A stretch of DNA of 40,501 nt, from contig JAUXDC010000004.1 of NCBI GenBank assembly GCA_030618605.1, forward strand, positions 1 to 40,501, read 5' to 3'. The notes beneath the pieces are model-generated. The model was not told where the DNA came from, did not search any database, and was given only the letters and a program-made list of their open reading frames with translations. Below are positions 1 through 40,501 of this stretch, piece by piece. The stretch is from Holophagae bacterium. GTDB taxonomy: Bacteria > Acidobacteriota > Thermoanaerobaculia > Thermoanaerobaculales > Sulfomarinibacteraceae. A program made the position numbers and the translations under genes. How positions within the stretch are numbered: the stretch's first letter is position 1; each line of letters begins with the position of its first letter.

Positions 1-892
1 GGAGTCCCGCGTGGTGGACACCGATGCCGAAGCCAAGGAAACGTTTGAACTCGCGGCCGTAGGGTGTGTCGAAGCGCACGCCGGTCAGGGCCTTTCGGAT
101 GGCCTCCCTTTCTTTGCGGCTGGTCAGGCCCATCGATGTCAAGCCTTGGGCCAATTCGGCACAATCATTGCGGGTGAAATTGACGATGTAGACCGGCGTC
201 TGGTCATTGGCGCCCAGTTCCTCGACCGTTTCGTGCAGTGGCGTCTCGCGGTAGGAGAACTCCAGCGGGACCGGTCGTTCGACCGAAGTGACGTGGGCCA
301 CCTCGACGCCTGAGCGCTTTTCGATGTGGCGCGTGATGGGCGTGACATCGCCCAACGTGGCCGACATCAGCAGGAAACGAGTCGACGGGAGAGTGATCAG
401 GGGAACCTGCCAGGCCCAACCGCGGTCGCGGTCCGCGTAGTAGTGGAACTCGTCCATGACGACATATGGCACGTCGAGATGCTCTCCCTGCCGCAGGGCC
501 ATGTTGGCCAGGACCTCGGCAGTGCAGCAGACAACGGTCGCGTCGGGGTTGATCGACGCGTCCCCGGTCTTCATGCCGACGTTTTCGGGACCCAAGACCT
601 CGCACAGAGAAAAGAACTTCTCGCTGGCCAGAGCCTTGATCGGAGAGGTGTAGAACGAGGTCCGGCCCTCGCAGAGACCCTTGAAGTGCAGACCGAGAGC
701 AACAAGACTCTTGCCCGATCCCGTCGGTGTGCTCAAGACGACGTGGCGCCCGGACATCAACTCCAACAGACCCTCTTCCTGGGCCGGGTAGAGTTCGAAG
801 CCCGAATCGCTCGCCCATCCCAGGAACAGGTCGAGGATTTCATCGGTGTCGGTGGTGCCGCCTGACGGGACGCGTGATCCGAGATTTTCCAT
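1..892 (-). CDS. Ski2/Mtr4-like DEAD/DEAH-box helicase, 3' end beyond the left edge
   Basis: This open frame runs off the left edge and is missing from the ORF track; I read it from the reverse complement. It begins MENLGSRVPSGG at the ATG at 892 and stays open for 297 codons. Walker A is LSTPTGSGKSLVA (about residues 53-65), motif II is MDEFHYYAD, followed by RGWAWQVPL, and motif III is LMSATLGD. The DEFHYYADxDRGWAWQ block is typical of bacterial Ski2/Mtr4-like helicases that carry a DUF3516-type C-terminus, so RNA or nucleic-acid unwinding is expected; the C-terminus cannot be seen. There is no Shine-Dalgarno upstream of the start. A TATCAT hexamer lies six bases before the ATG, so the mRNA may be leaderless. 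Divergent from the SGNH gene across a palindromic intergenic region. Confidence 0.85.
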   Translation of the reverse strand, partial: MENLGSRVPSGGTTDTDEILDLFLGWASDSGFELYPAQEEGLLELMSGRHVVLSTPTGSGKSLVALGLHFKGLCEGRTSFYTSPIKALASEKFFSLCEVLGPENVGMKTGDASINPDATVVCCTAEVLANMALRQGEHLDVPYVVMDEFHYYADRDRGWAWQVPLITLPSTRFLLMSATLGDVTPITRHIEKRSGVEVAHVTSVERPVPLEFSYRETPLHETVEELGANDQTPVYIVNFTRNDCAELAQGLTSMGLTSRKEREAIRKALTGVRFDTPYGREFKRFLGFGIGVHHAGL

Positions 893-909
893 GGGGAGAT
901 GATACCTGG

Positions 910-963
910 GCAATTCGTTGAACGAATTGCATGGGGCTAAAAATATGAACGAATTGCATGGGG
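910..963. promoter_or_regulatory. 21-bp palindrome plus direct repeat between divergent genes
   Basis: GCAATTCGTT-G-AACGAATTGC (910-930) is a perfect inverted repeat with 10-bp arms. The segment TGAACGAATTGCATGGGG (919-936) recurs at 946-963, 27 bp downstream, giving a third half-site. Its position between the helicase and SGNH starts suggests an operator, but the regulator is unknown. The ORF at 918-1223 simply reads through this repeat. Confidence 0.45.
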
Positions 964-999
964 GAGGCAAAGAAGGGAGTTTGATTGTAGAGTACCGGT

Positions 1000-2052
1000 A
1001 TGGCGAGCGGTTCATCTTCGCTATTGAAGAAGCGTGTGCCTCGAAGAATCGGGTGTGCGGTGATGCTGGCCCTTTTTGCCGGAATATGGATCGTCTTCGA
1101 GATCCAGGCACAGAGGACGGTCCTGGCCAAGCATCTGGCCGTGTATCGGGATCCGGACCACCGTTTGCAGCCCCTCGATCCTGGAGTCGGGACCAATTCG
1201 GATGGGTTGCGATGCCGGTTTGAGGCTGCCGAGATCGCCGATTCGGACTTCAGCGTGTTCTTCTTGGGGGATTCCTTCGTCTTTGGCCCAGGCGTTGGGC
1301 GGGAGGGTGCGCTCCCACGGCTCTTCGAACGAGGGTTGAGGAGACGTTACCCGGCACAAGAGATCCACGTCGTCAATGCCGCCTGGCCGTCGGCTTCTCC
1401 GTTGCTGGCTCTCAGGCTCCTTCGTGACGTTGGGATCAGTTATCAGCCTGATTTGGTTCTCTACGGCTTTGACATGAGCGATTTCAGAGATGATTTGATG
1501 TATCGGAATTTGATCGAAAAGAAGGGCATCTACGGGATGGTCGACCGAGGGCCGGCGTCCTTGTGGTTGGCCGGGCGTGGTGCGAAAGCGCTGATGCCCG
1601 ATGGTCTCTACCGAAAGGTCTTCCGGATGCCGAAGGACCGTTTCTTCGCCGTCAAGAAGCCGTTGGATGAAACTCGACCTAATCTCCTCGAGGTTTGGCA
1701 GACCCTGATGGAGGTCAATCTTTTCTGTCGCGAAGAACTGGATGCTGAATTTCGTCTGATCGTTCTGCCGAGGAATTTTCAATACAGTGAACGCGAGAGT
1801 CCCTCCAGTTGGGAACGAGGCGAGTATGAAGATCTGGGGCCCTTCGTCCTGGAACCCTTCCGGTTTTTCGAGGAACAAGCCGCTACGGCCCCTTTCGCCA
1901 TCCACTCTCTCCTGCCGGCCTTCGAGCAGACTGATGTCTTCCCGACCTGTTATGCCGGTGACCCGCATTGGACGCCTGCCGGAACCCAGGTCGCCGCCGA
2001 TGCCCTGGTTGAGATGGCGGTCAGGGGGGGGTGGGTGAAGGGTGAAGGGTGA
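1000..2052 (+). CDS. membrane-anchored SGNH/GDSL-type hydrolase-like protein
   Basis: 350 residues. An N-terminal hydrophobic segment (about residues 17-36, CAVMLALFAGIWIVFEI) looks like a signal anchor, placing the rest outside the cytoplasm. FLGDSFVFGPGV near residue 90 matches block I (nucleophile Ser) of SGNH hydrolases, and DPHWTPAGTQ near residue 321 matches the C-terminal Asp-x-x-His block. The layout resembles SGNH proteins acting on exopolysaccharides, such as AlgJ/AlgX-type O-acetyltransferases or deacetylases, but the substrate cannot be deduced. The last codons (VKGEG) lie inside a GGGTGAA tandem repeat that also supplies the stop codon, so the C-terminus may vary by repeat number. 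The start is an ATG with no convincing ribosome-binding site. Confidence 0.7.
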   Translation: MASGSSSLLKKRVPRRIGCAVMLALFAGIWIVFEIQAQRTVLAKHLAVYRDPDHRLQPLDPGVGTNSDGLRCRFEAAEIADSDFSVFFLGDSFVFGPGVGREGALPRLFERGLRRRYPAQEIHVVNAAWPSASPLLALRLLRDVGISYQPDLVLYGFDMSDFRDDLMYRNLIEKKGIYGMVDRGPASLWLAGRGAKALMPDGLYRKVFRMPKDRFFAVKKPLDETRPNLLEVWQTLMEVNLFCREELDAEFRLIVLPRNFQYSERESPSSWERGEYEDLGPFVLEPFRFFEEQAATAPFAIHSLLPAFEQTDVFPTCYAGDPHWTPAGTQVAADALVEMAVRGGWVKGEG

Positions 2053-2099
2053 AGGGTGAAGGATGAGAAGACCCCTAACTCCTAACCCCTTACTCTTCC
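2033..2099. repeat. two heptamer tandem arrays (GGGTGAA; CCCCTAA-like)
   Basis: GGGTGAA occurs four times perfectly (2033-2060), followed by GGATGAG. A second array, CCCCTAA CTCCTAA CCCCTTA CTCTTCC (2072-2099), has the same 7-bp period. The first array contains the SGNH stop codon and the second abuts the stop of the alpha/beta hydrolase. Confidence 0.8.
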
Positions 2100-2102
2100 C
2101 TG

Positions 2103-2900
2103 TCAGGCATCCTTCAGGAAATTGACCACCCGGTCGAAAACGGATTTCCCGCCTTCGGCGAGGACCGAGTGACCGGCGTCGGGCACGCCGATGAATTCCG
2201 CCTGAGGTAGGGCCTCGGCGATTTCAGCAGTGTCTTCCCAGGCAACGACGGCATCCCGTTGGCCGGCGAGGACCAGGGCAGGAATCTCCAGAGACTTGAG
2301 TGCCATCCGGTCGTCCCAGGCGTCGAGCATGTGTTCCGCCTGAGCCAGGGCCCCGGGGACATCGAGCGGATCGAGGCCATAGAGCCGTGCGGCCTGGTCG
2401 ACGAAGCCGGGCAAACGGCGATGAAACGGTGCTGCGAAGCCGAGCGTCATCAGACTGCGGCCGAAAACTTCGGGTGGAAAATATTCGAGCATGTCGCGCA
2501 GCAGACCGATCGATCGTCGTCCGTGGCTCGTCAAGCGTACCGCAGTGGATGCGATGACCATTCGGCTTACGCGTTGTGGTTGGTGAAGAGCCATTCTGAG
2601 GGCGATCAAGCCGCCGAGGCTGGCACCCAGCAGAGACGTCGTCTGATGGCCGAGGCGATCGAGGACGGCCCAGACATCATTGGCGGCACCGTCGGCCGTG
2701 AACGGTGAACCCCCGCGGGATCCGCCAATGCCTCGGTTATCCATGGTGACAACAGTGAAGGATTTCGCCAGTAGTGCCGGTAACTCGCCCCAGAGATTTC
2801 GCGAGGCTCCGAGCCCCGCCACGAGTGTCAGACAGGGACCCTCGCCCACAGAGGACCCGGTGATCGGCCCTGATGGCCCGTCAATCAGGAAGTCAGTCAT
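2103..2900 (-). CDS. alpha/beta hydrolase
   Basis: 265 residues, about the normal length for a single-domain alpha/beta hydrolase, with no signal peptide, so cytoplasmic. The oxyanion region is LVAGLGASRNLWGEL, the strand-4 turn is VTMDNRGIGGSRGG, the nucleophile elbow is GASLGGLIAL (Ser near residue 95), the acid probably lies in LAGQRDAVVAWE, and the catalytic His is in PDAGHSVLAEGG. The overall pattern resembles 3-oxoadipate enol-lactonase or pimeloyl-ACP esterase relatives, but neighbours give no pathway context, so the substrate is unassigned. The ATG at 2900 starts directly with MTDFLIDGPSG as expected for the family. Confidence 0.85.
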   Translation of the reverse strand: MTDFLIDGPSGPITGSSVGEGPCLTLVAGLGASRNLWGELPALLAKSFTVVTMDNRGIGGSRGGSPFTADGAANDVWAVLDRLGHQTTSLLGASLGGLIALRMALHQPQRVSRMVIASTAVRLTSHGRRSIGLLRDMLEYFPPEVFGRSLMTLGFAAPFHRRLPGFVDQAARLYGLDPLDVPGALAQAEHMLDAWDDRMALKSLEIPALVLAGQRDAVVAWEDTAEIAEALPQAEFIGVPDAGHSVLAEGGKSVFDRVVNFLKDA

Positions 2901-2927
2901 GTGGGAGATTGTAATAGCTCTCAGCTC

Positions 2928-4442
2928 TCACGGAGCGGTGAACGACCAGGCCGATGTCGTGCCCGACTCGAAGCCGTCGGTGAAAACGGAGCACACGTTT
3001 TCGAAGAGGCACTCAACCCACTCCGGATGATCGACAAAAGGATTGCGGTTGGTTTGGAACGACGAGATGACTCCACTGCGTCTCCGTTCGAGGTCGTCGA
3101 CGGGATCGTCCTTGTGCCACTGCAAGATAGTGGCGAGTTCACCCATGTAGGGCGCCCCTGAGGTGACCAGGGCGAGGTTGTCGGTCAGGATCAAGTCAGG
3201 CTCTGTGGCGCCCGTCTGTCCGTGGATCCCACCCTCATAGCGTACGTCCATATAGAGCTGTGCTCGCGCCACGTCACCGCGGCGGCCGATCCAGGTCTCC
3301 CATCGGCCATCCATTCCGCCGGTCACGGCACCGTCGAACCAGTTGGAGTTGCCGGGGTGAACGCCGCTGCCGCCACCCTGGTTGTTGTTGATTACGGTAA
3401 CTCTCTCGCTGCATGATATGTCGCAGGTCCGGAACGGCCGACTGGAACGATCGCTGTTGTAGTTCGCGTTGCAGGCAAAGAGATGGTGGGCATCGGTGTA
3501 GGGGTAGTTGCCGGAGTTATTGTCACTGAAACCGTAGGTTCTGGGCCAACTGTGCTCGCGATTGTAGATACCCTCTCCGCCTGAGATCTTCGTGTAGTTT
3601 TCGTTCTTGTAGAGATCGAGGATCTCGCCAACTCCTGGACCGCCTGGTGTGAACTCCTCGGCAGAGTTGACCATGTCCCATGTATCCCAGGCGTCATCGG
3701 TATAGTCGTAGCGGATGTGGTCGTCGATGGTTTCGTGGAGGGTCGTACGCAACGCCGTGGACGACGATACGTCCACACCCTTGTAGTACTCGCTCCGGCT
3801 CATCTGATTCGGCCACGAGGGTGTGTTGAGTGCCTCGCCGAGATTCGCGGTGTTGCTGACTCCGGTGATCAGCCCCTCACCATCGAAATCGTTCATCAGC
3901 CAGTCAGTGGTGGAGTCGGTGTCGGTGCCGTTGGGAATGCGCGACGCACCCCCGGCGCCCACCACAGAGGCCGAGTAGGCAACGTCATCCGGGTCGCTGT
4001 CGATCACGGAGACGCTGTCCAACAAAGCGCTCCACGGAAGGGGATCGACGTCGAAAGTGCCGTCGTCGTTGAGGTCGAGATCGCTTTCGCCTCCGCTATA
4101 GTCGCTGACCAGCAGCAAAGTGACTGATCCGACAAGCACATCGACCTGGGCGCCGGTGTCCCAGTAGCCCCCGCCATTGGTATTGCCCACGGTGAAGGTG
4201 GCGTCGATTTCCCCCATCGTCTCGGTGTTGCCGCTGACCACCACAATTGTGGCCCATGAGGTATTGCTGTTGGGCGTGCCGAAGATCTCGATGAACTCAT
4301 CGGTGTCGGCGCCGATGTGGTCCAACACCATTTCATTGATCACCGGACCCGATCGGGTGCCGCTGTTTGTGTCGGCTGCAGTGGTGACGGCCCCGACCAG
4401 AACAACGACAACAACAACAGATAAGGTGGCGTATTTGAGCAT
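2928..4442 (-). CDS. secreted endonuclease I family nuclease with lamin-tail domain and C-terminal DGFESG tag
   Basis: 504 residues. The signal peptide (MLKYATLSVVVVVVLVGAVTTAA) is followed by an acidic lamin-tail-like domain (about residues 31-190; VINEMVLDHIGADTDEFIEIFG), then an endonuclease I/NucM-type domain (about 210-450). The nuclease core shows YNREHSWPRTYGF (near 289) with the catalytic-type His, and YTDAHHLFACNANYNSDRS, the metal-binding block of EndA/NucM. It should degrade DNA outside the cell. The C-terminus ends SVFTDGFESGTTSAWSFTAP, a motif shared with three other secreted proteins in this window. An AAGGA lies before the ATG at 4442, and an extended -10 TGCTAGAAT lies at 4487-4495. 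Confidence 0.88.
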   Translation of the reverse strand: MLKYATLSVVVVVVLVGAVTTAADTNSGTRSGPVINEMVLDHIGADTDEFIEIFGTPNSNTSWATIVVVSGNTETMGEIDATFTVGNTNGGGYWDTGAQVDVLVGSVTLLLVSDYSGGESDLDLNDDGTFDVDPLPWSALLDSVSVIDSDPDDVAYSASVVGAGGASRIPNGTDTDSTTDWLMNDFDGEGLITGVSNTANLGEALNTPSWPNQMSRSEYYKGVDVSSSTALRTTLHETIDDHIRYDYTDDAWDTWDMVNSAEEFTPGGPGVGEILDLYKNENYTKISGGEGIYNREHSWPRTYGFSDNNSGNYPYTDAHHLFACNANYNSDRSSRPFRTCDISCSERVTVINNNQGGGSGVHPGNSNWFDGAVTGGMDGRWETWIGRRGDVARAQLYMDVRYEGGIHGQTGATEPDLILTDNLALVTSGAPYMGELATILQWHKDDPVDDLERRRSGVISSFQTNRNPFVDHPEWVECLFENVCSVFTDGFESGTTSAWSFTAP

Positions 4443-4486
4443 ATGATTTCCTTACAAAGGCAGGTGGGACTTCCAGCCCTGCCGGG

Positions 4487-4495
4487 ATTCTAGCA
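4487..4495 (-). promoter_or_regulatory. extended -10 (TGCTAGAAT) for the endonuclease gene
   Basis: On the minus strand TTTGCTAGAATCCC lies about 45 bases upstream of the start. Its GATTCTAGCAA complement is identical to the murA promoter at 8223-8233. No clear -35 is needed for a TGn-type promoter. Confidence 0.5.
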
Positions 4496-4586
4496 AACCG
4501 AGGACCTGGAAATCGGCTCGGGTCCATGTATTATCTTTCGGTTGTGACCGATTTTCAGGGATAATGGGGAGAACGAGGAGTCTGGC

Positions 4587-5366
4587 GTGAAAAAATTTCT
4601 CTTGGCGATTGATGTCGGGAATACCAATACAACGGTTGGACTCTTCCAGGATGAGGTTTTGAACACCGACTGGCGATTGACGACCCATGCCGAGCGAACG
4701 GCTGACGAGATCGGCATGTGGTTGCTGCAACTTCTGGAGTGGGAGGGCGTTCAGCCCGATGATCTGTTGGGTATCGCAGTTTCGTCGGTTGTGCCGCCGA
4801 TGGATCCCCGTTTAAGGGAGGGTGTGGTGCGCTACCTGGGTCGGCAGCCTTTTTTTGTCGAGCCCGGCATCCAATCGGATATGCCGCTGTTGGTTGATAC
4901 GCCGCAGGATCTGGGCGCCGACCGGCTGTGCGACGCCGTTGCCGGATACGAAATCTACGGGGGACCGTGCATCGTCCTTGATTTTGGGACGGCTCTGACC
5001 TGGGAAGTCGTTTCGGCAGATGGCGAGTACCTCGGTGGCGTGATCTCTCCGGGTCCTGGCGTGACGGCAGCGGCCCTGTCCTCGAAGACTGCCAAGTTGC
5101 CTCAGGTGGCGATGGCGCCGCCCGAGAGAGTCATCGGCAAGGGGACCGTCGACTCAATCCAATCCGGTCTCTTCTATGGCTATCTTGGTGCTGTGGAAGG
5201 TGTGACACGGCGGATTCTTGATGAACTCGGAGATGCCACCGTCATTGCGACCGGTGGTCTTGCCGGAGCCTTTGGCGCCCATTCCGACTTGATTGAACAT
5301 GTTGACGCCGATTTGACGCTCAAGGGTCTGAGGCTCTTATGGTTGAAGAATTTGACGGCTCCATGA
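4587..5366 (+). CDS. coaX: type III pantothenate kinase
   Basis: 259 residues, the normal length for CoaX. It catalyses ATP-dependent phosphorylation of pantothenate, the first step of coenzyme A synthesis. The N-terminal phosphate-binding motif is LLAIDVGNTNTTVGLF. The pantothenate/cation-binding region is DLGADRLCDAV, and the second phosphate motif is VLDFGTALTWEVV followed by GGVISPGPGVTAAAL. The start is GTG at 4587 preceded by GAGGAG, the best ribosome-binding site nearby. The stop overlaps the next gene as ATGA, indicating translational coupling with the CDP-alcohol phosphotransferase. A GATAAT at about 4560 may be the -10. Confidence 0.95.
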   Translation: MKKFLLAIDVGNTNTTVGLFQDEVLNTDWRLTTHAERTADEIGMWLLQLLEWEGVQPDDLLGIAVSSVVPPMDPRLREGVVRYLGRQPFFVEPGIQSDMPLLVDTPQDLGADRLCDAVAGYEIYGGPCIVLDFGTALTWEVVSADGEYLGGVISPGPGVTAAALSSKTAKLPQVAMAPPERVIGKGTVDSIQSGLFYGYLGAVEGVTRRILDELGDATVIATGGLAGAFGAHSDLIEHVDADLTLKGLRLLWLKNLTAP

Positions 5367-6007
5367 TCGATGACTCCAAGGCCAAAACCAAGATCCGGTT
5401 GGAGGTGGAAAAGCGCCTTCGACCCTTTACGCTGCCCAATTTCATCACCTTGACGCGAATGGCCATTGTGCCTTTTTTTGTCATTGCCGTTGCCGAGGGT
5501 GATTTTCGATTGGCCTTGTGGACCCTGGTCATCGCTGGGTTGACCGACGCTTTAGATGGATGGCTGGCCCGCCGCTTCGATATGGAGTCGATCGTCGGGG
5601 CTTATCTTGATCCGATCGCCGACAAGTTGTTACTGGTCACAGCCTATGTGACTTTGACCATTCCGATGGGCCAGGCAGTCGTCATCCCCTTGTGGCTGGC
5701 GATTCTCGCGCTCTTTCGTGATTTTTTCATTATGGTAGTTGTGCTGGTCCTGTTTTTGGTGGAAGACATTCGGAGTTTTCCACCGTCGGTTTTGGGGAAG
5801 GCGACGACCTTCATGCATATTGTGACGATTGGTGTCGTCTTGCTGGCCAATCTGACCACGATGCCCTCATGGATTCCTGACGCTTGCTTCTACCTGTCGT
5901 TCGTTCTGATTATTCTGTCCGGCTTCAACTACATCTATCGTTCCAGCCGGTTTATCGAAGTAGCCCGCCAAGAGAAAGCCGACGGTTCAAACGACGCATC
6001 GGCGTAG
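5363..6007 (+). CDS. pgsA: CDP-alcohol phosphatidyltransferase (probable phosphatidylglycerophosphate synthase)
   Basis: 214 residues with the complete CDP-alcohol phosphotransferase signature DG-x2-AR-x8-G-x3-D-x3-D, read here as LDGWLARRFDMESIVGAYLDPIADK. Several hydrophobic membrane spans follow (LWLAILALFRDFFIMVVVLVLFLV and later). The opening LPNFITLTRMAIVPFFV and the DPIADKLLLV segment favour a PgsA-type glycerol-phosphate transferase over CDP-choline enzymes, but PssA-like activity is not excluded. I chose the ATG at 5363 because it forms an ATGA overlap with coaX; the ORF-track start at 5339 adds eight residues inside coaX. Convergent with the next gene, 16 bases away. Confidence 0.85.
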   Translation: MIDDSKAKTKIRLEVEKRLRPFTLPNFITLTRMAIVPFFVIAVAEGDFRLALWTLVIAGLTDALDGWLARRFDMESIVGAYLDPIADKLLLVTAYVTLTIPMGQAVVIPLWLAILALFRDFFIMVVVLVLFLVEDIRSFPPSVLGKATTFMHIVTIGVVLLANLTTMPSWIPDACFYLSFVLIILSGFNYIYRSSRFIEVARQEKADGSNDASA

Positions 6008-6023
6008 CTTTGGCGGTGTGGCG

Positions 6024-6674
6024 TCACCATCTCCATCCGATTCCGAGACCGATTTCGACGGGATTGCCCTCGATGGCGACCCGATCGAGGTTTTCCTGGT
6101 TGTCGTTTTCGAGGTCCAGTTTGCCTGACAGGTCCATCATTTTAAGATCCAGACTGACGAAGGTGGTTTGGCTGAGACTGTAGTTGAGGCCACCCTCGAT
6201 GACCCAACCGAAGCTGGGATTGGCGACCAGTTTTGTGACGCCGTAGTCCTCGAGCACGGGTTCGACATCGTCAAAGAGATAGAAGGTCGTAGCGAGGCCG
6301 GCCCCAATATATGGCTGCACGCCTCCGCGGAGTTGGATCTCGTAACGCAACGTCAATGTGATGGGTGTGAACCAGATTTCGCCGAGAATCTCTCCGTGAT
6401 GGTCGCCGGAGATACCCTTGAAATCGAATGGCGCTGTGGTCAACGACGCACAGAGTGCCACTGCGTCCGAAAACATGTACTGCGTTTCGAGGACTGCCGT
6501 CACTGAGGACGAACTCGAGTCCATTCGAGTCCCGGAGTCAAAAATAGGATCGGTTGTGGCGTCAAACTTGAGAGAGGTCAGTCTGGTTGCAAAGCGCCAC
6601 TCACCCTGTTGGGCGGCTGCGGGCACAGCTCCGAGAACGATCAATATGGCTGTGAGAACAAACAATCTACGCAT
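6024..6674 (-). CDS. outer-membrane beta-barrel protein
   Basis: About 216 residues with a signal peptide (RRLFVLTAILIVLGAVPAAAQQ). The body has alternating amphipathic strands (TLRYEIQLRGGVQPYIGAGLATTFYLF; FGWVIEGGLNYSLS) and ends in ...GLGIGWRW, an aromatic C-terminal residue as expected for Bam-assembled barrels. It resembles small OmpW/OprF-like porins, though no specific family is recognised. Two adjacent ATG codons (6677 and 6674) follow AGGAGG; spacing favours 6674. A TAGAATC -10-like element lies at 6703-6708. No operon partner is evident. Confidence 0.7.
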   Translation of the reverse strand: MRRLFVLTAILIVLGAVPAAAQQGEWRFATRLTSLKFDATTDPIFDSGTRMDSSSSSVTAVLETQYMFSDAVALCASLTTAPFDFKGISGDHHGEILGEIWFTPITLTLRYEIQLRGGVQPYIGAGLATTFYLFDDVEPVLEDYGVTKLVANPSFGWVIEGGLNYSLSQTTFVSLDLKMMDLSGKLDLENDNQENLDRVAIEGNPVEIGLGIGWRW

Positions 6675-6724
6675 CATGCCTCCTAAGTCTCTTACCCTCG
6701 GGATTCTACACAAGAAGGCGTCAA

Positions 6725-6880
6725 GCTGTTAGCCGTTAGCGATGAGCTATTAGCAAGAGTGGCGTGGCCGTACCACTTGGGAGATGAACGGCATGAGGGA
6801 AACAGTCAAGCGGATGGACAAGAAAACACTATTGTCCGAGCTAACAGCTAACAGCTAAAAGCTGACGGCTATTAGCTTCC
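6725..6880. repeat. two heptamer arrays around a non-coding spacer
   Basis: GCTGTTA GCCGTTA GCGATGA GCTATTA (6725-6752) and AGCTAAC AGCTAAC AGCTAAA AGCTGAC GGCTATT (6839-6873) both have a 7-bp period. They are partly complementary (TTAGC versus GCTAA) and could pair across the spacer. The region lies downstream of murA and upstream of the barrel gene. I see no gene in it. Confidence 0.7.
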
Positions 6881-6909
6881 TGCCAGACCGGCTTGGCATC
6901 GAGGCCACT

Positions 6910-8217
6910 CTACGTCGTTCGTTCGACGTCGGCGCCAAGCGACCGCAGCCGTTGATGAAGGTCTTCGTATCCGCGCTCAACCTGTTTGATGTTGTGGATG
7001 ACGCTTTCGCCCTTGGCGCACAGAGCTGCAATTACCAAGGCCATCCCGGCGCGGATGTCCGGGCTGGCAAGGTCTTGACCTTGGAGGCGCGCCGGGCCGA
7101 CGACAACCGCGCGGTGGGGATCACACAGGACGATATTGGCGCCCATCGAGATCAGACGATCGACCCAGAATAGGCGGCTTTCGAACATCTTCTCGTGGAT
7201 GAGGATCGTGCCTCGTGCCTGCGTAGCCAAGACCACCGCTATCGACGTCAAATCGGGCGGGAAAGCCGGCCACGGTCCGTCATCGAGCTTCGGAATACCT
7301 CCGGTGAGATCTTCACAGATCTCCAAACTCTGCCCGGCAGGAACGATGATATCGTCCCCGTCATCTTCCCAGTGGATGCCCAGACGTCCGAAACCGATGC
7401 GTGTCATCCGATGGTGCCGGTGTGACATTGCATTCGTGATTTTCAAGTGCCCGCCGGTGACCGCAGCCAGGCCGATGAACGACCCGACTTCGATCGGATC
7501 GGGTCCGATGACCGCCGTCGCCCCTCCGAGATCCCGTTTTCCTTCAATCTCCAGTCTATTGGTGCCGATGCCTCGAATGGGGCATCCCAGACTCTCGACG
7601 AGGAAGCAGAGTTCCTGCACGTGTGGCTCTGAGGCCGCGTTGCGGATCGTCGTTTTCCCTTGAGCGAGGGCTGCCGCCATGACTGCATTTTCGGTGCCCA
7701 TGACCGACATTTCGTGCAGAAAAATATCTGCGCCGCTCAAGCCTTTGGGCGCCTTCATCACGTAACGATCCGGAAGGATCTCGATTTCGGCGCCCAATTC
7801 GATCAGTGCGTGCAGGTGGGTATCCAGGGGTCGCCGGCCGATCCGATCCCCCCCGGGGCGGGGAAGAATTGCCCTGCCCCACCGGCCCAGCAGGGGTCCC
7901 GCAAGAAGGAAGGAGGCCCGGATTTCGCCGGCCAGGTTGGACGTGAGGGTCTGAGTCGATACTGTGGAGGGATCGATCGACCAGTGACCGGGCCTTTGGG
8001 CCGTCACCGTCGCACCCAGTTCGCCAAGGAGTTTGAGCATTACCCCGACATCTCTGATATCAGGTACGTTTTCGAGGCTTACGGGTTGACCTCCCAGCAG
8101 GGTCGCTGCGAGCATGGGCAGGGCAGCGTTCTTGTTCCCGCCGGGCTTGAGTGTGCCGGAAATTGGGTTCCCGCCACGAACGATATAGGTGGCGCCGTCG
8201 TCAGGTGCTGCTTTCAT
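6910..8217 (-). CDS. murA: UDP-N-acetylglucosamine 1-carboxyvinyltransferase with Asp in place of the catalytic Cys
   Basis: 435 residues, slightly longer than the usual 420. It transfers enolpyruvate from PEP to UDP-GlcNAc, the first committed step of peptidoglycan synthesis. The start region is typical (GGNPISGTLKPGGNKNAALPMLAATLL), as is the C-terminal VERGYEDLHQRLRSLGADVER. In the active-site loop the usual PGGC-x-IG-x-RP-x-D reads PGGDRIGRRPLDTH, so the Cys115 equivalent is Asp (D124, codon 7846-7848). The same change is known in mycobacterial and chlamydial MurA, which stay active but resist fosfomycin. The gene has no visible Shine-Dalgarno. A TGCTAGAAT -10 lies six bases before the ATG, suggesting a leaderless transcript. 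Divergent from holC. Confidence 0.93.
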   Translation of the reverse strand: MKAAPDDGATYIVRGGNPISGTLKPGGNKNAALPMLAATLLGGQPVSLENVPDIRDVGVMLKLLGELGATVTAQRPGHWSIDPSTVSTQTLTSNLAGEIRASFLLAGPLLGRWGRAILPRPGGDRIGRRPLDTHLHALIELGAEIEILPDRYVMKAPKGLSGADIFLHEMSVMGTENAVMAAALAQGKTTIRNAASEPHVQELCFLVESLGCPIRGIGTNRLEIEGKRDLGGATAVIGPDPIEVGSFIGLAAVTGGHLKITNAMSHRHHRMTRIGFGRLGIHWEDDGDDIIVPAGQSLEICEDLTGGIPKLDDGPWPAFPPDLTSIAVVLATQARGTILIHEKMFESRLFWVDRLISMGANIVLCDPHRAVVVGPARLQGQDLASPDIRAGMALVIAALCAKGESVIHNIKQVERGYEDLHQRLRSLGADVERTT

Positions 8218-8221
8218 GCGG

Positions 8222-8258
8222 AGATTCTAGCAAGGCGGCTTGGGCGCCTGCTAGAATC
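8222..8258. promoter_or_regulatory. palindromic divergent promoter, both -10 elements in the arms
   Basis: GATTCTAGCAAGGCG ... CGCCTGCTAGAATC forms a long inverted repeat with a one-base bulge. Each arm reads TGCTAGAATC outward: one is an extended -10 for murA (TAGAAT complement 8224-8229), the other for holC (8252-8257). Both hexamers end exactly six bases before the respective ATG, and neither gene has a Shine-Dalgarno. Confidence 0.6.
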
Positions 8259-8263
8259 GGCCG

Positions 8264-8674
8264 ATGACGCGCGTGATGACCCATTCTCTGCCAAGTCCGA
8301 AACGAGCGGGTCTGGTGGTGCGTGAGGTCGAAAGGCTCTACGCCGAGGGTCGAAAGACCGTCATCTGGGTAGCTGACGACCGATTGAGAACCGTGCTCGA
8401 TGACTATCTTTGGACCTGCGAAGAGTTGGCTTTCATCCCTCATGTTGTGTGGACAGAGGAGATGGGTGAGGTGATGGACCCGGTGGTATTGGTCGCTCAG
8501 CAGGCCAATCCCAATGGCGCAGAAGCTCTTGTCGTCGCCGATGAACTACCGCCGGAAGATTGGGTCTTGACCTTTGACGAGGTCCACGACTTCATTCCAC
8601 CGGGCGACGAGGGCGTCGAGCGAGAGGCATGGTGGACCAGGTGGCGAGAGTCACACAAGGAGAAAAGTGAATGA
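8264..8674 (+). CDS. holC: DNA polymerase III chi subunit (HolC-like)
   Basis: 136 residues, near the usual length of chi. The pattern VVREVERLYAEGRKTVIWVADDRLRTVLDDYLWTCEELAFIPHVVW matches the HolC core, where a helix, the 'ADD..LDD.LWT' segment and 'F(I/L)PH' recur. The C-terminal half (VVLVAQQANPNGAEALVVADELPPE) fits the strand order of chi, and the protein ends in a Trp-rich tail. Chi links the clamp loader to SSB. Start ATG 8264 lacks a ribosome-binding site but follows a -10 by six bases. The stop overlaps the next gene as ATGA. The assignment rests on motif similarity. Confidence 0.72.
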   Translation: MTRVMTHSLPSPKRAGLVVREVERLYAEGRKTVIWVADDRLRTVLDDYLWTCEELAFIPHVVWTEEMGEVMDPVVLVAQQANPNGAEALVVADELPPEDWVLTFDEVHDFIPPGDEGVEREAWWTRWRESHKEKSE

Positions 8675-8844
8675 GCTTGTTGGGCAATATTCTCTGGTTG
8701 ATCTTTGGTGGTTTTCTGACCGGCCTTGGCTATATCATCGGCGGTATTGGGCTGTGCCTGACAATCGTCGGAATCCCGTTCGCGCTGCAACACATCAAGC
8801 TAATTCCGATGGCGTTGCTGCCTCTGGGGCGTTCGCTTCGGTAA
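8671..8844 (+). CDS. YccF-domain small membrane protein (57 aa)
   Basis: This frame is absent from the ORF track because it is short. It starts at an ATGA overlap with holC and reads MSLLGNILWLIFGGFLTGL through GRSLR. NILWLIFGGF, GLCLTIVGIPFALQ and KLIPMALLPLGR are the hallmark segments of the YccF/DUF307 inner-membrane domain, which normally occurs in two copies in E. coli YccF; here there is one. Two hydrophobic stretches are likely membrane spans. Function of the family is unknown. The overlap implies co-translation with holC, but a functional link is not evident. Confidence 0.75.
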   Translation: MSLLGNILWLIFGGFLTGLGYIIGGIGLCLTIVGIPFALQHIKLIPMALLPLGRSLR

Positions 8845-8878
8845 TTTCTCGATTCGAGAATTTCCAAAAAATACAGAA

Positions 8879-8947
8879 GTAGGGTGGGCCTTGGCCCACC
8901 AAGCGCATCGATATGCTCATCAAATGGTGGGCCAAGGCCCAACCTAC
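8879..8947. repeat. REP-like inverted repeat (GTAGGGTGGGCC...)
   Basis: Left arm GTAGGGTGGGCCTTGGCCCACC (8879-8900) and right arm GGTGGGCCAAGGCCCAACCTAC (8926-8947) are complementary with one mismatch. Each arm is itself an 8-bp inverted repeat. Related elements occur at 19353-19418 and 24799-24816. It lies between convergent genes and may act as a terminator. Confidence 0.8.
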
Positions 8948-8964
8948 GGGAGAGCCGACGGCTC

Positions 8965-9669
8965 CTACAGCCCCATGTGAATCGCCACGCCACAGGCGAG
9001 CACGGTTGCTCCGGCGAGAGCATGGCCCCAGCGTTCGAAACTCGCAGTCGGCAGCCGTTGGGCGCCGGCGTTGAGGGTCAGGACCATCAACAGCATCGTT
9101 CCGATCGTTGCAACTGCAAAAATGACGGCCACCAGGACGACGGCCCCGGCGGTGAGGGTTGCAGCCGGGTACATCAGTATCGGGATCAGAGGTTCGCAGG
9201 GCCCGAAAAGAAAGACCGTAAACAAGATCCACGGTGTGATCGAGGGCCTGGCATGCTCATGGGGATGCACGTGATCGCTGGCGTGGCTGTGAGTATGGTC
9301 GTGTTCGGTCCCGTCGGCGTGCAAATGGCTGTGCGTGTGGGGACGATTGCGCAGAGCCCGCCGGATGCCCCAGACGGTGTAGGCCAGGCCGAAGGCCACA
9401 AGCATCCAGGCTGCAACGTCGCCTCTGACTGCCTCGAAGCCCTCAAGGCGGCTGACGGCAACGCCCAAGGCGATGCCCAGAAAACCCAGCACGACCGAAC
9501 CCAGGACGTGCCCTATGCCGCAGACTCCCGTGATCGTGGCGGTCTTTGCCGTCGACCATCCCCGAGCCTGTGCCATGGCAACAAACGGCAAGTAGTGATC
9601 CGGTCCGAGCACCGTGTGCACGATGCCGACCGTCGCTGCCGTGGCGCAAAGAACGGTGAGTTCGTTCAT
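8965..9669 (-). CDS. NicO/UreH-like membrane transporter with His-rich loop
   Basis: 234 residues from the ATG at 9669 (MNELTVLCATAATVG); the ORF-track extension to 9762 runs through a hairpin and is not used. The N-terminal HTVLGPDHYLPF matches the H-x5-DH signature of nickel/cobalt (NicO/RcnA) and UreH-like transporters. A His/Asp-rich loop (HTHSHLHADGTEHDHTHSHASDHVHPHEH) lies mid-protein, and FLFGPCEPLIPILMYPA forms the second conserved half. About six membrane spans are evident. Metal (Ni/Co/Zn-like) transport is the likely role; substrate is unproven and no urease or hydrogenase genes are nearby. Sulfite-exporter TauE-like proteins are a more distant alternative. Confidence 0.7.
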   Translation of the reverse strand: MNELTVLCATAATVGIVHTVLGPDHYLPFVAMAQARGWSTAKTATITGVCGIGHVLGSVVLGFLGIALGVAVSRLEGFEAVRGDVAAWMLVAFGLAYTVWGIRRALRNRPHTHSHLHADGTEHDHTHSHASDHVHPHEHARPSITPWILFTVFLFGPCEPLIPILMYPAATLTAGAVVLVAVIFAVATIGTMLLMVLTLNAGAQRLPTASFERWGHALAGATVLACGVAIHMGL

Positions 9670-9707
9670 CAATCGAGTATAGCGAGTTGGGGTGATGCGG
9701 GGTAGTT

Positions 9708-9781
9708 GCAATTCGTAGAGTTGTGGTTTTTGGGGTTGATGTCCGGCATTGGCGATCCCCAACCGAAACTCTGCGAATTGC
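9708..9781. repeat. long imperfect hairpin with GCAATTCG ends
   Basis: GCAATTCGTAGAG (9708-9720) faces CTCTGCGAATTGC (9769-9781) with one mismatch, and an inner TTGGGG/CCCCAA pair extends the stem. The element fills most of the spacer between the transporter and the methyltransferase. The GCAATTCG ends match the palindrome at 910-930. Confidence 0.65.
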
Positions 9782-9801
9782 GTTGGTTGAGGGGTGGGGT
9801 C

Positions 9802-10656
9802 CTACTTTTGGCGACGGGCGACCACACTCCACATCAGGGGTAGGTTGGGCTTGCCTTCAGGCCTGGTGAACCGGTGGCCCTCGATCTCGACCAGGTCTTC
9901 GAACAGCTTTGCGCCGTTGGAGTAGGGGTACTCGCGGGTCACCTCGATCGTCATCCCGGTGTCGATCAGGACCCGGAGTACCTCAGCGGCGCCCCATTGG
10001 AACTCATGAACCGGATAGGGATTTTGGAATTTGTCTTCCCCCTCGACAAATCCGGAGGGGGCCAAGGCGTCGCCGGCCATCCCGACGTAGTCGCCGACGC
10101 CGCCGTCCCAGGTCAGTGGGTGGCCTCCGGCGAAGTAGGGGTAGGCGATTTCGAAGTGCTCATCAAAGACCATGGAGAATGGGTGGAAGTCGATGCAGAC
10201 GAAACGCCCGCCCGGACGGAGAACCCCGGCAACGCCCTGAGCCCAGACTTCGAGATCGGAGAGCCAGCACAGGGCGCCGTAGGAACAGAAGACTGCATCG
10301 AAGGACTGTGGGTCGGCCTCGGCAAGCCAATCGTACACATCGGCCCGGACGAAATTGGCGGCAATTCCGCTGTCGTTCGAGAGCTTCCGGGCGAAGTCTA
10401 TCGCCTCGTCACTGATGTCGACTCCGGTGACATCGGCGCCAAGGGCTGCGAGGCTCAGGCTGTCCTGTCCCGCATTGCATTGCAGATGGACCAGCTTTGA
10501 GCCTTCGATCGATCCCAACAGCTCGAGTTCCTCTGGAAACAAGGTCGAACCACCGCCGCGCAAAAACCCCGCCTGGTCCTTCTTGTGACTGTTGTGAGCC
10601 CGGGTCGCTGTGTTCCAGCTCTTCCGGTTTTCTTCGTGCAAATGACGGTGTCGCAT
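9802..10656 (-). CDS. class I SAM-dependent methyltransferase
   Basis: 284 residues from the ATG at 10656 (MRHRHLHEENRKSWN); the longer ORF-track start lies in the upstream terminator and is rejected. Motif I is LVHLQCNAGQDSLSLAALGADVTGVDIS, followed by an acidic motif II region (ANFVRADVYDWL) and FDAVFCSYGALCWLSDL, then VLRPGGRFVCIDFHPF. This is the Rossmann-like fold of small-molecule SAM methyltransferases. The HEENRKSWN opening is common in a group of uncharacterised bacterial methyltransferases. Substrate unknown. It stands alone, separated from the cytochrome gene by a strong terminator. Confidence 0.85.
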   Translation of the reverse strand: MRHRHLHEENRKSWNTATRAHNSHKKDQAGFLRGGGSTLFPEELELLGSIEGSKLVHLQCNAGQDSLSLAALGADVTGVDISDEAIDFARKLSNDSGIAANFVRADVYDWLAEADPQSFDAVFCSYGALCWLSDLEVWAQGVAGVLRPGGRFVCIDFHPFSMVFDEHFEIAYPYFAGGHPLTWDGGVGDYVGMAGDALAPSGFVEGEDKFQNPYPVHEFQWGAAEVLRVLIDTGMTIEVTREYPYSNGAKLFEDLVEIEGHRFTRPEGKPNLPLMWSVVARRQK

Positions 10657-10679
10657 GGTGAGAAGGGTAGCAGTGCCAC

Positions 10680-10709
10680 AAAAAAACACCCCGCCGGAGC
10701 GGGGTGTTT
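10680..10709 (-). terminator. intrinsic terminator of the octaheme cytochrome gene
   Basis: AAACACCCCG-CCGGAG-CGGGGTGTTT (10684-10709) is a perfect 10-bp stem. On the minus strand it is followed by a run of Ts (complement of 10680-10686). It lies 20 bases after the cytochrome stop codon. Confidence 0.9.
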
Positions 10710-10728
10710 GAGTTAAAGGAAAAAGAAC

Positions 10729-11964
10729 TCAAGAAGCCTTGTCGGCCTCGAGTGCTTTGCGCATGTGGTGATCGAGTTCCTTGATCTCGACCAAATCCTT
10801 CTTCATCTTGGCGTAGCCGTACCAGGTGGTGTAGTCCGGGTTGATGTGGAAGGCGCCCATGAAGGTCTTCATGCGGTGGTCCATGAACATCTCGTAGAGG
10901 ATCTGCTCGATCTTGGTGTCAACCTCGTAGAAGGAAAGCAGTTGCGGGTAGACGCCTTCACCCTCTTTGACAGTGATGACGCCGTCCTTGCGCAGGTCCT
11001 TGATGATGGTGATCGCCTCGGCGAAGAGCTTGTCGGCTTCTTTGAGCATCTTGTCGGCGTTGGCGATGTTGGCATCGACGTAGCTGGGTGAGTGGCACTT
11101 GGCGCAGACGTCGGTGATGCGTTTGCGCTCGGCGTTGAATGTCTCGGCATCGAGGCGGGCCATGTCGCCGGCGACGACAACATCGAGCAGCGGCGTCGGT
11201 TGGCCTTCAGCATCCAACACGCCCAGTCCCATCAGGACCGTCGCGCGGTAGCCCATCCACTCTTCGTCTTCCTCAGGGAGCCGTACTCCGAGGAAACCCC
11301 ACGGGGTGCGGACAAAATGGTTGCCCTCGGCCATGTGGCAGTCCTGGCACGTGGGTCCGCGGTGGGCTTCCCGATCCAACAAATAAGCAACACCATGCTT
11401 GGACGAAGACCACATCTCCCACTGCGGGTGGTCGAAGCCCATGTGGCAGGTCCTGCAAGCTTCGGGTTCCTGGGCCTCGGCCTTGGAGAAGGCGTGGCGG
11501 GTGTGGCAGTTTTGGCAGTCCATGCCGTATTTGTGGTACTGACGGCCTTCGCTTTCCCTCGCTGACTCGTCGAGCATTCCCAGGGTATGGCAGCCGCCGC
11601 AGCCTTTCTGACCCTCAATGTAGGCGTCGGGCTGGCCGTGCGTAAAGGGCAGCACCTCGATCGCGAGGAGTCCCTTGGCATGCTTGCCGGCAAGGTACTG
11701 CTCGGCTTGCTCTTCATGGCAGGCCTGGCAGGTGGCGATGGTCGGGAGCTTGGCTTTCTCGACGTCATCGGCCGAGGTGTGCTCCTCGCCATGGCAGTCG
11801 GCGCAGGTCATGGTCTTCGACATGACACCGCGATTGAAGTCTTTGACCATCAACGGGGTGATCGTCTTGTGGCAGTCTTCGCAATCCGAAGACACCGCCA
11901 GAACGGGTAGGGCCGAACCGACGATGATCGCCGTGACCGCAACGAACAGAACTACTTTCCTCAT
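10729..11964 (-). CDS. octaheme c-type cytochrome, hydroxylamine oxidoreductase-like
   Basis: 411 residues from the ATG at 11964, which follows GGGGGAG. The signal peptide MRKVVLFVAVTAIIVGSALPVLA sends it to the periplasm. Eight CxxCH motifs are present (CEDCH, CADCH, CQACH, CGGCH, CQNCH, CRTCH, CQDCH, CAKCH). The C-terminal FMGAFHINPDYTTWYGYAKMKKDL block resembles the (G)AFHxNPDY-x-x-WxG segment of HAO-family octahemes, which oxidise hydroxylamine/hydrazine or act reductively on nitrite. No P460 cross-link or direction of reaction can be established by eye. No cytochrome partner or quinol dehydrogenase is adjacent. An FNR-like box lies upstream and a strong terminator downstream, so it is monocistronic. 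Confidence 0.82.
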   Translation of the reverse strand: MRKVVLFVAVTAIIVGSALPVLAVSSDCEDCHKTITPLMVKDFNRGVMSKTMTCADCHGEEHTSADDVEKAKLPTIATCQACHEEQAEQYLAGKHAKGLLAIEVLPFTHGQPDAYIEGQKGCGGCHTLGMLDESARESEGRQYHKYGMDCQNCHTRHAFSKAEAQEPEACRTCHMGFDHPQWEMWSSSKHGVAYLLDREAHRGPTCQDCHMAEGNHFVRTPWGFLGVRLPEEDEEWMGYRATVLMGLGVLDAEGQPTPLLDVVVAGDMARLDAETFNAERKRITDVCAKCHSPSYVDANIANADKMLKEADKLFAEAITIIKDLRKDGVITVKEGEGVYPQLLSFYEVDTKIEQILYEMFMDHRMKTFMGAFHINPDYTTWYGYAKMKKDLVEIKELDHHMRKALEADKAS

Positions 11965-12007
11965 GATGAACTCCCCCTTTTTCAGGCCTGTGCCTATGTT
12001 CTCAATC

Positions 12008-12050
12008 ATTGTGACCCTATTGTGACACAAGCCCCTTGACCGAGGTCAAG
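12008..12050 (-). promoter_or_regulatory. CRP/FNR-like operator and promoter of the octaheme cytochrome
   Basis: CTTGACC-GA-GGTCAAG (12035-12050) is a perfect palindrome fitting TTGAC-N4-GTCAA of the CRP/FNR superfamily. Downstream on the minus strand is CACAAT (complement 12008-12013), a possible -10. If that is right, the box is centred near -41.5, the class II activator position. ATTGTGAC is repeated with an 11-bp period (12008-12026). Confidence 0.55.
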
Positions 12051-12085
12051 TGAGGGATTGAGCAGATGTTGGAAGGGTGGATTCA

Positions 12086-12121
12086 GGGACCGGGACCGGG
12101 ACGGCGACAGGCAACGGCAAC
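12086..12121. repeat. hexanucleotide tandem array
   Basis: GGGACC GGGACC GGGACG GCGACA GGCAAC GGCAAC. It lies in the 250-bp spacer between the cytochrome promoter and the toxin gene. I find no gene in that spacer; the ORFs listed there are low-complexity reading frames. Confidence 0.65.
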
Positions 12122-12310
12122 AGTCGGCGCCGGCCGGAAACGCCAACGCCGACGTACAAACCCGAGAGAGTCTTCTCCAACGGGGGTGCCCCTTGAGGAA
12201 AATGCACCGAGCGGGGGCGCGAAGCGGACCCGAAGGCCGGGGCCAGGAACTCCCGCGTTTGGATCACCTCATAAAGTAGGGAAGACCGGACCTGGCACTA
12301 ACGGTTGAAT

Positions 12311-12577
12311 TCAGTAGTGATATCTGCCTTGCAGGAAATCAATCCGGCCAGTAGAAATCAGGTAGACGATTCGGTGTTCCTCGGTTAGCCGGCGCGACCA
12401 CGTGCCGGAAGGCAGGTATTTCAGTGGTTCGGGCTTTCCGATTCCTGAAAATGGGTCCCGGACAGCCGCCTCAACCAATGTCAACGCTCTTAAGGCGACC
12501 TTCCGGTTTGTTTTTACCCAAAACTGGAGATCCTCAATGAACTCCGGTTGGAATACCGCGACCCACTCGCGGTCCAC
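12311..12577 (-). CDS. yoeB: YoeB family toxin (mRNA interferase)
   Basis: 88 residues from the GTG at 12577, close to the 84 of E. coli YoeB; the ORF-track frame begins inside the antitoxin gene. The family pattern is clear: FIEDLQFWVKTNRKVALRALTLVEAAVRDPFSGIGKPEPLKYLPSGTWSRRLTEEHRIVY and a final GRYHY. The putative catalytic residues are present: Glu in GKPEPLK, Arg in SRRL and the terminal His-Tyr. YoeB cleaves mRNA at the ribosomal A site. A TTG at 12607 overlapping the antitoxin is an alternative start. It follows yefM directly, as in the canonical operon. Confidence 0.92.
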   Translation of the reverse strand: MDREWVAVFQPEFIEDLQFWVKTNRKVALRALTLVEAAVRDPFSGIGKPEPLKYLPSGTWSRRLTEEHRIVYLISTGRIDFLQGRYHY

Positions 12578-12593
12578 TGGTGCGGGCCGCCGT

Positions 12594-12878
12594 CTATTCT
12601 TTGCCAAGGCCGATCTCGCGCCGGAGGTCCTGTATGTTTGAAGGAGGCAGATCACGATTCTGAGCGCGAGAGAGGGCTGAAAGTAAGCGCTCAGCATTTT
12701 TGGGTGACCGCAGGAGGTGTGCGGTTTCCATCAGGCTTTCGAGTTCATCTGCAGATACGATAGCCACATCATCAGCATTGCGCCGGCGGATAATTATCGG
12801 CTCTCGAGTGGCCGACACCTCATTGCACAGCGCCGCCAACGTCGCTCGTGCTTGGGTATACGTGGTTACAGTTGGCAT
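12594..12878 (-). CDS. yefM: YefM family antitoxin
   Basis: 94 residues from the ATG at 12878 (MPTVTTYTQARATLAALCNEV), preceded by GGGAGG with 8-base spacing; the track start is an upstream TTG. The N-terminal Phd/YefM DNA-binding fold is recognisable: ARATLAALCNEVSATREPIIIRRRNADDVAIVSADELESLMETAHLLRSPKNAERLL. The C-terminal tail (LPPSNIQDLRREIGL) should bind YoeB. It neutralises the toxin and represses its own operon. The operator at 12900-12918 matches YefM sites. Confidence 0.92.
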   Translation of the reverse strand: MPTVTTYTQARATLAALCNEVSATREPIIIRRRNADDVAIVSADELESLMETAHLLRSPKNAERLLSALSRAQNRDLPPSNIQDLRREIGLGKE

Positions 12879-12899
12879 CACCAATACCTCCCATCTCGT

Positions 12900-12918
12900 T
12901 GTACAGATATACTGTACA
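12900..12918. promoter_or_regulatory. YefM operator (paired TGTACA)
   Basis: TGTACAG-ATATA-CTGTACA is a perfect inverted repeat with two TGTACA hexamers 13 bp apart. TGTACA is the known core recognised by YefM in the E. coli yefM-yoeB operator. It lies 22 bp before the antitoxin start and overlaps a TATA-rich -10 region. Confidence 0.8.
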
Positions 12919-13082
12919 TGTCCTTGCTTCCGCCGTCAACGGGCTAATGATCAAGGTCAGCGGACAGGTTCAGGTTCAGCGGCAGCAAACAGAGGCAGAT
13001 GGCCGCAACGGCGCCAAGTGCGGCGACGGCGACCGCAAGCCGTGTCAGCATCCGCGTTCGGTGACAGGGATCAGGAACCGGG

Positions 13083-13105
13083 TAGGGGCACGGCGTGCCG
13101 TGCCC
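13083..13105. repeat. REP-like palindrome TAGGGGCACGGC-GT-GCCGTGCCC
   Basis: GGGCACGGC-GT-GCCGTGCCC (13086-13105) is a perfect 9-bp inverted repeat preceded by GTAGG. The rest of the 12919-13135 spacer shows a short CAGGTT/CAGCGG hexamer run (12967-12985) and no gene. Confidence 0.7.
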
Positions 13106-13135
13106 GGGCAGAACCGGACATTCCAGCCCCCCAGC

Positions 13136-13693
13136 CTACTTCACCCACAGCCACGCATGCCCCACGCTGATACTCAAGCGGGCGACCGGGATCCAGTGAT
13201 TGTGGTCCGAACGAGCCACGCCCAGCTCCATCATCAGACCGAGGGCGCCCAGGCCGGATTCCACACCGACGGACAGGCCGCGGTGTCGACCGTGGTCGTC
13301 GGAGTCCCAGTTGCGATATCGGAGAAAGGCCCCAGAAAACCCGTTTTGGGGGACGGCTGCAGGCGCCTCGCGTACGCCGCCCCACCCCAGGGTCAGATTG
13401 GCGCCTTCAACCGCAGGCCCGTACTCGTAGCCCGCTCCGACGTAGAGGCTGTAGCGCTCCGGACGTTGAAGCGAGAGGGAGATCTGAAACGTGCCGGCAA
13501 TACCGTTCGGGATGCCGACAACGGCGCCCAGTCGGGGGTAGAGGCCCAGGCGGAGGCGCTGATCCGGGTTCTCCTCGACGAGGGCCACAGGGTGCTCTTC
13601 GTGCCAACGTGTGATATCGATATGTTCCTGACCAAAGGCCACTGACGTACACGCGAGCAGGAAGGTGACAACGATGAGAACGCCTCGTTGCAT
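13136..13693 (-). CDS. secreted outer-membrane-like protein of unknown family
   Basis: 185 residues. A signal peptide (MQRGVLIVVTFLLACTSVAFGQ) precedes a soluble stretch, then amphipathic strands (YSLYVGAGYEYGPAVEGANLTLGWGG; LGLMMELGVARSDHNHWIPVARLSISVGHAWLWVK) that suggest a small beta-barrel. I do not recognise a named family. Its ATG overlaps the stop of the PLD-family gene by one base (TGATG), so the two are translationally coupled and may act together at the envelope. The start is fixed by that overlap and by the signal peptide. Confidence 0.6.
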   Translation of the reverse strand: MQRGVLIVVTFLLACTSVAFGQEHIDITRWHEEHPVALVEENPDQRLRLGLYPRLGAVVGIPNGIAGTFQISLSLQRPERYSLYVGAGYEYGPAVEGANLTLGWGGVREAPAAVPQNGFSGAFLRYRNWDSDDHGRHRGLSVGVESGLGALGLMMELGVARSDHNHWIPVARLSISVGHAWLWVK

Positions 13694-15225
13694 CAGAATG
13701 CCGGTCCGTAGCGTTCGATTTTGGCGGCCGAGTCCCCCAGTTCCTGCCTGATCTTGTCCCGTCGGTCGGTGTCAAAGAGGAGGGAGGGTTCGCCTAGGGT
13801 GAACGCCAGACCGTCGCGGCATTCGAATGTCAGTGGGATCGCCCCGGTCAGGCGATCGACGAGGGAATGGATCGTGTTGGCTGCAGTCGTGCTTGCGACC
13901 AGGACGCCGGCCTCGGTGTTGTACCAGGTGGAGCGGATGTTGAAATTGGAGGCCGTTACGATGCCGACCCGGCCGTCCACCTGGAAGAGCTTGGCGTGCA
14001 GGCCGGTGAAGGGCTGCCGAGGAGGGTCGCAAAGTCTCAGGCCTTCGGCTGCTTCTGGATCTCCATCGCCGGCCGACCAACCCCAGACCTCGACGCCGGC
14101 ATCTCCCAGGGTCAGGATTGCAGGGAGAAGGGCGCGCCAATGAACGCCCCCACGAACGGCTCTGGTCTCCGAGTTCGTCAGGACCCGAACGTGGACGCCG
14201 CGTTTCACTGCTGTCCGAAGTGCGGCGATCAGTCGAGGTGGAAAATTTGGGAAGGGCGTTACGAAGTCGACCTCGGTGCGGGCGCCATCGACCAGGGCGA
14301 TCACCACATCGACTGTTGGAGCGTGGTCCCAGACCAGAGGATTGTCATAGAGAATCGCGGCCTCTTTGTCTCCTGTTTGATCGTGATGGGGAAACCAGGC
14401 GCGGTCCGCGAAGGTCTCCAGGGGTGATGTGCCATCTGGGAAAATTCCAGTTTGCCAAAAGCTCCGGATTTGCCCGAGGATTTTTTCCGGTGGCGCCAAG
14501 AAGCGTTTAAGACTCCGCAAATGGCCCAGAACGGTCCAGGATTTCAGCCAGTGCATCTGGAGATCTTCGACAGCGGGGCCGTCGATCAGAATATCGCCGT
14601 CGAGCCACACCGTATGGCCCGAGTCGACAAAATAGTGGTCGGAGTAGTTGCGGCCGCCGAGGATTGCCGATCGGCCGTCGGCGATCAGGACCTTGTCGTG
14701 CAGGCGGGCCGAGTAGATCGGCACCAAGCCCCACCGGGGCGGGTTGAAGTAGCGGACTTCGGCCCCGATTGATCGGAGACGCTTCCGTACAGAACTCCAG
14801 AAGTCATCGGAGGCATGGGGCGTTCCGTCGTCAAGGATGACCATGACTTCAAGGTGACCACCGTCGGCCGCCACGGTCCGGATCTGTTCGGCGACTGCGT
14901 CGAGCATGCGAAGCCCGAAGTCGTCTCGTCTCCAAATGAAGCTGGATATCAGGAGGTGGTGTTCGGCGGATCGGATCAGTTCCAGCCTTCGTTCGAAGCT
15001 CTCGGGTCCGTCGAGGAGCAGTTCGACGTGATTCCCGGGGAGGAGACGAGTCTTACCCTTCCGGGCCAGAATGTCCTCGAGATCCGAGGCGGAGCCGAGG
15101 GTCGCCGCAAGGATCACGGCGATGGCCGGCAGGGCCGTCAGCCACCGATTCTTCGAAATCCTCAGAAAACTGATACCGGAACTCCTTTGTGTTCTCTTTG
15201 CGGTCTTTGCGTCTTGGCGGTTCAT
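13693..15225 (-). CDS. phospholipase D-family protein (cardiolipin synthase-like)
   Basis: About 510 residues. Two HKD motifs are present: LHDKVLIADGRSAILGGRNYSDHYF and GLHAKLFQVDGRVGIVTASNFN, the paired catalytic sites of PLD enzymes and cardiolipin synthases. The N-terminal region carries one hydrophobic segment (WLTALPAIAVILAATLGSAS), suggesting export or membrane anchoring. The protein also has the ISSFIWRRDDFGLRMLDAV helix-strand pattern of bacterial cardiolipin synthases. The start is uncertain: the ATG at 15225 opens with MNRQDAKTAKR, which is a dispersed repeat sequence rather than conserved protein; the track start at 15264 is a TTG. Coupled to the small barrel gene. Confidence 0.8.
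   Translation of the reverse strand: MNRQDAKTAKRTQRSSGISFLRISKNRWLTALPAIAVILAATLGSASDLEDILARKGKTRLLPGNHVELLLDGPESFERRLELIRSAEHHLLISSFIWRRDDFGLRMLDAVAEQIRTVAADGGHLEVMVILDDGTPHASDDFWSSVRKRLRSIGAEVRYFNPPRWGLVPIYSARLHDKVLIADGRSAILGGRNYSDHYFVDSGHTVWLDGDILIDGPAVEDLQMHWLKSWTVLGHLRSLKRFLAPPEKILGQIRSFWQTGIFPDGTSPLETFADRAWFPHHDQTGDKEAAILYDNPLVWDHAPTVDVVIALVDGARTEVDFVTPFPNFPPRLIAALRTAVKRGVHVRVLTNSETRAVRGGVHWRALLPAILTLGDAGVEVWGWSAGDGDPEAAEGLRLCDPPRQPFTGLHAKLFQVDGRVGIVTASNFNIRSTWYNTEAGVLVASTTAANTIHSLVDRLTGAIPLTFECRDGLAFTLGEPSLLFDTDRRDKIRQELGDSAAKIERYGPAF
15184..15225. repeat. dispersed CTTTGCGTCTTGGCGGTTCAT repeat covering the PLD gene start
   Basis: TCTTTGCGGTCTTTGCGTCTTGGCGGTTCAT reads on the minus strand as MNRQDAKTAKR, a sequence type found at the ends of many unrelated predicted proteins. 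A second copy lies at 23236-23311. The repeat probably inserted at, or supplies, the N-terminus. Confidence 0.65.
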
Positions 15226-15274
15226 CTGTCTTCTTGTCCTGGCCGCATCGATGTCATTTTTCAATTCTGTTTGC

Positions 15275-15291
15275 CTGACAGCTGATAGCTC

Positions 15292-15295
<4 letters not shown>
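15275..15295. repeat. heptamer array at the leuS stop
   Basis: CTGACAG CTGATAG CTCCTAA, same 7-bp period and AGCTGAT family as the arrays at 18756 and 24819. It overlaps the last bases of leuS (stop at 15292). Confidence 0.55.
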
Positions 15296-17862
<2,567 letters not shown>

Positions 17863-17882
17863 GAGATCCTCGCATTTGAAAA

Positions 17883-17922
17883 CCTGCCGGGAGGCAGGAA
17901 GTGGGCATTCTAACTCAGTTAG
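17883..17922 (-). promoter_or_regulatory. leuS promoter palindrome and leader hairpin
   Basis: CTAACT-C-AGTTAG (17910-17922) is a perfect inverted repeat overlapping the -10 TAGAAT (complement 17907-17912). In the leader, CCTGCC-TCCC-GGCAGG-TTTTC (complement of 17883-17898) is a stem followed by Ts, a possible weak attenuator. Confidence 0.4.
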
Positions 17923-17923
17923 G

Positions 17924-17970
17924 CTGGGACGCCAGGAAGCAGGGATGCTGGGATGCCAGGACACCAGCGA
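17924..17970. repeat. degenerate octamer repeat (TGGGAYGC-like)
   Basis: CTGGGACGC CAGGAAGCA GGGATGC TGGGATGC CAGGACAC. A similar run, GGAAGCT AGGAGGCT ... TTGGGACGC, occurs at 19297-19337. Confidence 0.5.
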
Positions 17971-18090
17971 GCCATGAAGCTGGGCATGAGGGAGCGCGCG
18001 ACCCCGATCGCGCATTGTGCCGCTGAGTTTGGGAAGTTGAGAGGCCTTGTCTTGTGGCATAATTACGATGCGCTTCTGAGAGGAGTTACG

Positions 18091-18657
18091 ATGCCGAGAC
18101 ATTCACTGAACCCCGACGCCCTTCGAATGGAAGAGAGTTTTTTTGCCGAAGAGAACGCCAAGTTGCTCAACAAGCTCCGCAATGAGGCAAAGGACAAAGA
18201 GAGGCGGGATGCCCTCCGGGCAGCTCTGAGAATTGATGACGAAAGGGTGATCGATGCCCTGATTGAGTTGGACCTCTACCCGGAAACCGTGGTTGCATTC
18301 GGCCTGATTCCACTGATCGAGGTTGCATGGGCCGATTGGGAGATCCAGGACAAGGAACGTGAGGCTGTGTTGAAGGCGGCTTTTGAACGTGGCATCGAAA
18401 AAGGGTCGACGACTTGCGAACTGCTGGAAAATTGGCTTCTACGAAAGCCTGGACCAGAAATGCTGGAAACCTGGAAGCACTACGTCGGCGTCATCGGCGA
18501 AAAAATGGACCCCCATAATCGTGCCCTGATCAGGGACGGTATCCTGGCTCAGGCCAAGGGTGTCGCCGAGGCGGCCGGTGGTTTCATGGGCTTCGGTTCC
18601 AAGATCTCGGCGGTAGAGCAGAAGGTGTTGGACGATCTTGCCGCGGCCTTCGGGTAG
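18091..18657 (+). CDS. TerB-like helical protein
   Basis: 188 residues from the ATG at 18091, which follows AGAGGAG; the track start adds 46 residues of repeat-rich spacer. The protein is mainly helical and Lys/Glu-rich. The block [37 protein letters not shown] resembles TerB/DUF-type helical modules, where 'P..VAWADG.i...E...i...a' is conserved; here Asp-Gly has become Asp-Trp. A Gly-rich C-terminus ([13 protein letters not shown]) precedes the last helix. No signal peptide. Cytoplasmic; function unknown. A CATAAT -10 lies at about 18057. Divergent from leuS. Confidence 0.6.
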
Positions 18658-18662
18658 GAGCC

Positions 18663-18723
18663 TGTAGGGCATAGGCCGTCAGCGTGGTTGAAAAGGTTTG
18701 ATGGCCCGGGCCTCTGCCCTACA
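18663..18723. repeat. REP-like inverted repeat (TGTAGGGCATAGGCC...)
   Basis: TGTAGGGCATAGGCC (18663-18677) pairs with GGCCTCTGCCCTACA (18709-18723), one mismatch. It follows the TerB-like gene and may act as its terminator. Confidence 0.7.
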
Positions 18724-18733
18724 TTCTCCTATA

Positions 18734-18776
18734 AGTGCGCTGCGCGCACTGCCAGGCTGAAAGCTGATAGCTGACC
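18734..18776. repeat. hairpin AGTGCGC-TGC-GCGCACT and heptamer array
   Basis: A perfect 7-bp stem (18734-18750) is followed by GCTGAAA GCTGATA GCTGACC (18756-18776), period 7 bp. Lies just downstream of the universal stress gene. Confidence 0.65.
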
Positions 18777-18782
18777 GCCCCT

Positions 18783-19262
18783 TTACCCGTAGGGGAAGAC
18801 AACCGGGTAGCTGGGGATGATCAACTCACGGGCTTTTTCGACCTCTGCGGCGGTGGGACGGATGAGGATCAGCGGGACCTCGAGGTCGTGGGGCAGGGCT
18901 CGAACCGTGCTGCCCAGCCCGATGTCCAGGGGTCCCGACTTGCTGTGGGAGCCCATGATCAGGACATCACTTTCGATCTCCTCTATGACCTTAAGGATTT
19001 CGGCGCTGGGTTTGCCGGTCCGCAAAATGGTGTTGACCGACAGACCCTCGTCCACCAGGGGCTCGATAAAGCGCTGCATCTTCTCCTCGGTGGTCGCCAG
19101 GTGGGGCAGGAGATCGACGGGGGCGTCAACCGAAACCACGGTCACCACACCACCGCCCATTCTGGCCAGCGCCCGGGCGACGGCCCGTTGTCGCAGGGCA
19201 ACCGGTGTGAAGTCGAGATACCGTTGTAGGGCGACGGCGACACAGATTGATCGGTAGGGCAT
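18783..19262 (-). CDS. universal stress protein (UspA family)
   Basis: 159 residues from the ATG at 19262, preceded by AAGGAGG with 5-base spacing; the track start is six codons earlier and lacks such a site. UspA-type ATP-binding motif at the C-terminal end: DVLIMGSHSKSGPLDIGLGSTVRALPHDLEVPLILIRP, fitting G-x2-G-x9-G-(S/T). The N-terminal strand is RSICVAVALQRYLDFTPVALRQRAV, and the central EILKVIEEIESD helix is typical. Single-domain cytoplasmic protein implicated in stress and starvation responses. No operon partner. Confidence 0.9.
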   Translation of the reverse strand: MPYRSICVAVALQRYLDFTPVALRQRAVARALARMGGGVVTVVSVDAPVDLLPHLATTEEKMQRFIEPLVDEGLSVNTILRTGKPSAEILKVIEEIESDVLIMGSHSKSGPLDIGLGSTVRALPHDLEVPLILIRPTAAEVEKARELIIPSYPVVFPYG

Positions 19263-19352
19263 GACGGCCTCCTTGTCCATGATAACTGGTCCACGAGGAA
19301 GCTAGGAGGCTGGAAAACCAGGACGTTGGGACGCTGAAAGAGTGAGGGGGAG

Positions 19353-19418
19353 GTGGTGGGCCAAGGACCACCCTACAACGAGCCCGGGCCCCGTAGGGTG
19401 GGCCTTGGCCCACCACCC
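19353..19418. repeat. REP-like inverted repeat (GGTGGTGGGCC...)
   Basis: Left arm GGTGGTGGGCCAAGGACCACCCTAC (19353-19377) and right arm GTAGGGTGGGCCTTGGCCCACCACC (19394-19418), 25 bp with one mismatch. Same family as 8879-8947. It lies just upstream of the kinase gene. Confidence 0.8.
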
Positions 19419-19458
19419 CCGGCTCCCGGCGGTCGGCATGGTACGCTCATACACGACT

Positions 19459-22218
19459 ATGATGTTCAAGGATCAACCTGAAAACCCCCGTGGTGGAGAT
19501 TCCCCGATTGGGTCGGAGTCGGCTTGGACCAAGGACCACGCTGCGAGGGCGAAGGCTGGTGACCGTGTAGGCCGTTTCCGCATCGTCGACCTGATCGGTA
19601 CCGGTGGCATGGGCGTTGTCTACAAGGCTCTCGATGAAGCCCTGGGCCGCCATGTCGCCCTCAAGCACCCGAGGGTGGACGTCAAGGACGCGGAGACTGT
19701 CCGGGCCCGGTTCGTCAGAGAGGCCAGGGCGGCATCACGGCTGCTCCACCCCAACGTCGTGCCGATCTTCGAGGTCTTCGAGTTTGAGGGCGTGCCCTGG
19801 TTGGCGATGGAACTGGTCGAGGGCGGCAGTTTGAAAGACCGGTTGAAAGAGACAGGTCCGATGCCCCTGCTCGAGGTCCTGGGGCATGCCATGGGTCTGG
19901 CCGGCGCGTTGGCTGCGGCTCACAATCTGGACATCCTCCACCGTGACGTTAAACCTGCCAATGTCTTGTTGGACTCAGCGGGCAGGGCGCGGCTGGTCGA
20001 CTTCGGCCTGGCCCGGCGGTTGGTGACACAGGGTGAGAGCCGCGAGGATGAAGAGACCATCACACGCATGACCGAGCAAGGCCACATGGTCGGCACGCCG
20101 GGCTACATGTCGCCTGAGCAGGCTCTGGGCCGCCCACTGGATGCACGCAGCGATATCTTCTGCCTGGGGCTAGTTCTGTACGAGATGGCGACCGGTACGC
20201 CGGCCCTGGAGACTGCCGGCAGTGACAGTTGGCTGGACAGCCTGCTTCATACCCCTCCGGCGCCGATCGTGCACTTTCGGTCCGACACGCCGGAGGTCCT
20301 CGAAGGCATCGCACATAAGGCCCTGGCCAAGAAGCCGGAGGACCGGTACCAGAGTGCCGCGGACATGGCGGCCGACCTCAAGGATCTGCGCGGTGAGGTC
20401 GAAGGAGGACTGGTTCGGGCCAAGGTCTTACGCTCCCGGCGGCAGCGACGGCTGGTGCAGGTTCTGGGGTTGGTAGTCTTGGCCGCAGCAGCGTCCGCGG
20501 GTACATGGTGGCTCAAAGACCTTGTCACCCCCGAAATTCTTGCGACGACCTGGGTCGCCAGGCCCCTGACCCACGACCCCGCCTGGGCGGCCGATCCGGC
20601 CCTCTCGCCGGACGAGACCATGATCTCCTACGCCTCCGGGCGCAGTGGTTCTGGCGACATCTGGCTGATCGACCGCGAGGGTGGCAACGCCTTGCAGTTG
20701 ACCGACCACGAAGCCGCTGATCGGCGCCCCACCTGGTCGGCTGATGGCAGCCACATCTATTTCACTTCCTTCCGCAGCGGGGAGGCCGCGATCTGGAAGG
20801 TGCCGCGCCTCGGAGGAACGCCGGAACTCATCCTGCCCGACGCTGACGACGCCGCCTTGTCGCCCGACGGGACGCAATTGGCTTTTGTGCGCCGCAACGA
20901 AAGCGGCCACTACCGGGTGGCAATTGCCCCCCTCGACGATCTGGAGGACGTTCGGTATCTGACAACCTCCGAGGATGGCTTTTGGTTTCACAGATTCCCG
21001 GATTTCTCGGACGACGGGGAACGAATCTGTTATCAGTCATCCAGAGGTGTTTGGGTCGTCTCGGCAGACGGGGGGAGACCGCTGCAGGTTACCTTGGAGC
21101 ATCAGTGGGGCGGTGAACCGCGGTGGTCCGGTGAGACCATTGTTTTTTCCAGATCGTCTCATGGGTCAAGTGCCTTGTGGCGCCTTGATCCCCGAGGGGG
21201 GAGCATGGAGCGCCTGTCGGCGGGCGCCGGTTTTGAGAATCAGGTTTCACCATCTGTCGATGGACGAACGATCGTTTACTCGACCCAGCGGAGGGATACT
21301 TGGCTCAATCTCGTCGATCATCTGACAGGTGTCAAGATTCGGCTCGGTGATGTTCTCAATCCCGATACGGCCTCAATGGCCCCGGATGGCAGCGCCGTCG
21401 CCTTTGCGGCGGAGTATCGGGAGGGGTACTGCATTTTCCTGCAGCGGTTGCACGAAGGGCAACCCGCCGGCAGACCCCGAGTGCTGATCGCGCAGTCCGG
21501 GGCCTATGCCAACCCTATTTTTTCGCCCGACGGCAGGTGGTTGGCCTTTCATAGGGTAATCGGTGACCAGAGAGATATCTGGATCCTTCCGATCGAGGGT
21601 GGTGCGCCCCTTCAATTCACCACCAATGATGCTGCGGACGTCTGCCCCTTCTTTTCCGCTGATGGGACCCATTTGGCCTTCGCCTCAGATAGGAGTGGCC
21701 GTTTTCAGATCTGGTGGGCACCGGTCGCGGACGGTCGGCGGATGGGCGAGGCGGAGCGGCTGACCTTTGACGACACCACTGACTATATGCCGAAGATTTC
21801 TCCAGACGGGTCGATGCTGGCGTGGCTGGGCAACAGGGACGATGGAGAGAATCTTTGGATTCGGTCTCTGGTGGGACCGGCCCAGCCAAGGGCCCTGACC
21901 GAGGGACAGCGAATTAGCAGTTCCTGGTGGGAGCCAGGGGGCACAACGCTGTTGGTCACCGGTGATTGGGAGGGTGACGCATTGAGTCTTCGCCGTGTTT
22001 CCGTTCTGGATGGATTGGTCACGACCGTGGATATGCCGATTGATTTTGGGCGCGGTGAGACCGGCGGAACGGATTTTGCCAGTGGAGCAATTTCCCTGAG
22101 TGCAGATGGCAGGTATTCGGTCCACACGAAGACCGAGATGACCGGTGATCTGTGGATCATGGAGGCGGAAACGAAAGATCGTTTGAATGCTGAGGAACAG
22201 GAGAAGGAGGCATTATGA
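19459..22218 (+). CDS. Ser/Thr protein kinase with PD40/TolB-like propeller
   Basis: 919 residues from the ATG at 19459; the longer track start would translate the REP element. Kinase domain about residues 35-310: P-loop LIGTGGMGVVYKA, VALKHP (Lys), ILHRDVKPANVLLD, VDFGLARR and GTPGYMSPEQALG, all catalytic residues present. One membrane span follows (about 333-352, LVQVLGLVVLAAAASAGTWWL). The outside part is a beta-propeller with repeated S-DG/Y-SGRSGSGDIWLID, PTWSADGSHIYFTSFRSG, PIFSPDGRWLAFHR and PKISPDGSMLAWLGN blades. This is a receptor-type kinase common in Acidobacteriota. It is coupled by ATGA to a 62-residue peptide gene. Confidence 0.93.
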   Translation: MMFKDQPENPRGGDSPIGSESAWTKDHAARAKAGDRVGRFRIVDLIGTGGMGVVYKALDEALGRHVALKHPRVDVKDAETVRARFVREARAASRLLHPNVVPIFEVFEFEGVPWLAMELVEGGSLKDRLKETGPMPLLEVLGHAMGLAGALAAAHNLDILHRDVKPANVLLDSAGRARLVDFGLARRLVTQGESREDEETITRMTEQGHMVGTPGYMSPEQALGRPLDARSDIFCLGLVLYEMATGTPALETAGSDSWLDSLLHTPPAPIVHFRSDTPEVLEGIAHKALAKKPEDRYQSAADMAADLKDLRGEVEGGLVRAKVLRSRRQRRLVQVLGLVVLAAAASAGTWWLKDLVTPEILATTWVARPLTHDPAWAADPALSPDETMISYASGRSGSGDIWLIDREGGNALQLTDHEAADRRPTWSADGSHIYFTSFRSGEAAIWKVPRLGGTPELILPDADDAALSPDGTQLAFVRRNESGHYRVAIAPLDDLEDVRYLTTSEDGFWFHRFPDFSDDGERICYQSSRGVWVVSADGGRPLQVTLEHQWGGEPRWSGETIVFSRSSHGSSALWRLDPRGGSMERLSAGAGFENQVSPSVDGRTIVYSTQRRDTWLNLVDHLTGVKIRLGDVLNPDTASMAPDGSAVAFAAEYREGYCIFLQRLHEGQPAGRPRVLIAQSGAYANPIFSPDGRWLAFHRVIGDQRDIWILPIEGGAPLQFTTNDAADVCPFFSADGTHLAFASDRSGRFQIWWAPVADGRRMGEAERLTFDDTTDYMPKISPDGSMLAWLGNRDDGENLWIRSLVGPAQPRALTEGQRISSSWWEPGGTTLLVTGDWEGDALSLRRVSVLDGLVTTVDMPIDFGRGETGGTDFASGAISLSADGRYSVHTKTEMTGDLWIMEAETKDRLNAEEQEKEAL

Positions 22219-22403
22219 CTGCTGACGAAACAAAAATCACTGTGGCACATTTGGGCGTAGCCCTGGACCGAATCGAACAATGGCTGCAAGCCGTTCGCAA
22301 GGGTATTGAGGCGATACCGCAGGACCAAGAGATCAACCTCAATCTTGGGGAACTCGAGTCCGACCTGGATCTTAAACAGCCCTGGCTGAAAGCAGGTTGT
22401 TGA
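22215..22403 (+). CDS. 62-residue peptide coupled to kinase and radical SAM genes
   Basis: Strong ribosome-binding site (GGAGGCATT-ATG), and the start overlaps the kinase stop as ATGA. The peptide begins MTADETKITVAHLGVALDRI, has an amphipathic helix (about residues 12-32), then an acidic stretch, and ends LKQPWLKAGC. No family is recognised and there is no signal peptide. The next gene downstream, 28 bases away, encodes a radical SAM/SPASM protein, so it may be a modified peptide precursor. Alternatively it is a small regulator of the kinase. The helical N-terminus with a short C-terminal PWLKAGC would suit leader and core, but this is inference only. Confidence 0.7.
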   Translation: MTADETKITVAHLGVALDRIEQWLQAVRKGIEAIPQDQEINLNLGELESDLDLKQPWLKAGC

Positions 22404-22431
22404 GCCGCAAGAGAGAGGAAAACCACTGAGA

Positions 22432-23218
22432 GTGGGTTCTCAAACACTCGAATGCACCCTGACAACCGCCTGCAATCTGGCGTGTTCATATTGCCACCAG
22501 GGTCAGCCTCCACCGAGGGTGATGTCATGGGCGGTGCTGAAGGCTGGGATCGATCGCCTGCTGGCCTCGGAGGCCGAGGAACGCACACTCGCCCTGACCG
22601 GAGGCGAGCCGCTGCTGGAGTGGCCGCTGGTTCAGCGGGCGATTGAGTCCGCAAAGGGCTCGTCGTCGAACGGGAAGCCTGTGGTAATTTCGTTGACGAG
22701 CAACGGGTTTCCGTTGGATCAGGAGAAGGCTCGATTCCTGGTCGAACACGATGTTGAGATACAGATCAGCCTCGACGGTGTCCGAGGGCAGGCCCGATCG
22801 CCCGGTCTGCCGGGTCAACGCGCCCGAGACCCAGGCTATCGGTGTTGACGGAAGCGTCACCGGGTGTCCGCTGCTGCTGGCGCCGGAGGCCGGAGGCACG
22901 AAGGCCGGGGTGGTTCTTCAAGAATGGGTTGCCCACCCGGATTGGCCGGGCGTCAGGAGAGACCGCTACAGCAGCTACGGGCGATGCCGGGACTGTGAAT
23001 TCGTTGACGAGTGCCTCGTCTGTCCCGTCGCAAGCGCCAATATTCCCGGCAACACCGATCCTCGCCGTGTACCGGACTCGGGCTGTGCCTTCAACCGTAT
23101 CGTCGCAGCCTGCCGCCGCCGTTTCCCGCCCGTCGCCAGCACCGAGGATCTCCTCAAAGGCAACGACCCACTTCCAAACGCCATGACCGACCTCGCCAAG
23201 GCCATGGGCTTGGGGTAG
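22432..23218 (+). pseudogene. radical SAM/SPASM protein, internally deleted and frameshifted
   Basis: The first frame (GTG 22432) shows a radical SAM start: CTLTTACNLACSYCHQGQ with the CxxxCxxC cluster, LALTGGEPLLEWPLVQ, then SLTSNGFPL and VEIQISLDGVRGQ. It then terminates at 22848. The C-terminal SPASM-type region continues in another frame (about 22821-23218): VTGCPLLLAPEAGG, YGRCRDCEFVDECLVCPVAS and DSGCAFNRIV, with Cys clusters for auxiliary iron-sulfur centres. The segment usually between SLDG and SPASM, roughly 100 or more residues, is absent. So there is a +1 frame change and an internal deletion, or an assembly error. If real, the enzyme is probably dead, though the upstream peptide gene is intact. 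Confidence 0.75.
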
Positions 23219-23235
23219 GGGCAGGAAGACAAATG

Positions 23236-23311
23236 AACCACAAAGACACGAAGGCCACAAAGAGGGAATTTTTCTTAAACCTCTTGGTGCTCTTTGTGCC
23301 TTGGCGGTTAA
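23236..23311. repeat. MITE-like dispersed repeat (AACCACAAAGACACGAAGG...)
   Basis: Left arm AACCACAAAGACACGAAGGCCACAAAGAG (23236-23264); right arm CTCTTTGTGCCTTGGCGGTTA (23290-23310), partly complementary. Sits between the radical SAM remnant and the 207-residue gene. Related to the copy at 15184. Confidence 0.65.
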
Positions 23312-23327
23312 TTTTTCCCTCGGCCGC

Positions 23328-23951
23328 CTATTTGATTTTCTCGGGGAGGACCTTGAGGATTCTGTAGGGCTGGGTGTGGAAGCTCTCGACCTCCAGAACG
23401 CCATCCTCGTTGAAGTTGATCTTTGCGGTGGGGATCATGTTGCCTTCGCCCTTGCCGTCCTCGTCGAACAGGATCTGCACCCAACCGAAGGTGTATTGGG
23501 CGGAACGCCTGCTGCGTGCGATCTCCCCAAATTGGATTGGGCGGTCGGTGATGCCGATCAGCATCCGACCTTGGGGTGTTTCCATGGTGCGGATGACCCG
23601 CAAATGGTAGCGCAGCCCGTCGCCGACCTTGAGCCAACCGGCGACCTCGGTGGCCGAAACGGCTTTGAGAAGGGCCTCTTCGCCCTGTTCGCCCAGTGTT
23701 TGGGCTAGAACCTGGACCTCTGCGTCGGTGGCGAAGCGGTCGACATGAAAGATCAGGAAGGCTGTCGCCCCGGAAGAAGGACCGGACATGGCGGCCATCC
23801 GACCTCGGTAGCGCTGCGGAATGGGTTGGTCCTCTTGGGAATCTTCAGCAGCAAAAACCGGCGCTCCGGCGGTCATAAGGGTCAGGGTAACGAACAGAAC
23901 AAGGCCCTTCTTCAATGGTTTTCTCGGTGTTTCTTCAGCTTCAAGGTCCAT
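23328..23951 (-). CDS. secreted protein of unknown function
   Basis: 207 residues starting at the ATG at 23951. A hydrophobic segment (GLVLFVTLTLMTAGAPVFAAE, residues 16-36) is a probable signal peptide with an unusually long charged N-terminus (MDLEAEETPRKPLKK). The rest is soluble, with RMAAMSGPSSGATAFLIFHVDRFATD, GDGLRYHLRVIRTMETPQGRMLIGITDRPIQFGEI and NFNEDGVLEVESFHTQPYRILKVLPEKIK. I do not recognise a family. It overlaps the end of the upstream Cys-rich gene by 40 bases, so the two are probably co-transcribed. The start could be later because the first 15 residues look unlike a signal peptide. Confidence 0.65.
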   Translation of the reverse strand: MDLEAEETPRKPLKKGLVLFVTLTLMTAGAPVFAAEDSQEDQPIPQRYRGRMAAMSGPSSGATAFLIFHVDRFATDAEVQVLAQTLGEQGEEALLKAVSATEVAGWLKVGDGLRYHLRVIRTMETPQGRMLIGITDRPIQFGEIARSRRSAQYTFGWVQILFDEDGKGEGNMIPTAKINFNEDGVLEVESFHTQPYRILKVLPEKIK

Positions 23952-24229
23952 TCAGGTTGTTGCGCGGTCTCCTTCTCCTCGCATGTCACTGATGCCCAGC
24001 CACCCCGAATAATCGTGTTGCCGCAATAGGCTTTCCCGACGCTGTTCTGGTTGTTGAGGTACGCCAGAATGTCTGCGCAAGTTTCGTCGGGGCCCGGGGT
24101 CACCGTGCATTGGCCGGAATAACGCGGGTTGGTAAAGCAGCAGGTGGCTGCATCGGAGGCAGCCAATGAGGCGGCTGCGCCACCGATGATGATCAGTGTC
24201 AGACACAGGGCTGGGATGACGCGTTTCAT
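23912..24229 (-). CDS. small secreted Cys-rich protein
   Basis: 105 residues. Signal peptide MKRVIPALCLTLIIIGGAAASLAAS, then a Cys-containing mature part (ATCCFTNPRYSGQCTVTPGPDETCADILAYLNN...YCGNTIIRGGW-ASVTC). At least six Cys remain in the mature domain, suggesting disulfides in the periplasm or outside. No named family recognised. GGGGATC lies immediately before the ATG. Precedes and overlaps the 207-residue secreted gene. Confidence 0.7.
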   Translation of the reverse strand: MKRVIPALCLTLIIIGGAAASLAASDAATCCFTNPRYSGQCTVTPGPDETCADILAYLNNQNSVGKAYCGNTIIRGGWASVTCEEKETAQQPEWTLKLKKHRENH

Positions 24230-24287
24230 GGGGATCTCCTTTATTTCGGCGACCGATAAAGTTCGTTACGATGATATCAAGGTTGCG

Positions 24288-24322
24288 GGATAAAGGATGA
24301 AGGCGGAAGGATGAAGGATGAA
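24288..24322. repeat. heptamer tandem array (GGATGAA)
   Basis: GGATAAA GGATGAA GGCGGAA GGATGAA GGATGAA, period 7 bp. Same unit type as the 2033 array. It abuts the stop codon (24325) of the zinc-ribbon gene. Confidence 0.8.
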
Positions 24323-24324
24323 GC

Positions 24325-24720
24325 CTACAGCGCGGCCAAGGCCGCCAGGACCATGGCGACGGCGGCAAGGCAGCCGCAGCCGGAACATCCGGTCCCGCCG
24401 CGGTGTACGGCTGATCTGAAGAGGGCTCTGCCGGCAACGTCGCCGACGACAGGCAGGGCCGCGACGGCGACCTTGGCTGCCGTTTCTCGCCACCGAGCCA
24501 GTTCTTCCTGTTCGAGCTGTTTCCTGAGCATTGCTTTCTGGATTGAAACCCGCTCGCGCCTTTTCATCTCCTCGCGAGTCCGGACGACCTCCATCTCGCG
24601 CTCGTCCGGGAGGAATCGAAGGTGGGAACCACAGTATTCACAGACGGTCTCCACCTCGCCCAAAGGCAGCATCGTCGGCGCCGCGCAGTTCGGGCAGTCG
24701 TAGGCAATTGTTTCCGGCAT
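24325..24720 (-). CDS. zinc-ribbon protein with coiled coil and hydrophobic tail
   Basis: 131 residues. N-terminal zinc ribbon: YDCPNCAAPTMLPLGEVETVCEYCGSHLRFL (two CxxC pairs). A charged helix (EREMEVVRTREEMKRRERVSIQKAMLRKQLEQEELARW) follows and is probably coiled coil. The C-terminus is hydrophobic with GCSGCGCLAAVAMVLAALAAL, likely a tail anchor. It resembles proteins that recruit nucleic acid or membrane components, but function is unassigned. Start ATG at 24720. No operon partner. Confidence 0.7.
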   Translation of the reverse strand: MPETIAYDCPNCAAPTMLPLGEVETVCEYCGSHLRFLPDEREMEVVRTREEMKRRERVSIQKAMLRKQLEQEELARWRETAAKVAVAALPVVGDVAGRALFRSAVHRGGTGCSGCGCLAAVAMVLAALAAL

Positions 24721-24798
24721 CGGAGTCTCATTGTATCTGAAATTTCACTACTGCCCGAGAAGGCCAACCCGTTCCACAAACCGCCAGACTCAGAGATT

Positions 24799-24842
24799 GG
24801 TGGGCCAAGGCCCACCATCTGATAGCTGATAGCTGACAGCTA
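24799..24842. repeat. REP-like arm plus heptamer array at the GGDEF-EAL stop
   Basis: GGTGGGCCAAGGCCCACC (24799-24816) is one arm of the 8879/19353 family. It is followed by CTGATAG CTGATAG CTGACAG CTAATTC (24819-24846), whose last unit contains the stop codon of the downstream signalling gene (24840). Confidence 0.75.
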
Positions 24843-26585
24843 ATTCGCCACCAGCCGGGTACTGATTCTGGTGGTATCGTCGCCTCCGAGCAGTTCTTCG
24901 ACCATCACGGGATTGAGCGGCCGGGCGAACCAGAAGCCTTGGCCCTGGGGGCAGTCGAGGTCCCGGAGTTTGATCATCTGCTCGGCGGTCTCGATGCCCT
25001 CGGCGATGACGCCGATGCCCAGGGTGGAGGCCAGGGATAGGATCGTCTCGACGATGGCCTGCGAATCCGCTCCGGCCTCCGGGCCGGAGATGAAGGAACG
25101 GTCGATCTTGAGGGTGTCGTACTGGAACCGTTGAAGGTAACTGAGAGATGAATAGCCGGTACCGAAATCGTCGACACTCAGTTGCACTCCCATGGCCCTC
25201 AGTTGTCGCATCTTGGTCATCACGGCCTCGCTGTGCTCGAGAATGACGTTCTCGGTCACTTCGAGGCGGAGACTCTCCGGGGGGAGCCCGGTCCGGCCGA
25301 GGATATCCAGGATGCCCTCGACCACGTTGTTGTCGACGAAGAGCCGACCGGAGACGTTGACCGAAATGAATATTGGCGGGTTCATCGGAAACTTCAACTG
25401 CCACTCCCGAGTCTGGCGGCAGCTCTGCTCCATCACCCACCAGCCCAAGGGAATGATCAGTCCTGTTTCTTCAGCGACAGTGATGAAATTTGCTGGTGAA
25501 ATCAGCCCCTTTTTGGGATGCTGCCAGCGGACCAGACCCTCGAGGCCCCTGATTTTTCTGTCCTTCAGCGTGACGATCGGTTGATAGTGCATGACGAATT
25601 CTTGACGGTCCACGGCTCGGCGAAGATCGGTCTCAATTCTCAAAAGTGCAACGGCCGAGGCGTGCATTTGTGGGTCGAAGATCTCGTATCGGCCCTTTCC
25701 GGCAGCCTTGGCCCGGTACATGGCGATGTCGGCGTCTCTCAGCATTGCATCGGGGTCGGTCGTGCTCATGTTGTGGACGGCGATGCCGATTGATGCGCTG
25801 ATGAAGACCTCGTTTGCCTCGATCGTAAACGGGGCCTCGAAGCCTGCGAGAACTCTCTCGGCCACCTGGATGGCGTGGCTGACGTCGTGCATATCGTTGA
25901 CCAGAATGGCGAACTCATCGCCACCGATCCGTGCAACTGAATCGCCGGGCCGTACGATAGTCTCCAAACGACGGGCCAGGGCTACCAGCAGTTGATCACC
26001 GACGCTGTGGCCCAGGCTGTCGTTGATATTTTTGAAACGATCCAGATCGAAAAAAAGCACAGCGAACCGGCCCGCAGGTTGGCGCTGAGCTCCAGCCAGG
26101 GCCATGTCCAGGCGGTCGCCGAACAGGGCGCGATTGGGAAGCCCGGTCAGTGTGTCGTGAAAAGCATTGTGGAGCAGTTGCTGCTCGGCGCGATTACGCT
26201 CAATAGCATAGCGGATAGACCGGGTGAGCAGACGCTGCTCCAGTTCTTTCTTGACCAGGTAGTCCTGGGCACCCTCAGAGACTGCCTGAATCGCGAGTTC
26301 GTCATCGTCGAGACTGGTCAGAACGATCACTGGGATCTCGGGTTGGGAGTGATGCAGGTGTCTGAACGTGTCGATGCCGAAGCTGTCGGGCAGTGAGAAA
26401 TCCAGAAGTACGACATCGATGCCGCCCTCGCCCAATCGGGCTATCCCCTCCGCGAGTCGGCTGCGGTGCTCGATGACGCCGTTGAATTTTGGAGAGTTTT
26501 CGAGTACATCTCGAACAAGTGCCGCATCATCGGGGCTGTCCTCGATCAGCAGCAGCGTTACTTCGGGCGCGATGGGCTTTTTCAT
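24840..26585 (-). CDS. response regulator with GGDEF and EAL domains
   Basis: 581 residues. Receiver domain (about 8-125): LLLIEDSPDDAAL, LLDFSLPDSFGID (phospho-acceptor Asp present) and VLTSLDDDE. GGDEF domain (about 150-310) with an intact active site RIGGDEFAILV. EAL domain (about 330-575): GLEGLVRWQHP fits the ExLxR form (EGL instead of EAL), VTENVILEHSEAVM, DDFGTGYSSLSYLQRFQYDTLKIDRSFI and EGIETAEQ are all present. It should make and/or hydrolyse cyclic-di-GMP under phospho-control. It is encoded by the second gene of an operon; its ATG overlaps the stop of the histidine kinase gene (ATGA). Confidence 0.94.
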   Translation of the reverse strand: MKKPIAPEVTLLLIEDSPDDAALVRDVLENSPKFNGVIEHRSRLAEGIARLGEGGIDVVLLDFSLPDSFGIDTFRHLHHSQPEIPVIVLTSLDDDELAIQAVSEGAQDYLVKKELEQRLLTRSIRYAIERNRAEQQLLHNAFHDTLTGLPNRALFGDRLDMALAGAQRQPAGRFAVLFFDLDRFKNINDSLGHSVGDQLLVALARRLETIVRPGDSVARIGGDEFAILVNDMHDVSHAIQVAERVLAGFEAPFTIEANEVFISASIGIAVHNMSTTDPDAMLRDADIAMYRAKAAGKGRYEIFDPQMHASAVALLRIETDLRRAVDRQEFVMHYQPIVTLKDRKIRGLEGLVRWQHPKKGLISPANFITVAEETGLIIPLGWWVMEQSCRQTREWQLKFPMNPPIFISVNVSGRLFVDNNVVEGILDILGRTGLPPESLRLEVTENVILEHSEAVMTKMRQLRAMGVQLSVDDFGTGYSSLSYLQRFQYDTLKIDRSFISGPEAGADSQAIVETILSLASTLGIGVIAEGIETAEQMIKLRDLDCPQGQGFWFARPLNPVMVEELLGGDDTTRISTRLVAN

Positions 26586-28048
26586 GATTGGTCACTCTCC
26601 TCGCGGGGGATGGTTATGTGGAAGGCAGATCCGTCATTCGGCCGACTCTCGACCCAGATTCTGCCGCCGTGGCGGCTGGCGATCCGGCGGCACACGGCCA
26701 AGCCGATGCCGGATCCTGGAATTTCTTCTTGTGTGTGAAGTCTCTGGAACATCTTGAAGACCCGGTCTGTCGCGGCGGGATCGATGCCGATTCCGCTGTC
26801 GGAGACCGTCAGGCGCCATTCCTGAGGGCTTTCGGTGGCGCTGATTCGTATCTTGGGCTCAACGTCGCCTGAATACTTGATTGCATTGGAAATCAGATTT
26901 TGGAAGAGCTGTTCCATTTGGCCTTCGTCGGCGACGATTGTCGGCAGTGCCTCGATGGAGATTGCGGCCGCCGAGGCTTCGATTTCGGCCTCGAGGAGGT
27001 CCAGGACACGTTCGACCACTCGCTCGAGGTCGACCGGTCCCAGGTCGAGGTCCTGCCTCTCCAGCCGGGTCAGCCGGAGGACCGAGCCCAACATCCGCTC
27101 CAACGCCGCGGCGCCCCTACGTGCCTGCGACAACGAGACAGGGGAGGCGGCTCCGTTCTCGGCGTCGATCTGATCCAGGGCCCGTGCAAGGACGTCGAGC
27201 GGCTGCTGCAGATCGTGGGAGACGACGTAGGCCAACTCTTCAAGGTCTTTGGCTGATTGATCAAGATCGTGAGATCGGTGATCCAATTCCCCCAACGCCC
27301 GTCGGTAATCGCTGATGTCCTCGACCAGCCCGTTGAGGCGGGCCGGCATGCCCTTGGTGGCCGGTGCCGGCCGCATTCGCAGACGGGCCCAGAGGGACGT
27401 TCCGTCCCGCTGGTGCAATTCGACCTCCAGTTCGACGACCGGAGATCCCGTGGCGATGGCTGCTTCGAATCCCCGAACAGCCGCCGGGTCCACGAGGAAA
27501 TGCTGGATCGGTCGGTGAGCCAGGTCGGCAGGTCGCTGATACCCCAGCATAGTGGCCAAAGACGGGTTGGCGTCGAGAATAACGCCCCGGTCATCTGCAA
27601 CGAAGACCCCCACCGGCAGTCCATCGACGATTCGGCGTGAGGTAGTGTCCTCCTTGGTTCGTCGACGCCTCGACCAATAAAGCGCCGTTCGTACCACCTC
27701 TTCGACCGTCGACAGACCTTGCGGATCCTTGGTAATGAAGCCATCCGCGCCGAACCGGAGGGCCAAAGAGGCAACTCCAGGATCATCGCCACCGGTGATC
27801 ACAACGACCGCCGCCTCGGGTAATTTTTCTCGCAACAGGTCCATCAGTTGCTCCCCGGAAATCCAGGGGAGGGTGAATTCAGTCATCACCAGGCCGTAGG
27901 GCCTATCGGTCAATGCTCGGGTCATCGACGCCGCGTCGTCGGCCATGTCGATGGCCACATCCCCGAAGGCGCCCTTGATCACCAGGGACAGTAGGTCCCT
28001 GTCGTGTTGGTTGTCGTCGATCACGAGGATCGGCGGGAGGTGCTTCAC
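26582..28048 (-). CDS. hybrid receiver-PAS-histidine kinase
   Basis: 488 residues from the GTG at 28048, which has GGAG five bases upstream; the track start is a TTG 15 codons earlier. Order: receiver (PPILVIDDNQHDRDLL; VVVITGGDD; FITKDPQ), PAS (DGLPVGVFVADDRGVILDANPSLATMLGYQRPADLAHRPIQHFL), helix, HisKA (EELAYVVSHDLQQPLDVLARAL, phospho-accepting His), HATPase (QNLISNAIKYSGD, DSGIGI, GSGIGLAVCRR). In the receiver the usual phospho-acceptor Asp is Glu57 (MTEFTLPW). The kinase probably phosphorylates the adjacent receiver-GGDEF-EAL protein. A TGATAGAGT -10 lies at 28044-28052 complement. Confidence 0.94.
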   Translation of the reverse strand: MKHLPPILVIDDNQHDRDLLSLVIKGAFGDVAIDMADDAASMTRALTDRPYGLVMTEFTLPWISGEQLMDLLREKLPEAAVVVITGGDDPGVASLALRFGADGFITKDPQGLSTVEEVVRTALYWSRRRRTKEDTTSRRIVDGLPVGVFVADDRGVILDANPSLATMLGYQRPADLAHRPIQHFLVDPAAVRGFEAAIATGSPVVELEVELHQRDGTSLWARLRMRPAPATKGMPARLNGLVEDISDYRRALGELDHRSHDLDQSAKDLEELAYVVSHDLQQPLDVLARALDQIDAENGAASPVSLSQARRGAAALERMLGSVLRLTRLERQDLDLGPVDLERVVERVLDLLEAEIEASAAAISIEALPTIVADEGQMEQLFQNLISNAIKYSGDVEPKIRISATESPQEWRLTVSDSGIGIDPAATDRVFKMFQRLHTQEEIPGSGIGLAVCRRIASRHGGRIWVESRPNDGSAFHITIPREESDQS

Positions 28049-28493
28049 GGAAGCTCCAGGGGATAGATTCCCCGCGGATCCGTTGAGGTCCAAGCTGTCC
28101 CAAAACGGGGCGAGGCGGAATCAGCTGTCATCAATTCGGGTTCACTCTATCATAAGTTGACAGAGAATGATATACTTAGAGGTTTTGTAATTTTTGCAAC
28201 AGTGTTCAGGATCAACCCCGCTGACCAGGATGTCGACGGAAAAGGGCTGGATCACTGAAAGCCGCAGGATCCTGACCGATTTATCGAGAAATAGAGGGCG
28301 ATGTCGGTTCGGGTTGTGGCCAGGTCAAAAGGCCAAAAACCAGCTCATGCGCCAATAAGACCAACCCATGCGGGAAACAACCAACCAGTGCTCGTAGTAA
28401 CCAACTCGTGCTGCTTATGAGAGGTGCCGTTCAGGGCGTAGTTCGGAGCGAAGTGGAGATTGGGGCCCGCCTTCGCCTCCGGCTTAGGCGCGG
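28049..28493. other. gene-free spacer with degenerate 20-bp repeats
   Basis: 445 bases without a convincing gene. It holds the kinase promoter (TGATAGAGT complement, 28044-28052). Four imperfect units of about 20 bp lie at 28339-28420 (CCAGCTCATGCGCC, CCAACCCATGCGGG, CCAGTGCTCGTAGTAA, CCAACTCGTGCTGC). I see no other structure. Confidence 0.5.
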
Positions 28494-28525
28494 CATTTTC
28501 CTTTTGCAGTTGTAAAAGGAAAATG
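28494..28525 (-). terminator. hairpin at the tRNA-Ala 3' end
   Basis: CATTTTCCTTTT-ACAACTGC-AAAAGGAAAATG (minus strand) is a 12-bp perfect stem beginning at the CCA end. Terminator or processing signal. Confidence 0.6.
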
Positions 28526-28599
28526 GTGGAGCCGAAGGGGATCGAACCCTCGACCTCAGCATTGCGAACGCTGCGCTCTCCCAACTGAGCTACGGCCCC
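28524..28599 (-). tRNA. tRNA-Ala, anticodon CGC
   Basis: Full cloverleaf on the minus strand: acceptor GGGGCCG/CGGCTCC, D arm GCTC...GAGC, anticodon stem CAGCG/TGCTG with loop TT-CGC-AA, T arm GAGGG-TTCGATC-CCCTT and encoded ACCA. The G3.U70 wobble, the alanine identity element, is present. It decodes GCG. The ORF at 28345-28698 is its translation. Confidence 0.97.
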
Positions 28600-28687
28600 A
28601 CACTGGGCTGCGGATGGTATCTCAGGACTGGTGGATACGCAAGAGCAGGGTTGGGTTATGATGTGCCCTCTTTTGGGGGGCGGGCGT

Positions 28688-30142
28688 ATGTGTGGCATTG
28701 TCGGTGTTATCAGGTCGGATGGGCGTCCGGTGATACAGGACCTTGGAAATGGCGCTCACTTCTTGCAGCATCGTGGTCCCGCCTACGCCGGGCTGTTCGT
28801 GTGGGATCCCGTTCGAAGGTCCTTCTCGCTGGAGAAAGGCGAGGGGCTGGCGGACGATATTTTCAAGCCGCTGGGTGAGATCGACGGTGATATCGGTCTG
28901 GCCCACACCCGCTACAAGACCTTCGGTTCAGGCGGCATCTTGAATGCGCAGCCGTTCTTCGACGCCTTTGGGTCAATTGCCCTGGCGCATAACGGCCACA
29001 TTACCAATGTTCCCCAGATCGCTGCGGAATTGGAGGCTCGGAACCAGGCTCTCACCGCGAAATGTGACGCTGAGCCTTTGCTGAGGGTTTTGGCTCTATG
29101 GTTCGAGCATTTCAGGTCTGCGGACCCGGAGGGTGATGAAGGGGAGATCATGTTCAAGGCCATCGCCGAGGTCCAGGCCCGGGTCACCGGCGCCTACTCG
29201 GTCGTTGTGGCCACGCCGGAGGCGCTCTACGCCTTTCGGGACCCGCACGGATTCCGGCCGATGGTGCTGGGCGTTCGGGAGACCGGAGTGGGATCGGCGG
29301 TCATGGTCACGTCGGAGACCCTGGCCCTCGAACAGACGGGCTATAGGGTTGTCGAAGAGGTGGCGCCAGGGAACGCCCTTCGCATCGGTCGGAACCTCGA
29401 AATCGACCAACGAGAGTTGGTGACCCGGGATCCCAGGCCTTGCGCCTTCGAGTTGATCTACTTCGCCGACGTCGAGAGCAAGATGATGGGGGACTCCATT
29501 CGTTCCCACCGTTGGCGCGCGGGAAGGGCCTTGGCGCTGTATCTCCTCGAAACAGCACCGGAGGTGGTGGCCCAGACTGATCTGGTCGTCCCGATTCCTC
29601 ACTCTCCGATTCCCGGCGCCGAAGCTTTTGCCCAGAAACTCGAAGCGGAATTTGATGCCTCCGCCATCGGTTATGCCACGCCTGTTTCCAAGTACCGGTA
29701 TGGCGGGCGGATCTTCATGGAAGAGACCCAGGCGGCGCGGGATGAGGCGGCGATGCTGGATTTTCGGGTTGATGCCAAATCAGTCGAGGGCAAGAACCTC
29801 TTCATCATTGACGACAGTGTCGTTCGAGGGACCAATGCAAAACGCGTGGTCAATGCGCTGCGGACGGCCGGGGCCAAATCGATCGCTTTCGGCACCCTGT
29901 GGCCGATGGTGATCGACTCGTGTTTCCAGGGGATCAACACGCCTACCCAAAGCGAACTGATCGGCGCCCGGTTCAATTCGGACATTGAAGAAGTTCGGCG
30001 CGAGTTGGGCGTTGACGAACTCTACTACCTGCCGGTCGACTGGTTCCAGGACAAGGTTCTCAAGGGAAAACCGGCGTGCATGGCCTGTGCGACAGGTCAG
30101 CGTGCGGTCAAGTTCGAATTCTCAGGTTCTGTGCTGCCCTGA
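28688..30142 (+). CDS. purF: amidophosphoribosyltransferase
   Basis: 484 residues from the ATG at 28688 (MCGIVGVI); the track start is 19 codons early. It uses glutamine and PRPP to make phosphoribosylamine, the first purine step. The N-terminal Cys after Met is the glutaminase nucleophile. The PRPP loop is NLFIIDDSVVRGTNAKRVV. Cys residues at PRPCAFELIYFA, VIDSCFQG and CMACATGQRA suggest the B. subtilis-type iron-sulfur form. Ribosome-binding site GGGGGG. Two small hairpins follow (30157-30196). Confidence 0.95.
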   Translation: MCGIVGVIRSDGRPVIQDLGNGAHFLQHRGPAYAGLFVWDPVRRSFSLEKGEGLADDIFKPLGEIDGDIGLAHTRYKTFGSGGILNAQPFFDAFGSIALAHNGHITNVPQIAAELEARNQALTAKCDAEPLLRVLALWFEHFRSADPEGDEGEIMFKAIAEVQARVTGAYSVVVATPEALYAFRDPHGFRPMVLGVRETGVGSAVMVTSETLALEQTGYRVVEEVAPGNALRIGRNLEIDQRELVTRDPRPCAFELIYFADVESKMMGDSIRSHRWRAGRALALYLLETAPEVVAQTDLVVPIPHSPIPGAEAFAQKLEAEFDASAIGYATPVSKYRYGGRIFMEETQAARDEAAMLDFRVDAKSVEGKNLFIIDDSVVRGTNAKRVVNALRTAGAKSIAFGTLWPMVIDSCFQGINTPTQSELIGARFNSDIEEVRRELGVDELYYLPVDWFQDKVLKGKPACMACATGQRAVKFEFSGSVLP

Positions 30143-30156
30143 GGCGCTGTGGCTGG

Positions 30157-30196
30157 GCAAAACGTCGGACGTTTTGCATCATTCGCTTCGCGAATG
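30157..30196. terminator. tandem hairpins after purF
   Basis: GCAAAACGT-CGG-ACGTTTTGC (30157-30177) then CATTCGC-TTC-GCGAATG (30180-30196). No T-run follows the second, so Rho-independent termination is uncertain. Confidence 0.45.
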
Positions 30197-30325
30197 GGTT
30201 TTGTCGGTAAGTGCGTCTGTTCTCAAAAAAAATCAATCCGCGCGAAGCGCTCTAACTCGGAATGAGGGCGGGATTGGTCTTGAGTGACCCCGTTCCGACG
30301 TGGCTGTTGCAGACCAATCCAGGCC

Positions 30326-31312
30326 TTATTCCGAGTCCCGCACCGCCCTCGCAGCGTCCAGCACTTTCTCATGGAAGTTTCCGTTGGTGGCGATGATGCC
30401 GCGTTGGTTGCCGAGGAAGCGTCCCGATGTCAGGTCAAGGGGCTTGCCGTCGAGGTCGGTCACTCGCCCTCCGGCCTCTTCGATCACCAGCGCCCCGGCG
30501 GCATGGTCCCAGACCTTTTCGCGGTAGCCCTTGGCGCTGGGGAGACGGAGGTAGATTGATGCCTCGCCGCGACCGACGATGGCGTATTTGCACTGGGAGT
30601 CAATGCGGTAGGGTTCGGCAGTCACACCAAGGGCCCCGGCGATCGCGCCGTGTACGGAGTGCGCCGCATGGGCGGACTCGACGGATTCGCACATCACCGC
30701 CAGAGACGGGTCTGTGATCCGGTCGGTGTGAATTTCCTTTTCGTCAATGCCGTCGACTCGACGGACGGCGGTCCCTTGACCGCGGACGGCGATGAAGAGA
30801 CAGCCGATGCCGGCCTCCGGGTTGCCGGGTTCGACTTCGAGGTTGGGACAGCCCAGTACGCCGACGACCACCTGTCCGTGATCGACCAACGCCAGGGCGA
30901 TCGCATAATGCTGGCCGCGCAAGAAACCCTTGGTGCCGTCGACGGGATCCAAAACCCAGTAGCGGTCGTCTCCGCCTCCGTGGTAATCGCCCCGGTCCAG
31001 GGATGTGGCCAGGGACTGGGCGTCAAAATCAGGGACTGCCTGGCGGGAGAGATTGAGGACTTTGGCCGCCATTTCCGGGGAATCCTCGAACGCCCCGGCG
31101 TCCTCTTCGGCCAAGAGGTGATCCGAAGGGAAGGTGTCAGTCAATCGTCGGCTGACCACCGCCTGTATCGCCAGGTCGGCCATTGTCACCGGAGATCGGT
31201 CGCCTTTGGTCAGCGAGTCGGCATTGGCGACGATTTCTTCTTGGACCTGCCGGGCCAAACGGGAAGCCTGGGCCGCGACATTGAGGGCAAATTCTCGTTC
31301 CGCTTCGTACAT
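30326..31312 (-). CDS. 3'(2'),5'-bisphosphate nucleotidase (CysQ/HAL2-like)
   Basis: 328 residues from the ATG at 31312 (MYEAEREFALN), preceded by GGAGGACATCG. It is an inositol-monophosphatase-family, metal-dependent phosphatase: LAEEDAG (metal ligand Glu), WVLDPVDGTKGFLRG (DPxDGT) and KVWDHAAGALVIEEAGGRVTD are the three signature blocks. The GFLRG extension favours HAL2/CysQ-type bisphosphate nucleotidases, which hydrolyse PAP in sulfur assimilation, over inositol monophosphatases. A TGCTACACT -10 is at about 31336 on the minus strand. Tail-to-tail with purF. Confidence 0.88.
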   Translation of the reverse strand: MYEAEREFALNVAAQASRLARQVQEEIVANADSLTKGDRSPVTMADLAIQAVVSRRLTDTFPSDHLLAEEDAGAFEDSPEMAAKVLNLSRQAVPDFDAQSLATSLDRGDYHGGGDDRYWVLDPVDGTKGFLRGQHYAIALALVDHGQVVVGVLGCPNLEVEPGNPEAGIGCLFIAVRGQGTAVRRVDGIDEKEIHTDRITDPSLAVMCESVESAHAAHSVHGAIAGALGVTAEPYRIDSQCKYAIVGRGEASIYLRLPSAKGYREKVWDHAAGALVIEEAGGRVTDLDGKPLDLTSGRFLGNQRGIIATNGNFHEKVLDAARAVRDSE

Positions 31313-31441
31313 CGATGTCCTCCGGGCGGGGGAGTGTAGCAGGGGCGGTTTCATGGTCTGAAAAAGCACCGGATAGCAGCCAGAAACTGGGCAGCCGATC
31401 CGGCGCAGGAACTCATCCGCTCGGTCTTTGTCACGACGTCG

Positions 31442-33982
31442 TCACTGGTTCCAGGCAGCCGTGTCACCCTCTTCGAAACCGTCCATGAAAATCAGGTTGC
31501 CTGCGGTCATACAAGGGGCGCTTGTGCCGGCATCGTTGATGAAGAAGTCGTCAATTTTCCAGTCACCGGTAGAGTCATATGTGTCGCAGACCAAACGCCA
31601 TCGAGTGACGGCCGTCTTCCCAGCGTAGATTGAAAGATCAACGGTGACCTCTCCAAACGTTGCCTGGGTGCCGGACCACGCATCTCGTCCTCCTATCGGA
31701 CTATCGTAGTCGATGGAGATCGTATTGGTGTAACCGCCGGCCGTAATCTGTGGGCCGAGGTCCACCCAGGTGTCGCCGCCGTCAAGGGAGATTTCGATCA
31801 CTCCCCCGTCATAGCCTTCTTCAAGATCAAATTTATGCCAGAAGGACACTGTGGAAATCGCGTCGATTACCATCGGCCGGGTGAAGATCCACTTGTCGGT
31901 CAGGGTTGAGACGTCCGCCGAAACAAATGCGTTTCCGGTACCGGTTGTGTGATCGTCTCCTACAACAACATCCCAATCATCGATGCCGTCGGAAGCGGCG
32001 TGTCCCCACCCTGCCTCCTCGGCATCGCCCATGGTCACGTATGGCTCCAGATCGTCACTCCAGTCTGCCACGGTTACCGGGCCGGTGGGTCGGCCGCCAA
32101 CTTCGACGGTATTAGGCTCTTCTGAACCGGTGACCGAATCAACAGCCCGGACGACGTAGAGATAATGGTGGCCGAATTCCAGCATGTCGATGTCGGCATA
32201 CGGACTCCCTCCGACATTTTCGGCTACCAGCGTCACTGCATCAGGTGTGAAACCGGGAATCTCCGAGCGATAGACGTTGTAGACGACACCGTTTCCACAG
32301 TTGCTGGCGCCCGGATCCCAGGCCAGTTCCAGGGTGCATGTGGGGTCTGTGGAATTGGTCACCGATTGAACTCCTGCGAAGGTCGGGTCCAGAGTGCAAT
32401 CACCGGTGGCCACTGCGCTCGCGCAGGGCGAGGGGTCACTCCGACATCCTTCTGTCGGCTCAACGGCGATGACAACATACGAATAGGTGCTTCCCCCGGA
32501 GACAGCGGAGTCGATGAACGAGGTTGCGGTCAGATCTTCAGCGATCAGTTCGTTGCCGGACTGCGGACAGGATCCGAAGGCTCGGTACACGTTATACGTG
32601 ATGCCCGTCCCGGCGACCGCGTCCCAGGCGAGGTCGATAGCATTCGGTGTGGTGACATCGGCCGTCAGCACTGTAGGTCCGTCAAAGGGAGCACAGAGTG
32701 CACCACCCGGCATCACCCCCTGTGCCTCGAGATCAGCAATGATTTCTTGAATGGGGACGCCGCGATTGGGATCGTCATCGGTGGGATCCCCTGTGGTGCA
32801 GTTGTTCAGACCGGTGCAGTGGTGCAGGGCAATGACCCTGTTATCACTGTAGCCCAAGACTGGCGAACCTGACGACCCGGGCTGGATGTCTGCCCAGTAG
32901 CCGACATCGTCGTAACTGGTCACGCCGGTGCAAGCCGTCTCGGTCACGCTGACGATATGGGCAAACCCGTCAACATTGTCCGGTGGTGCATCGTAGGACG
33001 ATTCCATCGCCAGCCTCTTGCCCCACCCGGCTGGGTGTTGAACGATATAGATCCGTTCATCCAATACGGGCCCTTGTTGACGGAGCTTCATGTATCCATA
33101 CGTGGACGGAAGGTCTGTACTGTTCGCTGTGGAGGTGTCGGGAATGACCAGGGCGTAGTCCAGATCTGTACTGTCGGTGACGAAGGTCCCGCCGCTGCCC
33201 TCGATCGTTCCCGGGCAGGCCAGGTAGGAACCACAGCCCGTCGCGCAATCGGCGCCCTCGGCCATGAACTCGATGTCGATTCTGTCCATTTCGCTCTGCG
33301 AAGTGATGCAATACTCGTTGGTCATCAGATGACCTTCGTTCCCGATCAGCCAACCGGTGCAATGGGCAAAACCGTCTTTCAATAGACGGGCCACGGCGCG
33401 GCCGGTCTCGTAGGCATCCGGGTCCGATGACTCATAGCACTTGGCTTCGTCGGTGTCGTCGGTCGTACATATCCACCTGCCCCAACTGGCGGGTGGCGCC
33501 AAATTCATCTTCTCGCCAAGCCCCTGCGCCCAGAAGTCTTCGATTTCTGATTCGCTGTAACCGCGGCCGAACTTGTCGATTCGATATCCGAAGGCGCTGG
33601 TTCCGCCGGAGGCGTAGAGTTCAATCACCGCAGAATCGCCTTTGATGTGGGTGGCAAAGAACCCTTCCTCACTGATGCCGAGATCGTGGCGTCCGTATCC
33701 GCTATAGGTCCATCGCTGGAGCCGGTCCTCTGAACGAACGACTACAAAATCTCCATCGGCAAGTTCCATGCGTTCAAAATGAACCGCAATATACGTCGCC
33801 TCCGGGAAATTGATCTCGTCCACCCAAACCAGACGCGGATCGCCGCTGGGCGAGGCCGGATAGGGATGGGGTGTTTCCGACCCATCCCAGACGTGCTCGC
33901 CGATGGTCACCGGCCCTCTTTGATTCGCAACCAGGGGCAGCGAAATCAATACTAGAACAACAGCAATCCCCAAATGCCTCAT
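31442..33982 (-). CDS. secreted trypsin-like protein, catalytic His replaced (pseudoprotease), with DGFEEG tag
   Basis: 846 residues. Signal peptide MRHLGIAVVLVLISLPLVANQ. The S1-like core (about 150-420) contains CTGWLIGNEGHLMTNEYCI, DLDYALVIPD (Asp) and QPGSSGSPVLG (Ser). The position expected to be the catalytic His before Cys is Tyr (Y224, codon TAT at 33311-33313), so proteolysis is doubtful. Two FN3-like modules (about 430-620; IDLAWDAVAGTGITYNVYR and LELAWDPGASNCGNGVVYNVYR) and a MAM-like jelly-roll follow. It ends CMTAGNLIFMDGFEEGDTAAWNQ. AGGAG precedes the ATG. Divergent from an intact paralogous protease. Confidence 0.85.
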   Translation of the reverse strand: MRHLGIAVVLVLISLPLVANQRGPVTIGEHVWDGSETPHPYPASPSGDPRLVWVDEINFPEATYIAVHFERMELADGDFVVVRSEDRLQRWTYSGYGRHDLGISEEGFFATHIKGDSAVIELYASGGTSAFGYRIDKFGRGYSESEIEDFWAQGLGEKMNLAPPASWGRWICTTDDTDEAKCYESSDPDAYETGRAVARLLKDGFAHCTGWLIGNEGHLMTNEYCITSQSEMDRIDIEFMAEGADCATGCGSYLACPGTIEGSGGTFVTDSTDLDYALVIPDTSTANSTDLPSTYGYMKLRQQGPVLDERIYIVQHPAGWGKRLAMESSYDAPPDNVDGFAHIVSVTETACTGVTSYDDVGYWADIQPGSSGSPVLGYSDNRVIALHHCTGLNNCTTGDPTDDDPNRGVPIQEIIADLEAQGVMPGGALCAPFDGPTVLTADVTTPNAIDLAWDAVAGTGITYNVYRAFGSCPQSGNELIAEDLTATSFIDSAVSGGSTYSYVVIAVEPTEGCRSDPSPCASAVATGDCTLDPTFAGVQSVTNSTDPTCTLELAWDPGASNCGNGVVYNVYRSEIPGFTPDAVTLVAENVGGSPYADIDMLEFGHHYLYVVRAVDSVTGSEEPNTVEVGGRPTGPVTVADWSDDLEPYVTMGDAEEAGWGHAASDGIDDWDVVVGDDHTTGTGNAFVSADVSTLTDKWIFTRPMVIDAISTVSFWHKFDLEEGYDGGVIEISLDGGDTWVDLGPQITAGGYTNTISIDYDSPIGGRDAWSGTQATFGEVTVDLSIYAGKTAVTRWRLVCDTYDSTGDWKIDDFFINDAGTSAPCMTAGNLIFMDGFEEGDTAAWNQ

Positions 33983-34209
33983 TTTTTGACTCCTTCAGAG
34001 ATGTTCGCAAGTTCATTAGAAACTTACAGTCTTTCAGCGGGCTTGACAAGTCCTCGGTGACAGGCAGGCGAAACAGCGGGCCTTCGGTGTCCATCGCGTC
34101 GGCACTGGTGTCCTTCGTTGGGGAGTGAAGCACTGGAACGGTGTACCTTGCGCTCATGCTCAAGTATGGTATTGCCTTACACCGCTTGTGCGGGACCTTT
34201 GGAGGCATC

Positions 34210-36336
34210 ATGAAAAAACTCGTAATATTGACCTTGGTAATTGTTTCTTTTGTTATCGGTGTGACTGTTGAGGCCGGTAAGCCCTTACCTTCGCCCGAAA
34301 GGAACGTTGTTGGATACGGTCAGGATTTGGTGATCGTTCCGGACCTCGGCGACGGCGTGCGCCTGGGGGGCGAATTGGTCTGGAGCGAAATCGTACAGAT
34401 CAAGGAGGCCACCTTCCTCAAGCCCCACATCGTAGATCTCAATCTTCGCGAGGGTGATTCCCTGGTCTTGCGGTCCCAAAGTGGCCGGGTGGTAGAGGTT
34501 CTGACGGGACGGGGACCCAATGACCTGGGCTCTTTTTGGGCGCTGTCGGCCTTTGGTGAGATTCTGCACCTTGAATTGCATCTGAGTCACGGCTACGCCA
34601 AGGCGCCCTTCACGATCGACCAGGTGATCGTTGGTGACGTCGACCTCTTCGGGACGGGAGATGAGCAGGGCGAAAGTATTTGTGCTCCGGCCGATTTCGA
34701 GGATGTTGTTTGCTACGACGGCGACCCGGGCAAATGGGCGACGGTGATGGCCTCGGTAGGTGTGATGTCGGTCGGCAGCAACCCGACGACGGGGGTGTGG
34801 TGCTCGGGCTCCAACGTTTCCCCCAACAACTACGTGATGACCAACTGGCATTGTGTGCCGGATGCCCAGCCGTGCACCAACGCCGAGTTCGTTTTCAAGT
34901 ACTACAACACCACCTGCGGCGGTTCGACGACGACACCGGATTGGGAGAGCTTCCATTGTGACCAGACGGTGGCCGAGTCGCCCTTCGTCGGCTGTGACGC
35001 CACGCTCTCCTCTCTCGATTTCACGTTGAGTTCGGTGATCGGCGACCCGGCGTCAACCTACGGCTGGGTGACGCCGGACTCCAACCCCCTGACCGACGGC
35101 GAGGCGATCTACATCGTGCAGCATCCGGATGGCAGACCTCATGAAATCACCCACGGTAGTGGCGCCGATGTCGACGTCGATGGGACCGTCCTGCGCTACT
35201 ACGACACCCTGGACACCGAGGGCGGTTCGTCGGGTTCCCCAATCTATCGTGAGTCGGACAACAAGATGATCGGCATCCATCACTGTGGCGGATGCGATAC
35301 GCCAGGTGTGGGGAACCGAGGCATGTTGATGTCGGACATCTATCCATTGATTCAAGAATTTCTGTGTTCGGCCGAGGTTGAGATCGTCCCCGCATCGTGG
35401 GAAGGGCTGGCCGAGGTTGACGGTAACGGCAATACGGTTATCGAGCCCGGTGAGACCTGGCAGTTCATCCCGAGAGTGACCAATACCGCGTGTGCAACCG
35501 AGGCGACCGCTGTGGCCGCCGACCTCCAGGCAGGGACGGCTTCCGCCGATATTTCGCTGGTTGGGGCGAACGCCGATTTTGGAACGGTGGCTGCGGGCAC
35601 GACGGCGCCTTCTTTTTCTCCGGTCCAATTCACCGTCGAACTCTCCGCGGCCTGTGGAGAGACGGTAGCGATCGATATGGTCAACCTGGTCGCGACGGGT
35701 GTCGGCCCATTTCCTGGCACGAACGACTATCTGACCAGGACCCTTGGTGAGCTGGTCTACACGACGGTCTTCCTCGAAGACTTCTCCGCCGGAATTCCCG
35801 CTGACTGGACGATCGTCGACGGCGGTTCGAGCACGGGAGGCGTTCACACCTGGACCGATACCAATCCCGGCAATCGTTCGCTGCCACTGACCGAGCCCTT
35901 TGCCATCATGGACTCTGACGAGGCCGGTAGCGGGGAAAGCCAGGACGAGGAATTGATCTCACCGGTGATTGATGTGACGGGTTTCGACAACGTCACCCTT
36001 CAGTTCAGTCATGACTTCAACTGGTATTCCGGCAGCACGGACGAACAGGCGGATGTTGATGTGCGTTCGACCGCCACCGGGGGCGCGTGGGTAACAGTCG
36101 CCAACTACTCGGGTGCGGACACTTCGGGGACTGTCACCGTGGATTTAACAGCTTATGCTGCAGTTGACCTGCAGCTCCGATTTCACTACTACGATGCATC
36201 ATTTGACTACTGGTGGGCCGTCGACGACATCTATCTACTGGGAGACAACGGTTTTGTCTGTGAACCCTACGGCGGACTTTTCTCGGATGGATTCGAGTCC
36301 GGAGATACGACGCTCTGGTATTGGGCCAGCCCTTGA
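34210..36336 (+). CDS. secreted trypsin-like serine protease with DGFESG tag
   Basis: 708 residues from the ATG at 34210, with GGAGG at the proper distance; the track start adds 23 spurious residues. Signal peptide KKLVILTLVIVSFVIGVTVEAG. The S1-type triad is complete: VMTNWHCVPD (H214), LDFTLSSVIG (Asp), EGGSSGSPIYRES (Ser). Cys residues near the active site probably form disulfides. A beta-sandwich module (about 385-520) and a jelly-roll/immune-inhibitor-like module (FLEDFSAGIPADWTIVDGG) follow. The C-terminus is CEPYGGLFSDGFESGDTTLWYWASP. Export and surface retention or release are expected. Confidence 0.88.
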   Translation: MKKLVILTLVIVSFVIGVTVEAGKPLPSPERNVVGYGQDLVIVPDLGDGVRLGGELVWSEIVQIKEATFLKPHIVDLNLREGDSLVLRSQSGRVVEVLTGRGPNDLGSFWALSAFGEILHLELHLSHGYAKAPFTIDQVIVGDVDLFGTGDEQGESICAPADFEDVVCYDGDPGKWATVMASVGVMSVGSNPTTGVWCSGSNVSPNNYVMTNWHCVPDAQPCTNAEFVFKYYNTTCGGSTTTPDWESFHCDQTVAESPFVGCDATLSSLDFTLSSVIGDPASTYGWVTPDSNPLTDGEAIYIVQHPDGRPHEITHGSGADVDVDGTVLRYYDTLDTEGGSSGSPIYRESDNKMIGIHHCGGCDTPGVGNRGMLMSDIYPLIQEFLCSAEVEIVPASWEGLAEVDGNGNTVIEPGETWQFIPRVTNTACATEATAVAADLQAGTASADISLVGANADFGTVAAGTTAPSFSPVQFTVELSAACGETVAIDMVNLVATGVGPFPGTNDYLTRTLGELVYTTVFLEDFSAGIPADWTIVDGGSSTGGVHTWTDTNPGNRSLPLTEPFAIMDSDEAGSGESQDEELISPVIDVTGFDNVTLQFSHDFNWYSGSTDEQADVDVRSTATGGAWVTVANYSGADTSGTVTVDLTAYAAVDLQLRFHYYDASFDYWWAVDDIYLLGDNGFVCEPYGGLFSDGFESGDTTLWYWASP

Positions 36337-36351
36337 TACACTGAGATCCGA

Positions 36352-36357
36352 TAGAAT
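36352..36357 (+). promoter_or_regulatory. possible -10 (TAGAAT) of the lipoprotein gene
   Basis: GATAGAATTC lies about 35 bases before the start, matching the TAGAAT hexamer seen upstream of other genes in the window. No good -35. Confidence 0.35.
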
Positions 36358-36391
36358 TCATTGCCCTACTGGGGAGTATGAGGAGACGATG

Positions 36392-36607
36392 ATGAAATTC
36401 ACGCGTTTGATGATGGCAGTGGCTTTGGTGGCGTTTCTCGGGGGCTGCGGCGGTACACCTCAGGAGGATGCTGCCGCCCCTGATACCGCTCAGGTTGCGG
36501 AACCAACCCCGGTATTCCAAGATGACTTCGAAAGCGGTGAGACCGAAGGTTGGACCGAGGGCGAAGAAGCTCAGGCCGACGAATCGGAAGAAGAGCCAAC
36601 AGAATAG
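36392..36607 (+). CDS. small lipoprotein carrying a DFESGETEGW motif
   Basis: 71 residues. It starts at ATG 36392 (MKFTRLMMAVALVAFLGGCGG) after AGGAG, with a second ATG at 36389. The lipobox FLGGC predicts lipid anchoring. The acidic mature part contains PVFQDDFESGETEGWTEGEEAQADESEEEPTE, where VFQDDFESGETEGW closely resembles the C-terminal tag (FxDGFESGDTxxW) of the neighbouring protease. No other family recognised. The ORF track shows it inside a longer frame (36155-36607). Confidence 0.75.
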   Translation: MKFTRLMMAVALVAFLGGCGGTPQEDAAAPDTAQVAEPTPVFQDDFESGETEGWTEGEEAQADESEEEPTE

Positions 36608-36674
36608 ACATGACGAGAAGCAGTCTTCAGGCACCAGGTTTCAGGTAACAACGCAGTGTGAGACACCGTTTGCG

Positions 36675-36709
36675 CCCTGCTCCCTGTGCCCTGTCACCTG
36701 TGCCCTTTG
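36675..36709. repeat. heptamer array at the nucleotidyltransferase stop
   Basis: CCCTGCT CCCTGTG CCCTGTC ACCTGTG CCCTTTG, period 7 bp, spanning the stop codon at 36694 of the minus-strand gene. Confidence 0.75.
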
Positions 36710-37941
36710 GCCCGCAACCACCGCCTGGCACCTGCAGGGCTCCGGACGTCCCGGCGGACGGTGGCGCGTTCGAGGTCTCTCAAGATTCGACCCAAGAGTG
36801 GTCCCGGTTCGACGCCGGTTTCGGTGGTGACCTCAGAGGCTTCGAGCAACGGCCTCGGTTCCAGGATGGCCGGAGCCGAACGGATCCACTGGCGCCACCA
36901 GCGTTGCCACGGCTGAGGGCGGCCGCCTCCGGCCATGTCATTTGCGGCCGCCAGTGCCAGGACCGTTGGAAAGGCGAGGCCGCACCGGGCGATGAATTCT
37001 CGTCGTTCAGCGGCTCCCGCCTGGACCGTTGCGCGGGCCTCGGCGTGGCGGGAGGCAGCGATGGCAACGTTTCGTGCGAGGTCTCTGGGCCAGGCGAAGG
37101 CGGCCAACGCTTTCGGTGAAATCACAGGCCAACCCGAGGCCAACCACCCAAGCGCCGCCTGAGCCCGATGATGTGCGACGGACGCCGGTATCGGTGGGGG
37201 AGAATTTCCGAACAGGTACGGCAGGGCATCCAATGAGGCCGTGAACGGTTCGGCTGTTGCTGAGGGTCGAGGGGCCGCCGGCCCCAGAAGACCCAGCGCC
37301 GCAGCCTCCTGGAGACCAACGCCGGCATGGGAGGCGTGAGCAAGGTTGAGTAATTCGGCGCCGACGCGTTCCCGGGGTGCGTCGGCCAGGATCGGCGCGA
37401 GGTCTGAGATCCAGCCACGGGTTTGGGGATCCATAGAGAAGCCGGCCAGTGTTGTCTGCAACCGAACGCCGCGGAGAAGACGAACGGGGTCGGTCGCAAG
37501 GTTGGCCTTGGAGATCGCACGGATTCTCCGGGCTGTGATGTCCTCGAGTCCTCTAGCCGGATCGACGAACGGGCCGTCCGGCAAGCGCCAGAAGAGGGCG
37601 TTGCAGGTGAAATCCCGGCGGAAGGCGTCTTTTTTAAGATCGCCGTTCACCATGGGCCATATTTCGACCTTGCATCTGGGCCCCGTGAGACGCCAGACGG
37701 CTTTTTCGGGCCTGCCGAGCAGGCGGGGCGTTGAGTCCCATGTGGCGCCCAACGTGCCGGCGACCTTCTGGGCTGCCTCAGCTCCAGGTACGACCAGATC
37801 GAGATCCGGCGGCTCCCTTCCCTGGGCCCGGTCTCGCACCCACCCGCCGACAACCCAGCACTCAACAGAACCGATGCGTTCGGCGATCTCGACGAGGTGT
37901 GGATCCGCACTGAGACGAGATTCTAAGGTCTGCCGTTTCAT
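36694..37941 (-). CDS. CCA-adding/poly(A) polymerase-type nucleotidyltransferase
   Basis: 415 residues. Class II nucleotidyltransferase head: CWVVGGWVRDRAQG, PDLDLVVPGAE (metal-binding Asp pair) and RRDFTCNALFWRLPDG. The neck region is typical: ATDPVRLLRGVRLQTTLAGFSMDPQTRGWI. It adds CCA to tRNA 3' ends or poly(A) tails to RNA; the tRNA-Ala here already encodes CCA, so repair or polyadenylation roles are possible. No HD domain is apparent. The last codons are within a heptamer array. It follows the subtilase gene by 23 bases on the same strand. Confidence 0.88.
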   Translation of the reverse strand: MKRQTLESRLSADPHLVEIAERIGSVECWVVGGWVRDRAQGREPPDLDLVVPGAEAAQKVAGTLGATWDSTPRLLGRPEKAVWRLTGPRCKVEIWPMVNGDLKKDAFRRDFTCNALFWRLPDGPFVDPARGLEDITARRIRAISKANLATDPVRLLRGVRLQTTLAGFSMDPQTRGWISDLAPILADAPRERVGAELLNLAHASHAGVGLQEAAALGLLGPAAPRPSATAEPFTASLDALPYLFGNSPPPIPASVAHHRAQAALGWLASGWPVISPKALAAFAWPRDLARNVAIAASRHAEARATVQAGAAERREFIARCGLAFPTVLALAAANDMAGGGRPQPWQRWWRQWIRSAPAILEPRPLLEASEVTTETGVEPGPLLGRILRDLERATVRRDVRSPAGARRWLRAKGHR

Positions 37942-37964
37942 GGCCCTTCAATATAGCTTGATTG

Positions 37965-40501
37965 TCATGGCGTAGCCCACCCCCACCGCGCGGTGTCACC
38001 ACTCTCAAATCCGTCGATGAACAGGAGGTCCGATTCGGCGCAACCCTGGATGACCACATCGTCGATGTACCACCCTTCGTGGCCTACAGAGGAATCCGTG
38101 CCGAGACGGAGGCGGAAACGAATGGTCTGGCCGGCATAGGCGTCCAGGTCAATGACCGATTCCAGCCAGTCCTGCGGGTCGCCGCACCAGGCATCCAGTC
38201 CTCCGAGGGGATTGCTGCCGTCATAGATCGGGCCATCGTAGGGGTCCGTGACGAGCTGAGCCACGAGTTGCGTCCAACTACCACCGGAGTCCGTCGATAT
38301 TTCGAGAATGCCGCCGTCGTAACACCCTCCGGATCGGTCCTCGATTTCCTGCCAGTTCCAGAATTGCAGGGTCAACGGGAGGGTTTCCGTGGGAAGGATG
38401 ATGTCTTCTGATTCCAACCACTGATCGGTGACTGTGTCGACATCGTCGGCGAAGAACGCCCAGGATCCACTGTGGACCCGGGCGCCGGAGAGCTGCCACG
38501 TATCGCCCGTGCCACCGTGAGTCCAGCCTGAGCCGGTCCCTGCCTCGAAGTCATCATCGAAATAGAGGACCGGGCTTGTGCCGAGGCCGCAATCTCCGGG
38601 CAGTGCGACCGTCACGAAGTCAAACGTGCCGGACCACGATCCGGTGCCGCAGCCGTTGTCGGCCTGGACCCGCCAGAAATACTGGGTATTGGACTGGAAA
38701 TCGGCGTCGGGCGTGAAGGTCGTTCCACCAATGCCGGTCTCATCCAGCGCAAGGGTGGCAAACGCCGCATCGGTTGCCGCCTGGAGGTGGTATGTCCCGG
38801 CCTGGTCGGCGTCCAACCACTCGAAGATCGGCCTGAGTGGTTGGTTGAGCGCGCCGTTGTTGGGGGTGACCAACGTCGGGATCGAAGGTGTGGCGTCAAA
38901 CAGATTGAGAGATACGGTGTCCGTATGAAAGCTGCTGGCCGACGTCCCCGAGACTTCGATGATGGAGGCCCCGGCGGAAGCGCTACCGGTCTGGCCGATC
39001 GTCATCACGGTCGAATTTCCGGGTGTCACCGGATTGGTGGTGAAATTGACTGTCGTTCCGGTAGGTTCCCCGGAGGCGGTCAGGGTGACGGGTTCCGAGA
39101 ATCCGAGAATCGATCCCACATCGACGCTGAAAACTCCGTCGGCCGGAGCACACACGTCGAGCGATGCCGGCGTGACGTTCAGGGTGAAATCCGGCTCTTC
39201 AGAGCAGTTGAAGCACACGATCGCAAAGTCTTGATCGGTGATGTCACCGGAGTAGGGCACGCCGTCGCCGGCGATGTTGGTGGCTCGAACCGTGATCGTC
39301 GCCTGGCCCCCAGGCGCCGCGACAAAGACGTTTTCCAGGTTATTGAGGACATCCGCGGCGCCTCCAGTGGTCGACCAGCCTGCGGAAAAATCATTGCCGA
39401 GATAGGTCGTTCCATCAGTCTCCACTTCCAGATCCAAATTGTTGACGAGAGCGGGATTTGCGCCGACGGCGCCAGGTGCATCCGACCAGGCAAGGCTGAT
39501 TCTGAGGGGTTGCCCCGGGTCGTTGATGCCGACTGTCATCGTCCATACTTCGCCGGTGCCGTCGAAGGTGGTCTCCTGGTCCTTGTAGACCATCAGAACC
39601 CCAGGTTGGATAGCATCGGTGACGTTGATCCTTCCCCAGCCTTCGTTGATGTTGGGGATATCCGGCGTGCCCATGTCGACTGCGCTGTTGACCAGCAGGG
39701 CCTTGGCCATGGCTGGGCTGGGGTTGCCGCCGCCGTGGAATCCGCGCCACCACTGGGTGATCAACACGATTGAACCCGAGGTATGGGGTGCGGCCATCGA
39801 GGTGCCGCTGCACCAAGAGTATATGCCGCTGGTGCCGGCGATTGCTGACGTGCATTGTGAAGCGCCACCTTGCCTGAGGGCCGAGGCAATGTCCGAGCCT
39901 GGAACGGCAATTGTCGGCACCCACCGTCCATCGACAGCCGGGCCGCGGCTCGAAAAGCTCGAAATGCTGTCGATATTGTCCCCGCCTCGGTAATTCAGGG
40001 TCGAGGCGGTGACAATGAGATTCTTGGCTTCTTTGGGCGAGGTCAGGCCGGAAGTTCCCGAATTGCCGGCCGAGAAGACCTCGATGAAGGGTTCCGCGGT
40101 ATCGGCCGTGTCGAAGTTTCCGTCCCGCACCATCAGGTCATGGGTGCGTTCCGAGGCCTGGTATCCGTGGAGGGTTCCTTCACTGGTGGTCCACGAGTTG
40201 TTGCCGCCGATTGCGCTGCCGAGAACGGCTTGTTTGCTGTGTTCTTGCCAGCCACCGGTTGGTGGCCAACCGGAACCGCACAGGGAGTTCATTGCGAAGA
40301 TGCTGTAGGAAGGCGCCATTCCCAAGCCGTACAGGAATCCGTCTGCATCGGCGTATCCGGCCGAGGCGTCTCCGCCCATGACCCCCGTTACATGAGTCCC
40401 ATGGCCGCCACTCGAGCAGTCATTTCCGGGTGGAGACGAGGGTGCGCCTGGGAAACTGTAGCCACCGACGATGTGGGCGTTGAGATCCGGGTGGGCGTAG
40501 T
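37965..40501 (-). CDS. secreted subtilase (S8 peptidase) with DGFESG tag, 5' end beyond the right edge
   Basis: The track ORF starts at an internal ATG (40379), but the frame stays open to the right edge: YAHPDLNAHIVGGYSF and CSSGGHGTHVTGVMGGD (catalytic His) lie upstream. FSAGNSG (oxyanion Asn) and CSGTSMAAPHTSGS (Ser) complete the core; the catalytic Asp is outside the window. After it come an immunoglobulin-like module, an FN3-like FEWLDADQAGTYHLQA module, and a jelly-roll domain (YFDDDFEAGTGSGWTHGG). The protein ends CAESDLLFIDGFESGDTARWGWATP. At least 845 residues. Extracellular proteolysis is expected. Confidence 0.92.
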   Translation of the reverse strand, partial: YAHPDLNAHIVGGYSFPGAPSSPPGNDCSSGGHGTHVTGVMGGDASAGYADADGFLYGLGMAPSYSIFAMNSLCGSGWPPTGGWQEHSKQAVLGSAIGGNNSWTTSEGTLHGYQASERTHDLMVRDGNFDTADTAEPFIEVFSAGNSGTSGLTSPKEAKNLIVTASTLNYRGGDNIDSISSFSSRGPAVDGRWVPTIAVPGSDIASALRQGGASQCTSAIAGTSGIYSWCSGTSMAAPHTSGSIVLITQWWRGFHGGGNPSPAMAKALLVNSAVDMGTPDIPNINEGWGRINVTDAIQPGVLMVYKDQETTFDGTGEVWTMTVGINDPGQPLRISLAWSDAPGAVGANPALVNNLDLEVETDGTTYLGNDFSAGWSTTGGAADVLNNLENVFVAAPGGQATITVRATNIAGDGVPYSGDITDQDFAIVCFNCSEEPDFTLNVTPASLDVCAPADGVFSVDVGSILGFSEPVTLTASGEPTGTTVNFTTNPVTPGNSTVMTIGQTGSASAGASIIEVSGTSASSFHTDTVSLNLFDATPSIPTLVTPNNGALNQPLRPIFEWLDADQAGTYHLQAATDAAFATLALDETGIGGTTFTPDADFQSNTQYFWRVQADNGCGTGSWSGTFDFVTVALPGDCGLGTSPVLYFDDDFEAGTGSGWTHGGTGDTWQLSGARVHSGSWAFFADDVDTVTDQWLESEDIILPTETLPLTLQFWNWQEIEDRSGGCYDGGILEISTDSGGSWTQLVAQLVTDPYDGPIYDGSNPLGGLDAWCGDPQDWLESVIDLDAYAGQTIRFRLRLGTDSSVGHEGWYIDDVVIQGCAESDLLFIDGFESGDTARWGWATP

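Follow-up and report, generated by a model that had tools for sequence, protein, structure and literature searches.

A trypsin-fold protein of a Holophagae bacterium with tyrosine at the catalytic histidine position and a putative loss of catalysis

The stretch of DNA analysed here (hereafter, the window) comprises 40,501 nucleotides of contig JAUXDC010000004.1, from a metagenome assembly of a Holophagae bacterium (3.83 Mb in 396 contigs, 89.7% complete). It contains, on the reverse strand (31442-33982), a gene for a secreted, Lys-C-like S1 protein of 846 amino acids in which the catalytic histidine, position 57 of chymotrypsin, is replaced by a tyrosine, Tyr224. The corresponding TAT codon occupies positions 33311-33313 of the reverse strand, and all 92 homologues with a residue in this column contain histidine there. 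We consider it somewhat probable that this is a genuine, lineage-specific loss of catalysis in a protein that retained its fold and that probably persists as a secreted binder. We infer both the loss and the binding role, the latter probable by analogy; the protein does not form a co-evolved pair with the protease encoded next to it.

The open reading frame is uninterrupted throughout its 846 codons, and its ATG, at 33982, is preceded by the Shine-Dalgarno-like sequence GAAGGAG. The deduced product contains, in this order, a signal peptide (judged by eye from a signal-peptide-like N-terminus), an N-terminal domain, a trypsin fold, an fn3-like region, a MAM/choice-of-anchor-J-like domain and a C-terminal tag; the fn3-like region was also called by eye, with a weak match to Pfam fn3 in homologue L036 only. 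The score against Pfam Trypsin_2 (43.9 bits) is above the gathering cut-off of 27.6, and an AlphaFold model of residues 20-430 (pLDDT 92.5, pTM 0.92) matched Lys-C in Foldseek (E 9e-11, probability 1.00), indicating a chymotrypsin-like double beta-barrel. The top structural matches in the PDB were Lys-C from Lysobacter (4nsv, 4nsy) and Achromobacter protease I (1arb), followed by staphylococcal Spl/Glu-C and by Deg proteases, and the first matches of the sequence profile were a glutamyl endopeptidase (1p3c) and, again, 1arb. Pfam and fold thus both place the protein in the Trypsin_2/Lys-C-like fold family of peptidase S1, and the gene most likely encodes an exported trypsin-fold product that comes from an active, Lys-C/Glu-C-like subfamily of S1 endopeptidases. 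The source genome encodes four Trypsin_2 proteins above the cut-off, and a query for the kind considered here retrieved only two members among them.

The codons around Tyr224 (ACC AAC GAG TAT TGC) specify TNEYC, and the neighbouring protease contains TNWHC. An earlier note on this DNA had deduced the change of the catalytic histidine from this comparison, together with the retention of the other two residues of the triad, and both deductions are confirmed by the alignment. Asp275 (GAC, 33158-33160, reverse strand; motif LDYALV) and the nucleophile Ser371 (TCA, 32870-32872, reverse strand; motif GSSGSP) are each present in 94 of 94 sequences, that of the window included. As to the comparison itself, the difference of Trp and Glu only separates subfamilies, because active orthologues of the Tyr224 protein contain TNEHC or TNNHC. 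In S1 peptidases the histidine acts as general base and acid. Near neutral pH tyrosine (pKa about 10) is unable to take over this role, and a strong loss of activity is therefore to be expected. The protein lacks the complete His-Asp-Ser triad of active S1 peptidases and, having lost at least one triad residue and kept the fold, can reasonably be called a putative S1 pseudoprotease.

Two further residues of the active site are also unusual. Ile366 (ATC, 32885-32887, reverse strand), which by count from the serine is chymotrypsin position 190 in the wall of the S1 pocket, is threonine in 92 of 94 sequences; Pro368 (CCC, 32879-32881, reverse strand), position 192 by the same count, is glycine in 84 of 94, and is proline in three other homologues, all of them with histidine in the triad. 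Isoleucine at 190 and proline at 192 would alter the S1 pocket and its entrance. Asp365, at position 189, is invariant across the family, which suggests, without proving it, that active members prefer basic residues at P1.

Homologues were collected from relatives in the same class and from GTDB genomes, yielding 97 distinct sequences; those from GTDB belong to Acidobacteriota, Myxococcota and Bacteroidota, where the subfamily of the Tyr224 protein is widespread, with a few from Pseudomonadota and one from Planctomycetota. Of the two patterns used in the GTDB scan, one admitted either His or Tyr at this position and the other was placed away from it, so that the search was open to relatives with tyrosine. 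Nevertheless, only the protein from the window contains tyrosine, and no group of orthologues sharing the loss was found among the 92 homologues. The change is thus private to one genome and does not define a conserved pseudoenzyme; histidine in the orthologues is an outcome that the earlier note had itself named as refuting its reading, and it does so in part. The term pseudoprotease is nevertheless reasonable, the loss being real in the consensus sequence and the protein otherwise looking maintained. The class and GTDB genomes searched contained no same-species or close copy, the three genomes of the genus that were searched (G001, G002 and G003) yielded no orthologue, and no relative was found in viral contigs. 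The nearest full-length homologue, in L036 (Acidobacteria bacterium Dive96_bin10.49), is 64% identical, and in the phylogenetic tree the Tyr224 protein groups beside L036 and L039. L036 itself contains two tandem protease copies (4830-9068) that are 64% and 62% identical to the Tyr224 protein; the second is shorter and contains GSSGSA instead of GSSGSP, and both end in a DGFESG tag.

We examined departures from conservation by leave-one-out over 40 sequences, in which 90 columns, 19 from the active site and 71 others, were at least 90% conserved. The Tyr224 protein departs at three of them (H224Y, T366I and G368P), the last two being active-site departures in addition to the one previously described. 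All three are among the 19 active-site columns and none among the other 71 (hypergeometric p=0.008, a post hoc value that includes the ascertained histidine; p of about 0.04 without it). Homologues with any active-site departure show from 1 to 14 departures each, mostly scattered, and in the 40-sequence set no protein other than this one departs at an active-site column that is 100% conserved.

These results are consistent with the explanation that we favour, a loss of catalysis with retention of the fold. The general-base histidine would have changed to tyrosine in a single lineage, along with Thr190 to isoleucine and Gly192 to proline, with the fold, the cysteines, the aspartate and the serine being kept; the product would most likely not cleave peptides at a useful rate and, as a secreted binder, would hold a peptide or a partner in the former substrate cleft. 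The intact frame, the signal-like N-terminus, the tag, the confident fold and the restriction of the departures to the active site all argue for it, and there are precedents in UmbA (PMC11062931) and MamO (PMC4794232). Conversely, the tyrosine occurs in one genome alone, the clustering test was post hoc, Pro368 is shared with histidine-bearing homologues, and the end branch of the protein, at 0.57 substitutions per column, exceeds the path to its nearest sister (0.28), although within the range of the family.

It is possible, if rather doubtful, that the gene is instead a loss-of-function allele of very recent origin, of an enzyme that became dispensable in this lineage, and that it is turning into a pseudogene in which stops or frameshifts have not yet had time to appear. 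The tyrosine is, indeed, private to one genome, the codons of the histidine and threonine changes both fit C-to-T transitions, and the absence of orthologues from G001, G002 and G003 makes the family patchy and thus dispensable. Yet a decaying gene would depart anywhere, and this one does so at the active site and nowhere else among the 90 conserved columns, with its 846-amino acid frame and its tag intact, which speaks against decay.

A consensus error, or a minority strain allele, at position 33313, with histidine encoded by the true majority base, is unlikely. It would agree with the invariant histidine of the homologues, with the single base change needed and with the fragmentation and completeness of the assembly, but a lone miscall would not bring T366I and G368P with it, and CCC is two bases away from any glycine codon. 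We also counted private substitutions in neighbouring genes common to this contig, G003 and G001. Synonymous and nonsynonymous changes numbered 32 and 3 in PurF for this contig (32 and 5 for G003), and 20 and 4 in IMPase (15 and 4 for G003). Being about equal to those of G003, and with no excess of private nonsynonymous changes (3+4 against 5+4), these counts indicate that the consensus of the contig is not unusually bad, and they agree with the favoured loss of catalysis. Decay of the Tyr224 gene, likewise, found no support in the tests of private substitutions.

The divergently arranged neighbour (34204-36336, forward strand) encodes an S1 protease of 710 amino acids with an intact His-Asp-Ser triad that belongs to a different subfamily. 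Its most likely start is the ATG at 34204, with GGAGG just upstream, rather than the GTG listed mechanically at 34141; its N-terminus is also signal-peptide-like, by eye, and it scores 56.2 bits against Trypsin_2, above the cut-off. The earlier note had described both genes as a pair with shared layout, signal peptide and tag, one copy being dead. The signal-like N-termini and the tag are indeed common to both, but the layout is so only broadly, each protein comprising a signal peptide, an N-terminal domain, the protease, a MAM/choice-of-anchor-J-like domain and the tag, and the catalytic regions are approximately 30% identical, as compared with up to 64% between the Tyr224 protein and its orthologues, and up to 86% for the neighbour (86% in G001, 59-60% in G005 and G013, and then 53% and 48%). 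These identities rule out a recent duplication, and on their basis the two proteins are old paralogues from two old S1 subfamilies. In the tree, the neighbour is on a very long branch and its exact position was not used. Moreover, in the genomes that contain both subfamilies (G005, G013 and G037) they are on different contigs, which also fails to sustain the idea of a duplicate with a dead copy.

Comparison with G001 shows how local this arrangement is. Positions 28854-31346 and 34192-36579 of the window align, respectively, to 1-2486 and 2839-5228 of L021, from G001, and the segment of 2845 bp that holds the Tyr224 gene (31347-34191) has no counterpart there, with 352 bp between the same flanks. 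A tblastn search detected no pseudoprotease remnant at the G001 locus. An assembly chimera is unlikely, as synteny and order relative to G001 are preserved on either side. G003 is closer by sequence (around 90-91% nucleotide identity) and contains IMPase and PurF, with different neighbours upstream. By these comparisons, the genus varies in the stretch upstream of IMPase, and the two genes are paired only locally, through either a gain here or a loss in relatives. We also observed that the region upstream of IMPase differs in all three comparable genomes of the genus (G000, G001 and G003; L140 1-6038 against window 31370-34200), being a rearrangement-prone spot. Separately, about 55 bp of the window (12188-12242) have two copies, 83-85% identical, at unrelated positions of the G001 contig (L021 10270-10328 and 11405-11459), possibly as a small dispersed repeat.

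The presence in G001 of the same flanks and of the active gene, without the Tyr224 gene, fits the favoured loss of catalysis and bears on the suggestion of the earlier note that the dead protein might act as an inhibitor. A dedicated action of the Tyr224 protein on the adjacent protease, as inhibitor, decoy or regulator, would be compatible with the divergent location of the genes, their similar domain order and their same kind of tag, as well as with the activation of the active paralogue MamE by MamO (PMC4794232). Nonetheless, the membership of separate subfamilies, their location on different contigs elsewhere and the conservation in G001 of the active gene (86% identity) on its own make such a dedicated role very unlikely. 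Slimmer still is the chance that the protein remains a protease, through another general base (His 207, 218, 387 or 388) or a histidine from the substrate: in its favour, the protein retains the serine, the aspartate and the GSSGSP loop, His387 is aligned with a histidine lying close to the active-site strand of Achromobacter protease I, and substrate-assisted catalysis rescued subtilisin H64A (PMC12018205), but His218, 387 and 388 are common to active members, His207 occurs in 11 of them, Ile190 and Pro192 also change the S1 region, and no new, compensating histidine is private to this protein, all of which makes a substitute base unlikely.

The C-terminal tags noticed previously in both proteins are borne out by pattern matching, as DGFEEGDTAAWNQ in the Tyr224 protein (31445-31483, reverse strand) and DGFESGDTTLWYWASP in the active protease (36286-36333, forward strand). 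The same pattern is found at 37968-38015 (reverse strand) in a subtilase (S8) gene (37965-40501, reverse strand) that apparently runs off the contig end, with its Ser region present and the N-terminal Asp/His part outside the window. Exact matches to the pattern, [I/L]F.DGFE.GDxxxW (DGFESGDxxxW), number 32 in the source genome and, in one relative, as many as 115; a reversed control pattern retrieved a single match over all genomes. Of 35 matches examined, which include a few counted twice, 34 lie 11-18 residues before a stop. Within the class, 59 of 148 genomes contain the tag, and genera mostly either have it throughout or lack it. No NCBIfam or Pfam match covers it, and no mention of DGFESG was found in the open-licence papers searched. 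The tag looks like an uncharacterised signal for export or surface anchoring; comparing genera with and without it could reveal the machinery for sorting, and this class-wide tag may merit more attention than the Tyr224 protein. A more elaborate proposal, which we hold only tentatively and regard as doubtful, is that coordinated H57Y, T190I and G192P changes converted a secreted Lys-C-type protease into a peptide-binding surface protein, displayed or exported by means of this tag.

Compared with the Lys-C endopeptidases of family S1 (1arb, 4nsv/4nsy), the Tyr224 protein shares the double beta-barrel, a GSSGSP-type serine motif, secretion, and the aspartate and serine. It differs in the replacements of the histidine, Thr190 and Gly192, at around 16-20% sequence identity, and it also contains an extra N-terminal domain, a MAM-like domain and the DGFESG tag. 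We found no paper on Trp169/His210 of Achromobacter protease I among the open-licence papers searched.

Among bacterial pseudoproteases, UmbA, from the umbrella particles of Streptomyces, contains trypsin domains without the triad that bind the N-terminus of a partner in the cleft (PMC11062931). Like the Tyr224 protein it is a secreted trypsin fold with an incomplete triad, and it models a function of binding and not cleaving; in UmbA, however, the loss spans the paralogues of a multi-protein particle, whereas the substitutions described here form a single set private to one genome, and we recognised no genes for partners. MamO, from magnetotactic bacteria, is likewise a trypsin-like pseudoprotease that kept its fold; it belongs to the HtrA family and conserves the histidine, with threonine as nucleophile, and its loss evolved repeatedly and was retained in clades, with metal binding and activation of MamE being demonstrated (PMC4794232). 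The same replacement of the catalytic histidine by tyrosine, in a bacterial protease fold and with the substrate pocket kept, occurs in the YS variants of pseudo-orthocaspases (PMC6426788), which, unlike the Tyr224 protein, have a caspase fold, have also lost the nucleophile and comprise hundreds of sequences in conserved lineages (PMC6426788). Because bacterial trypsin-fold pseudoproteases and His-to-Tyr losses are already known, the Tyr224 protein is at most a singleton addition to them and, alone, changes little. Provided that the loss is genuine and has been maintained, the protein would nonetheless represent a natural case in which very few changes made a probable binder out of an S1 protease of the Lys-C type, and it could be compared directly with active-looking relatives that are 60-64% identical.
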